Positions 1 to 64,000 of a DNA stretch of 64,000 bases are shown here, in pieces (the stretch's first letter is position 1; every line of letters begins with the position of its first letter). The notes under the pieces are model-generated. The model saw only the letters and a program-made list of their open reading frames with translations. It did not search any database and had not been told where the DNA came from. Location: contig NZ_CP045508.1 of NCBI RefSeq assembly GCF_013376475.1, forward strand, positions 865,501 through 929,500. Reading direction: 5' to 3'. Made by a program: the position numbers and the translations under genes. This DNA comes from Desulfolutivibrio sulfoxidireducens (lineage in GTDB: Bacteria; Desulfobacterota; Desulfovibrionia; Desulfovibrionales; Desulfovibrionaceae).

Positions 1-706
1 AGAGGTCCTCCTCGGCAATGCCGTAACGGGCGTGGAGCAGCTCCAGGACCTTGCGCTTGACCAGAGTGTTCCCGTTCTTCTTTTCCGTCTTCTTGTCCGC
101 GGCCGGGGCATGCCCCAGGATGATATTGAGCTTCTCGGCCTCGAAGGCGTCGGACAGCTTCTTTTCCACCTGCTTGTAGGCCAGATGCGGCAGGAGGTCG
201 GAGATGGCGAACACCGGATCGGCCGGGTCCTCGCCGATGCACACCGGCATCACGGTCCCGTCCGTCTTGACCACCACCCCGTGCAGGGCCAGGGGCCGGG
301 CCAGCCACTGGTGCTTGCGGATGCCGCCGTAATAATGCGTCTTGGCCTGGGCCACGGCGCATTCCTGGTACAGCGGGCGCTGCTTGAAATCCAGGCGCGG
401 CGAATCCGCATGGGCACCGATCAGCCGGAATCCCGCCGACAGGGGCAGTTTTCCCTTCCTGGCCGCGAACAGCGTCTTGCCCCGGGCTACCCGAAAAACA
501 GCCTCCCCCTTGAAATCGCCGGTCAGGCTTTCCACGAATCCGGCCGCCCGTAACTGTCCTCGTACGAACTCCACGGTCTCGCGCTCGGTCTTGCAGCGGC
601 TCAAAAATTCCACATATTCCTGGGCCAAATTCTCCATGGCCGTTTTCGATTTCTTGTCTCCGTACACGTCCCAGCAGTTCTTGGTCTCAAACTCCAGCTC
701 GATCAT
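1..706 (-). CDS. M18-family aminopeptidase, C-terminus cut off by window edge
   Basis: About 235 N-terminal residues are visible, read on the minus strand from an ATG at 704-706 that has an AGGAG ribosome-binding site just upstream. The stretch LIGAHADSPRLD (His99, Asp101) is the first zinc-ligand motif of M18 metallo-aminopeptidases, cytoplasmic enzymes that remove N-terminal residues (aspartyl aminopeptidase and aminopeptidase I types) with a two-zinc centre. The later metal ligands lie beyond base 1 and cannot be checked. The next gene upstream on the same strand, selA, is separated from it by more than 400 bases of palindromes, so the two are probably not co-transcribed. Family assignment is fairly sure; substrate preference is unknown. 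Confidence 0.8.
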   Translation of the reverse strand, partial: MIELEFETKNCWDVYGDKKSKTAMENLAQEYVEFLSRCKTERETVEFVRGQLRAAGFVESLTGDFKGEAVFRVARGKTLFAARKGKLPLSAGFRLIGAHADSPRLDFKQRPLYQECAVAQAKTHYYGGIRKHQWLARPLALHGVVVKTDGTVMPVCIGEDPADPVFAISDLLPHLAYKQVEKKLSDAFEAEKLNIILGHAPAADKKTEKKNGNTLVKRKVLELLHARYGIAEEDL

Positions 707-741
707 GTGGTCTCCTTTTTGAACCCGGGAGGAATCGGGAG

Positions 742-1165
742 GGGAACCCCTTTTTGAAAAAAGGGGTTCCCTTTCAAAATTCATGACAAAGCCCCGAGCG
801 GGGCTTTGCGCCGCCGACGGCGGCAGAGCCGCCGGGCGGAAAGACACGAAAATCGTTCACTGACGGCGCGGCGAAGCCGCGACCTGTTCACGATTTTCGA
901 AGTCGTCGACGTTGTCGACGACTTCGAGAGGAGGTTCCCTCCTCTCGATTCCTCCCCTCCCGAAAAACTTTATCCGGCCCTGGCCGCGACGGCAACACCC
1001 GGGCTGAGCGGGTGGGACGGATTTCCCCTCGGCAGCTTCGCTCCGGGGGGGAATTCGTTCCGCGTCATCGTTCTCCCGACGCACGGAGCGAAGCATGTGC
1101 CGGGTCCAGGGGGCGCTGCCCCCTGGTGGTGGAGGGGTGTGGGGAGGAGGCGAAGCCTCCTCCCC
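742..1165. repeat. Array of perfect palindromes between selA and the aminopeptidase gene
   Basis: This 460-base gene-free stretch (707-1170) is largely made of hairpins: 742-771 (14-bp arms), 787-808 (9 bp, loop GAGC), 810-824, 847-899 (10-bp outer arms enclosing a 6-bp hairpin at 867-881), 898-926 (13-bp perfect arms, loop GTT), 925-947 (10 bp, loop TTC), 1106-1126 (9 bp, loop GCT) and 1141-1165 (11 bp, loop GAA). The 1141-1165 hairpin lies directly behind the selA stop and probably helps end its transcript, though no T-tract follows. Bases 780-830 recur on the other strand near 54770-54835. No convincing gene is seen here. Confidence 0.8.
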
Positions 1166-1170
1166 ACGTC

Positions 1171-2571
1171 CTACGCCAGCGCCTGGGCCAGGGCCTTGGC
1201 CGCCAGCGTCAGTTCGTCGTCGGCCAAGGTGCGCGGGTCCAGGCACAGGGTATCGTCCTCGATGCGGGCCACCAGGGGCGGGTCGGTGGCCAGCAGGCGT
1301 TCGCGCAGGCAGGCGGCGGAGATATCGGGGTTCGCGGGGGTAACGGCCACCAGGGTGGTGGGCAGATCCTGTTCGGGAAACGCCCCGCCCCCCACCCGGG
1401 ACGTTCCGGGCCGGACGGTCGCGGTCAGAAGCCCCGGGCCGGTCCTGGCGATGACGCCGGCCAGGCGGCGGGCCTTTTTGCGCAGGGTTTCGGGGGCTTG
1501 GGCGATGAGCGCGATGGTCGGAACCTTTACGGCGGCCTGGGCCGGGTCCAGGTACAGGCGAAGGGTGGCCTCCAGGGCGGCCAGGGTCATCTTGTCGATG
1601 CGCAGGGCCCGGTTCAGGGGGTTTTTCTTGATGCGGTCGATATAGGCCTTTTTGCCCACGATGATGCCGGCCTGGGGGCCGCCCAGGACCTTGTCGCCGC
1701 TGAAGCTGACCACGTCCGCGCCGTCGGCCACCACGCGCTGCACCGTGGGTTCCTGGCCAAGTCCCAGGCCGGCGAAGTCGAAGAGGTTGCCCGAGCCCAG
1801 GTCCTCGATGACCGGCAGGTTGTACCGGGTTCCGATCTCCTTGAGTTCCTTGAGGGGCACTTCCTTGGTGAAGCCGATGATCCGGAAGTTGGAGGTGTGG
1901 ACCTTGAGCAGGGCGGCGGTCTGGTCGGTGATGGCGTTTTCGTAGTCGCGGCGGTGGGTGCGGTTGGTGGCCCCGACTTCCTTGAGGATGGCCCCGCTTT
2001 TGGCCATGACCTCGGGGATGCGGAAGGAGCCGCCGATCTCCACGAGTTGGCCCCTTGAGACGATGACCTCGCGGCCCCTGGCCAGGGTGTCCAGGACGAG
2101 GAGCACGGCGGCGGCGTTGTTGTTGACCACCAGGGCGGCCTCGGCCCCGGTCAGGGTTTTCAGGATGTCCTCGACGTGGGCGTAGCGGCTGCCGCGTTCG
2201 CCGGTTTTCAGGTCGAATTCGAGGTTGGAATAGCGTCCGGCGGCCTCGGCCACGGCGGCCACGGCGGCCTCGGCCAGGAGCGAGCGGCCCAGGTTGGTGT
2301 GCACCACCACGCCTGTGGCGTTTATGACCCGGCGGAAGTGGGGCCGGGTATGGACGGCGACGAAGGCCGTCAGGCGCGGGAACAGGGCCTCCAGGGCCAG
2401 GGCGGTCTCGTCGGTATGGACGCCGGAGCGGATCTCTTCGCGCACCAGATCCAGGAAGCGCTCCGCGGCCTGGCGCACCAGCGGCCGGGGCAGGGCGTCG
2501 TAGGGCGTGCGGGCGGTCAGGCGGTCGAGGACGGCGTCCATGGACGGCAGGCTGCGAAAGAGATTGGTCAT
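1171..2571 (-). CDS. selA: L-seryl-tRNA(Sec) selenium transferase
   Basis: SelA is the PLP enzyme that turns seryl-tRNA(Sec) into selenocysteinyl-tRNA(Sec) with selenophosphate, in the cytoplasm. The protein has 466 residues, close to the 463 of the E. coli enzyme. Visible features are the N-terminal VINATGVVVHTNLGRS stretch, the LVVNNNAAA cofactor region and the SFSGDKVLGG motif whose Lys294 is the expected Schiff-base lysine. The start is the ATG at 2569-2571; the reading frame stays open well upstream, but that extension is arginine/proline-rich low-complexity sequence opposite another gene. No selB, selD or tRNA-Sec is in the window. Its presence implies selenoproteins elsewhere in the genome; the hydrogenase here is not one of them. 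Confidence 0.96.
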   Translation of the reverse strand: MTNLFRSLPSMDAVLDRLTARTPYDALPRPLVRQAAERFLDLVREEIRSGVHTDETALALEALFPRLTAFVAVHTRPHFRRVINATGVVVHTNLGRSLLAEAAVAAVAEAAGRYSNLEFDLKTGERGSRYAHVEDILKTLTGAEAALVVNNNAAAVLLVLDTLARGREVIVSRGQLVEIGGSFRIPEVMAKSGAILKEVGATNRTHRRDYENAITDQTAALLKVHTSNFRIIGFTKEVPLKELKEIGTRYNLPVIEDLGSGNLFDFAGLGLGQEPTVQRVVADGADVVSFSGDKVLGGPQAGIIVGKKAYIDRIKKNPLNRALRIDKMTLAALEATLRLYLDPAQAAVKVPTIALIAQAPETLRKKARRLAGVIARTGPGLLTATVRPGTSRVGGGAFPEQDLPTTLVAVTPANPDISAACLRERLLATDPPLVARIEDDTLCLDPRTLADDELTLAAKALAQALA

Positions 2572-2733
2572 GGCATGATCCCGGTGTGCGTTCCTGGAGG
2601 GTTGGTGGGGCGTTTGGCGCGAGGCGTGCAATAGCGCACAACGGCGCTTAAGGCAATTTTGGCGGCGATTTGGGCGGTGGGACGCGTTGCCGGCCGGGGC
2701 GCGAAGGGGTATGGGGGGCAGAGAGGAAAACGG

Positions 2734-3561
2734 ATGATGGCGATGATGGCGATGACGGACCCGATGCCGGACGCGGGCGCGCAAACGGGCGTACCCTGTT
2801 CCACGGCCTGCCCGGCGGCCGCCGCGCGGGGCCGCGCCTGGCCCTGCGGGCTTTGGCGCGCGGCGTATCTCACTGTGGCGGCGGTGCTGTGGGTCGGTAT
2901 GGGCCTCGGCCCGACGTCGCCCACGGCCTGGGCCAGCGGCCCGAAGATGTCCACCGCGCCGGTTGCGGCCAAGGAGATACGCGGGATTTCGGTGACGGGC
3001 GAGGGCGCGGGGGTTGCGGCGGCCATGCGCGAGAGCAGGCGGGGCCGGCGGGCGTCGGCGGACGGCATGGCCAGGGGGGCGTCGGGGGGATCGACGGTGT
3101 CGCGGCGCTATCCGGAGTTGATCCAGTCCGGGCGGCTGATCGAGCTGGTGAACCGGTACAGCGGCAAGTACGGGGTGGACCCGAGGCTTGTGTATTCGCT
3201 GATCGAGCAGGAGTCGCGGTTCAACCGGCTGGCCGTGTCGCCCAAGGGGGCGCAGGGACTTATGCAGATCATGCCGGACACGCAGCGGTATCTGGGGCTT
3301 TCGGACCCCTTTGACGAGGAAAAGAACATCGACGCCGGCATCCGGTACCTGCGGGCCATGCTGGACCGTTTCCAGACCGAGGTCATGGCGTTGGCGGCGT
3401 ACAATGCGGGGCCGGAGGCCGTGGCCAGGCACAATGGCGTGCCGCCCTACGACGAGACCAAGGATTATGTGCTCAAGGTCGTGGACCGCTATTTCTTTTT
3501 GCGTCTGAAGTATCCGTCCGGGAACATCGGGGAGATCGCCCAGGCGGAGGCGGGGTTGTAG
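2734..3561 (+). CDS. Secreted lytic transglycosylase (SLT domain)
   Basis: A 275-residue protein that should cleave peptidoglycan glycan strands in the periplasm. Residues about 43-67 form a hydrophobic export signal ending near AWA. The C-terminal part (about residue 125 onward) carries the SLT/goose-lysozyme motifs: IEQESRFN with catalytic Glu160, GAQGLMQIMP, and ALAAYNAGP. The ATG at 2734 is chosen because GAGAGGAAAA lies just upstream; an in-frame ATG at 2659 would add 25 residues without a better ribosome site. The gene is divergent from selA, with only about 160 bases between starts, so promoters must lie there. Similar to the small periplasmic transglycosylases common in Deltaproteobacteria; exact role unknown. 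Confidence 0.9.
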   Translation: MMAMMAMTDPMPDAGAQTGVPCSTACPAAAARGRAWPCGLWRAAYLTVAAVLWVGMGLGPTSPTAWASGPKMSTAPVAAKEIRGISVTGEGAGVAAAMRESRRGRRASADGMARGASGGSTVSRRYPELIQSGRLIELVNRYSGKYGVDPRLVYSLIEQESRFNRLAVSPKGAQGLMQIMPDTQRYLGLSDPFDEEKNIDAGIRYLRAMLDRFQTEVMALAAYNAGPEAVARHNGVPPYDETKDYVLKVVDRYFFLRLKYPSGNIGEIAQAEAGL

Positions 3562-3606
3562 GGGGGAGGAAATCCGGCCGTGCGAGGAGGGAACCCGAAT
3601 CGGAAA

Positions 3607-3722
3607 AAGGGGAAACCTCTTGCCAAAGATACGGTGAATCGCTATGTATTGATTGCCGCCTCGCTACCACTATCAATTTGAGGCGGCTACGAAGAGGCCC
3701 TCCTACGCGAGGGCCTTTATTT
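3607..3722 (+). ncRNA. Candidate small RNA or leader with three hairpins
   Basis: Between the transglycosylase and the NYN gene lie a small GGGG-AAA-CCTC hairpin near 3609-3619, a stem GCCGCCTC (3655-3662) with GAGGCGGC (3680-3687), and a terminator-like hairpin at 3694-3718. Together they look like a short terminated transcript: either an independent sRNA or a leader in front of the NYN gene starting at 3764. The family is not recognised and no promoter is clearly visible. Confidence 0.35.
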
Positions 3723-3725
3723 TTA
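3694..3725 (+). terminator. Intrinsic terminator
   Basis: GGCCCTC (3696-3702) pairs with GAGGGCC (3709-3715) and is followed by TTTATTTTT. It lies upstream of the NYN gene and would end transcripts of the transglycosylase gene or of a small RNA. Confidence 0.65.
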
Positions 3726-3763
3726 GCGAACCGCCCGGCATGGACTCGCGGTGAGGGGGGAGC

Positions 3764-4591
3764 GTGGACAGGGTCGCGGTCTTTGTTGATGCAGGCTATT
3801 TTTGTACAGGTGGCGCCACGGTGGTAGCCGGGACACGCGTAAGGCGTGCCGACGTTACACTGCATGTCGCAAATGCCATTGGATTGCTGAAGGCCAAGGC
3901 CGAGTCGTTGACAAATCTTCAGTTGCTCCGGATTTATTGGTACGATGGTGCCATTTCGCAAAATTTGACGACAGAGCAACAACTCATCGCGGCGGAAAAC
4001 GATGTGAAATTGCGCCTTGGGACCGTCAATGGGTTTGGCGAACAAAAAGGAGTTGACTCGCGGATTGTGACCGACATGGCCGAACTTTCACGGCTGCGAG
4101 CGATATGTGATGCGGTCTTGGTTGCCGGAGATGAGGATATTCGACTGGGAGTCGAATTGGCGCAGCAGCAGGGGGTCAGGGTTCATTTGCTGGCAATCGA
4201 GGATTCCGGATGTTCCGCGAATTTGAAAAGAGAGTCCGACACGTTTTCGTGTCTCACCAGACAAGAAATGAATGTGGTAATGACCGTTGCAGCTTCTCAA
4301 CGGTTGCATCTCGATATACAGGCACCGGGCGCTGCGGTGGAAACGTCTACGAGGGATTCCGAGGATGCGCCGGTTGTTGATTATAAAAGAATAATCGCTG
4401 AATACACGTCGACGCTTTCCACAGCGGAGCGTGCCGCATTCCGTGATGCCGTCCTGGCGAATAGGGATCAGATTCCATCTGAACATGACAGAAGATTGTT
4501 GGGCAGGGCGAGAGAATCCCTGACACGGAATCTGACGCCCCCAGAAAAAAAAGAACTACGGCAAGCGGTGAAGGACATCTTGCTTGCCTGA
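3764..4591 (+). CDS. NYN/LabA-type putative ribonuclease-like protein
   Basis: A 275-residue protein whose first two thirds match the NYN (PIN-like, LabA/DUF88) fold: VAVFVDAGYF at the N-terminus carries the first acidic residue, VDSRIVTDM the middle one, and AVLVAGDEDI the SGDSDF-type aspartates. Such proteins bind metal through these acids and many are RNases. The last about 80 residues (from VDYKRIIAEY) are helical, charged and unassigned. The start is a GTG at 3764 behind GAGGGGGGA. Base composition is visibly lower in GC than in neighbouring genes, and codons such as AAA, TTG and GAA are frequent, which suggests horizontal acquisition. A role in RNA decay or defence is possible but unproven. 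Confidence 0.75.
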   Translation: MDRVAVFVDAGYFCTGGATVVAGTRVRRADVTLHVANAIGLLKAKAESLTNLQLLRIYWYDGAISQNLTTEQQLIAAENDVKLRLGTVNGFGEQKGVDSRIVTDMAELSRLRAICDAVLVAGDEDIRLGVELAQQQGVRVHLLAIEDSGCSANLKRESDTFSCLTRQEMNVVMTVAASQRLHLDIQAPGAAVETSTRDSEDAPVVDYKRIIAEYTSTLSTAERAAFRDAVLANRDQIPSEHDRRLLGRARESLTRNLTPPEKKELRQAVKDILLA

Positions 4592-4615
4592 CGTGGAAAA
4601 GCGCAAGCGTCTGGT

Positions 4616-6343
4616 CTATTTCCTCCAATACGGATGCGAGATGTCCTCGAACGCCGACAGGGCGGCCGTGGCCCCCTGCCCCACGGCCGTGACGATCTGG
4701 CGCACGCCGCCGGTCACGTCGCCGCAGGCGTAGACCCGGGGGATGTTCGTGCGCAAGCCCCGGTCCACCTTGATGTAGCCCGACTCGTCAAGGGCAAGCC
4801 CGATGTCCTGTGCCAGCCCGGTCACCGGGATATACCCCGCGGCCACGAAAAGCGCCTTGACCGGCATCCGCCGCGTGCTCCCGTCGGTCACGCTTTTTAT
4901 CCGCACCGCCGTCACGCCCGTCTCGTCGCCCACAACCTCCTCGACGACCGTGTTCCAGACCACGTCGACGCCTTCGCGCGTCAGGGCGTCCACGAGGTGC
5001 TTTTCGGCCCGGAAGGCGTCCCGGCGGTGGAGGACCGTGACGGACGCCCCGAGCCGGGCCAGATGCAGGGCCTCGGTCAGGGCCGTGTTGCCGCCGCCGA
5101 CCACGGCCACGGCCGCGTCCTTGTACAGGTAGCCGTCGCAGGCGGCGCAGGCGCTCACCCCGCGCCCGAAATAGCGGTCCTCGCCCGGGATGCCGAGCTT
5201 GCGCCAGGTGGCGCCCGTGGCCAGGATCAGCGCCCGGCACAGGTACGTGGTCTCCCCCGAGGCCACCTCGATGCGCCGCCCGATCTTGACCTCGTCTACC
5301 CCCGCGCCCTCGACCACCGGCACGTACTGGCGCGTCTGGGCCGCCACCATCTCCATGAGCCTGGCCCCGGGCACTGTGGCGAAGCCCGGATAGTTCTCCA
5401 CCTGCGGGGTTACCGCCACCTGCCCGCCCACCACGGACTTCTCCAGGACCACGGCGGAAAGGCCCCCGCGCGCCGCGTACATCCCGGCCGTGAGCCCGGC
5501 CGGTCCCCCGCCGACCACCACCACGTCCACCTCCTCGACCTTGCCCGCCGCGCCGGGGGCATGGCCGGGCTCGTCACCAGCGGCGGTCGCCGGCGTCACG
5601 CGCATGGACGTAAGTTCGTCCACAAAGCGTTCCTCGGATTCGAGCCCGAGGATGGACAGGGGGGCCAGACTGCCGTCCGGGTCCTCAATGATGGTGTGGG
5701 GCACGGAGCCCACCCCGTGCGCCGTGGCCGCCTGGGTGTGCTGGGCCGCGTCGATGCAGGTGGCGGCGACCAGGCCCGGGCGTTCGATGGCGCAGCGGAA
5801 GGCGTTTAAGACCTGTCCCGGGCAGTAGGGGCAGGCCGGATTGACGAAGACCGTGACCCGGCGCGGGTCTTTGAGGGCGGCCAGGCGCTTTTTCGCGGCC
5901 TCGGCCAGGCCGCTTTGTCCGGCCGAGACCCGCAAAAGGATCTCCATGAAGGTGCGCACCTCCTCGCCAAGGGGCGCGCCCAGGTAGCGGATGGCGTAGG
6001 CGTCCGGGGAAAGAAGCAGGGTGGGCGAGAAGGTGACGTCCCTTTTTTTGGCCGTCTCGTCGGACAGATCGGAAAAGCGGGCCTCGATGCGGGCATCCAG
6101 CCGGGCCAGATCGCGGACGAATTTGGCCAGATAGTCGTTGTAGGGGACGTTGTGGTCCGGCGAGACGTACACCTCCAGGACCACGGGGCCGGTGAGTTTT
6201 TCAAACAGGCGGGCCACGTCGCGTCGGGTGTCCTCGGGCAGAAACCACTCCCCTGAGCCGGTTGCGGCAGTGGGGGCGGCGGCGTCCCCGGGCATTTCGG
6301 CGGGGGCGGTTTCCTTGCTTGTGTCGCGGGAAAAAGGGCTCAT
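4616..6343 (-). CDS. Thioredoxin reductase fused to a glutaredoxin-like disulfide oxidoreductase domain
   Basis: A 575-residue flavoprotein. Residues about 35-250 form a tandem thioredoxin-fold module with a redox motif CPYC (171-174), like the N-terminal domain of AhpF or archaeal PDO. Residues about 270-575 form a thioredoxin reductase with FAD-binding GGGPAG (278-283), redox motif CAAC (399-402), NADPH-binding GGGNTA and C-terminal ACGD. Electrons should pass from NAD(P)H via FAD and CAAC to CPYC and then to a partner. AhpF is close in layout but about 50 residues shorter, and no ahpC lies nearby, so the partner is unknown. The ATG at 6341-6343 has AAGGAG nearby; an upstream in-frame ATG lacks one. 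Likely role: thiol redox balance or oxidative-stress defence in the cytoplasm. Confidence 0.88.
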   Translation of the reverse strand: MSPFSRDTSKETAPAEMPGDAAAPTAATGSGEWFLPEDTRRDVARLFEKLTGPVVLEVYVSPDHNVPYNDYLAKFVRDLARLDARIEARFSDLSDETAKKRDVTFSPTLLLSPDAYAIRYLGAPLGEEVRTFMEILLRVSAGQSGLAEAAKKRLAALKDPRRVTVFVNPACPYCPGQVLNAFRCAIERPGLVAATCIDAAQHTQAATAHGVGSVPHTIIEDPDGSLAPLSILGLESEERFVDELTSMRVTPATAAGDEPGHAPGAAGKVEEVDVVVVGGGPAGLTAGMYAARGGLSAVVLEKSVVGGQVAVTPQVENYPGFATVPGARLMEMVAAQTRQYVPVVEGAGVDEVKIGRRIEVASGETTYLCRALILATGATWRKLGIPGEDRYFGRGVSACAACDGYLYKDAAVAVVGGGNTALTEALHLARLGASVTVLHRRDAFRAEKHLVDALTREGVDVVWNTVVEEVVGDETGVTAVRIKSVTDGSTRRMPVKALFVAAGYIPVTGLAQDIGLALDESGYIKVDRGLRTNIPRVYACGDVTGGVRQIVTAVGQGATAALSAFEDISHPYWRK

Positions 6344-6598
6344 GTCGCTGCTCCTTGAAAAATATCCGGAGTTTCGCGCAAGGCGGGGCGGATGATCGCA
6401 AAGATACCCCAATTCATGGCGGCGGGCAAACAGCCGGGACGGATGCGTGTGATCCCGTGCAATATCGCCACGCTAGAGGCTTCTTTCATACCCCCCTTTT
6501 AAAGGGTGGGATTTGTGGTAGAAGACATCTCAGAGGCCTTCGTGAAGCGGCCGTGTTTTCCCATGTTCACTGTGCCTTCATGCGGGAGTGACCCGTCC

Positions 6599-9403
6599 AT
6601 GCGCTTTCGCTTTATCTGGCCGCGGGGCCTTCGCAACCAACTGTTCATCCTGGTCCTGCTCGTCCTGGTTCCGGCCCTGGGGCTGGCCGTGTATTCCGGC
6701 TTGCGGCAGCGTCAGGCGGCCATCGCGGAGTCCAAGGAGCGCATCATGGCCCTGGTGCGCCTTTTCGCTTACGAACAGGACCAACTGGTGGACACCACCC
6801 ATCACGTCCTGCAAACCCTGGGGCATATCCCCGAGATCAGAAACCGGGACATCGCCGCCACGGACCGCATCCTGGCCGAGGTGCACGCCCATACCCCGTT
6901 CTACGCCACCCTGGTGGCCGTCAACCTGTCGGGCGAGGTCTTCGGCTGCGCCCTGCCGGCCGCCAAGCCCATCAACGTGGCCGACCGGGAATGGTTCGAC
7001 GCGGTCAAAAGGGACAAGACGTTTTTCGTCGGCCGCTACCTCATAAGCCGCTCGGCCCGAAAGGCCTCGCTGCCCATGGCCTTTGCGGTCCTGGACGCCC
7101 GGGGAGAGGTGGATTTCATCCTGGGAGCGGCCCTGGATCTGGAATACTATGCCGACGTCTACGCCAAAACCAGTCTGCCCCCCGAGGCCTCGCTGACCCT
7201 GGCCGACGCCGGCGGTACGATCCTGTACCGGAACATGTCCGGCCCGCAATGGGTCGGGAAACCTTTGCCCGACCACCTGCGCGGCCACCTGGACAAGACC
7301 GCCATGGAGGGCACGTTCACCGCCGAAGGACTGGACGAAACGGTCCGCATCTATGGCTTCAAGCGCATTTCCGCCGACCACGACCTGGCCGGAGGCGAGC
7401 CGCTCACAGTGATCGTGGGCTTGCCTGAAGCCCAGGCCCTGGAAAAGCCGCGCCGCATCCTTCTCGGGCATCTGGCCGGACTGGCCGTGGCCGCGCTTGT
7501 GGCCATGACCGCGGCCGGTCTTTTCGCCCACCGGACCATCTTCAAGCCCGTGTCGGCCCTGGCCCGGGCGGCCAGACGGGTCAAGGAGGGGGAGGCCTCG
7601 GCCCGCACCGGCCTGGAGTACTCCCAGGGCGAGATCGGCGCCCTGGCCCGGGACTTCGACGAGATGGCCGAGGCCCTGGCGGGCCGCGAACAGGAACGCG
7701 ACGCGGCCCGGCTCGAACTGGAAGAGCAGGTCGCCTTCGTGCGCACGCTCGTCGAGGCCGCGCCCATCCCCATCTACCACAAGGACCGTTACGGACGTTT
7801 TGTGGGATGCAACCGGGCTTTTGCCGAGTTCGTGGGCATGTCCGAGGACGAGATACGCGGCGCCGCCTCATCCGACATCGCCCCGCCGGTCCTTTCCGCG
7901 CGAAATATGGCCAGGGATGCGGAACTCATGGCCCGGGGCGGCAGTGAATCCTACGAGGCCACCTTCCCCTCTCCCGGGGGCCAAGAGCGCCAGGTGGTCT
8001 TCCACAAGGCCGTCTACCGGGACGCCGCGGGGGAGGTGGCCGGGCTTGTGGGGCTTTTCGTGGATGTCACGCCGCTCAAACAGGCCCAGGCCGAACTGAT
8101 TGCGGCCAAGGAGAGGGCCGAGGAGGCCAGTCGCGGCAAAAGCGAGTTCTTGGCCAGCATGAGCCACGAGATTCGGACCCCCTTAAATGGCGTCCTGGGC
8201 ATGCTGCAGGTCCTTTTGTCCGAGCCCCTGGAACAAAACCACCGCCACTACGTGGAAACGGCCCTGGACGCCGCCCGCACCCTCATGAGCGTCATCGGCG
8301 AGGTCCTGGATTTCTCCAAGATCGAGGCCGGAAGAATGGAACTGGCCGAGGAGGATTTTCGGGTCGCGGGCCTCTTGGACGCGGTGACCGGGCTTTTCGG
8401 AGCCCAGTCGGCCGCCCGGGGGATTGAGCTGGCCGGCATGATCTCGCCAGGGGTGCCGGGGTGGGCGCGCGGGGACCAGGGGCGGCTGCGGCAGATCCTC
8501 TTCAATCTGGTGGGCAACGCCCTCAAATTCACGGAGGCCGGCCGCATCCTGGTTCGCGTGGACCGGGCCGTCGAGGCCGAGACCCCCGGGGACACGGTCC
8601 TGGACCTGGTGGTGGAGGACACCGGCGTGGGCATCCCCGAGGACGCCCGGGAACGGGTTTTCGAACCGTTTCGCCAGGCCGGGTACTCCGCGAAACGTCA
8701 CGGCCAGGGAACCGGGCTGGGGCTGCCCATCGTCAAACGGGTGGCCGAGGCCATGGGCGGCTTCGTCACCCTTGACAGCGAAGAGGGGCGCGGCACGCGG
8801 ATCGCGGTCCGGGTGCGCCTGAGGCAGTCCCTGAGCGGGGCCGAAACTCCAGGGCCGCCCCCGGACTTTCCGGCCGCTCCCCCCCCGCCCCATCCGGCGG
8901 CGTCCGTTGCCTCGTCCCCGGCCGTGGCCGGGGAAGCGGTCACATCGCCGAATGTTCCCGTCGGCGCGGGGCGGACGCCGCGACACCAGGCCGAGGCATG
9001 CCGGCCGGGGGGGCTTCGCGTGCTGGTGGTGGAGGACGACGACCTCAATCGGCTGACGACCACCAAGCTCCTGGAACGGCTGGGCTGCGAGGCCGTCGGG
9101 GTCCCGGGCGGCAGTGAGGCCCTCGACCTGTTGGAGACCCGGCCCTTCGACGCCGTGTTCATGGACATCCAGATGCCCGGCATGGACGGCCTGGAGGCCA
9201 CCCGGCGCATCCGGGCCGCAACGCGCCCGGAGGTGGCCCGCCTCTTTGTCGTGGCCGTCACGGCCCACGCCCTCAAGGGCGACCGTGAACGTTTCCTCGA
9301 GGCCGGGATGGACGACTACGTCTCCAAACCCGTCGATCTCGACGAGCTGTGCGCGGCCCTGGCCCGGGTCCCGAGGCGGCAACCGGAAAAGGATGCGCTG
9401 TGA
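6599..9403 (+). CDS. Membrane-bound hybrid sensor histidine kinase (Cache-HAMP-PAS-HisKA-HATPase-REC)
   Basis: A 934-residue sensor kinase. A transmembrane helix near residues 11-32 and a second near 290-312 bracket a periplasmic double-Cache-like sensor domain. HAMP, a PAS domain (about 380-500), a HisKA dimerisation domain with MSHEIRTP and phospho-His523, an ATPase domain (N box [10 protein letters not shown] boxes GVGIPE and GTGLGLP) and a C-terminal receiver with phospho-Asp856 in MDIQMPG follow. A proline/alanine-rich linker separates ATPase from receiver. The ATG at 6599 is chosen for the GGGAG at 6584-6588; an upstream ATG at 6563 is possible. It overlaps the next kinase by 4 bases, so the two are probably made together. 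Ligand and output regulator are unknown. Confidence 0.9.
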
Positions 9404-11769
9404 GTTCGGGAGGCGTCGGATTTCCGGAAGGGGAGGCCACTGGAGGCGAGGGGGATTTCCTCCGGGCGCTTTTCGAGGCCACGGCCGATTCCGTCCTGCT
9501 CCTGGACCGGGACTTTCGGGTATTGGCCATAAACAGCGCCGGCGCGCGGCGGTTCGGCGTGACCGTGGAGGAGGCCCTGGGCCGGGACGTCCTGGAGTTT
9601 TTCGATCCGGACACGGCCGCGAGCCGTCTGGAATCCTACCGCCAGGCCCATCGGTCGGGCGGCAAGGTCGTCTTCACGGACAGCCGAGGCGGCCGGGTCT
9701 ACGAGTCCACCCTCATCCCCATCCCCGATCCAGGCGGCGGACCCGCGCGCCTGGCCGTGTACGCCAGGGACATGACCGAACAGGCGCGCATGGAGGCGGC
9801 CCTGCGCGAGAGCGAGCGCAACTACCGCATCCTGGCCGAGCAATCCACGGACATGATCCTGCGCCATTCCCTGGATGGCGTCCTGACCTATGTCTCGCCG
9901 GTGGCCTCCACGCTGCTCGGGTATGCCCCGGCGGAGGTTCTGGGCCGTTCGGTGTTCGAGTTCCTGCATCCCGAGGACCTGTTCTTGGCCAGGCAGACCC
10001 TCGAACAGGTCCTGGTCCACCCCCGCACGGTCGTGGCCCGGGTCCGGGCCCGGCGCGCGGACGGGTCGTGGATATGGCTCGAGGCCACGGTCGCGGAGAT
10101 TCCCGGGCCGCCGCCGGGGATCATCACCGTGTCCCGGGACGTGACCGCCAGGATCGAGATGGAGGAGGCCCTGCGCGAGAGCCGGGAGAGCTTTTTCCGC
10201 CTCTTCCGCTTAAGCCCCGTGGCCGGCGCGGTCAGCGAATGGGAGGACGGCCGCTATCTGGACGTCAACGAGGCCTTTGTCCAGGCCACAGGGTTCTCCC
10301 GGGAGGAGGTCATCGGCCGGACCTCCGTGGAACTGGGGTTGTGGGACGGCCCTGAAAAAAGGGACGCGGCCATGGCCGACCTCGGGGAAAAGGGAGTGTT
10401 CGTCAATCGCGAGCACATCTTCCGGCACAAGGACGGCCAGGTCCGCCAGGGCCTTTTTTCGGCCGCCGCTGTGGAATTCGGCGGCCGGCGGCGCCTGTTG
10501 TCCCTGGTGGTGGACATCACCGGGCGCAAAGCCATGGAGGCGGAACTGTGCCGGGCCAAGGAGGCGGCCGAGGCCGCAAGCCAGGCCAAAACCCAGTTTC
10601 TGGCCAACATGAGCCATGAGATACGCACGCCCATGAACTCCATCATGGGCATGGCCGATCTGTTGTGGGAGACCCGGCTCGACGAGCGGCAGCGGCGCTA
10701 TGTGGAGATATTCCGCACGGCCGGCGACGACCTGTTGCGCATCATAAACGACATCCTGGACATCTCCAAACTGGAGTCCGGCCAGGTGGAGCTTTACGCC
10801 GAACCCTTCGACCCGCACGGGATTCTTCTGAAGGTCGCCGGCTATTTCCGAGAGGCCTGCCGGGCCAAGGGGCTGGTCCTCTCCTGCCGCGCGGCCGGGG
10901 ACGTGCCCCGCCTTGCGTGCGGCGACGCCGGGCGCCTGACCCAGGTGGCGACAAACCTGGTGGGCAACGCGGTGAAGTTCACGGCCAGCGGGTCCGTGGA
11001 GCTTCACGTGGAGGTCCTGGCCAGGGAGCCGCGCCACGCCCGGATTCTTTTTTCCTGCGCCGATACCGGCATCGGGATCCTGGCCGATCGTCGGGAGGCC
11101 GTGTTCGAGAAGTTCGTGCAGGCCGAACCGGGCATCGGCCGCAGGTTCGGCGGCACGGGCCTGGGGCTGCCCATCGCCAAGGGGCTGGTGGAGCTTATGG
11201 GCGGGGAGATCGGGATCAAGGACCGTCCCGGCGGGGGGACCATCGCCTGGTTCACGGTCCGCCTGGCCACGGGCCGCGATCAGGCCGAATTCCCCGTGGA
11301 CGCCGACCCCGGGGGCCGGACGGCCAGACCGGTTCGGGCGCGGCCCCTCGCGCCGTTTCTGGGCCTGCGCCTTTTGGTCGTCGATGACATCCAGAGCAAC
11401 CGGGAACTGGTCAAGCTCTCCCTGGCCGATTCGGGCGTTCTGGTGGACGAGGCCGAAAGCGGCCCGGAGGCCATGGACCTCTTCGCCGCCGGGGACTACG
11501 AGATGGTGCTTTTGGACATGGTCATGCCGGGCATGGACGGATATGCCGTGGCCCGGGCCATGCGCGGTCTGGAACGCGAGGCCGGCGCGCCCCCCGTGCC
11601 CATCGTGGCCATGACCGCCAGCGTCTTCCCCGAGGACCGGGAAAGGGCCCTGGCCGCCGGCTGCTCGGACCACCTGGCCAAGCCCTTTTCCAGAAAGGCG
11701 CTTCTGGACCTCCTGTGCGGGAGGGCCGGCGGACGCCACGCCGGCGGCGATCCCGGCGCGGCCGGATGA
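9400..11769 (+). CDS. Cytoplasmic multi-PAS hybrid histidine kinase
   Basis: A 789-residue kinase without membrane segments. Three PAS domains (roughly residues 20-135, 140-260, 265-385) are followed by HisKA with MSHEIRTP and phospho-His406, an ATPase domain ([27 protein letters not shown]) and a receiver with phospho-Asp706 in LDMVMPG. Translation most likely begins at a GTG (9400-9402) that overlaps the TGA of the preceding kinase (9401-9403), with AAAAGGA upstream, so translation is coupled. Neither kinase has a DNA-binding output domain and no response regulator gene is adjacent; phosphate may pass through an orphan HPt protein. The signal sensed by the PAS domains cannot be read from sequence. 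Confidence 0.9.
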
Positions 11770-11924
11770 GTCCGGGTCGGGTCGGCCGGTTTCCCGGCGC
11801 TCCCGGCCTGGGAAGTCGGCCGCTCCCCTTGCCGGATGCCGGCTCCCGGCGCTAGGATGCGTCGGGTGGTTCGGTGCGATCCGAAAAAGCGCGGGGGACC
11901 CGGGGCCGCGCAAGGAGCATGCTT

Positions 11925-13355
11925 TTGACGGCATCGAAATCGGGCGACTATGACGTGATCATCGTCGGCGCGGGACCGGCCGGCCTTTTTTGCGCCTACT
12001 GGCTGGCCGAACACGCCGACCTCGGAATTCTGGTTCTGGACAAGGGCAAGGGGCCGCGCAAACGGCATTGCCCCATCGCCGGCAACCACGGGGCCGAGTG
12101 CGTCCACTGTTCCCCCTGCAACATCCTGTCGGGTGTGGGCGGGGCCGGGCTTTTTTCCGACGGCAAGCTCAATTTCATCCCCATCCTGGGAAAAACCGAC
12201 CTGACCCAGTTCCTTTCCCCCCCCCAGGCCATGGCCCTTATCGAGGAGACCGAGGCCATCTTCACCCGCTTCGGCATGGACGGGCCGGTCTATCCCACGG
12301 ACATGGCGCAGGCCCGGGACATCCGGCGCAACGCCCGCCGCCAGGGCATCGACCTCCTGCTCATCCGCCAGAAGCACCTGGGCAGCGACCACCTGCCCGG
12401 GCACATCGCGGCCATGGCCGACTTCATCCACAAGCGCGGGGTGACCATCCGCACCGGCGAGGAGGTGCGCGGGGTGATCGTGGAAGACGGCCGGGCGCGC
12501 GGGGTGGAGACCGTCAAGAGGAGATACTCGGCCCGGGCCGTGGTCCTGGCCCCGGGCCGGGTGGGCGCGGAGTGGATGGGCCGGGTGGCCAAGGCCCATG
12601 GCCTGGCCATGTCCCAGCGGGGCATCGAGGTCGGGGTTCGCGTGGAGGTCCATAACGACATCATGGACGAACTCACGAGCGTCATCTACGACCCCACATT
12701 TTTTATCCGCACCAGCCACTACGACGACCTGACCCGCACCTTCTGCACCAACCGGGGCGGCTTCGTGGCCCTGGAGAACTACCAGCACTTCGTGTGCGTC
12801 AACGGCCACGCCTACCGCGACAGGAAATCCGACAACACCAACTTCGCCTTTCTGTCCAAGGTGGTGCTCACCGAGCCGGTCACCGACAACCAGGCCTACG
12901 GCGAATCCATCGGCACCCTGGCCACCATCATCGGCGGCGGCAAGCCCATCCTGCAACGCTTCGGGGACCTGCGCCGGGGCCGGCGTTCCACCTGGGCCAA
13001 GGTCAAGGCCGGCTACATCCAGCCGACCATGACCGACGTGGTCTGCGGGGATGTGTCCATGGCCCTGCCGGCCCGGATCATGACCAACCTGCGCGAGGGC
13101 CTGGAGAAGCTCAACCAGGTCGTGCCCGGGGTGACCAACGACGAGACCCTGCTGTATGCCCCGGAGATCAAGTTCTTTGCCACCCAGGTGGAGACCACCC
13201 GGGAACTCGAAACGGCGGTGTCCGGCATGTTCGTGGCTGGCGACGGCCCGGGCGTGGCCGGAAACATCGTCTCGGCCGCGGCCACCGGGATCATCCCGGC
13301 CAAGGCCATCGTCAACCGCTTCGGCGCAGCCGTGAAACGGGGGAACGCGACGTGA
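11925..13355 (+). CDS. FAD-dependent dehydrogenase (COG2509-type oxidoreductase)
   Basis: A 476-residue flavoprotein. The N-terminal DVIIVGAGPAGLF is a Rossmann FAD-binding motif, CPIAG and the CVHCSPC cysteines are typical of this uncharacterised dehydrogenase family, and GDGPGVAGNIVSAAATG near the C-terminus closes the FAD site. The substrate is unknown. The usual ATG choice at 11919 is only one base from AAGGAG (11912-11917), too close, whereas a TTG two codons later (11925) has ideal 7-base spacing, so TTG is proposed. The stop overlaps the GTG of the following 75-residue gene, indicating coupled translation. About 155 bases without a strong terminator separate it from the kinase pair. 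Confidence 0.82.
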   Translation: MTASKSGDYDVIIVGAGPAGLFCAYWLAEHADLGILVLDKGKGPRKRHCPIAGNHGAECVHCSPCNILSGVGGAGLFSDGKLNFIPILGKTDLTQFLSPPQAMALIEETEAIFTRFGMDGPVYPTDMAQARDIRRNARRQGIDLLLIRQKHLGSDHLPGHIAAMADFIHKRGVTIRTGEEVRGVIVEDGRARGVETVKRRYSARAVVLAPGRVGAEWMGRVAKAHGLAMSQRGIEVGVRVEVHNDIMDELTSVIYDPTFFIRTSHYDDLTRTFCTNRGGFVALENYQHFVCVNGHAYRDRKSDNTNFAFLSKVVLTEPVTDNQAYGESIGTLATIIGGGKPILQRFGDLRRGRRSTWAKVKAGYIQPTMTDVVCGDVSMALPARIMTNLREGLEKLNQVVPGVTNDETLLYAPEIKFFATQVETTRELETAVSGMFVAGDGPGVAGNIVSAAATGIIPAKAIVNRFGAAVKRGNAT

Positions 13356-13579
13356 AGTACATCATTTTTGAGGATTTTTCCGGCAAGCCCGTGCCCATGA
13401 TCTTTCCGGACCGCATCGACTTCGAGGAGATGCGCGAGCAGATTCCCTATGGCCCGGCCATCTCCGCCGGGCGGGTGAAAATGGCCGGAGGGGCCTTCGT
13501 CTGCCAGGGCGAGGCCCGCGAGCTGGGTGTGGCCTCACGGCCCGTGGACGCCCAGATCATCGCTGACCATTTCCGCTAA
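13352..13579 (+). CDS. Small conserved-looking protein coupled to the FAD dehydrogenase
   Basis: A 75-residue protein beginning at a GTG (13352-13354) that overlaps the TGA of the upstream gene. It contains FEDFSGKPVPMIFP and IPYGPAISAGRV, and has no membrane segment, signal or cysteine pair (one Cys in FVCQGE). The family is not recognised. Tight overlap suggests it works with, or is made in step with, the FAD enzyme. Codon use matches neighbours, so it looks like a real gene rather than a chance frame. Confidence 0.75.
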   Translation: MKYIIFEDFSGKPVPMIFPDRIDFEEMREQIPYGPAISAGRVKMAGGAFVCQGEARELGVASRPVDAQIIADHFR

Positions 13580-13646
13580 TGCCGTGTCCGCGAAATCCAT
13601 GCGGGCGGGTTTGGGAGCCGAAAATTTGAACAGGTTATTTTTCCTG

Positions 13647-13680
13647 AAAAAATACCGACGTGTTTTTTGAGGGACGCACC
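13647..13680. repeat. Short AT-rich element shared with the remA-gmk spacer
   Basis: AAAAAATACC, four bases, then a T-run, GA and GG..CGC recur at 46952-46986. Each copy can form a weak A-run/T-run hairpin. It lies behind the 75-residue gene and may act in transcript ending. Confidence 0.35.
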
Positions 13681-13797
13681 GCCGGCCTGGCGATGCGTGG
13701 TCCTCTCATCAAGCGCGGACGCGGGGCGGTGGGCCGGGGTCATCCATGCACGCCCGGGGATTGCCGGGGCCTCTGGCGCATCGCGATGCTTTTCCCG

Positions 13798-14343
13798 TCA
13801 GGCGGCGTCTCCTTCAGACGCGGATTTCCCAGCCTCCAGATAGGTGTCCTGTAAAATGTACATCCGCACCGCATCGGTGTATTTCCCATTGATGAAGAAC
13901 TCTTGCACAAGGCGCCCCTCTTCGCGAAAGCCGCATTCCTCGTATATGTGAATCGCCTTGTCGTTGCTGGTGGCTGCCTGAAGATAAATCTTATGCAAAT
14001 TCAATATCCTGAAGGAATAGTCCAGAGCCTTGTTGACCAGGTCGCGGGCGAAGCCCTTTCCCTGGTGTTCCGGAGTGATGATGATCTGGAATTCGGCGCT
14101 TCGGTGGATGGAATTGATTTCAATGAGCTCGACGAGCCCCACTGGTTCCTTGTCGGCGGTTTCGGCGATGAATCGACGCTCCGCATTGTCGTGAATGTGC
14201 TTATTGTAAAGTTCCTCAAGTTCGTCGAAAGATTCGTATGGTTCCTCGAACCAGTACGACATGATGTTGCGGTTGTTGTTGAGATTGTGCACAAAGCGCA
14301 GATCGCTGCGCTCCAGGGCGCGTAACTTGAGTTGCGGTTTCAT
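13798..14343 (-). CDS. speG: Spermidine N1-acetyltransferase
   Basis: A 181-residue GNAT acetyltransferase that closely resembles E. coli SpeG along its length: LRALERSDLRFVHNLNNN, YWFEEPYESFDELEELY, KHIHDNAERRF, AEFQIIITPEHQGKG (acetyl-CoA binding) and IHIYEECGFREEG are recognisable. SpeG acetylates spermidine and spermine from acetyl-CoA in the cytoplasm, preventing polyamine toxicity. The ATG at 14341-14343 has only a weak GAGA purine stretch upstream. The gene is lower in GC than its surroundings and stands alone, so transfer from another bacterium is possible. Confidence 0.92.
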   Translation of the reverse strand: MKPQLKLRALERSDLRFVHNLNNNRNIMSYWFEEPYESFDELEELYNKHIHDNAERRFIAETADKEPVGLVELIEINSIHRSAEFQIIITPEHQGKGFARDLVNKALDYSFRILNLHKIYLQAATSNDKAIHIYEECGFREEGRLVQEFFINGKYTDAVRMYILQDTYLEAGKSASEGDAA

Positions 14344-14400
14344 TTCATGTCTCGATTCGATAATGATTCTGGTGAGATGCCGTGATGCCGCGACGCAGTG

Positions 14401-14585
14401 TCCAGGCCCGGTGGAAAGGCCCCACCGCCTGGCGCCATGCCTTCCATATGAAGCGCATAAGAGGCGTCCGCACGATCGAGCGTCCCCGCATGGCCGGCGG
14501 CATCGACGTTTGCATCATTGGCGACACTGCCGAAGCCGGCCGCCTCTCTGCCTTCATGGGGCCGCGGATGCGGCGTTTTTTTTTG
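14401..14585 (+). ncRNA. Candidate small RNA ending in a strong terminator
   Basis: The 392-base gap between speG and the next gene holds a plus-strand terminator (GCCGC 14561-14565, GCGGC 14570-14574, then nine T) although no plus-strand gene precedes it. Upstream are a bulged hairpin with CCAGG..CGGTGG and CCACCGCCTGG arms (about 14401-14433) and a longer GGCCGGC/GCCGGCC pairing (about 14491-14541). This fits a structured small RNA; no clear promoter was found. Confidence 0.35.
14561..14584 (+). terminator. Intrinsic terminator with no visible upstream gene
   Basis: Five-bp GC stem (14561-14574, loop GGAT), one G, then nine consecutive T. Confidence 0.6.
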
Positions 14586-14735
14586 TTTCGGACGCATTGA
14601 AAGAATGCGACGATATGTTTCAAAAAGCAATATCGTCCGATACGGATTCATGGCGGGCTTCGGATGCGCGAATTGCGACGGCACGAGACGCAAGCCAGGT
14701 TTTTTTGAGCCGGGTCGGCGGCGGGAGGCGATACG

Positions 14736-15227
14736 ATGCAGCGCGGAAGACACCCCACGCCCTCTGTGGCGGGCGGCGGATGGCGGAAAAACCGGTTCCC
14801 GGGGCCCCGGGGAAGGCGTTTTGCCCGGCTGGCGCTGGCGGCGTGGGCCGTGGGGACGATCCTGGCCGGGACGGCCTTGGCCCAGCCTTTGGTCGCGACC
14901 ACGCCGGGTGGGGCGGTCCAGGCCCCGTCGCCGGACCCTGTGCGGGCGCACCCTCTGGAACCGCCGCCCGGACATCCCCCGGCCGTCGCCGCCGACCCCC
15001 GGCAGGGAGAGCGGCTGCTTTCCGGCTACCGGGGCTGCATCGAACGCACCGTGGCCCAGATGGCGGCGGGTGGCGGCGAGCCTGTCAGGGTCGCCGAGAC
15101 GGCCTACGGCGCGTGCCGGCATCTGCTGGCCCTGGCCGAGGTGGAGGCGGGCCGGCGCGAGAGCCTGGAACAGGCGGCCTGGAGCTATGCCCTGCAAACG
15201 GCCCTGGGCCGCATGGAGGGCCGGTAG
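14736..15227 (+). CDS. Secreted protein of unknown function
   Basis: A 163-residue protein with an arginine-rich N-terminus and a hydrophobic segment (about residues 31-49, LALAAWAVGTILAGTALA) ending in an Ala-X-Ala-type cleavage site near residue 49. The mature part has a proline-rich stretch followed by a helical domain with two cysteines (RGCIERTV and YGACRHL) that could form a disulfide. The start is supported by GGGAGG seven bases upstream. No family is recognised. It stands alone between a possible small RNA and a convergent TPR gene. Confidence 0.7.
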   Translation: MQRGRHPTPSVAGGGWRKNRFPGPRGRRFARLALAAWAVGTILAGTALAQPLVATTPGGAVQAPSPDPVRAHPLEPPPGHPPAVAADPRQGERLLSGYRGCIERTVAQMAAGGGEPVRVAETAYGACRHLLALAEVEAGRRESLEQAAWSYALQTALGRMEGR

Positions 15228-15390
15228 GGGCCAGGGTCCACATGATTTCGCCCGCCGCAGGGCCAACTGAAATGGGCCGGGCCTGGCGAGGCCAGGTCCC
15301 CGGGGTGCGCCCGGAGGGGAGGGTGGGGCACACGGGATTCCACTCGTCCTGTGGAAACCCACGGGCCGCGCCTGGAGGGGAGGACTGGAC

Positions 15391-16152
15391 TTAGGAGGAC
15401 TGGTTTTCGGAAAGGCCCCCCAGCTTCTCCACGCTTTTTCGCATCTTGGACGCGACCGCGAAGCCGGGGTTGATCTCCAGGGCCTTTTTGAGGCATTTCC
15501 CGGCGCCCGGAAAGTCCCGCAACTCGAAATGGACGCGGGCCATGTTGAAAAAAAGGTGCTCGTCGCTCTCGTTTAGGGCCACGGCCTTGCGGTAGTAGGC
15601 CAGGGCCTTGTCCAGCATGCCGGCCTTGCGCATCCGGATGCCGAACTCGTTGAAAAGATGCGTGTGTTGCGGTCCGAAGGCCAGTTCCAAGGACATGATC
15701 TTGCCGAAGATTCCCTCGGCATCCTCGGTGTTTCCCCCCTTGAGATAGGCGATTCCCAGGCTGAAGATGGCCTTGATGTTTTCGGAGTCCACGGTCAGGA
15801 CCCTTTTGTAGGCCGCCTCGGCCTTGTCCAGACGGCCGTGGGCCAGGTTGTGGTCCCCCTTGCGCAGGTCGGCGGCCACGGCCTCCATGGCCGGTTTGAC
15901 CTTGTTGTAATAGACGAGCGGTTCGGGACGGTATCTCTCGATGAAGGCGTCCTGGGTGATGGGGACCTTCTCCCCGGCGGGGATGAAGTTGGCGTTTAAG
16001 GCCTGAATGGACATCTCGCCGTCGCCTGTGCCCTCGGCGTAGAAAAAGATGGAGCGTTCCGTCGTCTTGGCCGTGCCCCCGATGCCCAGCCTGGACTGTT
16101 CCTTGTCGGAGACGGCGACTTGAAAGGCCATCCGCGTCGGTGCGTCCGGCAT
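15391..16152 (-). CDS. Tetratricopeptide-repeat protein, paralogue of the gene at 45224-46129
   Basis: A 253-residue protein. The N-terminal 80 residues form a distinctive domain (TTERSIFFYAEG, ALNANFIPAGEKV), and the rest contains about four TPR units that should mediate protein contacts. HLFNEFGIRMRKAGMLDKAL is nearly repeated in the protein encoded at 45224-46129, where the N-terminal domain also aligns (YWFVEERGD, PLNKNYIPTGPKR). The two are therefore members of one family found in this genome in at least two copies. No signal peptide; probably cytoplasmic. The ATG at 16152 has GGGGAG upstream. Function unknown. Confidence 0.82.
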   Translation of the reverse strand: MPDAPTRMAFQVAVSDKEQSRLGIGGTAKTTERSIFFYAEGTGDGEMSIQALNANFIPAGEKVPITQDAFIERYRPEPLVYYNKVKPAMEAVAADLRKGDHNLAHGRLDKAEAAYKRVLTVDSENIKAIFSLGIAYLKGGNTEDAEGIFGKIMSLELAFGPQHTHLFNEFGIRMRKAGMLDKALAYYRKAVALNESDEHLFFNMARVHFELRDFPGAGKCLKKALEINPGFAVASKMRKSVEKLGGLSENQSS

Positions 16153-16308
16153 GCTTCTCCCCCCGGCCCCGTGTCTTGCCCGGAAAACGCGGCGCGACGC
16201 AGCCGTCCGTACGCGGCCCGGGGCAAGCGGGACCGAACCATGCGTCCTTAGCGGGTTTTTGGCGTCCGGGCAAGGATCGGTCCGTCGCGACGCCGGGATG
16301 GGCGCGCA

Positions 16309-16337
16309 TTGACGACGCTTCCTCGGCCTGACATACT
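16309..16337 (+). promoter_or_regulatory. Candidate sigma-70 promoter for the 84-residue gene
   Basis: TTGACG (16309-16314), 17-base spacer, CATACT (16332-16337). It points toward the gene at 16441 and lies in the divergent gap after the TPR gene start. Confidence 0.4.
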
Positions 16338-16440
16338 CTACGTTGAGAATGACCCCTCGTATCTCCATTTTGTGCTTTTGCCCCTCCGGATCCGCATGGT
16401 GTGCGGCATGCGCAACAAAACAGAAGACGCACGGAATGCC

Positions 16441-16695
16441 ATGAAAAAATATCGGGTGTATTTCGCCACCAAGGTTCACGTGTTCACGACATGGTTTCGG
16501 CGCAAGGAACGTGTCAGCGCCACCGACTACGTGGTGGTCTCGGGACACAACGAGGCCCACGCGGTCAAGGAGGCCAAAAAGCATATCGACCTGGATGAGC
16601 TTGGTCTCCCCTTTCACGTCACCCAGATCCGCGAGGCCGGCGAGGACGAGGCCGAGGGCTACTACCGCCAGGGCGACGCGCCTCGCGGCAAGTGA
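16441..16695 (+). CDS. Small protein of unknown function
   Basis: An 84-residue charged protein beginning MKKYRVYFATKVHVF and containing TTWFRRKERVSATDYV and NEAHAVKEAKKHIDLDEL; no signal peptide or membrane segment. The ATG at 16441 is chosen for its typical N-terminus; an in-frame ATG at 16408 would add eleven residues, and neither has a strong ribosome site. Family not recognised, although codon use and composition fit a real gene. A sigma-70-like promoter lies about 100 bases upstream. Confidence 0.65.
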   Translation: MKKYRVYFATKVHVFTTWFRRKERVSATDYVVVSGHNEAHAVKEAKKHIDLDELGLPFHVTQIREAGEDEAEGYYRQGDAPRGK

Positions 16696-16952
16696 TCCGG
16701 GCCAGGAAAAAATGCTTGCCGCCCGGTACTCGCGAGCTTAAACCCCCTGGTTGGACCCACGCTCCGGGAACCGGGGCGGGCCTCGCGGCCGCGTTCCCGC
16801 CGTGAAAACCCTTTTCGACCGGAACCGTCCATCGCCCCGCGAAAAACGTGGCGGGCTTGGCCGCGCGCCAAGGCTCCCGCGTTTCGTGACCTCGGGACGC
16901 GCCCGAGGCCCGATTTTTTCGCGTCAGGCCAGGACCTCCGCGAGAAGCGCAT

Positions 16953-18920
16953 ATGCCCGAGACCCAGACAGACCAGACCCCCGCCCCGCTGTCCGACGCG
17001 AATCCCCCGGTCGGCGCGTCCGATGCCGCGCCTGAGCCGAGTCCCTCCGGGAATGGCGGCCTGTCGCGTGGGCTGGGTCTGGCCCTCGGGGCCCTGGGCA
17101 TCGTCTACGGGGACATCGGCACAAGCCCCCTGTACGCCCTCAAGGAGTGTTTTCACGGCCTGCACGCCGTGCCCCTGTACCGTCACAACGTCCTGGGCGT
17201 GTTGTCCCTGGTGTTCTGGTCCCTGACCGTGGTGGTCACGATCAAATACGTCCTGTTCATCCTGCGGGCCGACAACAAGGGCGAGGGCGGCATCTTCGCC
17301 CTGCTCGAACTTTTGCCCAAGGGCGGTTCCCTGGCCAGGGTGACCCCGGTCCTGACGTTTCTGGGGCTGTGCGGCGCGGCCCTGCTCTACGGCGACGGGG
17401 TCATCACCCCGGCCATCTCGGTGCTGTCCGCCGTGGAGGGATTGAACACCGCCACGGACGCCGCCGCCCCCTTTGTCCTGCCCATCACCTGCGGGGTCCT
17501 TTTCGCGCTTTTCGCGGTGCAGCGCCACGGCACCGCCGGCATCGGCCGCGTCTTCGGTCCGGTGATGCTCATATGGTTCACGGTCATCGGGGCCATCGGG
17601 CTTATGCACATCTTCGAGGACCTCTCCGTGCTCCAGGCCATAAGCCCCGTGCCCGCCGTCCGCTTTTTCATGGAAAACCATCTGCACGGCATGATCGTTC
17701 TCGGTGCCGTGGTCCTGTGCATCACCGGCGGCGAGGCCCTGTACGCGGACATGGGCCATTTCGGGGCCGGCCCCATCCGCCTCTCCTGGCTGACCCTGGT
17801 CTTTCCGGCCCTGATCCTCAACTATTTCGGCCAGGGGGCCGGGCTTCTGGCCCGGCCGGAGATCGCCGCCAACCCCTTCTACGGCATCGTGCCCCGACAG
17901 GCCCTCTATCCCATGGTGGCCCTGGCCACCATGGCCACGGTCATCGCCTCCCAGGCCATGATCTCCGGGGTGTTCTCCCTGACGAGGCAGGCCATCCAGC
18001 TCGGCGTGTGCCCCAGGTTGCGCATCATCCACACCTCCAGTGATTTCGAGGGCCAGCTCTACATCCCCGAGATCAACTTCGCGCTCATGTGGGCCTGCAT
18101 CGGGTTGGTGTTCATCTTCAAGGAATCGGGCCGCCTGGCCGCGGCCTACGGCATCGCGGTCACGGCCACCATGGGCATCACCTCCATCCTGTATTTTTTC
18201 GTGGCCCGGTATTCCTGGAAAAAGCCCCTGTGGAAGGTGATCGTGCCCGTGGCCGTGTTTCTGGCCTTCGACCTGTCCTATTTTTCCGCCAACCTGCTCA
18301 AGATCCTGGACGGCGGCTGGTTCACCGTGCTCATCGCGGCCATGGCCGTGGCGGCCATGGCCACCTGGCGCGACGGCCGCAAGGCCCTGCACGGTCGGTT
18401 CATGGCCGTGTCCATTCCCCTGGCCGACTTTCTGGCCGAGGTGGCCGTGAAACAGCCTTACCGGGTCCCGGGAACCGCCGTGTTCATGTCCGTCTCTCCC
18501 ACCGGAACCCCCCTGACCATCCTGCATTCCTTCAAGCATACCAAGGTGCTGCATGAGCATGTGGTGATCCTGACGGTGACCTCGGCGGACACCCCCTATG
18601 TTGACCCGGGGGAGCGTCTGACCATAAGTGACCTGGGGCAGGGCTTCAACCGGGTGGTGGCCCGTTACGGCTTCATGGAAACGCCCAACGTGCCCCGGAT
18701 CATGGTCCGGGCCCGGGCCGCCGGACTCGTGTCCGACGGGCCTTCCGACACCACGTTTTTTTTGGGCCGGGAGACGCTTTTGACCACAGGACGGTCGGGG
18801 CTGGCCTCCTGGCGCAAGAAGCTGTTTGCGGTCATGTCCCAGAACGCCCGCCCGGCCACCACCTATTTCGGCATTCCCCCCGGCCGGGTGGTGGAACTCG
18901 GGGTGCAGGTGGAACTGTAG
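16953..18920 (+). CDS. kup: KUP-family potassium uptake transporter
   Basis: A 655-residue inner-membrane protein that imports K+ with protons. An extended hydrophilic N-terminus (about 40 residues) precedes LGALGIVYGDIGTSPLYALKE, the signature of the KUP/HAK family, and about twelve hydrophobic helices follow to residue 470, including ILRADNKGEGGIFAL and GDGVITPAISVLSAVEG. The C-terminal 180 residues are the cytoplasmic domain. The start ATG at 16953 has GAGAAG upstream. It is followed 67 bases later by tatC in the same direction; co-transcription is possible but functionally unrelated. Length is slightly above that of E. coli Kup (622) because of the N-terminal tail. Confidence 0.95.
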   Translation: MPETQTDQTPAPLSDANPPVGASDAAPEPSPSGNGGLSRGLGLALGALGIVYGDIGTSPLYALKECFHGLHAVPLYRHNVLGVLSLVFWSLTVVVTIKYVLFILRADNKGEGGIFALLELLPKGGSLARVTPVLTFLGLCGAALLYGDGVITPAISVLSAVEGLNTATDAAAPFVLPITCGVLFALFAVQRHGTAGIGRVFGPVMLIWFTVIGAIGLMHIFEDLSVLQAISPVPAVRFFMENHLHGMIVLGAVVLCITGGEALYADMGHFGAGPIRLSWLTLVFPALILNYFGQGAGLLARPEIAANPFYGIVPRQALYPMVALATMATVIASQAMISGVFSLTRQAIQLGVCPRLRIIHTSSDFEGQLYIPEINFALMWACIGLVFIFKESGRLAAAYGIAVTATMGITSILYFFVARYSWKKPLWKVIVPVAVFLAFDLSYFSANLLKILDGGWFTVLIAAMAVAAMATWRDGRKALHGRFMAVSIPLADFLAEVAVKQPYRVPGTAVFMSVSPTGTPLTILHSFKHTKVLHEHVVILTVTSADTPYVDPGERLTISDLGQGFNRVVARYGFMETPNVPRIMVRARAAGLVSDGPSDTTFFLGRETLLTTGRSGLASWRKKLFAVMSQNARPATTYFGIPPGRVVELGVQVEL

Positions 18921-18987
18921 CGCGGCGTCCGGCCCCGGGGCGGCCCCCCTTTTTCAAACGACCCGGAAATCCGGCGGATACAAACAC

Positions 18988-19851
18988 ATGGACGACACGA
19001 AAGACCAGAACGCCTCCCCCACCGGGGGAAAAGAGGTCCGGCAGGTCACCCTGCTCGAGCACCTGACGGAGTTGCGCAACAGGCTCTTGCGCTGTTTCGT
19101 GGGCATCGGCGTGGGATTCCTCATAAGTTACGCCTTTGCCGAGCGGCTTTTGGGCGTGCTCTTGGAGCCCCTGGCCAGGGTTTTGCCCGAGGGAACGGGG
19201 CTTATCGCCCTGACCCTGCCGGAGAAGTTCTTCACGGTGATGAAACTGGCCTTCGTGGCCGGCATCTTCGTGGCCAGCCCGTACATCTTTTACGAGCTGT
19301 GGCGGTTCGTGGGACCGGGGCTGTACCGCGAGGAGCGGCGCATGGTGATCCCGGCGGCCCTGGCCTCGGCGATCTTTTTCGTGTGCGGGGCGCTTTTCGG
19401 CTACTATGTGGTCTTTCCCTTCGGGTTCAAGTTCTTCGTGGACTACGCCTCGGATCTGGTGACCATCATGCCCACGGTGGGGGACTATTTCTCCCTGGCC
19501 GTGACCCTTCTGATCGCCTTCGGACTGATCTTCAACCTGCCGGTGGTCATCTTTTTCCTGGCCCGGATGGGGGTGGTGACCAACAAATCCCTGCGCAAGT
19601 TCCGACGCTGGGCCGTGCTTCTGGCCTTCGTGGCCGCGGCCATCCTGACCCCCACCCCCGACGCCATAAACCAGTTGCTCATGGCCGGCCCCATCATCAT
19701 CCTGTACGAGGTGGGCATCTGGGTGGCCTATTTCGTGGGCAAAAAGCGCGACAAGGCGGCCGGGAAGACCCCGCCGGTCCCGGAGGAGACCCCGCCGGCT
19801 CCGGAAAAAACCCCGGGCAGGGAGGACGCCACGCCGGGGGAGCCGCGGTGA
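18988..19851 (+). CDS. tatC: Twin-arginine translocase subunit TatC
   Basis: A 287-residue inner-membrane protein that recognises twin-arginine signal peptides. Recognisable parts are VTLLEHLTELRNRLLRCF, LPEKFFTVMKLAF, SPYIFYELWRFVGPGLY and TPTPDAINQLLMAGPI, with six membrane segments. After the last segment a charged proline-rich tail (KTPPVPEETPPAPEKTPG) of about 35 residues is added. No tatA or tatB gene is adjacent, so they lie elsewhere. The hydrogenase small subunit encoded at 31521-32462 is an expected client. The start at 18988 follows CGGCGGA; upstream in-frame sequence overlaps the end of kup and is not family-like. Confidence 0.95.
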   Translation: MDDTKDQNASPTGGKEVRQVTLLEHLTELRNRLLRCFVGIGVGFLISYAFAERLLGVLLEPLARVLPEGTGLIALTLPEKFFTVMKLAFVAGIFVASPYIFYELWRFVGPGLYREERRMVIPAALASAIFFVCGALFGYYVVFPFGFKFFVDYASDLVTIMPTVGDYFSLAVTLLIAFGLIFNLPVVIFFLARMGVVTNKSLRKFRRWAVLLAFVAAAILTPTPDAINQLLMAGPIIILYEVGIWVAYFVGKKRDKAAGKTPPVPEETPPAPEKTPGREDATPGEPR

Positions 19852-19985
19852 GGGGAAAGACGGGCATGTTTGTTACAAACTTGAACCGGCACGGCCCCGG
19901 CGCGTCCTGATTCGGGAACCGCCCGGTCTGGATCGGGCATAACTCCCCGTGCCGCCCCGGACAGGACCGCAGCCCCTGTTTCTTG

Positions 19986-21324
19986 GTTCTTCTGGGAATT
20001 CCGGGAAGGAAAAGTGATTTGAGACAACGGTAACTCTCCGATATCTCGAAGGTTGCGAAGCCAAACGAGAGCAAAGGAGAGCACCGTTGTCCGGATCAGA
20101 GATTACCCGGCTTCTGGGCGGCTGGGAAGGATATCGTATCGGGACGGTCCAGCGTTTCGAGGCTGGCGAGAAAGGGCTGCAAGCCGAAGTCTGGATCGAG
20201 CTTTTGCCGCTCAAGCGAAGACGGATGCGTTGCAGCGGGTGCGGAAGACTCGTGAGCAAGGTCCACGATATCGAGGAGCGGTGGATTCGCGACCTGCCAC
20301 TTCTGGACACGGCAACGTGGCTTCTGGTCTGGCGACGCAGGGTTCGTTGCCCGGATTGCGGGGCAAAGCTTGAGGAGTTGCCTTGGGTTGGGCGCTACTC
20401 GCGAGTGACCAAGCGCTTGGCCGAAAGCATCGGCAGGTTGTGCGAGGTGGCTTCCATCAAGCATGTGGCCTCGTTCTTCGGCATGAGTTGGTGGGCGGTC
20501 AAGGCCGTGGACAAGCAATACCTTGCTGAAAAGCTCGGACCTGCGGACGTGAGCAACGTGAGTGCCATCGCCATGGACGAGTTCGCCATCCAGAAGGGGC
20601 ATCGCTACGCCACGGTGATCGTGGAGCCGTACATCAAACGCGTGCTCTGGGTCGGCCGGGGCCGAAGCCGCGAAAGCATCCGGCCGTTCTTTGAACTGCT
20701 TGGCCCGGAAGGTTGTCAAGCCATCAAAGCCGTGGCCATGGACATGAACGGCGCTTACGAGGCGGAGGTCCGGGCTTGGTGCCCCGATGCTGCAATCGTC
20801 TACGACCTGTTCCATGTGGTCATGAAGTACGGCCGCGAAGTCATCGATCCGGTCCGCCGCGCCGAAGCCAAACGTGCCGAGGGTGACAGGCAGGCATGCA
20901 AGGTGATCAAGGGCTCGCGCTGGCTACTGCTGCGAAACAAGCGAAACATCGAGAGCCAGGACGACAGGATCAGGCTCTATGATCTGCTCGAAGCCAACCG
21001 GAACTTGATGAAAGTCTATGTGCTCAAGGAGGATATGAAGCAGCTCTGGGACTTTCGCTACCCGAAAGCGGCTAAACGCTTCTGGAAGGACTGGTACCGA
21101 CGGGCTATGCAAAGCGGGATCGAGCCGCTACGCCGCTTCGCCAAAAGACTCAAGCCCTACGTACCAGGCATCGTGGCCCACTGCCGCCATCGGCTGCACA
21201 CCAGTCTCCTGGAAGGGATCAACAACAAGATCAAGGTGATCAAACGGATGGCTTACGGCTTCAGGGACGACGCCTACTTCTTCCTCAAAATCAGGGCTGC
21301 TTTTCCCGGAATTCCGCGATGAAC
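19986..21324 (+). mobile_element. ISL3-family insertion sequence, intact, with 10-bp target duplication
   Basis: A 1339-bp element bounded by imperfect inverted repeats: the left end reads GTTCTTCTGGGAATTCCGGG from 19986 and the right end, read inward, GTTCATCGCGGAATTCCGGG from 21324. Both ends abut the direct repeat CTGTTTCTTG (19976-19985 and 21325-21334), the expected mark of a transposition event. ISL3 elements more often make 8-bp duplications, so 10 bp is notable. One transposase gene fills the element and its stop lies inside the right repeat. It landed in an intergenic gap after tatC and interrupts no visible gene. Confidence 0.88.
20087..21322 (+). CDS. ISL3-family transposase
   Basis: A 411-residue DDE transposase. 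The N-terminus has zinc-binding pairs in RCSGCG and RCPDCG, followed by a helix-turn-helix region (VASIKHVASFFGMSWWAVK). Catalytic acids fit MDEFAIQKGHRY (first Asp), AVAMDMNGAY (second Asp) and HTSLLEGINNKIK (Glu). Translation begins at a TTG (20087-20089) with AAGGAGA six bases before it. The frame is complete with no frameshift, so the element is probably active or recently so. The stop codon overlaps the right inverted repeat. Confidence 0.93.
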   Translation: MSGSEITRLLGGWEGYRIGTVQRFEAGEKGLQAEVWIELLPLKRRRMRCSGCGRLVSKVHDIEERWIRDLPLLDTATWLLVWRRRVRCPDCGAKLEELPWVGRYSRVTKRLAESIGRLCEVASIKHVASFFGMSWWAVKAVDKQYLAEKLGPADVSNVSAIAMDEFAIQKGHRYATVIVEPYIKRVLWVGRGRSRESIRPFFELLGPEGCQAIKAVAMDMNGAYEAEVRAWCPDAAIVYDLFHVVMKYGREVIDPVRRAEAKRAEGDRQACKVIKGSRWLLLRNKRNIESQDDRIRLYDLLEANRNLMKVYVLKEDMKQLWDFRYPKAAKRFWKDWYRRAMQSGIEPLRRFAKRLKPYVPGIVAHCRHRLHTSLLEGINNKIKVIKRMAYGFRDDAYFFLKIRAAFPGIPR

Positions 21325-21413
21325 CTGTTTCTTGCCGCCGAGTCGTTTCCCGGGCCGCAACACCGCTTTTGATCAGCCATGACCCGGGGACGGCCGGAAC
21401 CGCCTTCCCGGCG

Positions 21414-21443
21414 TTGACAACTTCCCTTCGTTTCTGCTTTATG
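21414..21443 (+). promoter_or_regulatory. Candidate sigma-70 promoter for the 3D-domain lipoprotein
   Basis: TTGACA (21414-21419), 18-base spacer, TTTATG (21438-21443), about 85 bases before the ATG at 21527. The -10 match is weak. Confidence 0.4.
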
Positions 21444-21526
21444 GTTTTTCCCGAATCGGTCTTGCCGCAAACGCGCGGCATCGCTTTTGCACGAAACACC
21501 ACAAGGAGGAACGCCCCCCGGGAGCC

Positions 21527-22135
21527 ATGCCCGGGCGCACCCGACAGCGTATGCCTATGCCGGTATTCCCCGACAGCACCCCACGCGGCGGCGCGAGGCC
21601 GCCAGGATCGTCCAGGCTTCTGGCCCGGGCGGCGTTTCCGTGCCTTCTGGCCCTTGTGGCCTTTGTGTGCGGGTGTGCGCAAAAAGGGGAAGAGATGCCG
21701 TCAAGCCTGACGGCCCACGTCACGGCCCGGCCGGCCGGAACCCCGCCAGCCGGCCAGGCGGACTGTTTCGACCTGGGCCGCACCGACGATCCGGACCGGC
21801 TCTTCGGCACGGTCTGCCCGCCGCGAAAGGCGCTTTCGGTCAAGGCCAAGGCCTACGTGTCCCATGGCCGCGCGAAAAAGAAATCCGGCTATCCGCGCGG
21901 GGCCTGGGGCGACACCCTGACCCCGGACATCAAGGCCATCGCGGTCTCGCCCGATCTGGTGGACGCGGGCCTGGGCTACAAGACCAGACTCACCATCGAG
22001 GGGCTGCCCGGCGAATACCAGGTCCTGGACCTGATGCACGGCCGGTGGCGCAAGACCATCGACATCTATTTCGGGGATGACCGCAAGGCCGCCCGGCTGT
22101 GGGGCAACCGGACCATCACCGTCTCCTGGGACTGA
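21527..22135 (+). CDS. 3D-domain lipoprotein, likely cell-wall related
   Basis: A 202-residue protein. After an arginine-rich N-terminus a hydrophobic stretch ends in VAFVCGC (lipobox-like, cysteine near residue 50), suggesting a lipoprotein. The C-terminal half matches the 3D domain (three-aspartate, double-psi barrel as in MltA): IKAIAVSPDLVDAGLGY, VLDLMHGRW, KTIDIYFGDDRKA and TITVSW. Such domains occur in peptidoglycan-cleaving enzymes of the cell envelope. Start at 21527 behind GGGAG. The recently inserted IS lies about 200 bases upstream but the proposed promoter is between IS and gene. Confidence 0.75.
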   Translation: MPGRTRQRMPMPVFPDSTPRGGARPPGSSRLLARAAFPCLLALVAFVCGCAQKGEEMPSSLTAHVTARPAGTPPAGQADCFDLGRTDDPDRLFGTVCPPRKALSVKAKAYVSHGRAKKKSGYPRGAWGDTLTPDIKAIAVSPDLVDAGLGYKTRLTIEGLPGEYQVLDLMHGRWRKTIDIYFGDDRKAARLWGNRTITVSWD

Positions 22136-22442
22136 GCCTGACGGTTCCCGGCCGTCGCCCGCGTGCGGTGGACGGTCCTTTGCGGCGTCCGGCCCGTTCT
22201 CCGTCTTTCGAAGTCCGTCCGCGGTTTTCTCTCCCGCACCCCGGCGACATGCGTTCCCCTCCCTTCGGAGTGGCCGGCTTGCGGCCCAGGCGGTTCGCAA
22301 CGCGCTGTCCCCTGTCGTCCTCCTTTGCCCTGCGGATGCGATCATGGTTCCCATCGACAATGTTGCCATCAAATATGCTGGCATGCTTGACAAAAAAACC
22401 GGACGCGCCTCCGGCCCGCACGGCCTTTCCGCGCGAAAAAAA
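22136..22442. other. Gene-free spacer after the 3D-domain gene
   Basis: About 300 bases with no frame that looks coding and no clear repeat; only the bidirectional terminator at its right end is recognisable. Confidence 0.5.
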
Positions 22443-22472
22443 ACGCCCCCGACAACGGGGGCGTCGTTTTTT
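22437..22472. terminator. Bidirectional intrinsic terminator
   Basis: ACGCCCCC (22443-22450) pairs with GGGGGCGT (22457-22464); an A-run precedes and a T-run follows, so it can act for the minus-strand citrate synthase gene and for plus-strand transcripts. Confidence 0.8.
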
Positions 22473-22490
22473 GAGGGAGGACCGAGACGA

Positions 22491-23801
22491 TCAGCCGCCG
22501 GCGCCCCGGGTGGACTGGCGGTGCTCCACGGGGATGAAATCCCGCCGGGCCGGGCCGGTGTAGATCTGCCGGGGACGATGCAGCCGGATGGCCGGATCGC
22601 GGTATTCCTCGAACCAGTGGGCGATCCAGCCGGGCATGCGGCCGATGGCGAACATCACCGGAAACATGTTCACCGGTATCCCCAGGGTGCGCAGGATGAT
22701 GCCCGAATAGAAATCCACGTTGGGATACAGCCGCCGCTCCTGGAAGTAGTCGTCGGCCAGGGCCGTGTCCTCCAACTCCTGGGCGATCTCCAGCAGGGGG
22801 TCGGCCGTGCCGGTGCTTAAAAGCAGATTGTGGGCCGCTTTCTTGAGTACCCGGGCCCGGGGGTCGAAGTTGCGGTAGACCCGGTGCCCAAAGCCCATCA
22901 GCCGGAACTCCTTTTTCTTCACCTTCTCCAGGAAGTCTTTGACCTGGTACTGGCCCTGGCGGATGTTTTCGAGCATCTCGATGACCGCCGCGTTGGCCCC
23001 GCCGTGCAGCCTGCCCCACAGGGCGCAGATCCCGGACGAGACCGAGGCGAACAGATTGGCCTGGGTGGAACCGACCATGCGCACCGTGGAGCAGGAGCAG
23101 TTCTGCTCGTGGTCGGCATGCACGATCAGAAACAGCGACAGGGCGCTCACGGCCTGGGGCAGTGGCTCGAAGGGCCGGTTGGGCACGGAGAACATCATGT
23201 GCAGGAAGTTGCGGCAGTAGCTTAAATCCGGGTCCGGATACATGAACGGCAGGCCCCGGGACTTGCGGTAGCTGAACGCCGCGATGGTGCGCACCTTGCT
23301 CATGAGCTTGGCCGCCGCCAGCCGGAATTCGCGCAGGTTCACGATCTCCAGAAGCTCGGGATGATAGCTGCCAAGCGAGTTGATGACCGCCGAGAGGATG
23401 GCCATGGGCTCGCCGTTGGGCGGGAATCCGTCGAAGTGGTGCAGCAGGTCCTCGTGCAAGAGTTCGTGCTCGGACAAAAGGGAGCGGAACGCCGTGCGCT
23501 CCTCGGCCGTGGGCAGCTCGCCGAAGATGAGCAGCATGGCCGTCTCGATAAACGAACTGCGCTCGGCCAGTTCCTCAATGGGATAGCCCCGGTGGCGCAG
23601 GATGCCGCGTTCGCCGTCCACGAAGGTGATGGCGCTTTTGCAGGAACCCGTGTTGGCGTAGCCCGGGTCGTAGGTCACGTATCCGGTCAACCGGCGCAGG
23701 TCGGTGATGTCGATGCCGACCTCGCCCTCGGAGCCGATGTGCACGGGCAGTTCGTAGCTTTTGTCCCCGATGGTCAGGGTAGCGGTTTTCGCGTCGCTCA
23801 T
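22491..23801 (-). CDS. gltA: Citrate synthase (Si-type, GltA family)
   Basis: A 436-residue enzyme that condenses acetyl-CoA and oxaloacetate to citrate in the cytoplasm. Family motifs are plain: GYPIEELAE, VHADHEQNCS (catalytic His region), GRLHGGANAAV and GFGHRVYRNFDPRA (second catalytic His), plus the N-terminal beta domain of the hexameric bacterial form. The ATG at 23799-23801 has GGGAGG upstream. The gene stands alone, about 220 bases after metW on the same strand. Some Desulfovibrio species are known to rely on an unrelated Re-citrate synthase, so presence of a standard Si-type enzyme is worth noting. Confidence 0.95.
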   Translation of the reverse strand: MSDAKTATLTIGDKSYELPVHIGSEGEVGIDITDLRRLTGYVTYDPGYANTGSCKSAITFVDGERGILRHRGYPIEELAERSSFIETAMLLIFGELPTAEERTAFRSLLSEHELLHEDLLHHFDGFPPNGEPMAILSAVINSLGSYHPELLEIVNLREFRLAAAKLMSKVRTIAAFSYRKSRGLPFMYPDPDLSYCRNFLHMMFSVPNRPFEPLPQAVSALSLFLIVHADHEQNCSCSTVRMVGSTQANLFASVSSGICALWGRLHGGANAAVIEMLENIRQGQYQVKDFLEKVKKKEFRLMGFGHRVYRNFDPRARVLKKAAHNLLLSTGTADPLLEIAQELEDTALADDYFQERRLYPNVDFYSGIILRTLGIPVNMFPVMFAIGRMPGWIAHWFEEYRDPAIRLHRPRQIYTGPARRDFIPVEHRQSTRGAGG

Positions 23802-24023
23802 AGGAAACCTCCCTCGGGTCGGTGATGCTGCGGACCTCGTGAAAAAAGCCGGAAAAAGGCGGACGGAACCTGCGGTAGGAAAACGCATACCCCAAAAACG
23901 TCCGGATGTCTTCCCTCGGCCTGTCGGGCGGACTGCGAGGCGCAACGGAAACCGGGGGATCGGGAGGTCCGGGGCGCTTCCGGGCCGGACATCCCCGGTG
24001 CGGGCCGGGACGCGGGGGCGGCG

Positions 24024-24635
24024 TCAGGGACGCGGGGGCGTCCGGCCCAGCAGAAAAATGCCGTAGGTGGCCAGGAGATTGGGGAAAAAGGTCGTGACCC
24101 GGCCGGTCTCCTGGTGGTGCGGGGTGTGGATCGCCGTCTCGCGCAGGATCGAGAACCCGCCGGTCTTGCAGAAGCGCCGGAAGTCCTTGATGGCGATGAC
24201 CCGGATGTTCGGGGTGTCGTGCCACTGGTAGGGCAATTCCCGCGAGACCGGGGCCCGGCCCTTGAAGAAGAGCTGGGCGCGCACGCCAAAGTGGGCGAAA
24301 TTGGGGAAGCTGACGATGCCGCGCCCGCCCACCCGCAGCATCTCCCGGATGAGCCGGCCCGGGTCGTAGACCTGTTGCAGGGTCTGGCTCAGGATCACAT
24401 AGTCGAAGGCCGCGTCCGGGTAGTCGGCGACCTCGACGTTTATGTCCCCGTGCACCACGGACAGGCCCTTGGTGATGGCCTCGGCCACCCTGGACTCGTC
24501 GATCTCGATGCCCGTGCCGGTGATGCCCTTTTCCCGGATGAGGTGGGACAGGAGATCCCCCGCGCCGCAGCCCAGGTCCAGGACGCGCGAGCCGGGCGTG
24601 ATCCACGAGGCGATGATCCGCAGGTCGTAGCGCAC
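24024..24635 (-). CDS. metW: Methionine biosynthesis protein MetW
   Basis: A 203-residue methyltransferase-fold protein. VLDLGCGAGDLL is the SAM-binding loop, and LSQTLQQVYDPGRLIREMLRVG is characteristic of MetW. MetW is encoded beside metX in many Proteobacteria and is needed for homoserine acetylation or succinylation to work in several of them; its own chemistry is uncertain. Translation starts at a GTG (24633-24635) four bases after the metX stop, with AAGGA inside the metX end, so the two are coupled. Confidence 0.94.
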   Translation of the reverse strand: MRYDLRIIASWITPGSRVLDLGCGAGDLLSHLIREKGITGTGIEIDESRVAEAITKGLSVVHGDINVEVADYPDAAFDYVILSQTLQQVYDPGRLIREMLRVGGRGIVSFPNFAHFGVRAQLFFKGRAPVSRELPYQWHDTPNIRVIAIKDFRRFCKTGGFSILRETAIHTPHHQETGRVTTFFPNLLATYGIFLLGRTPPRP

Positions 24636-24639
24636 GAAT

Positions 24640-25833
24640 TCAGTCCTTTTCCCCGGAATCGAGGCGGGCCGCGTCCAAAAGCCGGGCCAGGAAACGGGAC
24701 AGGATGGCCTCCAGCCGGGGGTTGGGCAGAAGAAAGGCGTCGTGGCCCCAGTCGGCGGTGATCTCCACGAAGCTCACGTCCAGGCCGTTTTTCTTCATGG
24801 CCTGGACCATGGCCCTGGACTGGTAGGTCGGGTAGAGCCAGTCCGAGGTGAAGGAGACCACCAGATAGGCGCACTTGGCCCTGGAAAAGGCGGCCACGGC
24901 CGAGCCGTTGCCATGGGCCTTCTCCAGATTGAAGTAGTCGGCGGCCTTGGTCACGTACAGAAACGAGTTGGCGTCGAAGCGGTCCACGAATTTTTTGCCC
25001 TGGTGGCGCAGGTAGCTCTCCACCTGGAAATCGGCCTCGAAGTTGAACGAGATGTCGCAGCGGTCCTGGAGCCGGCGGTCGAACTTGGCCCGCATGGCCT
25101 CGTCCGAAAGATAGGTGATGTGCCCGATCATCCGGGCCACGGCCAGGCCCATGTCCGGCTTTTCCGGATAGCGGGAATAGTCGCCGCCCCGCCAGTTGGG
25201 GTCGGCCATGATCGCCTGCCGGGCCACCTCGTTAAACGCAATGGCCAGGGCCGAGTGCTTGGTGGTGGAGGCCAGGGACACCGCCCCCCGGACCATGTCC
25301 GGATAGCGCACGGACCACTCCAGGACCTGCATGCCGCCCATGGACCCGCCCACGACGGCCAGAAGCCGGTCGATGCCCAGGTAGTCCACGAGGGCCTTTT
25401 GGGCCGTGACCATGTCGCCTATGGTCACCACGGGAAATTCCAGGCCGTAGGGCGTGTCCGTGGCCGGGTTTATGGAACCCGGACCGGTGGACCCCATGCA
25501 GCCGCCCAGGACGTTGGAGCAGACCACGAAGTATTTCCGGGTGTCGATGGCCTTGCCCGGGCCGATCATGATGTCCCACCAGCCGGGCTTGGGGTCGGTT
25601 GCGTCGTAGTAGCCGGCGGCGTGGGAATCCCCGGTCAGGGCGTGCGCGACAAGGACGGCGTTGTCTTTTTGCGGGGCAAGCTCGCCGTAGGTCTCATAGG
25701 CCAGGGTCACCGGGCCAAGGGACAGCCCGGATTCCACGGCCAGGGGATGCGGCGGCGCGGCAAAGGTGAAAAAGCGTTTCTCCACCTGGCCCACGCTGCC
25801 GCCCGGGGCGGTTTGGTCCACGTATTCGCTCAC
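24640..25833 (-). CDS. metX: Homoserine O-acetyltransferase
   Basis: A 397-residue alpha/beta-hydrolase-fold enzyme that acylates L-homoserine, the first committed step of methionine synthesis. GGSMGGMQ holds the nucleophile Ser164; FTSDWLYPT and DWGHDAFLLP supply the Asp and His of the triad. LVAHALTGDSHAAG and NVLGGCMGSTGPGS are typical of MetX. The GTG at 25831-25833 is preferred because GGAGA lies seven bases upstream; an ATG at 25866 would add eleven residues without a good ribosome site. First gene of a metX-metW operon, divergent from the LysM gene. The acyl donor (acetyl- or succinyl-CoA) cannot be settled by eye. Confidence 0.95.
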   Translation of the reverse strand: MSEYVDQTAPGGSVGQVEKRFFTFAAPPHPLAVESGLSLGPVTLAYETYGELAPQKDNAVLVAHALTGDSHAAGYYDATDPKPGWWDIMIGPGKAIDTRKYFVVCSNVLGGCMGSTGPGSINPATDTPYGLEFPVVTIGDMVTAQKALVDYLGIDRLLAVVGGSMGGMQVLEWSVRYPDMVRGAVSLASTTKHSALAIAFNEVARQAIMADPNWRGGDYSRYPEKPDMGLAVARMIGHITYLSDEAMRAKFDRRLQDRCDISFNFEADFQVESYLRHQGKKFVDRFDANSFLYVTKAADYFNLEKAHGNGSAVAAFSRAKCAYLVVSFTSDWLYPTYQSRAMVQAMKKNGLDVSFVEITADWGHDAFLLPNPRLEAILSRFLARLLDAARLDSGEKD

Positions 25834-26072
25834 CTTCTGTCTCCATGATGCGTGACGCTCATGCATACCGCCGATTCCGGTCCCTGTCATCCGTGCCCCC
25901 GGGTCCTGGCCTCGGGGCAGCCCCTTGCCGCATGTCCGGACACAGGGCCGGGGAGAAGGGCCATGCGTCGCGCCGGGACCTCCCCACGCGGGGCTTTGCC
26001 CCCGGCCGGCGCATGGGATATAGGGGCCTTGCCGCGCGCGGGAGAACCATCCGCGACGCGCTGGAGGACACC

Positions 26073-27833
26073 ATGCCAAGCGCCATGCGCCGCTTTTGTA
26101 TCGCCATATCCGTTGCCGCCTGTTGCGTGGCCCTGGCCGGATTCGCCCTGGCCGCCGATCCCGAGAAAAAGCCCGACGGGTTTCGGGGCATCGCCTGGGG
26201 AACCGAGGTCTCGGGCCTCAAAGACATGGTCCTGGTGGAAAAGGACGGGGATTTCGCGGACTACGACCGCAAGGGCGACAAGCTGGACCTGGGGGGGATG
26301 CCGGTTGCCGTGGTCACCTACGGGTTTTACAAGGGACAATTCTACCACGCGGCCATCGGCTACGAGGGGGCCACGGGCTTCGACGCCGTGCAGGAGCACC
26401 TTGTGGCCAAGTACGGCCGGCCCGACGCCCTGACGGAACGCACGGACGGCGATGGCCGGGCCTATGTGCTCTCGGCCTGGAACTGGCCGGGGTACGCCTA
26501 CATCGGGCATCGTCGGTACAAGGACGGCACGGCCGGCCGGCTTTTCTATTTCTACAGCCCGCTGGTCGAGGCCTCCAAGGCCGCGGCGGCCTCGGCCGTG
26601 GCCACGGCGGCCATGGCCCCCAAGTCCCCCGGCGCGGCAGGCCCCTCCGAATCGGCGGCCAGGCCGGGCAAGACCTCGGACAGGGAAAAAAGCGCCCCCC
26701 CGGCCCAGATGCCGGCCCAAAAGACCGAGCCGAAGGTCCAGGCCGAGGCCCCGACGCCCCGCGAGGAGGCCGCCCGGGCCGTTCCGGAGCCGGAGACGCC
26801 AAAGGCGCGCGTTGCCCCGGACGTGTCGGAAAAGACCGCCGCTGTTCCGGGGAACGAGGCGGGCGCGACCCACGTGATCGTCAAGGGCGACATGCTCTCG
26901 GCCCTGGCCAAGCGCTACGGGGTGCCCCGCGACGCCATCCTGGCCGCCAACCCGGGCATCACCCCGACCAATCTGAAGCTCGGGCAGACCCTGCGCATCC
27001 CGGGCGGAAAGGGCGTCCAGGCCCCGGAGGCTGCCGAGGCCAAGACCGCCGTCGAGGCCAAGCCCGCGACCAAGGGAAAGTCCGAGGCCACGTCTGCTTC
27101 CGAGGTCGGGACCGCGCCCGTCGAGAAGGCGGCGTCGGCCGCCACGCCAACCCCCGAGGTCGCGCCGGCTGACGTGGCCGAGACCAGGCCGGGGCCGAAA
27201 GAGGCATCCGGCCCGGTCGCGGCGACGAAACCCGCCGGCCAGGAAACCCTGTCCGCCACCGAGGCCGCCCTGGCGCATGCGGAGCACGCCGCGCCGCGGA
27301 CCCCTGAGCCCAGGGTCGACCCGGCCGTGAAAAAGGCCGCGCCCGGAACCCACGTCATTGCCCAGGGGGACATGATCTCGGCCCTGGCCAATCGGTACGG
27401 GGTCACGGAAAAGGCCATCCTCAAGGCCAACCCGGGACTCAAACCCGGCAATCTGCAACTGGGCAAGGTCATCCGGCTGCCGGCCGGGGCCAAGGCCGGC
27501 GCAACCCCGGACGTCGCCCCGGCGGCGCAAGCCGCCACCCCCGAACCCAAGCCTGAACCAGCGGCCGAGGTCCCGGCTTCCCCGGCACGGGAGGCCAAGG
27601 CGTCCGAACCCGCCCCCGAGGTTCCGGCGATTTCGCCCGAAGCGAAGACCGCCCCGAAAGCCGAGGCCGCGCCCGCTCAAGCCGGAAAGCCCCGGGAACA
27701 CGTGCTGGAATTCGAGGACACCCTGTCCGGACTGGCCAAGCGCTACGGCGTGACCACGGCGGCCATCATGAAGGCCAATCCCGGACTCGACCCCAAAAAG
27801 CTCAAGCCGGGAAAAAAGATCAAAATTCCCTGA
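26073..27833 (+). CDS. Secreted triple-LysM protein
   Basis: A 586-residue exported protein. A signal peptide (ISVAACCVALAGFALA) is cut near residue 27. Residues about 30-160 form a compact domain (GFRGIAWGTEVSGL, AYIGHRRYKDGT) that is not assigned. Long Ala/Pro/Glu/Lys linkers join three LysM peptidoglycan-binding domains at about residues 267-311, 426-470 and 542-585, each with a KRYGV or NRYGV core and AI(L/M)KANPG. The ATG at 26073 has GGAGG upstream. It should sit in the periplasm bound to the cell wall. The second and third repeats are more alike than the first, suggesting stepwise duplication. Confidence 0.85.
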   Translation: MPSAMRRFCIAISVAACCVALAGFALAADPEKKPDGFRGIAWGTEVSGLKDMVLVEKDGDFADYDRKGDKLDLGGMPVAVVTYGFYKGQFYHAAIGYEGATGFDAVQEHLVAKYGRPDALTERTDGDGRAYVLSAWNWPGYAYIGHRRYKDGTAGRLFYFYSPLVEASKAAAASAVATAAMAPKSPGAAGPSESAARPGKTSDREKSAPPAQMPAQKTEPKVQAEAPTPREEAARAVPEPETPKARVAPDVSEKTAAVPGNEAGATHVIVKGDMLSALAKRYGVPRDAILAANPGITPTNLKLGQTLRIPGGKGVQAPEAAEAKTAVEAKPATKGKSEATSASEVGTAPVEKAASAATPTPEVAPADVAETRPGPKEASGPVAATKPAGQETLSATEAALAHAEHAAPRTPEPRVDPAVKKAAPGTHVIAQGDMISALANRYGVTEKAILKANPGLKPGNLQLGKVIRLPAGAKAGATPDVAPAAQAATPEPKPEPAAEVPASPAREAKASEPAPEVPAISPEAKTAPKAEAAPAQAGKPREHVLEFEDTLSGLAKRYGVTTAAIMKANPGLDPKKLKPGKKIKIP

Positions 27834-27875
27834 TCCGCGTCGATTTGTGGTGGTGCGGCGGGAAGGCGGGGAAGA

Positions 27876-28226
27876 GAGGAAGATGCCTCCGGCGGCCAAA
27901 GGGGCAATGCCCCTTTGGAATCCCATAAAGGGCTTGGGGAGATGTGGCCGGCCCGCTTATGCCAGGGGCGCGAGGGACGCACGGGGGAGGAAGATGCCTC
28001 CGGCGGCCAAAGGGGCATTGCCCCTTTGGAATCCCATAAAGGGCTTGGGGAGATGTGGCCGGCCGGCATATGCCAGGGGCGCGAGGAACGCACGGGGGAG
28101 GAAGATGCCTCCGGCGGCCAAAGGGGCATTGCCCCTTTGGAATCCCATAAAGGGCTTGGGGAGATGTGGCCGGCCCGCATATGCCAGGGGCGCGAGGGAC
28201 GCACGGGGGAGGAAGATGCCTCCGGC
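27876..28226. repeat. 111-bp tandem repeat, three copies plus an 18-bp partial
   Basis: Units start at 27876, 27987 and 28098, with the first 18 bases of a fourth at 28209-28226. Copies differ at only a few positions. Each holds a 23-base odd palindrome with 11-base arms (CCAAAGGGGCA) around one central base. Because 111 is divisible by three, open frames run through on both strands, but they show no protein features. The region lies between the LysM gene and the prepilin peptidase gene (convergent 3' ends). Confidence 0.93.
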
Positions 28227-28387
28227 TTCTTTTTGGGGGGGGCGTCTGGGAACCATGCCCGCCAGGCCGGGCGACGGGTCGCCGCGCGGATGCGGCGGGA
28301 ACGCGAAGCATTGTTGCCGCCGCATCCGCGTCGCCGACCCCGAGCCCGGCAACCATCCGTCAATCCCGAGCCCGGCCGCGAAGGGAT

Positions 28388-29179
28388 TTAAGAAAGAAGA
28401 CGGGCCAGCGCGTCCTGCCCTAAGAGCACCTGGGCCATGGCCCCGAAACACAGAAACGGACCAAAGGGGATGGGGATGGCGGTGGCCTTCCCCCTGCCGC
28501 CGATCAAAAAAAATGGACTGCACGCAAGCGCCGCCACGCTGCCCATCAAGATCGCCATGGGCAGTCCGGCCACCCCGCACATCCCGCCGATGGACAGCAT
28601 CAGCTTCACGTCCCCGCCGCCCAGGCCATCAATGCCCCGAAGCGCCCGGTAGCCCCGGGCCAGAAGCCAGAACATCACGAATCCGCCCGCCGCGCCCCAC
28701 GCGGCCGCCGTCAATCCCACCCCCGGCGACAGCCAGCCGGCCGCGATCCCCAACACCGCCGCCGGATAGGTCAGCCGGTTGGGCAGAAGGAAGGTGCGCA
28801 GATCAATGGCCGAGGCCACGATGAAAAGCCCGCCCACGGCCAGAAGGACCGCAAATACGGGTGTTGGCCCGAAACGCAGGGCCAAAAGCGCGGCCCAGGC
28901 CGCCGAGACGATCTCCAGAAGCGGATAGCCAAGGGGGATGCGCACCCCGCAGGCCGCGCATCTGCCCCGGGCCAAAAGGTAGCCGGCAAGGGGCAAAAGC
29001 TCCCACCAGGACAGGCGGTGGCCGCAGGCCGGGCAATGGGATGGCGGCAGCACGATGGACTGGCCGGTCACGTAGCGGTGGGCGCACACGCTGTAGAAAC
29101 TGCCCAGAACCAGGCCCAGAAGGCCGGTCAGCCAGGGAAAAAGACGCACGAGAAACGGGTCGGTGAAAAAGGGTGTCAT
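28388..29179 (-). CDS. Prepilin peptidase / N-methyltransferase (A24)
   Basis: A 263-residue inner-membrane aspartic protease that cleaves type IV prepilin-like leaders and methylates the new N-terminus. The cytoplasmic zinc loop CPACGH...CAACG (Cys49, 52, 74, 77) and the catalytic aspartates in AIDLRTFLLPN (Asp126) and GLGGGDVK (Asp190) are present among about seven hydrophobic segments. The ATG (29177-29179) shares one base with the TGA of the hydrogenase protease gene, so it is co-translated with that gene although functionally separate. No pilin or secretin gene is in the window. PilD-type function is the natural reading. Confidence 0.92.
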   Translation of the reverse strand: MTPFFTDPFLVRLFPWLTGLLGLVLGSFYSVCAHRYVTGQSIVLPPSHCPACGHRLSWWELLPLAGYLLARGRCAACGVRIPLGYPLLEIVSAAWAALLALRFGPTPVFAVLLAVGGLFIVASAIDLRTFLLPNRLTYPAAVLGIAAGWLSPGVGLTAAAWGAAGGFVMFWLLARGYRALRGIDGLGGGDVKLMLSIGGMCGVAGLPMAILMGSVAALACSPFFLIGGRGKATAIPIPFGPFLCFGAMAQVLLGQDALARLLS

Positions 29180-29691
29180 CAGGCCTCGTCGTTTTGATCC
29201 GGAGCGGGCGCATAGTCCCCGCCGGCCTTCTTGATTTCGGCAAGCGCCACGTCGAGCACGACCGGCATCTTTTCGGCCATTTGCGGGGAAATGTCCACGG
29301 CCATGGTCGTATAGTCGAAGGGCTCCACCCCGACGACCACGGCGTCCGGACGGTTCCCGACCAGGCCGCAATGGATGAGCGTGTCCACCAGATCCGACTG
29401 GTGCATGGAATTTTTGAAGGCCAGGGATTTGCGCAGGTCCTCGCCGGTCAAAAGATACACGCTGCCCGGTTCGTCGCCGCCAAGGACCGCGTCGATGACG
29501 ATCAGGCGCTGGCATTGCATGATCGGGTCCATGAGCCGGGTGCCCAGAGTGCCGCCGTCCATAAGCGTCACGTTGTCCGAAAAGCTGTAGTCGCGCAAAA
29601 GCGCCTCCACAGCCCGCACCCCAACGCCCTCGTCGGTGAAAAGGATGTTGCCCACACCAAGGACCAATATCTTGGGAACGTTTTCCGTCAT
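29179..29691 (-). CDS. [NiFe] hydrogenase maturation protease
   Basis: A 170-residue endopeptidase of the HybD/HyaD family. ILVLGVGNILFTDEGVG carries the first acidic nickel-site ligand, DGGTLGTRLM and IDAVLGGDEPG follow, and the His in HQSDLVDTL completes the usual set. It removes the C-terminal peptide of the hydrogenase large subunit after nickel insertion; here the substrate is surely the adjacent large subunit, whose cut site is after His549. The ATG lies at 29689-29691. An intrinsic terminator sits between the large-subunit gene and this one, so expression probably depends on read-through or partial termination. Confidence 0.93.
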   Translation of the reverse strand: MTENVPKILVLGVGNILFTDEGVGVRAVEALLRDYSFSDNVTLMDGGTLGTRLMDPIMQCQRLIVIDAVLGGDEPGSVYLLTGEDLRKSLAFKNSMHQSDLVDTLIHCGLVGNRPDAVVVGVEPFDYTTMAVDISPQMAEKMPVVLDVALAEIKKAGGDYAPAPDQNDEA

Positions 29692-29702
29692 GATGTACCG
29701 CC

Positions 29703-29736
29703 AAAAAACGGGAACCCGGCGCTGGCCGGGTTCCCG
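29703..29736 (-). terminator. Intrinsic terminator inside the hydrogenase gene cluster
   Basis: On the minus strand CGGGAACCCGGC pairs with GCCGGGTTCCCG (12 bp, 4-base loop) and is followed by six T. It lies just behind the large-subunit stop and before the protease gene, and should lower expression of the protease and prepilin peptidase relative to the structural genes. Confidence 0.82.
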
Positions 29737-29759
29737 CGTAGGTGCGTTGCGTTTCGAGG

Positions 29760-31454
29760 CTATCTGATACGGAACTTCAAGACCTCGTTGGAATTGGGCT
29801 CGATCACGTGCACGCCGCAGGCGATGCAGGGATCGAAGGCATGCACGGTGCGCAGAATCTCGACCGGACGCTTGGGATCGGCGATGGGGCTGCCGATGAG
29901 CGCCTCTTCCACGGGGCTTACGGCCCCGGCGGCGCAACGCGGTCCCAGGTTCCAGGTGGAGGGCACCACGAGCTGGAAGTTGTCGATCTTCTTGTCCTTG
30001 ATCTTGATCCAGTGCGACAGGGCGCCGCGCGGGGCGTCGACCAGGCCCACGCCCTCGCCCACGGCCGGCATTTCCCACTTGGCGGCCAGGTTGGAGTCGC
30101 CCTTTTTGATGTTGGCGGCGTATTCCTTGATCCAGGCGTCCATCTTCTCGGCCACGATGGCCGTCTCGATGCCGCGGGCCGCCGTGCGGCCCAGGGTGGA
30201 GAACAGGGCCGTGGCCGGGATGGACAGCTTTTTGAGCACCGTGTCCACCAGCGACTTGGTCTCCTTGTGGCCCTTGGCGTAGGCGATGAGCACGCGGGCC
30301 AGGGGACCGACCTCCATGGCCTTGCCCTTGTACCGGGGGGCCTTCATCCAGGAATAGCGCTGCTTGTCGTCAAGCTTGGTGTACTGGGGATCGGTGACGC
30401 CCTCGTACGGATGATGCGGCTGGTCGCCCTTGTACCAGGAGTACTTGACGTGCTCGGTGATCTCCTTGAGATCGACCTTGTCCACCTTCTTGAGGTCCCG
30501 GTTCATCATCACGCCGGCCGGGAAGTAACAGGAATCCATGTACTTCTCGGTGCTGGAGACGTCGGTGGGGAACTCGCCGAAGGTCATGAAGTTGGTGCAG
30601 CCGCCGATGCCGCCCCAGTCCTTGTAGAAGCCGGCCACGGCCAGAAGGTCCGGGATGTACACATCGTCCACGAACTGTTTGGTTTCCTTCCACAGGGACG
30701 TGAACTCCGCGATGCGGTCCGGGGTCATGGCGTTGTAGTTGGTGCAGCCGCCAACGACCGTGAACTGGGTATGCGGGTTCTTGCCGCCGAACACGGCCAT
30801 GCACCGGGCGGCCTTGACCTGCAGGTGCAGGGCCTCCAGGTAGTGGGCCGTGGCGATCAGATCCACTTCGGGCGGCAGGTAGTAGGCCGGATGCCCGCCC
30901 AGGAAGTAGGCGTTGGTGAAGATGCCGAGCTGGCCGGTCTCCACGAAGGCTTTCAGGCGGTCCTGAACGGCCTTCAAGGATTCGGCGGAGTTGCCGGGAC
31001 GGGCCGGGGCGATGTTGGCCGCCAGCTTGGCGGCCTTCTGCGGGTCGGCCTTGAGCGCGTTGGTCACGTCCACCCAGTCAAGGGCGTGCAGGTGATAGAA
31101 ATGCACAATGTGGTCATGCAGGTACTGGGCGCCCATGACCAGGTTGCGCATCATCCGGGCGTTGGCCGGGATGTTCACCTTGACGGCGTTGTCCACGCAA
31201 CGGGTGGAGGCCAGGGCGTGCACGTAGGTGCACACGCCGCAGGCGCGCTGGGTGAAGTGCTGGGCGTCGCGGGGGTCGCGGCCCTTTAAGATGATTTCCA
31301 GGCCCCGGAAAAGCTGCGAGGAGCTCCAGGCGTCCTTGATCTTGCCATTTTCCACTTCAACCATGATCCGCAGGTGGCCCTCGATCCTGGTGATGGGATC
31401 GACGATGACCGGCCCGGTGAAGGTGCTCTGCGGAGTGGGTTTGCTTTCAGCCAT
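29760..31454 (-). CDS. hynA: Periplasmic [NiFe] hydrogenase large subunit
   Basis: A 564-residue catalytic subunit that splits or forms H2. The nickel ligands are in RACGVC (Cys72, Cys75) and DPCIACGVH (Cys543, Cys546). The fourth ligand is Cys, not selenocysteine, so this is a [NiFe], not a [NiFeSe], enzyme. Fifteen residues after His549 form the peptide removed by the maturation protease. RIEGHLR is the usual N-terminal signature. The ATG at 31452-31454 has GGAGG upstream. It lies 66 bases after the small subunit and has no signal of its own; it rides through Tat with the small subunit. Symbols follow D. vulgaris usage and vary in the literature. Confidence 0.96.
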   Translation of the reverse strand: MAESKPTPQSTFTGPVIVDPITRIEGHLRIMVEVENGKIKDAWSSSQLFRGLEIILKGRDPRDAQHFTQRACGVCTYVHALASTRCVDNAVKVNIPANARMMRNLVMGAQYLHDHIVHFYHLHALDWVDVTNALKADPQKAAKLAANIAPARPGNSAESLKAVQDRLKAFVETGQLGIFTNAYFLGGHPAYYLPPEVDLIATAHYLEALHLQVKAARCMAVFGGKNPHTQFTVVGGCTNYNAMTPDRIAEFTSLWKETKQFVDDVYIPDLLAVAGFYKDWGGIGGCTNFMTFGEFPTDVSSTEKYMDSCYFPAGVMMNRDLKKVDKVDLKEITEHVKYSWYKGDQPHHPYEGVTDPQYTKLDDKQRYSWMKAPRYKGKAMEVGPLARVLIAYAKGHKETKSLVDTVLKKLSIPATALFSTLGRTAARGIETAIVAEKMDAWIKEYAANIKKGDSNLAAKWEMPAVGEGVGLVDAPRGALSHWIKIKDKKIDNFQLVVPSTWNLGPRCAAGAVSPVEEALIGSPIADPKRPVEILRTVHAFDPCIACGVHVIEPNSNEVLKFRIR

Positions 31455-31520
31455 ATATTCCTCCATCAAGCGATGACGATTCGTGAGTGACGGCCCTGCC
31501 TAACAAACCGGCGGTCCTGG

Positions 31521-32462
31521 CTACTGCTGATAGAACGGGCTCATGGAATCCCAGAAGTCGGGCTCGCTGCAACCGATGCAGGGATGCCCGGCCGCGACCG
31601 GCCAGATGGTCTGGTTGAAGAGCACCTTGGGGCAGTTGTTGTAGGTGACCGGCCCCTTGCAGCCCAGCTCGTAGAGGCAGAAGCCTTTCTTGGCCTCCTC
31701 GGAATCGAAGGAAGGCGCGAACTCCGAAGCCTCGAAGTGCTTGAGGCGGGGACAGTTGTCATGCACGGTCTCGCCGTAGAACATTTTCGGACGGCCGTTG
31801 GCGTCCAGCTCGGGGATGCCCTTGGTCAGGACATGGACCACCGCGCCCACGAAGTTGATGGGGTTGGGGGGGCAACCGGCGATGTTGATGGTGGTCACGC
31901 CGGTGGCCTCTTTGACGCCCATGGCCTGGCTGGGATTGGGCTTGGCCTTCTGCACGCCGCCGAAGCAGGAGCAGGTGCCCATGCAGATGACGCCCTTGGC
32001 CTTGGGAGCCAGGGCCTTGGTGGTCTCGAGCATGGTCTTTCCGGAAACCTTGCCCCAGGCCCCGTTTTCGATGGTCGGAATGCCGCCCTCGACCACCAGG
32101 TAATAGCCGTCCGGCGCGGCCACGGCGGCATGCAGGGCCGCTTCGGCGGCTTCGCCCGCGGCGGCCATGATGGTCTCATGGTAGTCGAGCGAAATGGTGT
32201 CCAGGATCAGTTCGTCGATGAACGGTTTCACCGTGCGCAGGATGGCCTCGGAGCAGCCCGTGCATTCGGCGTTGTGCAACCACACCACGGAGGGACGCTT
32301 CGTGGCGGTGAGCGCCTGGGCCACCCTGGGCGCGAAGGCCGGGCCCATGCCCATGGCGGCGGCCACCGACGCGCAGAACTTCATGAAATCGCGGCGCGTG
32401 ACTCCCCTTTGCTCAAGCCGCTCTTCGGCATTTTCCCTGCCAAGACCCACAGAGAATTTCAT
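31521..32462 (-). CDS. hynB: Periplasmic [NiFe] hydrogenase small subunit, Tat-exported
   Basis: A 313-residue iron-sulfur subunit that passes electrons from the active site to periplasmic cytochrome c3. The twin-arginine signal TRRDFMKF (Arg23-Arg24) and a hydrophobic stretch end near RVAQA (residue 50). Cluster ligands include ECTGCSEA (Cys67, Cys70), [14 protein letters not shown], the C-terminal [16 protein letters not shown] and HPCIGC. There is no C-terminal membrane anchor, consistent with a soluble periplasmic enzyme. The ATG has AAAGGAGGAG upstream. It is the first gene of the hydrogenase cluster; an upstream Crp/Fnr-like site (32600-32615) may control it. Confidence 0.96.
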
Positions 32463-32489
32463 AAAACTCCTCCTTTCAGTTAAGGGCCG

Positions 32490-32529
32490 GCGCACCGGCG
32501 AATTCACCACCCTCGGGATGCCGGTGCGC
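32490..32529 (-). promoter_or_regulatory. Hairpin in the hynB leader
   Basis: GCGCACCGGC (32490-32499) and GCCGGTGCGC (32520-32529) form a perfect 10-bp stem with a 20-base loop just upstream of the hynB ribosome site. It may stabilise the mRNA or affect translation. Confidence 0.5.
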
Positions 32530-32599
32530 TGGTTGTGACCGTTGCCTCCGCGTTAAGCCGTCCGCTTCATTTCCTAAGGAACGTGGGAACGGCCGCTCA

Positions 32600-32615
32600 C
32601 GTGAAAAACATCACG
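32600..32615 (-). promoter_or_regulatory. Crp/Fnr-family operator candidate upstream of hynBA
   Basis: CGTGA-N6-TCACG, a perfect inverted repeat of the TGTGA-N6-TCACA class, about 140 bases before the hynB ATG. In Desulfovibrio this shape fits HcpR-type or other Crp/Fnr regulators. No clear -35/-10 pair was found beside it. A second imperfect inverted repeat lies at about 32710-32726 (CAGTCT, 5 bases, AGACTG). Confidence 0.45.
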
Positions 32616-32830
32616 ATACAGTCCTGTCCCAAAAAGCACTTTTACAATGAAAGGTCAATGGGGTTTTGAAAAAAAACAAGCAAAGACGCAATCATAGCAT
32701 GCAATACATCAGTCTGGTCGAGACTGTATTACGTTTTTCATTTTTTTATGCAGTTCGCAATGACGTCTTTCCCAATGTTCACCGATGCCGTTTTTGGCAT
32801 ATCCCGGTCCGTTGGGGATTCTGATCGATC

Positions 32831-33709
32831 TCAACGAGTCTCCCGGAATTTTATCAATAGTTCCGGACGGTACTCAAAATGCATGACATCATATTCCACC
32901 CATTTCCCGCCCCAGATGAATCCCTCGGCCTCAAAGGCCTCAACCACCTCCTTCGGAAAATCCCGGCGGCGGGCCAGCATGTCCGACGGCCGCCGATGAT
33001 GCCGCCAGTACGGATTGCGCCCCGGATTCACATCCACGGCGATGGCCAGGGAATGCATGCTCAGACGCTTCGTCCCGGCGATGGTCCGCCAGCAGAACGT
33101 CCCCACGACCGGATACAACACCTGCCTCAGGACCGGATCGCGGGCCACCAGCCCCGCAAGGCGCGCCGAAACCCGTTCCAGGGCGTCGGCCGCGCCGTTT
33201 TTGGCATTGAACAGGACCGTGCGGTCCAAAAACCGCACCGGTCGACATGCGGCCGAGACCTCCCCGGCGTCATGGCCGTACACCTCCTGGAAAAAGGCCG
33301 TGACCCGCCTTCTACCCGGATGATGCCCGGCCGGAGGATCTTCGCGCAGCGGTCCGGGCTCGTACGTCTGGGCCAGCATGTCCTCCATATCCGGATCGTC
33401 AAGCGCCTCCCGCGCGGTCTTGGTCCGGCCGTCATCGTAGACGAAGCGTTTCCCGGAACCGGTCACGAGCACCACCTGGCCGTCTTCAACCTCGACGCCC
33501 GCGAGTATCCCGGGATAGGCCTGGTTCAACACCGAAACATCCAGCCTCTGGCCCTGGGACAGCCCTTCCACCCCGGGTATTTCCGGCATCTGGCCGGCGA
33601 AAACCGGAAAAACGACCAGAACGACCGTACATAACGTCACCAACCGAAGTTGTATTCGTTTATCGCCAGATATCGCCCGAATCATGCTGGGTTTCGCCCG
33701 CCTGTTCAT
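32831..33709 (-). CDS. M15-family D-Ala-D-Ala carboxypeptidase-like protein
   Basis: A 292-residue exported protein. A hydrophobic segment (about residues 24-39) serves as signal or anchor. The C-terminal half has zinc-peptidase motifs: SMHSLAIAVDVNPG (His and Asp ligands) and YDVMHFEYR (catalytic and last His), as in VanY/CwlK-like LD- or DD-peptidases that trim peptidoglycan stem peptides. The preceding region (residues 45-180) is unassigned. The ATG at 33707-33709 has GGAGG upstream; the frame is open far beyond but that part is not protein-like. Periplasmic wall hydrolase is the likely role. Confidence 0.85.
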   Translation of the reverse strand: MNRRAKPSMIRAISGDKRIQLRLVTLCTVVLVVFPVFAGQMPEIPGVEGLSQGQRLDVSVLNQAYPGILAGVEVEDGQVVLVTGSGKRFVYDDGRTKTAREALDDPDMEDMLAQTYEPGPLREDPPAGHHPGRRRVTAFFQEVYGHDAGEVSAACRPVRFLDRTVLFNAKNGAADALERVSARLAGLVARDPVLRQVLYPVVGTFCWRTIAGTKRLSMHSLAIAVDVNPGRNPYWRHHRRPSDMLARRRDFPKEVVEAFEAEGFIWGGKWVEYDVMHFEYRPELLIKFRETR

Positions 33710-33914
33710 GGAAACCTCCAAAAACACTCTATCGCCTGGAAAAAACAACCCACGCGGTCTTCCTTTCCTTTCGGGCTTCGCAGTGGCTTCCCATCCGTCA
33801 CAAACATGGCTATTCTTCCCTGCAATCCTTTTTCGACATCGTACCCCGGACGATGGAGTACACCTCGCGTGATACGCCGGGAAGACGTCCTTCTCCAGCC
33901 AAAAAGGAAAACCC

Positions 33915-34238
33915 ATGGAAAAGACGCCGAAAAGATCCTCCCTCGGACTCATCGTCACCGTGGTCATCGGCGTGGCCATCCTGCACGCCGCCCTGTTCAC
34001 GGCCCTGGCCTTCCGTGACTCCACCCCGCAACCCGCCTCCCTCCCCGCCCTGCCCGCCAACCTCGAAAGCAAAACCGTCCCCATCGCCACGCAGGCGCCG
34101 TCCAACCCCGCCTCTTCCCCACGCCCAAGCACCGAACCGCTTCGGGCCATCCCTCCCGGTCCCGTCGGACTGGCCTCGGACACCCCGCTGCCCGTCACCA
34201 AAGGCCTCACCGGCGGTGGCAAGGCGTTGGGACAATAG
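33915..34238 (+). CDS. Small single-span membrane protein of unknown function
   Basis: A 107-residue protein with one transmembrane helix (about residues 10-32, LGLIVTVVIGVAILHAALFTALAF) followed by a proline/serine/alanine-rich tail that would lie in the periplasm. The ATG at 33915 has AAAGGAAAA upstream. It is divergent from the M15 peptidase and ends just before a palindrome array. No family is recognised; the shape resembles the N-terminus of a TonB-like protein but there is no TonB domain. Confidence 0.6.
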   Translation: MEKTPKRSSLGLIVTVVIGVAILHAALFTALAFRDSTPQPASLPALPANLESKTVPIATQAPSNPASSPRPSTEPLRAIPPGPVGLASDTPLPVTKGLTGGGKALGQ

Positions 34239-34246
34239 AGAAAAGA

Positions 34247-34557
34247 GTGTGGGGGCGCTGCCCCCACACCCCCGGCAGGGTGCGCAGCACCCTGCACCCG
34301 TGTTACGCGACGGGCTTTCACCCGAGCGCAAAGCGCTCGGGTGAAAGCCCGTCGCGAAATCACAGGGGCAAGGTCCTCGGCCCTGTCCGGAGGGTATGCC
34401 TTCCTCCGTAGGCCACGACTTTCCGGGCGAGCGCCGCACCGCGCAAAGCGCGGTGCGGCGCTCGCCCGGAGTCGGGGGGTCCGGGGGGAATGATTCCCCC
34501 CGGGCGGGGTCCGGGGCGGCAGCCCCGGTTGCACCGGGTCCGGGGCGGCAGCCCCGG
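34247..34557. repeat. Composite palindrome array
   Basis: Perfect hairpins in series: 34247-34269 (10-bp arms, loop GCT), 34275-34295 (9 bp, loop GCA), 34306-34356 (24-bp arms, loop AAA), 34422-34470 (23-bp arms, loop AAA), an 11-1-11 palindrome at 34481-34503 with arms CCGGGGGGAAT, and two copies of CCGGGGC-GGCA-GCCCCGG (34511-34528, 34540-34557). The part 34422-34528 has the same order and module sequence as the reverse complement of 44043-44150. It lies between two convergent genes and probably also ends their transcripts. Confidence 0.88.
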
Positions 34558-34561
34558 CGCG

Positions 34562-35830
34562 TTACAGCAGGGCGACGAAGGCCAGGCTGGCAACCAAAAA
34601 GACGGCGCAGGGCAGGACGAGGCGGCGCCAGGCCTGGGCGAGGTCGACGTGGTAGTAGGTGCAGGAGAAGATGAAGCAGATGTGCAGGGGGGAGATGAGC
34701 ACGCCGGTATAGCCGCACAGGATGGCCAGGGTGATCCAGGCCATGTCCGGTCCGGTGGGGGTCATGGGGATGACGGCCATGAGCAGGGGGAAGGCCGCGC
34801 CCACGTAGGCCATGGTGATGCCGGAGACCAGGCCGACCAGGAAGGGCACGATGGCCGCGGCGGTGATCAGGACCGCCTCCTTGCCCGCCGAGGCGGCGAG
34901 CTGCGAGGCCACGCCGGTCTGGGCCAGGGTGTCCTTGAAGATGAAGATGGCGGCGATGACCGCCAGCATGTGCAGGGTATGGCGGTTGGTCAGCTCGCCC
35001 AGTGCCTCGCGGGGGTGCACGCGGTTTTGCAGGGCGCAGACCAGGCTTGCGGCCACCAGGGCGGCCATGACCCCGATTTCGAAGGGGAGGTCGGTTTTAA
35101 CGGCCGCGAAGGCGGCCTCGACGCCCACCGCGCCGAGGATGGCGGTCAGAAGGGGCAGGCCGAGGACGAGCAGGGTCTTGGAAGCGGGTATTTCGGAGGT
35201 TGCGGGAAGCGCGGGCGTGTTTTTGAGGTTTGGGCGTAAAAAGAAGAACCAGCCGATGAGGGTGCAGGCCAGGGCGGCGGGCCAGGTGTAGGCCATGATG
35301 GTGGCGATGGAGACGTTCGCCAGGGAGGCGGACAGGATGAGACCGGGGTAGAGGGGCCAGCAGGGTTCCCAGAGGTGCCGGAACCAGTAGTTGATGATGG
35401 CTTGGTCCATGGGGCGGATGTGCAGCGGGTCGGCCACGCTTTTGACCATGGGGGCGGAGAAATGGGCGCCTCCGGGCATGGGCAGAAGCCCGATGAGGGC
35501 CGGAAAAAAGGTCAGGCGCAGGCCCGGGTTTTTGAGCAGGGGGGCCAGGGCGCGCATGAGCCGGTCGTTCTGGCCGGTTTTTTCCAGGAAGTCGCTTAAG
35601 ATCATGATGCAGGCCACGATGCCCGCCAGGCACAGGGTCTGGGTGTCGACCAGGGCGTAGGCCGCGGTTTGCAGCCAGGCCAGGGGGGCCAGGCGGAACA
35701 GGGCGGCCAACAGGATGCTTCCGGCCAGGATGGCCAGGGGCAGTCCCAGACGCAGGCGGATGCCCACGAGCATGGCTGCGAAGGCGGCCAGGACTTTGAA
35801 GAGAGGAAGAAGTCCCGTGAGAAAGTCCAT
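34562..35830 (-). CDS. DUF401-family membrane transporter-like protein
   Basis: A 422-residue protein made almost entirely of hydrophobic helices (ten or more), with a conserved mid-region LLPMPGGAHFSAPMVKSVAD and INYWFRHLWEPCWPLYPGL that identifies the DUF401 family. These resemble permeases, but the substrate is unknown. The ATG at 35828-35830 lacks a clear ribosome site; the upstream open frame is not membrane-like. It stands alone between palindromes on its 3' side and the porin cluster on its 5' side. Confidence 0.82.
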   Translation of the reverse strand: MDFLTGLLPLFKVLAAFAAMLVGIRLRLGLPLAILAGSILLAALFRLAPLAWLQTAAYALVDTQTLCLAGIVACIMILSDFLEKTGQNDRLMRALAPLLKNPGLRLTFFPALIGLLPMPGGAHFSAPMVKSVADPLHIRPMDQAIINYWFRHLWEPCWPLYPGLILSASLANVSIATIMAYTWPAALACTLIGWFFFLRPNLKNTPALPATSEIPASKTLLVLGLPLLTAILGAVGVEAAFAAVKTDLPFEIGVMAALVAASLVCALQNRVHPREALGELTNRHTLHMLAVIAAIFIFKDTLAQTGVASQLAASAGKEAVLITAAAIVPFLVGLVSGITMAYVGAAFPLLMAVIPMTPTGPDMAWITLAILCGYTGVLISPLHICFIFSCTYYHVDLAQAWRRLVLPCAVFLVASLAFVALL

Positions 35831-36076
35831 GGAACGAACCCGGATACGTGGTTGATGCGAAGGGGTTGGTTCTATGCCGGGACGGGATGGCTGGCAAGGG
35901 GCGGAAGCGATGGGCGGCGGCCGGTAGCCCGGATGAGGTTGCCCGGATGAGGCAAAGAAAGGCTCTGTGAGCGAAGAGAGGTGATGCTTACGGGAACCAA
36001 TTTTTTTTACGATCCCAACGGTTCGAGAAATCAATGGGTTATGGAACCGTCAACAGCTTACGCGAACAGAGCCCAA
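35831..36076. other. Spacer between the DUF401 gene and the first porin terminator
   Basis: About 250 bases that should hold the DUF401 promoter (minus strand). An AT-rich stretch with ATTTTTTTTACGAT near 35999-36012 resembles half of the palindromic site found upstream of the porins, but no full palindrome or firm promoter was seen. Confidence 0.3.
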
Positions 36077-36105
36077 AAAAAGGCCGGGACCCGAAGGTCC
36101 CGGCC
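36076..36105 (-). terminator. Intrinsic terminator of porin gene 1
   Basis: GGCCGGGACC (36082-36091), loop of four, GGTCCCGGCC (36096-36105), followed on the minus strand by a T-run. The same stem recurs behind the other two porins. Confidence 0.88.
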
Positions 36106-36134
36106 AGGCATTGGCAACACCGGTTACGCGTGCG

Positions 36135-37793
36135 TTAGAACTTGTACTGCAACCCCAGGGCCACGCGCCAGGCGTCGGAGGCCTTGTTGACCAGGCGCGA
36201 GCCCCACACGCTCTTCTGGAAGGAGCCGTGGGCGTAGCCGGTCTCGAGGATGGCAGCCAGGTTCTCGTAGATCATGTACTTGTGATCGAAGTTCACGCCG
36301 ATCACGTACTCCTCGACCGTCAGGTCGCGGCCCATGGCGAACAGGCCGTTGGAGGAGTAGCTCGGGTAGGAGTAGTCGACACCGTAGTAGGCCGGGGTGA
36401 CGCTCGCGCCGGTCATGGCCACGGCGGTGGCGTTGTTTAAGATCTGCACGTAGCTCAGGTTCGTGGCCCGGATGGCCTTGGACGAGTTGGTACCCTGCAC
36501 ATAGGCCACGGTGATGCGATGGGTCAGCTTTTCGATGAAGGAGATGTCCTTCAAGGAAGCGCCGATACCCCAGGTGCCCACCGGGTTCATGTACATGTTG
36601 CTGTCGGCGCCCAGTTCCTGTCCGCCGTCGAACAGGAAGGAGGTGCCGGCGTTCCAACCGGGAACGGTGTAGGGCATGCGCTCGCTGCCGTTGGTCCAGG
36701 AACCGTCCTCACCGGTGCTCCACCAGCCGAACACGGACGGGGTCAGCACGTCCCAGCCGGTGTACTCGATGGCCGCGTCGATGAACCAGCCGTGACGCTG
36801 GCTGGACTTGCGGTCGCTCATGGCGCCCTGGCCGTAGATCACGTCGGCGTAGAACTTGATGGGATCAAGCGCGTCGACTTCGATCGCGCCGCCGAGCCAC
36901 CAGTAGGTGTTCTGGTTGTTTTCCCACATGCTCTTCTTGTTGATGGCCTGGGCGGCCTGGGCAAAGGCCTGGGTGTACGCGGCCTGCTGGGAGGCCGGAA
37001 TCAGACCGGCGGCCACGGCGGCGTTGTAGGTTTGAAGGTTCTCGGCGTACTGGGTGTTGGCCCAGGCGCCCCACAGGCCGTTGGAGCCGGCGCTGGTCAG
37101 GTTCGCGGCGACCAGGCTGTCGTAGCCGGCGTCACGTCCGCCGATGCCGATAGCGGTCCACGGGGTGACGCTGAAGCCGTCCAGGGTGATGGGCAGGGCC
37201 ATGAAAAACAGGTCCAGCTCATCGGCGACCTGGGTGGTGGAGCCATCCCACTGGCCGTCGTCGTAGAACCGGCTGTAACCGACCAACAGGCTCAGGGTGT
37301 CGGGGATCAGCGGGGCGGTGATCACGATGGCGGCGGCTTCGGAGTCGAAGACCAGGCCGCCGTCGAAGTAGCCGCTCTGGGGCAGGGCCAGGGGCTGACG
37401 GCCCACGGTGAACTCGATGTCGGTATCCGGCCACTTGAACTGCAAAAAGGCCTGATAGACGTCGATGGACACGGCCGGGGCGTCGGCGGTCAGGGTGCCG
37501 CGACCCCACCACTGGTTGTTCACGCGGATGCCCAAGCGGAACTTCAGGGCCTCGTTGGCCACGAAGTCGGTGCGCAGGCGGAACCGCTGGTTGACGCCGA
37601 AGCTGTCTTCGGTCTGGGAGCCGGCGGATGATCCGCCATTGAATTCATTGGACCACCCGGTGAAGTTGCGGCCGCTCCACCAGTTGCCATAGACACGGAA
37701 GTCACCAGTCATCTTCACTTCGGTGGCCGCCTGGGCGCTGGCGAAGCAGCCCAGGACCAAAATGGCCGCCAAAGCAAGGGTCAAACGCTTCAT
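36135..37793 (-). CDS. Outer-membrane porin, tandem copy 1
   Basis: A 552-residue beta-barrel protein. A 22-residue signal peptide (ILVLGCFASAQA) is followed by alternating amphipathic strands rich in Tyr, Trp and Gly, and the last residue is Phe (GLQYKF), the usual mark of BamA-dependent barrels. It belongs to a porin family common in Desulfovibrio. All three tandem copies are exactly 552 residues; this one differs most, at about residues 225-290 and near residue 460 (loops likely facing outside). The ATG at 37791-37793 follows GGAGGAAGG. It has its own promoter (37903-37931) and terminator. Confidence 0.9.
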   Translation of the reverse strand: MKRLTLALAAILVLGCFASAQAATEVKMTGDFRVYGNWWSGRNFTGWSNEFNGGSSAGSQTEDSFGVNQRFRLRTDFVANEALKFRLGIRVNNQWWGRGTLTADAPAVSIDVYQAFLQFKWPDTDIEFTVGRQPLALPQSGYFDGGLVFDSEAAAIVITAPLIPDTLSLLVGYSRFYDDGQWDGSTTQVADELDLFFMALPITLDGFSVTPWTAIGIGGRDAGYDSLVAANLTSAGSNGLWGAWANTQYAENLQTYNAAVAAGLIPASQQAAYTQAFAQAAQAINKKSMWENNQNTYWWLGGAIEVDALDPIKFYADVIYGQGAMSDRKSSQRHGWFIDAAIEYTGWDVLTPSVFGWWSTGEDGSWTNGSERMPYTVPGWNAGTSFLFDGGQELGADSNMYMNPVGTWGIGASLKDISFIEKLTHRITVAYVQGTNSSKAIRATNLSYVQILNNATAVAMTGASVTPAYYGVDYSYPSYSSNGLFAMGRDLTVEEYVIGVNFDHKYMIYENLAAILETGYAHGSFQKSVWGSRLVNKASDAWRVALGLQYKF

Positions 37794-37902
37794 AATCCTT
37801 CCTCCGTAGTACTGCTGCATACCGGTTACCAATGCCTCGGCATCCGCTTCGATCATACCGCAGTCAAAAACCACCGGGTTGATCTCACGTATGCTTGAGG
37901 TC

Positions 37903-37931
37903 CTTCTACTCGAGGCCGGATGCATTGGCAA
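37903..37931 (-). promoter_or_regulatory. Promoter of porin gene 1
   Basis: On the minus strand TTGCCA (37931-37926), 17-base spacer, TAGAAG (37908-37903). The same position and 17-base spacing are seen before the other two porins. An AT-rich palindromic site lies upstream at 37958-37976. Confidence 0.6.
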
Positions 37932-37949
37932 GGGGAAAATGAGGTTTTT

Positions 37950-37980
37950 TTGACGCGGGTTAAAAATTTTTTACGGTACA
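37950..37980. promoter_or_regulatory. AT-rich palindromic upstream site, porin 1
   Basis: TTGACGCGGG followed by a TTAAAAATTTTTTA near-palindrome and ACGGTACA, about 27 bp upstream of the -35. Conserved in all three porin units; a regulator site or UP-like element. Confidence 0.5.
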
Positions 37981-38141
37981 AAAAATTGAATCCCGGTTGG
38001 TTCACAAAATAACAAATCGATATGGTTGATTTTCACGGATGCGTGCGGGCCGCGGGCGGGAAGAGCCTTTCAGGGCCGCTCGCCAGGGTGGGTTCACGCG
38101 TCCGGGGCGGCCGGCCGGGAGGCACGGGATGCGAAGTTGCA

Positions 38142-38172
38142 AAAAAAAGGCCGGGACCCGAAGGTCCCGGCC
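38142..38172 (-). terminator. Intrinsic terminator of porin gene 2
   Basis: GGCCGGGACC (38149-38158) and GGTCCCGGCC (38163-38172) with a T-run on the minus strand. Confidence 0.88.
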
Positions 38173-38202
38173 AGGCATTGGCGTATCCGGAGAGCGAATC
38201 CT

Positions 38203-39861
38203 TTAGAACTTGTACTGCAGACCCAGGGCCACGCGCCAGGCGTCGGCGGCCTTTTCGGTCAGACGCGGTCCCCACACGCTCTTCTGGAAGGAGCCGTGGG
38301 CATAGCCGGTCTCGAGGATGGCAGCCAGGTTCTCGTAGATCATGTACTTGTGGTCGAAGCTCACGCCGATCACATACTCCTCGACCGTCAGGTCGCGGCC
38401 CATGCCGAACAGGCCGTTGGAGGCGTAGCTCGGGTAGGAGTAGTCCACGCCGTACCAGGCGGCCTGGTTCCAGGCGCCGGTCATGTACACGGCGGTGGGG
38501 TTGGCGGCGACAAGCACGTTGGTCCAGTTGGTGGCCCGGATGGCCTTGGACGAGTTGGTTCCCTGCACATAGGCCACGGTGATGCGATGGGTCAGCTTCT
38601 CGACAAAGGAGATGTCCTTCAGGGAGATGCCCAGACCCCAGGTGCCCACCGGGTTTATGTACATGTTGCTGTCGGCGCCCAGCTCCTGTCCGCCGTCGAA
38701 CAGGAAGGAGGTGCCGCCGTTCCAGGAGGGAACGGTGTAGGGCATGCGCTCGCTGCCGTTGCTCCAGGAACCGTCTTCACCAGTGCTCCACCAGCCGAAG
38801 ATGGACGGGGTCAGCACGTCCCAGCCGGTGTACTCGATGGCCGCGTCGATGAACCAGCCGTGACGCTGGCTGGACTTGCGGTCGTTCATGGCGCCCTGTC
38901 CGTAGATCACGTCGGCGTAGAACTTGACGGGATCGAGGGCGTCGACTTCAATCGCGCCGCCGAGCCACCAGTAGGTGTTCTGGTTGTTTTCCCACATGGC
39001 CTTCTTGTTGATGGCCTGGGCAGCCTGGTTGAAGTTCTGGACGTACGCGGCCTGGGCGGCGACCGGAACCAGACCGGCGGCCACGGCGGCGTTGTACGTG
39101 GCCAAGTTGTCGGCCAGGGTCGTGGCGGCCCAGGTGCCCCACATGCCGTTGGAGCCGGCGCTGGTCAGGTTCGCGGCGACCAGGCCGTCGTAGTTGGCGC
39201 TGCGGCCGCCGATGCCAATGGCCGTCCACGGGGTGATGCTGAAGCCTTCCAGGGTGACGGGCAGGGCCAGGAAGAACAGATCCAGCTCATCGCCCACCTG
39301 GGTGGTGGTGGCGTCCCACTGGCCGCGGTCATAGAACCGGCTGTAACCGACCAACAGGCTCAGGGTGTCGGGGATCAGCGGGGCGGTGATCACGATGGCG
39401 GCGGCTTCGGAGTCGAAGACCAGGCCGCCGTCGAAGTAGCCGCTCTGGGGCAGGGCCAGGGGCTGACGGCCCACGGTGAACTCGATGTCGGTATCCGGCC
39501 ACTTGAACTGCAAGAAGGCCTGATAGACGTCGATGGACACGGCCGGGGCGTCGGCGGTCAGGGTGCCGTTACCCCACCACTGGTTGTTCACGCGGATGCC
39601 CAAGCGGAACTTCAGGGCCTCGTTGGCCACGAAGTCGGTGCGCAGGCGGAAGCGCTGGTTGACGCCGAAGTTGTCCTCGGTGCGGGTTCCGGCGGGGACA
39701 CCACCGTTGAATTCATTCGCCCACCCGGTGAAGTTGCGGCCGCTCCACCAGTTGCCATAGACACGGAAATCACCGGTCATCTTCACTTCGGTGGCCGCCT
39801 GGGCGCTGGCGAAGCAGCCCAGGACCAAAATGGCCGCCAAAGCGAGGGTCAAACGCTTCAT
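38203..39861 (-). CDS. Outer-membrane porin, tandem copy 2
   Basis: A 552-residue barrel with the same signal peptide, strand pattern and C-terminal GLQYKF as its neighbours. It is closest to copy 3: both share TGAWNQAAWYGVDY and WGPRLTEKA where copy 1 differs. Main variation is again at residues about 225-290. The ATG at 39859-39861 follows ATGGAGGAAGGAAC. Its leader folds into a three-way junction shared with copy 3 (39907-39959), and the promoter lies at 39968-39996. Function is presumably diffusion of anions or small substrates; specificity unknown. Confidence 0.9.
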   Translation of the reverse strand: MKRLTLALAAILVLGCFASAQAATEVKMTGDFRVYGNWWSGRNFTGWANEFNGGVPAGTRTEDNFGVNQRFRLRTDFVANEALKFRLGIRVNNQWWGNGTLTADAPAVSIDVYQAFLQFKWPDTDIEFTVGRQPLALPQSGYFDGGLVFDSEAAAIVITAPLIPDTLSLLVGYSRFYDRGQWDATTTQVGDELDLFFLALPVTLEGFSITPWTAIGIGGRSANYDGLVAANLTSAGSNGMWGTWAATTLADNLATYNAAVAAGLVPVAAQAAYVQNFNQAAQAINKKAMWENNQNTYWWLGGAIEVDALDPVKFYADVIYGQGAMNDRKSSQRHGWFIDAAIEYTGWDVLTPSIFGWWSTGEDGSWSNGSERMPYTVPSWNGGTSFLFDGGQELGADSNMYINPVGTWGLGISLKDISFVEKLTHRITVAYVQGTNSSKAIRATNWTNVLVAANPTAVYMTGAWNQAAWYGVDYSYPSYASNGLFGMGRDLTVEEYVIGVSFDHKYMIYENLAAILETGYAHGSFQKSVWGPRLTEKAADAWRVALGLQYKF

Positions 39862-39906
39862 GTTCCTTCCTCCATGTTTTGGATCCATCCCGGTTGCCAA
39901 TGCCTC

Positions 39907-39959
39907 GCATTCGCCTGGATCGAGTCCAGGTCCGGGGTCGCCCCCGGTCCCTCGAATGC
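39907..39959 (-). promoter_or_regulatory. Structured 5' leader of porin 2 (three-way junction)
   Basis: Outer stem GCATTCG (39907-39913) with CGAATGC (39953-39959); arm 1 CCTGGA/TCCAGG (39914-39930); arm 2 CCGGGG/CCCCGG (39932-39947). By the promoter position the transcript would start at about 39961, so the fold sits at the very 5' end of the mRNA. Confidence 0.6.
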
Positions 39960-39967
39960 TGGTGCAA

Positions 39968-39996
39968 GTTTTATTGCACACCAAAGGGGATTGCAA
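39968..39996 (-). promoter_or_regulatory. Promoter of porin gene 2
   Basis: On the minus strand TTGCAA (39996-39991), 17-base spacer, TAAAAC (39973-39968). Confidence 0.6.
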
Positions 39997-40014
39997 GGGG
40001 AAAAGAGGGTTTTT

Positions 40015-40042
40015 TTGACGCTGGTAAAAAAAACTTTACGGT
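40015..40042. promoter_or_regulatory. AT-rich palindromic upstream site, porin 2
   Basis: TTGACGCTGGTAAAAA then ACTTTACGGT; equivalent to the sites at 37950 and 42011, about 26 bp upstream of the -35. Confidence 0.5.
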
Positions 40043-40139
40043 GAAAATTCTTGAATTTTTGCACATCCCTTTCGTTCGAACAGGCTATTTTCCGAATGCC
40101 CAGCCGGCGATGGCCGGATTGGATGCGGCGCGGAGCGAA

Positions 40140-40168
40140 AAAAAGGCCGGGACCCGAAGGTCCCGGCC
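40140..40168 (-). terminator. Intrinsic terminator of porin gene 3
   Basis: GGCCGGGACC (40145-40154) and GGTCCCGGCC (40159-40168), T-run on the minus strand. Confidence 0.88.
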
Positions 40169-40198
40169 AGGGCATTGGCGGGTACGGTTACGCGTCCG

Positions 40199-41857
40199 TT
40201 AGAACTTGTACTGCAGACCCAGGGCCACGCGCCAAGCGTCGGAGGCCTTTTCGGTCAGACGCGGTCCCCACACGCTCTTCTGGAAGGAGCCGTGGGCATA
40301 GCCGGTCTCAAGGATGGCAGCCAGGTTCTCATAGATCATGTACTTGTGGTCGAAGCTCACGCCGATCACGTACTCTTCGACGGTCAGGTCGCGGCCCATG
40401 GTGAACAGGCCGTTGGAGCCGTAGCTGGGGTAGTTGTAGTCCACACCGTACCAGGCGGCCTGGTTCCAGGCGCCGGTCATGTACACGGCGGTCGGGAAGG
40501 CGGTGACCAGCGGGTTGGTCCAGTTCATGGCCCGGAAGGCCTTGGAGGAGTTGGTGCCCTGGGTGTACACGACGGTGATGCGATGGGTCAGCTTCTCGAT
40601 GAAGGAGATGTCCTGCAGGGAGACGCCGATGCCCCAGGTGCCCACCGGGTTCATGTACATGTTGCTGTCCGCGCCCAGTTCCTGTCCGCCGTCGAACAGG
40701 AAGGAGGTGCCGCCGTTCCAGGAGGAGAAGGTGTAGGGCATACGCTCGCTGCCGTTGCTCCAGGAACCGTCTTCACCAGTGCTCCACCAGCCGAAGATGG
40801 ACGGGGTCAGCACGTCCCAGCCGGTGTACTCGATGGCCGCGTCGATGAACCAGCCGTGACGCTGGCTGGACTTGCGGTCGCTCATGGCGCCCTGTCCGTA
40901 CATCACGTCGGCGTAGAACTTGATGGGATCGAGGGCGTCGACTTCAATCGCGCCGCCGAGCCACCAGTAGGTGTTCTGGTTGTTGTCCCACAGGGCCTTC
41001 TTGGCGATGGCCTGGCCAGCCTGGTTGAAGCCCTGGATATACATGGGCTGCATGGCCACCGGGATGAGACCGGCGCCAACGGCGGCGTTGTACGCCGCGA
41101 CGTTGTCGGCCAGGTTCGCGGCGGCCCATCTGCCCCACATGCCGTTGGAACCGGCGCTGGTCAGGTTCCAGGCGATCTCGTTGGCGTAGGCGGCGCTGCG
41201 GCCACCGATGCCAAGGGCCGTCCACGGGGTGATGCTGAAGCCGTCCAGGGTGATGGGCAGGGCCAGGAAGAACAGATCCAGCTCGTCGCCCACCTGGGTG
41301 GTGGTGGCATCCCACTGGCCGCGGTCATAGAACCTGCTGTAGCCGACCATCAGGCTCAGGGTGTCGGGGATCAGCGGGGCGGTGATCACGATGGCGGCGG
41401 TCTCGGAGTCGAAGATCAGGCTGCCGTCAAAGTAGCCGCTCTGGGGGAACGCCAGGGGCTGACGACCCACGGTGAACTCGATGTCGGTATCCGGCCACTT
41501 GAACTGCAAAAAGGCCTGATAGACGTCGATGGACACGGCCGGGGCGTCGGCGGTCAGGGTGCCGTTACCCCACCACTGGTTGTTCACGCGGATGCCCAAG
41601 CGGAACTTCAGGGCCTCGTTGGCCACAAAGTCGGTGCGCAGGCGGAAGCGCTGGTTGATGCCGAAGTTGTCCTCGGTGCGGGTTCCGGCGGCGACACCAC
41701 CGTTGAATTCATTCGCCCACCCGGTGAAGTTGCGGCCGCTCCACCAGTTGCCATAGACACGGAAGTCACCGGTCATCTTCACTTCGGTGGCCGCCTGGGC
41801 GCTGGCGAAACAGCCCAGGACCAAAATGGCCGCCAAAGCAAGAGTCAAACGTTTCAT
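40199..41857 (-). CDS. Outer-membrane porin, tandem copy 3
   Basis: A 552-residue barrel with a signal peptide identical to that of copies 1 and 2 and C-terminal GLQYKF. Conserved blocks such as GDFRVYGNWWSGRNFTG and WWLGGAIEVDALDP are identical in all copies, whereas the about 65-residue segment after residue 225 has changed. The ATG at 41855-41857 follows ATGGAGGAAGGAACG. It has its own promoter, three-way-junction leader and palindromic upstream site. It is the first porin of the row and lies behind recJ on the same strand. Confidence 0.9.
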   Translation of the reverse strand: MKRLTLALAAILVLGCFASAQAATEVKMTGDFRVYGNWWSGRNFTGWANEFNGGVAAGTRTEDNFGINQRFRLRTDFVANEALKFRLGIRVNNQWWGNGTLTADAPAVSIDVYQAFLQFKWPDTDIEFTVGRQPLAFPQSGYFDGSLIFDSETAAIVITAPLIPDTLSLMVGYSRFYDRGQWDATTTQVGDELDLFFLALPITLDGFSITPWTALGIGGRSAAYANEIAWNLTSAGSNGMWGRWAAANLADNVAAYNAAVGAGLIPVAMQPMYIQGFNQAGQAIAKKALWDNNQNTYWWLGGAIEVDALDPIKFYADVMYGQGAMSDRKSSQRHGWFIDAAIEYTGWDVLTPSIFGWWSTGEDGSWSNGSERMPYTFSSWNGGTSFLFDGGQELGADSNMYMNPVGTWGIGVSLQDISFIEKLTHRITVVYTQGTNSSKAFRAMNWTNPLVTAFPTAVYMTGAWNQAAWYGVDYNYPSYGSNGLFTMGRDLTVEEYVIGVSFDHKYMIYENLAAILETGYAHGSFQKSVWGPRLTEKASDAWRVALGLQYKF

Positions 41858-41901
41858 CGTTCCTTCCTCCATGTTGCGGTTCGAACCGACTGCCAATGCC
41901 C

Positions 41902-41954
41902 GCATTCGCCTGGAGCGAGTCCAGGCCCGGAGTCGCCTCCGGTCCCTCGAATGC
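41902..41954 (-). promoter_or_regulatory. Structured 5' leader of porin 3 (three-way junction)
   Basis: Outer stem GCATTCG (41902-41908)/CGAATGC (41948-41954); arm 1 CCTGGA/TCCAGG (41909-41925); arm 2 CCGGAG/CTCCGG (41927-41942). Compared with porin 2, one G-C pair in arm 2 has become A-T, so pairing is kept. Confidence 0.6.
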
Positions 41955-41962
41955 TGATTTTT

Positions 41963-41991
41963 CGTATATTTGCCCGCAAGAAATTTTGCAA
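41963..41991 (-). promoter_or_regulatory. Promoter of porin gene 3
   Basis: On the minus strand TTGCAA (41991-41986), 17-base spacer, TATACG (41968-41963); transcript start expected near 41956. Confidence 0.65.
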
Positions 41992-42010
41992 CAGAAATAC
42001 GACCATTTTC

Positions 42011-42040
42011 TTGACGTCGGTAAAAATATTTTTACGATAT
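42011..42040. promoter_or_regulatory. AT-rich palindromic upstream site, porin 3
   Basis: TTGACGTCG followed by the perfect 16-base palindrome GTAAAAATATTTTTAC (42020-42035). It lies 29 bp upstream of the -35. The rest of the gap up to recJ is AT-rich without a gene. Confidence 0.55.
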
Positions 42041-42233
42041 ACAAAAATGGCATGGGGTCTGTTTTACAAAATTGTGCATGATAAAATACAGTTCTTGAGA
42101 CAGCAGGCGGGGAGTGTTGTTTTGGGAATATATGGATTTGAGAGTCATTATCATAATAATGCGAGCCAGAAACTTCTCCTGGCATTTTTCAAACACACAT
42201 GTACGGGATGCGATGATGGGCCTCGAAACGCAG

Positions 42234-42254
42234 GACCCCGGCACTGCCGGGGTC
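42234..42254. terminator. Hairpin behind recJ
   Basis: GACCCCGGC (42234-42242) and GCCGGGGTC (42246-42254), loop ACT. No T-tract follows, so termination is only suggested. Confidence 0.45.
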
Positions 42255-42281
42255 TCGCGTCCTGAATGGATCGTTTTGCGG

Positions 42282-43997
42282 CTATGTGGCGGCCCTCGTC
42301 TCCACCATCTTGATGTCCTTCAGGCGAAGCTCGATCTTCGGCAGGCCGTCGTAGGCGTCGAGCCGGGGCGTGAAGGCCACCCGCATCGGGCGACCCACCA
42401 CGGCGTCCGGGACCTCCCCGGCCATGCGCCAGCCTGTGCACCGAAGCGTCAGACCCGCCGCGTCGTCGCGCAACGTCATCCGCACATTGTCCCCGGATCC
42501 GCCAAATGTCCGACGGGAGAGGGCCACCACCGGCGGCGAGGAAAACAGCGGTTCGGGATTGGACGGGCCAAACGGCTGCAAAAGCTCGATCTCCCGGACC
42601 AGCGGGGCGCTTATGGCCGCAAAGCCAAGCTCCCCGTCAAGCCGCAGCACCGGCGCAATGGGCGCGGCGCCGATGCGTCGCACCACGGCCGCCTCGAATC
42701 CCTGGCAAAGTTCCCCGAGCCTGCCCACCGCGAGGGAAAATCCCGCCGCCTGGCGGTGTCCGCCGAACTTCACGAAAAGGTCCGCGAGATCCGTCAGGGC
42801 CTCGTGCAGGTCCAAGGCGGAGATGCTCCGCCCCGAGCCCTTGAGCAGGCCGCCTTCCTCGGTGACGATCAGCGTGGGCTTGTGCGTGGCCTCAACGATG
42901 CGCGAGGCCACGATGCCGATGATCCCCGAATGCCAGCCCGGCGAAAACAGGGTCAGGGCGGCCTGCCCGGCCTGCTTTTCGGCCTGGGCCATGGCCTCTT
43001 CCTGGATGCGGCCCTCCTCCTGGCGGCGCAGGGCGTTCTCCTGATCCAGAAAGGCCGCCAAGGGCCGGGCCGTGTCCACATCCGGGGCCAGAAGCAGGTC
43101 CAGGGCCGCCTCCGCCCGGCCCATGCGCCCGGCCGCGTTGATGCGCGGGGCCAGGCCGAACACCACCTGGCCGGAACCGATGGGCGAGCGCGGCGCGTGG
43201 CCGCACGTCTCCCGAAGCGCGAACACCCCCGGACGGTCGGACTGGGACAATACCAACAGACCGTTTTTGACCAGAATCCGATTCTGGCCCACCAGCGGCA
43301 CCACATCGGCCAGGGTCCCCAGGGCCACCAGATCGAGCAGGCGGCGCACGTCGCAGGGCGTGCCCGGCAGCATCCGGTTGAGCGCCGCCGCCAGAAAAAA
43401 GGCCACCCCCACCCCGGCCAGATCCCGGCCGGCATTGTCCGCCAGCCTGGGATCGCACATCGCGTCCGCCGGCGGCAGATCGGGACCGGGCAGATGATGG
43501 TCCGTGACCACCACCGCCATGCCCAGTTCCCTGGCCCTGGCCACCTCGGCCACATTGGTGATGCCGCAGTCCACCGTCACCAAAACGCCGGCCCCGGCCT
43601 CGGCCAGACGCTCCACGCCACGAACGTTCAGGCCGTATCCCTCCTCCAGACGGTTCGGGATGCGCCAAAGGGCCGTGATCCCCCGCTGTCGGAAAAAATC
43701 CAGCAAAAGCGCGGTGGCCGTCACCCCGTCCACGTCGTAGTCGCCCCAGACCGCGACCGTTTTTCCCCTGGCCAGGCCGGCGGCGACCACCTCGGCCGCC
43801 CTGGTCAGCCCGGGTATCTCCTCCGGCCGCATCAGGTGTCGCAACCCCGGCGACAAAAAGACGTCCATCTCCTCGACGGTTGCAAGCCCCCGGCTTTGCA
43901 GCAGCCCCACTACCAGATCCGAAACCCCCAACCGGGATCCCAGGCCGTCTCCGTGCCCAAAAGCGGCACGCGACATCCATTCCCTGCGTTTGCACAT
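42282..43997 (-). CDS. recJ: Single-stranded-DNA-specific exonuclease RecJ
   Basis: A 571-residue 5'-3' exonuclease for recombination and mismatch repair in the cytoplasm; E. coli RecJ has 577. DHH-family motifs are present: WGDYDVDGVTATALL, VTVDCGIT, VVVTDHHLPG (the DHH triad), and the DHHA1 motif FVKFGGHRQAAGFSL with GRSISALDL. GLAPRINAAGRMG is also typical. The ATG at 43995-43997 has AGGGG seven bases upstream; ATGs at 44003 and 43976 are alternatives. It lies 342 bases downstream of the HDOD gene on the same strand, across a palindrome array. Confidence 0.95.
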   Translation of the reverse strand: MCKRREWMSRAAFGHGDGLGSRLGVSDLVVGLLQSRGLATVEEMDVFLSPGLRHLMRPEEIPGLTRAAEVVAAGLARGKTVAVWGDYDVDGVTATALLLDFFRQRGITALWRIPNRLEEGYGLNVRGVERLAEAGAGVLVTVDCGITNVAEVARARELGMAVVVTDHHLPGPDLPPADAMCDPRLADNAGRDLAGVGVAFFLAAALNRMLPGTPCDVRRLLDLVALGTLADVVPLVGQNRILVKNGLLVLSQSDRPGVFALRETCGHAPRSPIGSGQVVFGLAPRINAAGRMGRAEAALDLLLAPDVDTARPLAAFLDQENALRRQEEGRIQEEAMAQAEKQAGQAALTLFSPGWHSGIIGIVASRIVEATHKPTLIVTEEGGLLKGSGRSISALDLHEALTDLADLFVKFGGHRQAAGFSLAVGRLGELCQGFEAAVVRRIGAAPIAPVLRLDGELGFAAISAPLVREIELLQPFGPSNPEPLFSSPPVVALSRRTFGGSGDNVRMTLRDDAAGLTLRCTGWRMAGEVPDAVVGRPMRVAFTPRLDAYDGLPKIELRLKDIKMVETRAAT

Positions 43998-44042
43998 GTT
44001 CATGCCCCTACATTGGCCAACCTGATCCAGAAAAGCAACCCG

Positions 44043-44325
44043 CGGCGGGGCTGCCGCCCCGAACCCCGCCCGGGGGGAATCATTCCCCCCGGACCCCGGA
44101 CTCCGGTGGGTTTTGTCCCGGAGCAAAGCGCCGGGACAAAACCCACCGGAAAGCATGGGGGACGGAGGCAATCATGTCCGCCGGCAGGGGCCATGGGGCC
44201 AGGCAACGCTGATTTCGCCGGCGGGGATTGACCCGGCGCGAAGCGGCGGGTCAATCCCCGCCGGCGTGTCAGGGGTGCGGGGGCATGATGCCCCCGCCGG
44301 GGGCGTGGGGGCGGCGCCCCCGCAT
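44043..44325. repeat. Composite palindrome array, inverted relative to 34247-34557
   Basis: Hairpin CGGGGC/GCCCCG near 44046-44061; 11-1-11 palindrome with arms CCGGGGGGAAT (44070-44092); 23-bp hairpin with loop AAA and one mismatch (44102-44150); 24-bp hairpin with loop GAA and one mismatch (44216-44266); 9-1-9 palindrome (44278-44296); GGGGGC/GCCCCC hairpin near 44307-44321. It fills the gap between the HDOD gene and recJ; no gene seen inside. Confidence 0.88.
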
Positions 44326-44339
44326 CCGGGTCCGGCGTC

Positions 44340-45197
44340 TTAGGCCGCCAGGGCGAACAGGTTGAGGGGGCGGGCTGAGAGCAGGGCTTGGATGGCGGCC
44401 AGGGTGGCCTCGGGGTCGAGATCGAATTTTTGGAGCACCCGCCGCCAGGGAGCGTCGCAGGGGATGGCGGGGTTTTCGAGGCGCCTGACCATGGCGTCGG
44501 CGGTACACAGGGTGATGGCCTCGCGCCTGTGGGTGGGGGAGTGGGTGGGGACGTGGTGCCAGTTGACGGGTTCGGTGAGCTCGGCGGGGAGGTTCCACGA
44601 TTTGAGGACCATGGCCCCGATCAGGCCGTGGTCCAGGCCCCAGTACCGTTCCTCGGCCGGATGGTAAAGGATGTTTTCGGCGGCGCACAGGGATTCGATG
44701 GCCAGCCAGTCGTCGGGCCGATGCTGGGCGGTGAGGAGCTTGCCGAGGTCGTGGAGCACGCCGGCGGTGAAGAGGTTGTCGGCGTCGGCGACGCCGAGAA
44801 GGGGGGAGAGCTCCTTGGCGGTCAGGCCCACGGCGAGCTGGTGCTCGAAATAGGCCGGGACGTCGAAGGCGGGGGGCAGTTTGTGGGAGGCGGCCAGGTG
44901 TTTGACGCCAAGGGCCAGAACCAGGGTGCGGATCTCGTTGAGCCCAAGGACGGTGACGGCCCGGTGGACAGTGCGGACCTCGGATTGCAGGCCGTAGAAG
45001 GCGGAGTTGGCCATGGTCAGGATCTTGGCCGTAAGTCCCTGGTCCTTGGCCAGGGTGTCGGCGATGTCCCCGGGGGGGGCCATGGACCCCTCGCCGGTCA
45101 GGGTGAAGAGTTTCTCCAGAAGAATGGGCGAGAAGGGGAGATCGAGCCTCAGGGACGGAAGGTCGAGAAGAAAGCGTTGTCCGCGTTCGTGGTTCAT
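44340..45197 (-). CDS. HDOD-domain signalling protein
   Basis: A 285-residue protein with an HDOD domain (about residues 15-215), a degenerate relative of HD phosphohydrolases used in bacterial signalling. LTAKILTMANSAFYGL and AVTVLGLNEIRTLVLALG are classic HDOD stretches; LFTAGVLHDLGKLL keeps an HD pair and LDHGLIGAMVLKSWNLP follows. Catalysis is not expected in general for HDOD, though the HD pair here is intact. The ATG at 45195-45197 has GGAG upstream. It lies 26 bases behind the TPR gene and is probably co-transcribed with it. Confidence 0.88.
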   Translation of the reverse strand: MNHERGQRFLLDLPSLRLDLPFSPILLEKLFTLTGEGSMAPPGDIADTLAKDQGLTAKILTMANSAFYGLQSEVRTVHRAVTVLGLNEIRTLVLALGVKHLAASHKLPPAFDVPAYFEHQLAVGLTAKELSPLLGVADADNLFTAGVLHDLGKLLTAQHRPDDWLAIESLCAAENILYHPAEERYWGLDHGLIGAMVLKSWNLPAELTEPVNWHHVPTHSPTHRREAITLCTADAMVRRLENPAIPCDAPWRRVLQKFDLDPEATLAAIQALLSARPLNLFALAA

Positions 45198-45223
45198 GCT
45201 TTCTCCAGGGGTTCGCCGGGGGG

Positions 45224-46129
45224 TCAGGGTTGCGCGCTCTCCGGCGGGGTTTTTCCAGGGCCTTCGCCGTGGCCTGTGGGCTGTTGTGTCGGCTCCTCCG
45301 GCGAGGGACGGGCGTGGGGCGCGGCCTGACCCGGAAGGAGCTGTCTTTCCGTCAGATAGGCAAGAAATTTTTTCGCGGCGACGAGGTCGGGATTGATGTC
45401 CAGGGCTTTTTTGAGATATTCGAAACACATTTCCATGTCTTTTTTCTCAAAAAAGGCCCTGGCGATGTTGTAGTGCAGGTTCTCATCGGCGTCGGCCAGG
45501 GTTTCGGCCCGCTTGTAGTAGTCCAGGGCCTGGTCGAGCATCTTGTTCTTGCGCAGATTGATGCCGAATTCATTGAAAAGGTGTTTGTGCTCCTGGTCGA
45601 AGGCCGCGTCCAGGCGCACCAGGCGCTCGAAGATGTCCTGGGCCTTGTTGGCCTCGCCCCGGTCCAGATAGGTCAGCCCCAGGCCGAAATTGGCCCGGAC
45701 GTTCTCCTCGTCCACGGCCAGGGCCTGCCCGAATTCGAGCTCGGCGCTGAATATTTCGCCTTTGCGCCGATGGGTCTCCCCCTTGACGATGGTCATGTTG
45801 AGCTCGCGCATCTTGGGGTAGACCGTGGAGACGTAGAATTCCGGCTCGGGCGCGAATTTTTCCAGAAGCTCTTCCATGGTTATCTTGCGTTTCGGGCCGG
45901 TGGGGATGTAATTCTTGTTCAGGGGCTGGATGTCGAGAAGCTTGTCGCCTCTTTCCTCGACGAACCAGTACATCTTCTGGATGGTCTTGCGGGTGGTGGT
46001 GCCGGTGCCGACGCGCTGGATGGACTGGGTGGAAAAGACCCCCTTGATCCGGTCGTGAGGCTTGCCGGAGGACGGGGCGGCACCCTTGGGCGGCGTGTGG
46101 AGAGGGTGGCGATCGTCCGTTTCGGCCAT
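45224..46129 (-). CDS. Tetratricopeptide-repeat protein, paralogue of 15391-16152
   Basis: A 301-residue protein. The N-terminal domain (about residues 30-110, SIQRVGTGTTTRKTIQKMYW and PLNKNYIPTGPKR) and the four to five TPR units, including HKHLFNEFGINLRKNKMLDQ, align with the shorter protein at 15391-16152. The C-terminus is a proline/glutamate-rich tail. No signal peptide. The start ATG at 46129 follows AGGAAC. It is placed between gmk and the HDOD gene, all on one strand with small gaps, suggesting one transcription unit. Molecular role unknown; TPRs imply a scaffold. Confidence 0.85.
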   Translation of the reverse strand: MAETDDRHPLHTPPKGAAPSSGKPHDRIKGVFSTQSIQRVGTGTTTRKTIQKMYWFVEERGDKLLDIQPLNKNYIPTGPKRKITMEELLEKFAPEPEFYVSTVYPKMRELNMTIVKGETHRRKGEIFSAELEFGQALAVDEENVRANFGLGLTYLDRGEANKAQDIFERLVRLDAAFDQEHKHLFNEFGINLRKNKMLDQALDYYKRAETLADADENLHYNIARAFFEKKDMEMCFEYLKKALDINPDLVAAKKFLAYLTERQLLPGQAAPHARPSPEEPTQQPTGHGEGPGKTPPESAQP

Positions 46130-46270
46130 GTCCAGGTTCCTCTTCCCTGTCGTCAATGCGTTCGCGAAGGACTCTTGCATCTCATATATAAAAAAAAATC
46201 CGCAATTGGAAAGGCTTTTTTGCATTGGCCCACAAGGCGCGGCGATGCCCACGGGAGTCGGGCGGGGGGA

Positions 46271-46909
46271 TCAATCGAACTGGGCCAAAAGCTCCTCCAC
46301 CAGGCCGGGAAAAAGCCTTGGGCGGGCGCGCGCGGCCAGGTAGACGGCGCGCAAGTGGTCCGTCGCCCGGTCAAGGTCGTCGTTGACCACCCAAAAATCG
46401 AACCGGCCGGCCTGGGATATCTCCCCGGCGGCGTTTTTCAGGCGCTTAGCCAGGGTCTCGGGGGATTCCGTGCCCCGGCCGCCCAGGCGTCTGGCCAGTT
46501 CGGCCCGCGAGGGCGGCAGGATGAACACGTAGGTTCCCTCCTCGAAGACCTGGCGCAACTGGTCCGCCCCGGCCACGTCGATGTCGAAAAGCACGTCCTT
46601 GCCCGAGGACAGAAGATCGATCACCGGTCTCATGGGCGTGCCGTAGAAATTGCCGTGCACCCTGGCCCATTCGGCGAAGTGTCCGGTGTCGCGCAGCCGG
46701 AGGAATGCCTCCTCGGACAGGAAGTGGTAGTCGCGGCCGTCCACCTCCCCGGGGCGCGGGGCCCGGGTGGTGGCGGACACGGAATAGGTCAGTTCCGGGA
46801 ATTCCTTGCGCAGGGCCGCAAGCAGGGTGGACTTGCCCGCGCCCGAGGGCGCGCTGACCACGAAAAGCAGTCCCAGCCGCCTCATGTCGTGTCTTCGAGA
46901 TCCGTACAT
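46271..46909 (-). CDS. gmk: Guanylate kinase
   Basis: A 212-residue kinase converting GMP to GDP with ATP. The P-loop VSAPSGAGKST, the GMP-binding SVSATTRAPRPGEVDGRDYHF and the DIDVAGADQLR segment identify Gmk. Two starts are possible, ATG 46909 and ATG 46885, neither with a strong ribosome site; the longer is given. It follows remA after 77 bases. Gmk beside remA and yicC is a widely conserved gene order. Confidence 0.95.
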   Translation of the reverse strand: MYGSRRHDMRRLGLLFVVSAPSGAGKSTLLAALRKEFPELTYSVSATTRAPRPGEVDGRDYHFLSEEAFLRLRDTGHFAEWARVHGNFYGTPMRPVIDLLSSGKDVLFDIDVAGADQLRQVFEEGTYVFILPPSRAELARRLGGRGTESPETLAKRLKNAAGEISQAGRFDFWVVNDDLDRATDHLRAVYLAARARPRLFPGLVEELLAQFD

Positions 46910-46951
46910 AGGTATTTTGGTGGCAATATGTTGAAATTGTTAGTTTTTATT

Positions 46952-46986
46952 AAAAAATACCAGCGTATTTTTGAAGGTGCGCGCTC
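46952..46986. repeat. Short AT-rich element, second copy
   Basis: AAAAAATACC-AGCG-TATTTTT with the following GA.GG..CGC matches 13647-13680. On the minus strand AAAAATAC and GTATTTTT form a hairpin followed by T, possibly a weak terminator for remA. Confidence 0.35.
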
Positions 46987-47250
46987 CTAGCCGTCATCGG
47001 AATCGTCCTCCTGGAGGAAACGCTGGCCGATGGTCTCGGCCTGGATGCCCGAGAGCACCACGTGGTTGGAGTCGGTGATGATGATGGACCGGGTCTTGCG
47101 GCCTTGGGTGGCGTCCACCAGACGGTTGTCGCCCCGGGCATCCTCGCGCAGGCGGCGCATGGGCGAGGAGGTCGGGTTGACGATGGCCACCACCCGCGAG
47201 GACACCACGTAATTGCCGAATCCGATGTTGAGCAGGGCGGTCTTCGCCAT
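46987..47250 (-). CDS. remA: RemA-like DUF370 regulator
   Basis: An 87-residue protein of the RemA family (DUF370). [23 protein letters not shown] and [17 protein letters not shown] are diagnostic. In Bacillus RemA is a DNA-binding activator of biofilm genes; in other phyla its role is less clear. The ATG at 47248-47250 has AAGGAG. It lies between yicC and gmk. A regulatory protein is the best reading, but its targets here are unknown. Confidence 0.92.
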
Positions 47251-47281
47251 GGACGCTCCTTTTGGGCCTCGGGCCGCGCGG

Positions 47282-48163
47282 CTATTCGAGGTTTTGCACC
47301 TGTTCGCGGCACTTTTCCAGCTCGGCCTTGAAATCCACCACAATTCGGCTGATGTCCATGTTCTGGGCCTTGTTGCCGCAGGTGTTGATCTCCCGGAAGG
47401 TCTCCTGGATGAGGAAGTCCAGCTTCTTGCCCATCTCCCCGCCGTCGGTCAAAAGCCGGCGCAGACGTTCCAGGTGGCCGCAAAGCCGGGAAAGCTCCTC
47501 GGACACGTCCAGGCGGTCGGCTAAAATGGCCGCCTCCTGAAGCAGGCGTTCCTCGGAGGCCTCGGCCCCGGCCTTGTCCATGACCGTGCGCAGGCGGGTC
47601 AAAAGGGCCTCGGTCTTTTCCCGTTTCACGTCCGGGGCCTGCCGGAAAAGCTCCTCGCGCCAGGCGTCCAGGCGGGAAAGCCGGGCCAGGATGTCCCTGG
47701 CCGTGGATTCCCCCTCCCGGGAGCGGGACGAGGCGAAGTCGGCCAGGGCCGCGCGCAGGCCCTGGGTCAGGGACTCCACCAGGCCGGGGTCGGGTTCGTC
47801 CAGGTCCTCCTGCCACAGGGCGGTCACGGACAACAGCCGGTTGACGTCGGGGGAAAACGGCGCGTCGAGCTCCCCGGCCAGGTCCGCAAGCTGGCCGAGC
47901 ATGGCCAGGGCCACGGGACGGTTGAGCGAGATGTGCTGGATCTCGGGCCGGGGGGACTGGAAATGCAGGTGGATCTCGATGCGGCCCCGGGTGGCGTATT
48001 CGCGGACCACCTTTTCGAGTTGGGTCTCCCGGCAGCGCAGAAACAGGGGCAGCCGCCACTTGAGGTCCAGAAAGCGGCTGTTGATGCCGCGAATTTCCCA
48101 GGTCTGGGTGAAGGCGTCGTTTTCCAGGCGGCTGCGGCCGTAGCCGGTCATGCTTTTGGGCAT
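47282..48163 (-). CDS. yicC: YicC/YloC-family endoribonuclease
   Basis: A 293-residue protein beginning [11 protein letters not shown] and ending with the conserved [20 protein letters not shown] block, both typical of YicC. Members degrade or bind RNA (YicC helps turn over certain small RNAs in E. coli; YloC is a B. subtilis relative). The ATG at 48161-48163 lies inside the preceding gene, overlapping it by 16 bases. Next to remA and gmk as in many bacteria. Confidence 0.93.
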
Positions 48164-48732
48164 CGTGTCGTGTCCTTGGGGGAGGGGGTTGGGGATGAAC
48201 CGGCGATTTCCGGACATTGGCGGTACCTTTCGCGCAGAACCGAAAGTTCCGCTTGCAGGGCCTGCGAGCGGTAGTCCGGAAACGTCCAGGGCAGGATTTG
48301 CCAGGACCCTTTTTGAAAGACAAGGGTCAGGTCGGCGAAAATGCCGTCCTTTAGATAGATGCGGTGTCCGAAATTCTTGCCCGTGGCCAGGACCAGCCGT
48401 TCCTGGGTCAGCAGGCCGGGGTCGAGGTTTGCCAGGCGACGGCCGTCCGGGCGGGAAAAGGCCGCCTCCAGGGCGTTGGTGGCCAGCTTGAGCCCGGCCA
48501 GGGCGTCCTGGGGGACCAGCCGGGAGAACCCGAGCACGCGGCGGAAGATGGGCCTGCCCAGTTCCCGGTCGTAATAGGTGGTGAAGTCGAAGGGCAAAAG
48601 ATCCGAGACGCGGCACGGCGGGCCGAAAAGGGATTCGAGCTCGGGGAGAAGGCGCGGCCAGACCGCCTCGAACGAGGCGCTGAGGACCGACAGCACGGCC
48701 ATGGCCGGACACGGCTCGACCGGGATGCTCAT
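48148..48732 (-). CDS. DUF4416-family protein
   Basis: A 194-residue protein of unknown function seen in Deltaproteobacteria and relatives. Characteristic stretches are LLPFDFTTYYDRELGRPIFR, LANLDPGLLTQERLVLATGK and HRIYLKDGIFADLTL. The start ATG (48730-48732) overlaps the mtaB stop by four bases (ATGA) and its end overlaps yicC by 16 bases, so it is translated in step with both. Consistent placement beside RNA-processing genes suggests, but does not prove, a role in RNA metabolism. Confidence 0.85.
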   Translation of the reverse strand: MSIPVEPCPAMAVLSVLSASFEAVWPRLLPELESLFGPPCRVSDLLPFDFTTYYDRELGRPIFRRVLGFSRLVPQDALAGLKLATNALEAAFSRPDGRRLANLDPGLLTQERLVLATGKNFGHRIYLKDGIFADLTLVFQKGSWQILPWTFPDYRSQALQAELSVLRERYRQCPEIAGSSPTPSPKDTTRCPKA

Positions 48733-50087
48733 GTCTTTTCCCCTTTGCCCGGGGAGGGGGCGCGGACCACAAGGCGCGTTCCCTCGGCGGCCGCGGGCGC
48801 GGCCGGGACCAGGTCGCGAACCCGGATGTCGCCAGGAACCGGATCGTCCAGCCGGCATTCCAGATAGTATTCGCACACGCCGTGGGCCGGGTGGAGCGTT
48901 TCGGCCACGAAGGACACCCTGGCCAGCCCGGCCACGCGTCGGGCGAAGGCGGCCTTGCGTTCGGCCGCCAGTTCGCGAAGCGCCCTGGCGCGTTTTTTTT
49001 TCGCCTCGGCTGGGAGGTGGCCGGGCAGGGTGGCCGCGCGCGTTCCCGGACGTCGGGAATAGGGAAACACGTGGGCGTAGGTCAGGGGCAGTCTCGCGCA
49101 AAACTCCAAAGTGGCCCGGAACGCGGCCTCGGATTCACCAGGAAATCCGGTCAAAAGGTCCACGCCCAGGGCCATGGCCGGCCAGACGCGGCCAAGGGCG
49201 GAAACGAAATCCGCAATCCGTCCGGGCTGGTAATGGCCCCGGCCCATGGCCGCAAGCACCCCCGGATCGGCGCTTTGCAGGGACACGTGCAGGTGCGGGC
49301 ACACGGCGGCCCCGCCGGCCAGGATGTCCAGGGCCTTTTGGGTGAGCATGCCCGGGTCCAGGGAGCTCAGGCGCAGCCGGACCCGGCCGGGGTGGGAGGC
49401 GGCCAGGGCGCGTTCCAGGGCGGACAAAAGGTCCCAGAAGTCAGGGGCGCCCGGCAGGTCGCGGCCATAGTGCCCGAGGTTGATGCCGCTTATGACGATT
49501 TCCCGGAACCCGGCCTGGGCCAGGCGTCGGGCCTCGGACGTGACCGCCTCGACGGGGCGGGAGCGGGACGGCCCCCTGGCCCGGGGCACGATGCAATAGG
49601 TACAGCCGTGGGAGCAGCCGTCCTGGACCTTGAGCACGGCCCTGGCCCGGGGGAAGTCCGAGATCCCGGGATCGGGCGGGCCGGGGGGCGGGGGGGAATC
49701 GGTTCGACCCGAGTCGGGGCTCGGGCGGGCCGTGGGCGCGCCCGCATCCTCCCCCGAGGCGATCCGGGCGGCCAGTGCGGCAATGCCCGGCTCGGCGTCG
49801 AGGTCCGCAAGGCCGGCAAGAAAATCCGGCACGGCCCGCACGGCGCACCCGGCGGCCACGACCCGGGCCTGGGGATGGTCGCGGCGAAACCCGGCGGCCA
49901 GACCGCGGGATTCCGAGGCGGCCCGGGCGGTCACGGCGCAGGTGTTGACCACGATGAGGCCGGCCCGGCCAGGGGACGCGACCTCGGCGTATCCCCGCGA
50001 ACACAGGGCCTCGCGCAGGGCCTGGGCGTCATAGGCGTTGACCTTGCATCCCAGGGTGTACAGGAAAAACGTCTTTGCGCCGTCCAT
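48729..50087 (-). CDS. mtaB: tRNA t6A37 methylthiotransferase MtaB-like
   Basis: A 452-residue radical-SAM enzyme that adds a methylthio group to t6A37 of tRNAs decoding ANN codons. The N-terminal UPF0004 domain supplies cluster cysteines (TLGCKVN, NTCAVT, AAGCAVR) and the radical-SAM domain has CSHGCTYC. LGVDLLTGFPGESEAAF and HVFPYSRRPGT are also conserved. The C-terminal TRAM-like part is short. A proline-rich linker of about 30 residues (near 115-145) is inserted between the first two domains. It heads a run of overlapping genes: mtaB, DUF4416, yicC, remA, gmk. Confidence 0.92.
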   Translation of the reverse strand: MDGAKTFFLYTLGCKVNAYDAQALREALCSRGYAEVASPGRAGLIVVNTCAVTARAASESRGLAAGFRRDHPQARVVAAGCAVRAVPDFLAGLADLDAEPGIAALAARIASGEDAGAPTARPSPDSGRTDSPPPPGPPDPGISDFPRARAVLKVQDGCSHGCTYCIVPRARGPSRSRPVEAVTSEARRLAQAGFREIVISGINLGHYGRDLPGAPDFWDLLSALERALAASHPGRVRLRLSSLDPGMLTQKALDILAGGAAVCPHLHVSLQSADPGVLAAMGRGHYQPGRIADFVSALGRVWPAMALGVDLLTGFPGESEAAFRATLEFCARLPLTYAHVFPYSRRPGTRAATLPGHLPAEAKKKRARALRELAAERKAAFARRVAGLARVSFVAETLHPAHGVCEYYLECRLDDPVPGDIRVRDLVPAAPAAAEGTRLVVRAPSPGKGEKT

Positions 50088-50211
50088 GGTCCCGGGCGCT
50101 TACCACCAAGCCGAGGGAAGGTCCATGCCGGCGCGGTCGGCCGGGGGATGGCGCCGGAACGGGAGTTGCTCCTGTCTCGCCAGGGGGAAAAAACTTCCCC
50201 GGGAGGCGGCC

Positions 50212-50364
50212 ATGCGCGGATATGTGATGCGGCTCTTCGACCTTGTGGTGTTCGGATCCTTCGCGGTCTTTCTGGCCTCGCTGGCCTGGAGCATTCCGGC
50301 CGACGCCAGACTGCGGCTTTTATACAAGGCGGTTGAGTTGGTTCGAAACTCGGGTGGATTTTAA
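50212..50364 (+). CDS. 50-residue membrane protein
   Basis: A short gene with a strong ribosome site (GGGAGG, five bases before the ATG). The peptide starts MRGYVMRLFDLVVFGSF and has one transmembrane helix (about residues 7-27), then a short charged tail. No family is recognised. It is divergent from mtaB and is preceded by its own 120-base upstream region. Confidence 0.55.
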   Translation: MRGYVMRLFDLVVFGSFAVFLASLAWSIPADARLRLLYKAVELVRNSGGF

Positions 50365-50469
50365 AAATCGTCCTGGATAAGGGAATATGTCCTGAAAAAA
50401 GGACTAGGATGTATCATTTCAGGGACCGACTCTGTCCAGAAAAGTTTTCATAAAATTTAACGCATTGGT

Positions 50470-51390
50470 ATGTCATATGATTTTTATATTTATGCGGATG
50501 GTGCGATTTTTGTAGAAGAGGGAGGCATGCCTCTCTCCAATGAGTTGTTCAGAACGTCGCGGCCACGTCCAGGCTTCCTGGCGCCCCGGAATAGGGGTCA
50601 GGGCGCTCTCCCCTGTTTTTTTCATGGAACTCCGGTCAGTTGTCGTCCGGTCTTGGACGTGCGCACCGGCGGCGTGGCCGGCGTGAGCGCGGCCCCGGCC
50701 TGGACCGAGCCGGTCGGAGGCACGCTGTATCCCACAGGACCCTCCCTTTTTCCGGAACCGGGCGACGGCATGCCCCGTGGCGGACTGCCTCTGGGGGTCA
50801 TCGGATCGGTGTGCCGGGAGTTTTCGGCCTGGTCGAGGCATGGCGGAGCCCCGGGTCTGTTGTGCGTCTGCGTGGGATCGGTCCCTGAAAGGCGCGATCT
50901 GTCCCGCGCCACCAGCCTGGCGGGCGGCTTTCTGTCCAATCTGGGCATGGAACCGGACCGTTTGGCGCTTTTTTTCCTGAGCGAGGGGCTTTTGATCGAT
51001 CCCCTGGCCTCCCTGCACGCCTTCTTGAATCTCAAGCGTCTGGGCGTCAAACTGGGGGTGGATATGTGCGACATCGAAAGGCCTCCGTATCATTTTCTGG
51101 AGATGCTGCCGGTCGACTTCCTGCGTGTGGGACGCGAGGCGGATCACGGCCGCGTGGACGCCGCACGCGGCGGAGTCGATGATTTCGGGCGCGGGCTGAC
51201 GAACCTGTGCGAATTTGCTGAAAACCTGCTGATGGATGTGATCGTGACCGGGGTGGACAGCTTCGCCAAGTACCGCATGGTTTCCGGTCTGGGCTGCCGC
51301 TTCGGACAGGGAGAGTATTTTTCCGCCGTTTCGCCCTCCGGAAAGTCCCCAGGACTTTTCGCCGTAAACGGCGTCCCCTCCGGTTCCTGA
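50470..51390 (+). CDS. Degenerate EAL-domain-like protein
   Basis: A 306-residue protein. The C-terminal half (about residues 150-300) follows the EAL phosphodiesterase pattern: LALFFLSEGLLIDPLASLHAFLNLKRLGVKLGVDM, LPVDFLRVGREA, and DVIVTGVDSFAKYRMVSGLGCRFGQGEYFS, but the catalytic acids expected at VVAEGVE and at LKID are replaced, so c-di-GMP hydrolysis is unlikely; it may bind c-di-GMP or a partner. The N-terminal 140 residues are unassigned. The ATG at 50470 lacks a ribosome site; ATG 50527 sits next to GGGAGG but too close, so the start is uncertain. Confidence 0.65.
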   Translation: MSYDFYIYADGAIFVEEGGMPLSNELFRTSRPRPGFLAPRNRGQGALPCFFHGTPVSCRPVLDVRTGGVAGVSAAPAWTEPVGGTLYPTGPSLFPEPGDGMPRGGLPLGVIGSVCREFSAWSRHGGAPGLLCVCVGSVPERRDLSRATSLAGGFLSNLGMEPDRLALFFLSEGLLIDPLASLHAFLNLKRLGVKLGVDMCDIERPPYHFLEMLPVDFLRVGREADHGRVDAARGGVDDFGRGLTNLCEFAENLLMDVIVTGVDSFAKYRMVSGLGCRFGQGEYFSAVSPSGKSPGLFAVNGVPSGS

Positions 51391-51464
51391 GCCGGAGGGC
51401 TCGCGCGGAAGCGAGAAGATCCCTTGCCCTCGGATTTTTTCCCTTTCGTCGCGACGTGTCCGCG

Positions 51465-51498
51465 AAGACGGGGCGCCCTCACGCCCCGTCTTCTTTTT
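51465..51498. terminator. Bidirectional terminator between two convergent genes
   Basis: AAGACGGGGCG (51465-51475) pairs with CGCCCCGTCTT (51482-51492), loop of six, followed by CTTTTTT. It separates the EAL-like gene from the PHP gene. Confidence 0.85.
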
Positions 51499-52178
51499 TA
51501 GCCGAAGAGGGCCGAAAGCAGCGCCGTGTTCTGGTGTTCCCGGAACGAGGCGGCCTTGAGTTGGGCCACGAACTCCCCCGGGTCCCGAGAAATTTCACAG
51601 ACGTCGATCTCCGAGGCCACGGCGCCCACGGCCTGGGGAAAATGGCTGTCGGAATTGTAGATTCCGGGCAATCCGTGCCGACGCGAGGCGTTTTCGTACA
51701 AGGCGGCCCGCAGGGACCGGAAGTGGTCGCCCATGCGCTCGCATCCCGCCCTCAGGATGTTGATGGAGGCGTGCTCCACGGCGTCCGCGTACTCGAGCAA
51801 CATGTTTATGGCCGCGTCGCACCGCTCGGTGTAGCGGAAGGGATGGGCCAGAAAGACGAAAGACTCCCCGCGAACTCCGGCCAGGGCCTTTTCCACCTTC
51901 GCAAAGGGCGTACCCGGGGGAAACTCCCGCGTGACGCCAGGGGAGATGACCACCAGATCGTAGCCTTCGGCCACTGAGATTTCCATGCCCCGATGGAGGA
52001 TCAACCCGGGGTGGCCGCGTTGCAGGATGGCCAGATCGCGGACGTCCCACAGGCGATGGTGTTCGGTAAAGACCAGGCCGTGAAGTCCTCGTCTCGCGGC
52101 GAGAGTGCAGGCCTCTGAAGGGTCGAGCGTGGAACATGAGGAATAGTTTCGGGTATGGAGATGGCAATCGAGCAACAT
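51498..52178 (-). CDS. PHP-domain phosphoesterase-like protein
   Basis: A 226-residue protein of the PHP superfamily. Metal-ligand motifs are LDCHLHTRNYSSCS, VFTEHHRLWDV, HRGMEIS, AHPFRY and YNSDSH. Such enzymes hydrolyse phosphoesters (histidinol-phosphate, nucleotides, or RNA ends); the substrate cannot be read here. The ATG (52176-52178) has AAAGGA upstream. It is divergent from the mucR-like gene, so both may share control. Confidence 0.85.
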   Translation of the reverse strand: MLLDCHLHTRNYSSCSTLDPSEACTLAARRGLHGLVFTEHHRLWDVRDLAILQRGHPGLILHRGMEISVAEGYDLVVISPGVTREFPPGTPFAKVEKALAGVRGESFVFLAHPFRYTERCDAAINMLLEYADAVEHASINILRAGCERMGDHFRSLRAALYENASRRHGLPGIYNSDSHFPQAVGAVASEIDVCEISRDPGEFVAQLKAASFREHQNTALLSALFG

Positions 52179-52342
52179 TTCACAAAGTCCTTTCAGAGAC
52201 AGTGTTGAATATTCCCTCTCAAGTTTCAGACTCCGGACATTTTTTGTCAATTGCATATTGAAAAAGCAGTCAAGAAGCAGTAGAGGACGCCCAGGTGTGA
52301 GTTGAAGAAGAGGTTTTAGAATTCTTACGAGAGGAGACGGCA

Positions 52343-52744
52343 ATGGATGATTATCTGAAGGAAGCGTTGGAAATAGTGAAGGCCCAGGCCAGCGTGCGCA
52401 CTATGGTCGAGGAGGAGATCGCCTCCATGGTACGCCGTCTGGCCGACAGCATCAGGAACATCGCCGAGGGCGTGGCCCCGGTCGGTGAGCCCGGCGTGGC
52501 GGCCGCCAGCGATCCGAAAAAGGCTGTCCGGGAAAAAAGCATCATCTGCCTGGAGTCCGGGAAGTCGTTCAAGATTCTGACCAAGAAGCATCTGGGCAAG
52601 TTCGGGCTGACCCCGGATGAGTACCGGGCCAAGTGGGGCTATCCCAAGAACATGCCCCTGGTGTGCAAGGAACTGCAGCGGGAGCGCCGCAAGAAGATGA
52701 AGGACATGCGGCTTTGGGAAAAAAGGATCAAGAAAGAGGCCTAG
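52343..52744 (+). CDS. MucR/Ros-family transcriptional regulator with degenerate zinc site
   Basis: A 133-residue DNA-binding protein. The C-terminal part reads CLESGKSFKILTKKHL and FGLTPDEYRAKWGYP, the hallmark of MucR/Ros regulators. The usual zinc ligands (CxxD/C and two His) are incomplete: Ser replaces the second ligand and only one His remains, so folding probably does not depend on zinc, as in some rhizobial homologues. The N-terminal helix-rich part should mediate oligomers. Ribosome site GAGGAGAC precedes the ATG. MucR proteins often silence horizontally acquired or surface genes. Confidence 0.85.
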   Translation: MDDYLKEALEIVKAQASVRTMVEEEIASMVRRLADSIRNIAEGVAPVGEPGVAAASDPKKAVREKSIICLESGKSFKILTKKHLGKFGLTPDEYRAKWGYPKNMPLVCKELQRERRKKMKDMRLWEKRIKKEA

Positions 52745-52781
52745 CGCCGCGTGCGGCCTGGCCGTTGTTTCACGACACCTC

Positions 52782-52814
52782 AAGCCCGGATACGCGTCCG
52801 GGCTTTGTCGTTTT
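52782..52814. terminator. Terminator between mucR-like gene and purE
   Basis: AAGCCCGGA (52782-52790) and TCCGGGCTT (52797-52805), loop TACGCG, then TGTCGTTTT. Confidence 0.75.
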
Positions 52815-52824
52815 CAGGGACCGG

Positions 52825-53331
52825 TCACGCCTTTTTGGGCGTTCTGGCCTCAAGCTCGGCCGCGGCCTTCTCCACCGCGACGACGAATCCCTGACGGGCC
52901 TTGGCGATCCCTTGCGCCAGGGCCGGGTCCGACAGGGCCAGGATCTCAAGGGCCAGCCAGGCCGCGTTGCGCGCCCCGGCCGCGTCCAGGGCCACCGTGC
53001 CCACCGGAAATCCGGGCGGCATCTGCACCGTGGACAAAAGCGCGTCCATGCCGCCCAGGGCCGAGGCCGTGATCGGCACCCCCAGAACCGGCCGGATGGT
53101 CGCGGCGGCCACGGCCCCGGCCAGATGCGCGGCCATGCCGGCGGCGCAGATGAACACCTGGCACCCCTGGGCCTCCAGTTCCGCCACCAGTCGCCTGGTG
53201 CGCTCCGGGGTGCGGTGGGCCGAGGTCACGGTAAAGACGAAGGGCACCCCGAAGGAGGCCAGCACCTCGGCGCACGGGCGCATTGTGTCCTCGTCGGAGA
53301 CGCTGCCCAGAAAAACGGCCACCTTGGTCAT
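52825..53331 (-). CDS. purE: N5-carboxyaminoimidazole ribonucleotide mutase
   Basis: A 168-residue purine-synthesis enzyme. GSVSDEDTM and SAHRTPERT are the substrate-binding motifs of PurE, and GMAAHLAG, GVPITAS and MPPGFPVGTVALD are typical of the family. The start (53329-53331) overlaps the purD stop by four bases (ATGA), so the two are coupled. No purK is adjacent; whether this is the PurK-dependent class I or the direct-carboxylase class II form cannot be decided by eye. Confidence 0.93.
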   Translation of the reverse strand: MTKVAVFLGSVSDEDTMRPCAEVLASFGVPFVFTVTSAHRTPERTRRLVAELEAQGCQVFICAAGMAAHLAGAVAAATIRPVLGVPITASALGGMDALLSTVQMPPGFPVGTVALDAAGARNAAWLALEILALSDPALAQGIAKARQGFVVAVEKAAAELEARTPKKA

Positions 53332-54611
53332 TTTCCGGCCTCCCGGCGCAGCCCCTTGTCGCCGATGTCCGTGCGGAAAAAGGCGTTGTCAAAGGCGATT
53401 TTCGATACGGCGGCGTAGGCCCGCTTTTGGGCCGCGCCAAGGTCCTCTCCAAGGGCCGTCACCCCCAGAACCCGGCCTCCCGAGGTCACAATCCGCCGCG
53501 CCTCGCGCCTGGTCCCGGCCTGAAACACGGTCACGTCCGGGTCGGCCTCGGCCAGATCGATGCCCGTGATCTCCATGCCCTTTTGGTAGCTCCCGGGATA
53601 GCCGGCGGCGGCCATGACCACGCATACCGCGCTTTGCCGCGACCAGCCGACCATGGCCGCGTCGAGGGTCCCGGTGGCGCAGGCCAGCATGATCTCCGCC
53701 AGATCGCCGCGAAGCCGGGCCAAAAGCGGCTGGCATTCCGGATCGCCGAAACGCACGTTGTATTCCAGGACCAGGGGGCCTTTTTCGGTCATCATCAGCC
53801 CGGCGTAGAGCACCCCCCGGAAGGGGTGGCCCCGGGCGGCCAGAACGCGCAGGATCGGGGCGAACACCATGTCGGCCATGCGGCCGTAGTCGGACTCGGG
53901 CAGGATCGGGGCCGGACAGTAGGCCCCCATGCCCCCGGTGTTGGGCCCTTTGTCCCCGTCGTAGGCGGCCTTGTGGTCCTGGCAGGCGGTCATGGGCACG
54001 CAGGTTCCGCCGTCGCAAAAGGCCAGAAACGAGGCCTCCTCGCCGCAAAGGGCCTCCTCCACGATCACCCGCTCCCCGGCCGGGCCGTACATTTTTTTCT
54101 CCATCATGTCCGACACGGCGGTCTTGGCCTCGGCCACGGTCTTGGCCACCACCACGCCCTTGCCGGCGGCCAGTCCGTCGGCCTTGACCACCACCGGCGC
54201 GCCGACCTGGTCCAGATAGGCCCGGGCCGCGTCCGGATCGTCGAAGACCCGGAAGTCCGCCGTGGGCACCCCGGCCTGACGCATGACCTCCTTGGCGAAG
54301 GCCTTGCTGCCCTCGAGCCCGGCGGCGTATTTGTCCGGTCCGAAACAGGGGATGCCGAGCGCATCCATGGCGTCGGTGAGCCCCAGAGTCAGGGGCAGTT
54401 CCGGTCCGGCCACCGTCAGGGCAACGCCCTTCTCCCTGGCGAAGGCGCACAGACCCTCCACATCGGAGTCGGCGATGGGCACGTTGTGGCCCAGACCGGC
54501 CGTGCCGCCGTTGCCCGGGGCGATGAAAAGCTCCGACACTGTGGGGCTTTGCCTGAGTTTCCAGGCCAGGGCGTGTTCCCGACCCCCTGAACCGACGAGC
54601 AGCACCCGCAT
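53328..54611 (-). CDS. purD: Phosphoribosylamine-glycine ligase
   Basis: A 427-residue ATP-grasp ligase joining glycine to phosphoribosylamine in purine synthesis. VLLVGSGGREHALAWKL at the N-terminus, VVVKADGLAAGKGVVVA (ATP-binding), EEASFLAFCDG, QDHKAAYDGDKGPNTGGMG and EYNVRFGDPECQ are all present. The ATG at 54609-54611 has AAGGAGG upstream. It is the first gene of a purD-purE operon. Confidence 0.96.
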   Translation of the reverse strand: MRVLLVGSGGREHALAWKLRQSPTVSELFIAPGNGGTAGLGHNVPIADSDVEGLCAFAREKGVALTVAGPELPLTLGLTDAMDALGIPCFGPDKYAAGLEGSKAFAKEVMRQAGVPTADFRVFDDPDAARAYLDQVGAPVVVKADGLAAGKGVVVAKTVAEAKTAVSDMMEKKMYGPAGERVIVEEALCGEEASFLAFCDGGTCVPMTACQDHKAAYDGDKGPNTGGMGAYCPAPILPESDYGRMADMVFAPILRVLAARGHPFRGVLYAGLMMTEKGPLVLEYNVRFGDPECQPLLARLRGDLAEIMLACATGTLDAAMVGWSRQSAVCVVMAAAGYPGSYQKGMEITGIDLAEADPDVTVFQAGTRREARRIVTSGGRVLGVTALGEDLGAAQKRAYAAVSKIAFDNAFFRTDIGDKGLRREAGK

Positions 54612-54767
54612 GGGGCCTCCTTGGGCCGCGCCCCGGTATGCGGGGCGTCGGAAATGAAATGGACGATGTGGCGGACGGGCCGGGTGGGGACGGCCCCGGC
54701 TCGGACCACGGTTTCCGCCGCGCACCCTAGCCGGAAACGGTCCCGGAGGCAAACCGGGGACGGGAAA

Positions 54768-54840
54768 ACGCCGGCGGCCGAGCCGCCGTAGGCGGCGCAA
54801 AGCCCCGGTTTTGAAAAAACAGGGGCTTGGTCATCAATCC
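54768..54840 (-). repeat. Dispersed element matching 780-830 on the other strand
   Basis: Read on the minus strand it contains ATGACCAAGCCCC, a variable loop, GGGGCTTTGCGCCGCC, ACGGCGGC and GCCGCCGG, matching the plus-strand copy at 781-836, which has a much shorter loop. It lies in the 280-base gap between purD and the chemoreceptor gene. Confidence 0.75.
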
Positions 54841-54891
54841 GGGAGGCCGCGCCCGCGCGCGGCCCCCGTGAATGCGGCTTTCAGACCGGCG

Positions 54892-57252
54892 TCAGGCCAG
54901 GGCCCTTTGCCCGGAACAGGGCAGGGCCTCGCCCCCGCCGTGCAGCCGGGCGATGAGGTCGTTCAAGGTCTGGGCCTGGGCGGCCAGGTCGCTTACGGCC
55001 CGGGCCGACTGCTCCATGCCCTCGGCCATTTCCGTGGCGATGGCGTTGATTTCGTTCACCGACCGGTTGATCTCCTCGCTGGCCGCGGACTGCTGTTCCG
55101 AGGCCGTGGCGATGGAGCGCACCTGGTCCCCGGCGTTCTCCACCAGGTCCACGATCTGGTGAAGGGCCGCGCCGGATTTTCCGGACAGGGCCGTGGCCCG
55201 CTCCACGGCGGACACCGCCGCCTCCACCCGGGTCACGGTCTCCCGGGCCCCGTGCTGGATGTCCCCGATGGCCTGGCCCACCTCCTTGGTGGCGTTCATG
55301 GTCTTTTCCGCGAGCTTTCTGACCTCGTCGGCCACCACAGCGAAGCCCCGGCCGGCCTCGCCGGCCCGGGCGGCCTCGATGGCCGCGTTTAAGGCCAAAA
55401 GGTTGGTCTGGTCGGCGATGTCCGAAATGACCCCCATGATCTTGCCGATGTCCTCGGCCTGGCGGCCAAGCGTGCCCATGTTTTCCTTCAGGCCCGTGGC
55501 CTCGCGCTGCACCGTGCCGATGGCCGATACCACCTCGGTGACGACGTCCGCGCCGTCCTTGGCCTTGCGGCCGGCATCGGCCGACCGCTCGGCCGCCGTG
55601 GAGGCGTTTTTGGCCACCTCAAGCACGGTGGCGTTCATCTCCTCCACGGCTGTGGCCGTCTCCTGGACCCGCAGGCGCTGCTGCTCCGAGCCCTTGCTCG
55701 ACTGCTCGATCTGGGCCGAGAGCTGGGCCGCGGCCGAGGCCATGAGGTCGGAGACGCCGCTGGCCTGGCGGGCGGCCTCGGCGATCACCTTGTTTTGGTC
55801 GGCGATCAGGGTCTGCTGGCGTTTGATCTCGGTCAGGTCCATGAGCAGGGCGAATCCGGCGATGAGAGCGCCGTCGAGGTCGTACAGGGGCGCGGCGTCG
55901 ATCTGGATGAATTTGGAGTTGCCCTTGCGGGTGGTCATCTCCATCTGCGCGTCGCGGATGGGGCGGCGCTCGGCGATGGCCTTGTCGGTGATGGTCTGCC
56001 GGCCCTTTTCGCCGTAGAAGAACTCGGCCACGGACGAGCCCAGGTATTCGGCGGGACTGCCGCCGCGCTCCACGAAATCGACGATCACCTGGTTGAGAAA
56101 GAGGATATTCCCCTGGGGATCGGACACGACGCAGGGCAGGGGGATGGCCTCGAGCATGCCCTGGGAGAAGCCCAGCTTGTTTTTGATCTCGGCCACCATG
56201 CTCCGGATGTTCTCCGAGAGGTCTTTCATCTCGAACCGGAACGTCCCATGAAGCCCGGCCTGGTAGTCCTGGGCGGCGATGCGCCTGGCGAAGGTCCCGA
56301 TGGCCGCCAGGGGCCGGTTCACCAAGGCGCGCAGGAACAGCCCGATGACCAGGACCACGGCCACGATGACCGCCGCGCCCACGCAAAGGAGCACGTTGCG
56401 CTGGGCCGTGGCCGTCTCGGTCATCTCCGAGGCATAGGCGCTCATGCAAATGTACCAGTCCGTCTCGGGCAGGCGGGTCACGGACATGAACTTGTCCTCG
56501 CCCTTCCAGTCGTATTCCACCATGCCCTCCTTGATCCGCAGGGCCTCGCGGATGAAGTCCTCGCCGCTGACATCCTTGAGCAGGAGGGTTTTGTCCGCGG
56601 CATGGGCGATGAACACGCCCTTGTCGCTCATGATGAAACCGTAGCCCCGCTCACCGAAGCGCAGGGGATCGATGAAGGTCTGGGTGACCGTGCTCCACTT
56701 GGGCACCACCGCCAGACCCCCCAGACGCCGGCCGGCGCCGTCCTTGACCGCGACGGCCACGGCGAAGACCAGGGTGTCCGCATTCGCGGCCGAGGGGAAG
56801 ACATCCTTGGTGACGTACAGGTCCTGGCCCTGGGCGATGGCCTTCACGTAGTCCCGGTCGCCGCGATTCTTGCCGGCCATGTCCTCCCCGGCGGCGTTGT
56901 ATCCGGCCAGGACCCGGCCAGTCGCGTCAAAGGCGAAGATGGCCCAGATGGAGTCCTTGTAGCCCTCCATATAGCTTTTCAGGCGTTCCCTGGCCCGCTC
57001 CGGCTGGCCCTCGAAGGCCTCGACCACGGCATTCTGGATGGCCAGGGAGCGGGCCATGGATTTGGTCTCCCGCAGGGAGACCTCGATCGCTCGCTTGAGG
57101 GTCTCGCCGGTCTGGGTCAGGCTCTGCTTTTCCATTTGCAGGGCCATGTCATGGGAGGACGTGGAGACGTAGGCCACCAGGGCCAGGATGCCGGTCAAAA
57201 CCGAGGCCGATACCGTCAGGATCAACACGAACCCGATGCTTTTCTTGAACAT
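54892..57252 (-). CDS. Methyl-accepting chemotaxis protein (dCache-HAMP-PAS-MCP)
   Basis: A 786-residue chemoreceptor. Transmembrane helices at about 7-29 and 289-312 enclose a double-Cache periplasmic sensor ([33 protein letters not shown]). HAMP, a PAS domain (about 385-490), and the signalling hairpin with [20 protein letters not shown] and [15 protein letters not shown] follow. No CheR-binding pentapeptide is at the C-terminus. The ATG at 57250-57252 has GGGAG upstream. The ligand is unknown; dCache often binds small organic acids or amino acids, but no class-specific motif was recognised. Confidence 0.92.
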
Positions 57253-57770
57253 GAAGGACTCCCTGCGTTGCTTTTTGGGAAAAGGGCCGCTTGGCCACGT
57301 CATGAACCGGCCTGGACATACGCCTTGCGCGTGATGGACGTTGCTGTTCCGAACTGTCGAGTCGAGGTGACTCCCTTTCAGAAGGGCATGGCAAGAGGAT
57401 GCTAAAGAAAGACGGGATAGTGTGTGCGACGCGGTCTCCTTGCCACGGAATCATAGCAGTTTCAATATGTTTTTGTCGGGAAAAAGGATCGGGACATGCG
57501 TTCCGGGCGCGGGGGTCCGGCAGCCCCCCAAATATGGCGTGTTTTTTCAGGGAGCAACACCAAGCCCGGCCAGGGGACCGGCGGACCGGGGGAGGGCGAG
57601 GCGGGGGGTCTTGTTTTCCCGGGAAGACAGGTTACATGGTGAGCAGGTCATCGTATCGCGCGAACACGAACGTCGAGAACCCTATCCGGGCTCGTGCGCC
57701 ATGACGGAGCGCGGCTGCGGGGGATGCCCGGTCACGACGGCGGCGGAGTCATGCCGCGGGAGGTCGCACC
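57253..57770. other. 518-base gene-free gap
   Basis: Only the candidate promoter at 57450-57479 and the ribosome site of the 54-residue gene were recognised. Open frames here are low-complexity and lack ribosome sites, so none is called. Confidence 0.45.
57450..57479 (-). promoter_or_regulatory. Candidate promoter of the first chemoreceptor gene
   Basis: On the minus strand CCGACA (57479-57474), 18-base spacer, TATGAT (57455-57450), about 200 bases upstream of the ATG. Good -10, weak -35. Confidence 0.4.
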
Positions 57771-57935
57771 ATGAGCACCGGTATTTTCCTTCTGGTCTTT
57801 ATCGCCCTGGGCTTCGTGGTCCTGGCCTATTTCACCAGGCGTTCCAAAAACCAGGCCAAACGCCACCCCGGCGAGCAAAACCCCATCGACTTCTGGCTCT
57901 ACGGCAAAAGCCGCAAGGACGACGACGAAGACTGA
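57771..57935 (+). CDS. 54-residue membrane protein
   Basis: A small gene with ribosome site GGGAGG eight bases upstream of its ATG. The peptide has one transmembrane helix (about residues 4-21, [18 protein letters not shown]) and a charged tail ending KDDDED. Family not recognised. Its last 37 bases overlap, tail to tail, the end of the second chemoreceptor gene on the minus strand. Composition and spacing support translation. Confidence 0.6.
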
Positions 57936-59785
57936 AGCCGCCCGCTCCCCCCCGCCGCCAGGGCCGGGGCCTCCTTCGGGACGCCGAAGACCTTGATGTC
58001 CGCGGCGAGCACGCCCTTGATCCGGCCGTCGCCCATGATCGGCGTGGAGATGGTCAGGCAGTATTCCCCGGAGGCCTGAGACAGATAGATGGGCGAGATG
58101 TGGGTGCCGCCGTTTTTCATGACCCCGGTGAACCAGGGCCGCGTGGACCAGTTTTTGCCCTTGACCGACCCCGCGCCCTGTGACCGGAACCGCGGCGGCG
58201 CGATGTTCTCGGTCAGTTGCACCCCGGCCGCGTCCGTGGCGTAGACGAGCTCGAAAAAGTCGTGCCGGGCGATCATCTGGCGCATCAGCCGCTGCATGGC
58301 CTCGGGCGCGAGCCCGGTCATGTCCGGATGCGCGGCCGCCTCCTCCACCGCGTCCTGGGCCGTGCCCTGGCCGATGAGCCGAAACACCCCGTTTAACTTG
58401 ATCAGTTCCTCGATTTCGCCGCCGAGCTTCTCGATGGTCGCGGTGGAACGCAGCATGCCCTCGGCGGTCCGGGCCGAGACCTCGCGGATGCGGTCGATGG
58501 CCGTCTTGATCCCTTCCCCGGCGTCCACCTCGTCCACGGCCGCCCCGGAGATGTCCCGCACCCGGCTCGAGGCCGCGTCGGACAGGGCGACGATCTCGCG
58601 CAGGGCCTGGCGCGACTCCCCGGCCAGGCCGGTGGCCTTGTCCACGGCCCGGGCCGCCTCCTCCACGCGGGCCACGTTCTCCCTGGCCCCCTTCTGGATG
58701 GCGGCGATGACCCCGCCCACCTCGCTTGTGGCCAGCATGGTCTTCTCGGCCAGCTTTCTGACCTCGTCGGCCACCACGGCGAAGCCCCGGCCGGCCTCGC
58801 CGGCCCGGGCGGCCTCGATGGCCGCGTTTAAGGCCAGAAGGTTGGTCTGGTCGGCGATGTCCGAGATCACGGTCATGACCCGGCCGATGGACTCGGCCTG
58901 TCGCCCAAGCTCGGACATCTCGGTCGAAAGCGCGGCGGCCAGTTCGCTGACCGTCCCGATGGCCGCAACCGAACTGTCCACCACCTCCGCGCCGCTTTGG
59001 GCCTTGCCCCGGGCCTTTTCCGCGGCCCCGGCCGCCTCCTCCGCGCCCCGGGCCACGCCCTGGATGGTCATAAGCATGCCGTCCATGGCCTGGGCCGTCT
59101 CGTGGACCAGGTCCTTTTGCTCGTCGGCGCCGCGACTGACCCCCTGGGCCTCCCGGCCAAGGTCGTCCGTGGCCTTCTTGATGGTGTTGGCCACGTTCTC
59201 CAGGGTCTCTCCGGCCCCGAGCATGCCCAGCCGCCTGACCTCGTCCTTTTTTCGGGCGCGTTCGGCCAGGGTCACGGCCTCGGTCGCCTGCTCGGCCAAC
59301 AGGTGAGCCTCGTCGGCCCGCCGGGCCGAGGCGTGGGATTGAGCCTCAAGCCTTTGCGCCAGTCCCGTGATCGCGGACTCCAGGGGCTGAAGACAGCCGG
59401 GGAAACGGCCCTCCATCGTGACCGAGAGGTCACCGTCGGCCACCTTTGCGGCAAAGGCCGCCAGGGCCTTGATCGGATCAAGCAGGCTCCCGCGCACCAG
59501 GATCACCTGAATCCCGGAAATCGCCAGGGCCGCCAGGAGGCCCGAAAGCAGCATGGCCAGCGGAAGTCCGCCGAGACGTTCGTCCAGAATCGCCCGGGTC
59601 CCGGCCAGGGCCGCGCTTGCGTCGGCCGTGGAGGACCCATCCCGGGCAAGGGTCGTCGTCAGGGGGGCCAGGGCCTCCCGGGAGAGGTCCTCCATGCGCC
59701 AGGCGCACAGCCCGGCGCAGACGACGGCGACCACGAAAAGGCCGGCGAAAGTGATGGCGGCGATCCGGAAATGCGGGGAGTTCAT
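57899..59785 (-). CDS. Chemoreceptor with a C-terminal Cache-like domain
   Basis: A 628-residue receptor. Two transmembrane helices (about 6-29 and 74-97) enclose only about 45 periplasmic residues, too small for a sensor. HAMP and the signalling region with [20 protein letters not shown] and [15 protein letters not shown] are followed by about 140 residues with a PDC/Cache pattern ([38 protein letters not shown]). As no helix separates it from the signalling tip, this sensor should be in the cytoplasm. The ATG at 59783-59785 follows AAGGAC. A sigma-70-type promoter is at 59899-59928. Confidence 0.88.
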
Positions 59786-59890
59786 GGGGTGAGTCCTTGT
59801 GATGGGGTTCGGTCGCTGGGCGCGGTCAAGGCCGCGCGGTCGGGCCGTGTCGAGGGTGTTTGTGAAACGGCCGTGGGTGCGTGACGTTTG

Positions 59891-59928
59891 TGTGTGCACA
59901 CATAGTGCACAATACACGAAATTGTCAA
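59891..59928 (-). promoter_or_regulatory. Promoter and palindrome upstream of the second chemoreceptor
   Basis: On the minus strand TTGACA (59928-59923), 18-base spacer, TATGTG (59904-59899). The perfect palindrome TGTGTGCACACA (59891-59902) overlaps the -10 and TGCACA recurs at 59906-59911, so a repressor could act here. The rest of the 426-base gap toward metG shows only the metG terminator. Confidence 0.5.
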
Positions 59929-60140
59929 AGAAGGCCCGGGGGACACGCCGCCACCACAAGGCGTGATCCCTTTCGCCCGCGCCGGGGAAGGGGAAGCCGC
60001 CGGAGTACCAACCCGGCAAAGACAAGTCCCTGCCCGGCCGCGTCGGAAAAAAAGTGTTGAAAAAAGAGTAAATCCCTGTGGAATTTCGAAGGGATCGACC
60101 AGGCCCGCGGCCAAGGCCCGGACCGACGTCTTCCCATTCA

Positions 60141-60175
60141 AAAAAGGAAGGGGGACGGTCCGCAAACCGTCCCCC
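60141..60175 (-). terminator. Intrinsic terminator behind metG
   Basis: GGGGGACGGT (60150-60159) pairs with ACCGTCCCCC (60166-60175); on the minus strand a T-run follows. Confidence 0.85.
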
Positions 60176-60211
60176 CATCTCCCAAGGCGAAGAGACCGCC
60201 GGCCGGCGGAG

Positions 60212-62197
60212 CTACGATACCCTGGAACCCGGGACGACCGCCCCCGAGGCGGTCAGAAGTTCCATGCCTCCCGAGGTGCGCACGGCCAGGATCATGCCGT
60301 GGGACATGACACCGCGCAGCTTGCGGGGCTTCAAATTGGCCACCACCACCACCTGCCGGCCGGACAGCTCGTCGGGTTTGAAGAATTCCGCCAGGCCCGC
60401 CACCACCTGGCGCGGACTGTCCTCGCCCAGGTCCACGGTGACGATGTACAGCCGGTCCGCGCCCGGGACAGGCGCGACGGAAAGGACCGTGCCCAGGCGC
60501 AGGTCAAGTTTCTGGAAGTCGGCGAATTCCACCTCGGCCGGGGCCGGGGCGTCCTTTGCCCGGGCGTCCTTGGCCGGGGCGGGTGCGCCGGCCGGGAGGG
60601 ATTTCTCCTTGGCCTTCGAGGCCTTGGCCGGGGCCGTGGCGGTCTCCGGCGAAGCCAGGGATTCCCTGCGCGGGAACAGGGCCGAGGCCGTCTCCACCCG
60701 GGTCCCGCCCGGCAGCATGACCAGTTCGGCCATCTCCCGGGCCGCGTCCGCCGTGGCCGGGGCAAAGGCCTGCCCCAATTGGGCCAGCATCTTTTCCGCG
60801 GCCTCGGGCATCACCGGCCACAAGAGCATCGCCACCTTGCGCATGCCGGCCAGGGTCGTGTGCAGCACGGCCGACAGGCGGGCGGTCTTGCCCTCCTTGA
60901 AAAGCGTCCAGGGGGCCGAGGCGTCCACATGCTTGTTCAGGGCCCGGACCAGTTCCCACAGGGCCTCCAGACCCTTGGAAAAACGCATGGACACAAACAT
61001 GTCCCGCCAGTTGCAGGCGGCCGCGACCGCCAGGCCGGCCAGGTCCGAGTCCTCTTTGGAGAAGTCGGCCCCGGCCGTCTCCGGGAGCACGCCCCCGAAA
61101 TACCTGTGGGTCATGGCCAAAACCCGGTTGAACAGGTTGCCCAGGTCGTTGGCCAGGTCGGCGTTGAACCGGGCCGTCATGGACTCCTCGGAAAAACTGG
61201 CGTCGTGGCCGAAGGTCATCTCCCGCAAAAGGAAATAGCGCATGCCCGAGACCCCGAAGGCCTGGGCCATGGCCCGGGGCTCGACCACGTTGCCAAGCGA
61301 CTTGGACATCTTGGTGTCCTTGACCAGCCAGTAGCCATGGACGTTCAAATGCCGGTAGGGCTCGAGGCCCAGGGCCATGAGCATGGTCGGCCAGAACACG
61401 GCGTGGGGTTTTAGGATATCCTTGGCCACCAGATGCTGGGCGCATGGCCAGAAGGCGGCGAAGTTTTCGCCGTTTGGCCAGCCCAGGGCGGTGATGTAGT
61501 TGATCAGTGCGTCGAACCACACGTAGGTCACGTAGTTCTCGTCAAAGGGCAGCTTCACCCCCCAGGTCAGGCGCGAGGTGGGCCGGGAGATGCACAGGTC
61601 CTCCAGGGCGCCGCTTTCCAGCAGGCTTATCACCTCGTTTCGATACTGGGTGGGGCGGATGAAGTCCGGATTCTTCCGGATGTGCTCCAGAAGCCGGTCC
61701 TGGTACCTGGACATGCGGAAGAAGTAGTTCTTCTCGGCAATGTATTCGGGTTTGGTCTTGTGGTCCGGGCACAGGCCGTCCACCAGCTCCTTTTCCGTGA
61801 GAAAGCGCTCGCAGCCGAAACAGTAGTGGCCGCCGTAGTCCCCGAAGTAGATGTCGCCCTGGTCGTGGACCTTTTGCAGGGCGGCCTGGACCGTCCGGAC
61901 GTGCTCCTTTTCGGTGGTGCGGATAAAGCGCGTGTATTCGATGCCAAGGTGCGGCCACATGTCGCGGAACAGGGCGCTTATGGCGTCCGCGTACTGGGCC
62001 GGGGTCTGGCCGGCGGCCTTGGCCGCCTCGGCGATCTTGTCGCCGTGTTCGTCGGTGCCGGTGAGGAAAAAGACCTCCTCGCCGAAAAGCCTGTGGAACC
62101 TCGCGGCGCAGTCGGCCACGATGGTGGTGTAGGCGTGGCCCAGGTGCGGCTTGGCGTTGACGTAATAGATGGGTGTGGAAATGAAGAACCGATTCAC
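60212..62197 (-). CDS. metG: Methionyl-tRNA synthetase with C-terminal tRNA-binding domain
   Basis: A 661-residue class I synthetase. HLGH (18-21) and KMSKS mark the ATP site, CFGCERF and the later GLCPDH carry zinc ligands, and the last about 105 residues form the EMAP/Trbp111-type dimerising tRNA-binding domain (FQKLDLRLGTVLSV, GVMSHGMILA), joined by an Ala/Pro/Lys-rich linker. The start is a GTG (62195-62197) with GGGAGGG upstream. The GTG overlaps the stop of ricT (GTGA), so metG is translationally coupled to it. Confidence 0.96.
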   Translation of the reverse strand: MNRFFISTPIYYVNAKPHLGHAYTTIVADCAARFHRLFGEEVFFLTGTDEHGDKIAEAAKAAGQTPAQYADAISALFRDMWPHLGIEYTRFIRTTEKEHVRTVQAALQKVHDQGDIYFGDYGGHYCFGCERFLTEKELVDGLCPDHKTKPEYIAEKNYFFRMSRYQDRLLEHIRKNPDFIRPTQYRNEVISLLESGALEDLCISRPTSRLTWGVKLPFDENYVTYVWFDALINYITALGWPNGENFAAFWPCAQHLVAKDILKPHAVFWPTMLMALGLEPYRHLNVHGYWLVKDTKMSKSLGNVVEPRAMAQAFGVSGMRYFLLREMTFGHDASFSEESMTARFNADLANDLGNLFNRVLAMTHRYFGGVLPETAGADFSKEDSDLAGLAVAAACNWRDMFVSMRFSKGLEALWELVRALNKHVDASAPWTLFKEGKTARLSAVLHTTLAGMRKVAMLLWPVMPEAAEKMLAQLGQAFAPATADAAREMAELVMLPGGTRVETASALFPRRESLASPETATAPAKASKAKEKSLPAGAPAPAKDARAKDAPAPAEVEFADFQKLDLRLGTVLSVAPVPGADRLYIVTVDLGEDSPRQVVAGLAEFFKPDELSGRQVVVVANLKPRKLRGVMSHGMILAVRTSGGMELLTASGAVVPGSRVS

Positions 62198-63294
62198 TCG
62201 GAACCCTCCCGGGTCTTGTTTTTGCGAGGTCCGGGCCGTTGCTCGGGGGCCGGACGGCTGGGGGTTTTGGGGTCGTCCCGGCGCGGGGCGAAGCGCTTTT
62301 TTTGCGGCCGCCTGCCCCGGGGATCGGGGCGCGGCTCCCGGCCCTGGCCGTTTTTCGCGCGGGCAGGGGCGTTTGTCGGGGCCTGGCCGGCCTCGGCCGG
62401 AGGCATATCCCCGGAGGGGGAGGGTCCCCCCTCGCCGCGAGGTCCCGGGCGATCCTCGGTGTGGGGCTGGGCCTGGGATTCGGTCGGCGCGCCGGCCAGG
62501 ACATCCTGCCATTCCTCGAGGGTTAGTTCCTTTTCCTCGCCGCCCTCCGTGAGCACGGAGACGGTCTCCCGAAAGAGGTTGGTACGCAGGATTTTGACCG
62601 TACCCAGGGAGGTATTCAGGCGCTTGCCGATTTTGGGGCATTTGCGCTGGAACTCGTCATAGTTGCCCTGTTCGAAATTGAGGCAGCACAGAAGCCTGCC
62701 GCACATGCCGGAGATCTTGGCCGGGTTCAAGAACAGGTTTTGTTCCTTGGCCATCTTGATGGTCACGGGCGCGAATTTGCGCATGAAGCGGCGGCAGCAG
62801 CAGATCTGGCCGCAGTTGCCGATGGCCCCGAGCATCTGGGTCTCGTGGCGCACCCCGATCTGGCGCAGTTCGATGCGGGTGTGGTAGTTCTTGACCAGAT
62901 CCTTGACCAGTTCGCGGAAGTCGATGCGGCCGGGGGCCGTGAAATAGAAGATGATCTTGCCCCGGTCGTGAAAGACCTCCACGTCCACGAGCTTCATGTC
63001 CAGGTCGCGGTTGCGGATGCATTCGCGGCAATAGAGGAAGGCCTCGCGGGCCAGGACGGCGTTTTCCTCGCCAACGGCCAGGTCGTCCTCGTTGGCCAGG
63101 CGGTAGATGGGCTTGATGTCCTCGGGGCTCAGTTCCTTGGGCGGGTCGTCCGGGATGTCGGCCACCCGGGCCATGCCCAGCCCCTGGTCGGTCTTGACCA
63201 GGACGAAGTCCCCGGCCCGGACCACGTAAGGTCCGGAGGAAAAGTAGTAAATCTGTCCGAAATCTCTGAATTTAAGGCCTAGCGTCTGGCTCAT
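62194..63294 (-). CDS. ricT: RicT/YaaT-like PSP1-domain protein
   Basis: A 366-residue protein. The PSP1 core (about residues 1-270) has the cysteine cluster NCGQICCCRRF and GMCGRLLCC, which in the Bacillus Ric complex binds Fe-S, plus FVLVKTDQGLGMARV and GKIIFYFTAPGRIDFR. The C-terminal 95 residues are an Arg/Pro/Lys-rich disordered tail unlike the Bacillus protein and suggest nucleic-acid binding. In Bacillus the complex acts in RNA processing with RNase Y; a similar role is inferred. Start ATG 63292-63294 lacks a clear ribosome site. Encoded upstream of, and coupled to, metG. Confidence 0.9.
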   Translation of the reverse strand: MSQTLGLKFRDFGQIYYFSSGPYVVRAGDFVLVKTDQGLGMARVADIPDDPPKELSPEDIKPIYRLANEDDLAVGEENAVLAREAFLYCRECIRNRDLDMKLVDVEVFHDRGKIIFYFTAPGRIDFRELVKDLVKNYHTRIELRQIGVRHETQMLGAIGNCGQICCCRRFMRKFAPVTIKMAKEQNLFLNPAKISGMCGRLLCCLNFEQGNYDEFQRKCPKIGKRLNTSLGTVKILRTNLFRETVSVLTEGGEEKELTLEEWQDVLAGAPTESQAQPHTEDRPGPRGEGGPSPSGDMPPAEAGQAPTNAPARAKNGQGREPRPDPRGRRPQKKRFAPRRDDPKTPSRPAPEQRPGPRKNKTREGSE

Positions 63295-63575
63295 CTGGGG
63301 TATCCGGTAGACCCGCCTCGGCGGGGAATGACAATGTTTGCGCCATGGGTGCGGGAAAATAGACCAGATCGCCGCGAACAGCAAACGGCGCGGCGGCGGG
63401 GGCGCGGCGGCGGGCAAAGCGTGCATCGGCCTGGGCGGACCTTCGGCCCCCTCCCGCCAGTTCCGGACCGGCAATGGGCACGGCGCCCCCACGCCGATGC
63501 GCCGTGCAAAAAAATCATTCCGATTCTTGACAAGCCTGTGCCGTGGGGTTACATCGCCGTCTCGCGCTTGCGCGG

Positions 63576-63651
63576 GGGCCATTAGCTCAATTGGTAGAGC
63601 AGCGGACTCTTAATCCGTTGGTTCAAGGTTCGAGTCCTTGATGGCCCACCA
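63576..63651 (+). tRNA. tRNA-Lys (anticodon CUU)
   Basis: A 76-base cloverleaf with acceptor stem GGGCCAT/ATGGCCC, D-loop AGCTCAATTGGTAGAGC, anticodon CTT at 63609-63611 in the loop CTCTTAA, T-arm with GGTTCGAGTCC, and encoded CCA (63649-63651). Confidence 0.97.
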
Positions 63652-63660
63652 GAAATTTCA

Positions 63661-63697
63661 AGGGGTTAGCTCAAAAGGCTAGCCCCTTATTTATTTC
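63661..63697 (+). terminator. Intrinsic terminator of the tRNA-Lys gene
   Basis: AGGGGTTAGC (63661-63670) pairs with GCTAGCCCCT (63678-63687), one T-G pair, followed by TATTTATTT. Confidence 0.8.
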
Positions 63698-63710
63698 TCC
63701 ATCCATTTCG

Positions 63711-63957
63711 TTGCCATTTCATTGCCACTTTTTCGGGAAAGGAGGGGACGGGTTTTTAGCCTTCGCCCCCTGTGCCCCTTGTCCTAGGCCGGTTTCCGGG
63801 TTTTCGTCGCTCCAGGGGCGGCACATGAGGCCACAGGGGGAAATCTGATGCTTGCCGGGGATGGTGGCAATGAAATGGCAACGTCTGGCACTGAGAGAGA
63901 ACTTTTTTCGGCAGGCGGTGGCAATGGGAACCGCCAAAAGTGGCAATGAAGTGGCAA
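63711..63957. repeat. TGGCAA-type repeats behind tRNA-Lys, possible integrase arm sites
   Basis: TGGCAATGAA(A/G)TGGCAA occurs inverted at about 63711-63728 and direct at 63865-63881 and 63941-63957; a half copy TGGCAATG lies at 63919-63926. Clustered repeats beyond a tRNA 3' end are typical of the end of an integrated element; no integrase gene is inside the window, and no other gene is seen in 63700-64000. Confidence 0.5.
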
Positions 63958-64000
63958 TGTCTTACCCCGGTGCTATGAAAAAGGCGGCCCGCCCCCACGT

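Follow-up and report, generated by a model that had tools for sequence, protein, structure and literature searches.

The genomes of Desulfolutivibrio sulfoxidireducens and its closest relatives carry a high-copy composite repeat in which the arms of long hairpins vary from copy to copy and yet remain complementary to each other. This paired variation is real and unusually strong. We regard it as on balance probable that the element is a REP/BIME-like mosaic repeat in which copying of DNA between the arms is the main reason why the long hairpins stay complementary; the best account adds recombination between copies and possibly selection on structure.

Architecture of the composite element

The window, a 64,000-nucleotide stretch of the 4.16-Mb genome labeled G000, contains two copies of the element in opposite orientation, inverted relative to each other. 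The two closest sequenced relatives, both congeners, are labeled G001 and G002; one genome per species was compared, and G001 and G002 are the only close species pair. Both window copies have the module order H1, spacer, H2, short linker, C palindrome, and D hairpin, with H1 starting 116 nt upstream of H2. The features are listed below, the D hairpins and the C palindrome of copy 2 being read directly from the sequence.

34306-34356, + strand: H1 variable hairpin of copy 1, 24-bp arms, loop AAA, perfect inverted repeat
34422-34470, + strand: H2 variable hairpin of copy 1, 23-bp arms, loop AAA, GC-NNN-GC tip, 0 mismatches
34481-34503, + strand: C palindrome of copy 1, CCGGGGGGAATGATTCCCCCCGG, with 38 exact copies in the genome and 79 with up to 3 mismatches
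34511-34528, + strand: D hairpin of copy 1, CCGGGGCGGCAGCCCCGG, found after C in most copies
34540-34557, + strand: second D hairpin of copy 1; D repeats are present in other copies too
34467-43930, no strand: 9.5-kb segment between the two inverted elements, inverted in both congeners
44046-44061, - strand: D hairpin of copy 2, CGGGGCGGCAGCCCCG
44070-44092, - strand: C palindrome of copy 2
44102-44150, - strand: H2 of copy 2, 23-bp arms, loop TTT, one C.T mismatch (GGCGC/GCTCC)
44216-44266, - strand: H1 of copy 2, 24-bp arms, loop TTC, one C.C mismatch

The preliminary description had placed two inverted composite modules here, and H2, C, and D were confirmed in both copies. Its list of hairpins was correct for these modules but missed the second long variable hairpin, H1, in both, and the self-complementarity that it ascribed to both long hairpins is perfect in copy 1 and interrupted by the single C.T mismatch in copy 2. 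The arms of H1 differ in other copies too. The general build of the element is a terminator-like hairpin or H1, a spacer, the variable H2, the C palindrome, and the D hairpin. The terminator-like hairpin, CCAGGGGGG...CCCCCCTGGACCCC, lies upstream of H2, and an inverted relative of it, GGGGTCCGGGGGGAATGATTCCCCCCGG, lies downstream, so that the units stand in alternating orientation. H2 is followed by GGAGTC/AATC and GGGGGT and lacks the T-run that, with a G+C-rich stem, marks an intrinsic terminator. A known RNA family was ruled out, as positions 34200 to 44400 yielded no Rfam match above the gathering score.

Copy number and distribution

Genome counts were obtained from pattern searches and from stretches fetched around the copies. 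The 79 places of the C palindrome in G000 compare with 0 for a reversed-pattern control and go far beyond the two copies from which the collection of copies proposed in the preliminary description set out, which rules out a pair confined to this locus. The window alone holds 6 matches against a shuffle mean of 0.92. With the GGGGT flank included and up to 2 mismatches allowed, forward and reverse matches number 32 and 31 in G000, 20 and 24 in G002, and 7 and 10 in G001. The C palindrome is present in 51 of 288 genomes of the family; the copies inspected in other genera mostly have no adjoining long hairpin, which rules out H2 as a family-wide feature. As far as sampled, the composite of C and a variable hairpin is a feature of the window's genus. 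A search of genome contigs gave no match to the exact 52-nt module, and a search of a literature collection found no paper on such repeats in Desulfovibrionaceae.

Variable arms with conserved pairing

We extracted 71 near-perfect H2 hairpins (40 from G000, 30 from G002, and 1 from another genus) with arms of 17 to 33 bp. In this set, which is biased because the extraction penalized mismatches, own-arm pairing is 99.1% (14 mismatches in 1624 stem pairs), while the left arm of one copy pairs with the right arm of another at about 50%. Across the 16 tip-proximal pairs of 41 copies, own-arm pairing reached 98.9% compared with 53.6% after right arms were shuffled (maximum, 63.9% in 1000 shuffles). 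Mean divergence between copies was 5.4% in the 52-nt C-D module and 47% in the arms. The claim that arms vary across the genome with self-pairing retained is upheld by these figures. The arms had also been called unrelated, which is apt in that most copies have their own sequence but overlooks the likeness of many arms to a small number of prototypes, CCGGCGGGTTTTGCCCGGGCGC among them. Imperfect arms, which the preliminary description had set against its own reading should they drift like neutral sequence, occur in about 9 to 10 further copies, where the context is kept and bulges or several mismatches are present; these copies still fold as hairpins (element folds were computed with RNA parameters). 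The 14 residual mismatches show no strand bias (TG/GT, 5; CA/AC, 5; others, 4) and so give no sign that G.U is tolerated in one transcribed strand.

Changes in the arms were counted on a minimum spanning tree of nearest copies, with edges of up to 7 changes. These edges include 213 changes that occurred in both partners with Watson-Crick pairing kept, and 15 that were one-sided. Transversions account for 147 of the 213 paired changes; a count by eye on edges of up to 3 changes, the closest ones, gives transitions and transversions in about equal number. A gapped comparison gave 75 paired transversions, 44 paired transitions, and 16 unpaired changes, as well as indels present in both arms, which are clear for L096/L101 and L002/L010, while some gap columns may be alignment choices. 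Changed pairs were adjacent 27 times against 12.5 expected (p<0.0005), which indicates clustering. Among the residual mismatches, 10 of 14 are transitions, more than among fixed paired changes, although the numbers are small. The mismatch and transversion counts do not fit RNA compensation through G.U intermediates as the sole cause, and such compensation is a poor sole explanation.

Hairpin tip and loop

The pairs adjoining the triloop are G-C in 64 of 64 copies and C-G in 63 of 64, and the outer pairs vary. The fetched loci of both genomes contain 177 long hairpins; the GC-NNN-GC tip is present in 95 of them and the TT-GA-AA tip of the terminator-like hairpin in 48. Almost any triloop occurs in H2, with GAA the commonest and GNA loops over-represented (14/64, p=3e-5). 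The DNA minihairpin d(GCGNAGC) is very stable. In sequence, H2 resembles it in a triloop closed by C-G with GC flanks and in its commonest loop, and differs from it in accepting almost any triloop.

Loops differ even where arms are identical and change faster than the arms, an observation that cuts both ways, since it also fits constrained arms. Reverse-complement loops occur among close copies 7 times against 2.3 expected (p=0.008), and 15 times against 6.1 expected when up to four changes are allowed (p=0.002). Some of these cases are single-base differences (GAC/GTC), and others need three changes (AAA/TTT). Template switching is known to leave inverted loops or spacers and clustered changes, loop inversion being typical of the inter-strand form (PMC8604942, PMC8794818).

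Orthologous loci, gene setting, and chromosome rearrangements

In the comparison of orthologous loci that had been proposed, many elements proved to occupy the same place in G000 and G002. Of 12 loci that these genomes have in common, with flanks mostly 78 to 87% identical, 11 have an H2 stem nearer to a paralog in its own genome than to its ortholog. The exception, L144/L089, records paired change at one locus, with three paired transversions within four positions. Between G001 and G002, with flanks about 89 to 94% identical, the H2 blocks at L032/L083 and L047/L079 are wholly different, with only one arm complete in G001 because its contigs end inside hairpins; for the same reason the direction of paired change between the two genomes could not be fixed. 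The hairpin type at L047 in G001 is one found at another locus in G002.

An intergenic context was found for 68 of the 71 hairpins, which a simple codon-composition gene finder classified as 47 tandem, 20 convergent, and 1 divergent; the shortage of divergent settings is significant if their expected share is taken as 18% (p=2e-5). The usual distance from the upstream gene to the start of H2 is about 130 nt, and about 26 to 80 nt separate C from the gene that follows. This placement at gene ends suggests insulation of gene ends or tolerance there.

Rearrangement breakpoints coincide with elements in a survey that covered element loci. The 9.5-kb segment between the two window copies is one such case. 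At L110 of G002, window positions 34467-35831 and 42309-43930 map in minus orientation and the outer flanks in plus, and an element remains at just one of the two inversion junctions. The same inversion is given by contig order in G001, whose contigs agree with G002. In a second case, elements at 74158(-) and 82227(+) of G000 flank a segment whose counterpart in G002, L105, has an inverted junction. Flanks that map to two different element loci were found at L114 and L019 in G000 and at L104 and L095 in G002. Further, L005 holds an 83-bp tandem duplication (copies 95% identical) with its junction at the H2 tip, as expected of polymerase stalling and slipping at a folded hairpin.

Candidate factors

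The link to a REP-associated transposase that the preliminary description had envisaged did not materialize. The sole match to PF01797 in the three genus genomes is one frameshifted copy in G000, with none in G001 or G002, and mobilization by a REP transposase is ruled out by the lack of an intact gene. SbcD is a nuclease known to cut DNA hairpins. A search with TIGR00619 detected it in none of G000, G001, and G002 and gave matches, mostly weak, in 12 of the 20 genomes searched. For SbcC, a partial match in G001 was the only one in the three genomes. Several relatives that lack H2 also lack SbcD, so that its absence may permit the hairpins but does not explain them.

Explanations for the paired variation

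Of the two mechanisms that had been offered, template copying between arms and selection on structure alone, the former is better supported because of the transversions, the matched indels, the clustering, the inverted loops, and the near absence of G.U-type pairs. During replication or repair, a single strand would fold at the GC-NNN-GC tip, the folded molecule probably being DNA, and a polymerase would then use one arm as the template for the other. In this way a new substitution, a small indel, or a whole tip would come to stand in both arms, and the same copying may sometimes invert the loop. Recombination between copies would spread variants within the genome and rearrange the chromosome, and the lack of a detectable SbcD may let long hairpins persist. 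Among the observations against this account are the faster change of loops than of arms and the lack of SbcD in relatives without H2. In addition, about 9 to 10 copies keep their bulges or mismatches, so that correction would be incomplete, and the richness of fresh mismatches in transitions relative to fixed paired changes is, on small numbers, unexplained by unbiased copying. A bolder version, which we consider unlikely, is a self-renewing family in which a DNA process favored in this clade copies GC-NNN-GC hairpins arm to arm at so high a rate that stems drift freely and mutation, not selection, enforces pairing.

Selection on structure alone is possible but doubtful. The hairpin would have a task at gene ends, such as bidirectional termination, protection of mRNA 3' ends, or binding of a hairpin-specific protein, and one-arm mutations would be removed or independently compensated. 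The gene-end placement, the invariant tip, and the greater variation of loops than of arms are consistent with this reading. In REPs for which a role as RNA is assumed, G.T pairing is frequent (PMC3733652), but G.U-type pairs make up 0.3% on either strand of H2; selection on DNA rather than RNA structure would escape this argument. The abundance of transversions among paired changes also speaks against selection on structure, as do the absence of a T-run and the matched indels, which would need a bulged intermediate.

Exchange between copies, in which recombination swaps hairpin blocks as units and the diversity is old, is quite unlikely as the whole explanation. It would account for stems nearer to same-genome paralogs than to orthologs, for the G001 hairpin type that sits at another locus in G002, and for breakpoints at elements, but swapping moves existing hairpins and creates no new perfectly paired arms, most copies have their own sequence, and the comparison of copies suggests paired changes limited to single copies. 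Exchange likely acts in addition to arm-to-arm copying. A mobile element whose hairpin is created anew with every insertion, for instance by self-primed fold-back synthesis with an unknown enzyme, is very improbable: near-unique arms between constant flanks and a tip common to hairpins of several element types are in keeping with it, but there is no transposase candidate, related stems are separated by a few paired changes and not by wholesale replacement, and new insertion is not needed for the many elements that G000 and G002 carry at orthologous positions.

Relation to known systems and significance

Like REPs, BIMEs, and REPINs, the elements are high-copy, mostly intergenic short palindromes in mosaic composites with units in opposite orientation (PMC3733652, PMC3116915, PMC2817692), and in this broad sense they belong with them. 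Subfamilies of REPs with alternative complementary stem residues are known, but REP stems are mostly of 6 to 13 bp with a sequence fixed by family, a GTAG or CGTC tag, and a linked RAYT (PMC3733652, PMC3116915, PMC2817692). H2 has a stem of 17 to 33 bp that differs in nearly every copy, neither H2 nor C carries a GTAG/CGTC tag (the H2 flanks, by eye, are of the TTTCC/AGTC type), and G000, G001, and G002 have no intact linked RAYT (TnpA-REP).

Template-switched inverted repeats offer a second comparison, as matched and clustered changes that include transversions, and inverted spacers between near-identical arms, are found here. Quasipalindrome correction likewise yields perfect inverted repeats, clustered and matched changes, and inverted loops (PMC8794818, PMC8604942, PMC7202029). 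It is known for single sites or RNA genes, whereas in the present case its target would be a dispersed repeat family whose hairpins share a tip, and it would shape most of the repeat's sequence. Coding palindromes in the mitochondria of Nematomorpha are also long perfect inverted repeats whose arms change together and for which active maintenance was proposed (PMC6649704), but they lie in mitochondrial genes at single loci, while the present hairpins are bacterial, intergenic, and multicopy, with fixed companion modules.

By what means a long stem stays perfectly paired as its sequence changes has long been asked in the study of nucleic acid evolution. One genus here provides dozens of parallel copies, with fixed modules beside variable hairpins, which allows a comparison, inside a single genome, of arm-to-arm copying, loop inversion, and independent compensation. 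The same repeats coincide with rearrangements of the chromosome.

Rearrangements and sequence changes at the elements

The stretch lying between the two inverted copies of the element in the window (34467-43930) is found in reversed orientation in both congeners (locus L110 in G002), and the breakpoints of this inversion fall at the elements. A second segment with oppositely oriented elements on either side is located at G000:C1 74158-82227 (L119, L120), in the genome that contains the window, and an inverted junction is present at the compared locus of G002 (L105). Between the two window copies, a unit of approximately 2 kb occurs three times in tandem (36072-41905) and is repeated in G002 as well; every unit carries a weak, sub-threshold match to Rfam sbrA, and one of them also has a weak match to an outer-membrane beta-barrel.

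The junction of an 83-bp tandem duplication in locus L005 (about 1280-1480) coincides with the tip of a long variable hairpin (H2). Two orthologous hairpins of 33 bp (L028) and 31 bp (L086), both lacking a loop, share the core CAGGGGCCTGGGAGC and display many paired differences outside it.

Nuclease and transposase genes and assembly breaks

The hairpin-cutting nuclease SbcD went undetected in whole-genome searches of G000, G001, and G002, the three genomes that represent the genus. A gene for a RecJ-like single-strand exonuclease (DHH, DHHA1, and RecJ_OB; window 42282-44171) adjoins element copy 2. The single Y1/IS200-type transposase gene (PF01797) at G000:C1:3512609-3512966 (L151, L152) is divided between two frames and apparently broken.

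Many contigs of the congener G001 end within H2 hairpins (L203-L212, L147-L150), so the elements are probably break points of short-read assemblies in this genus.
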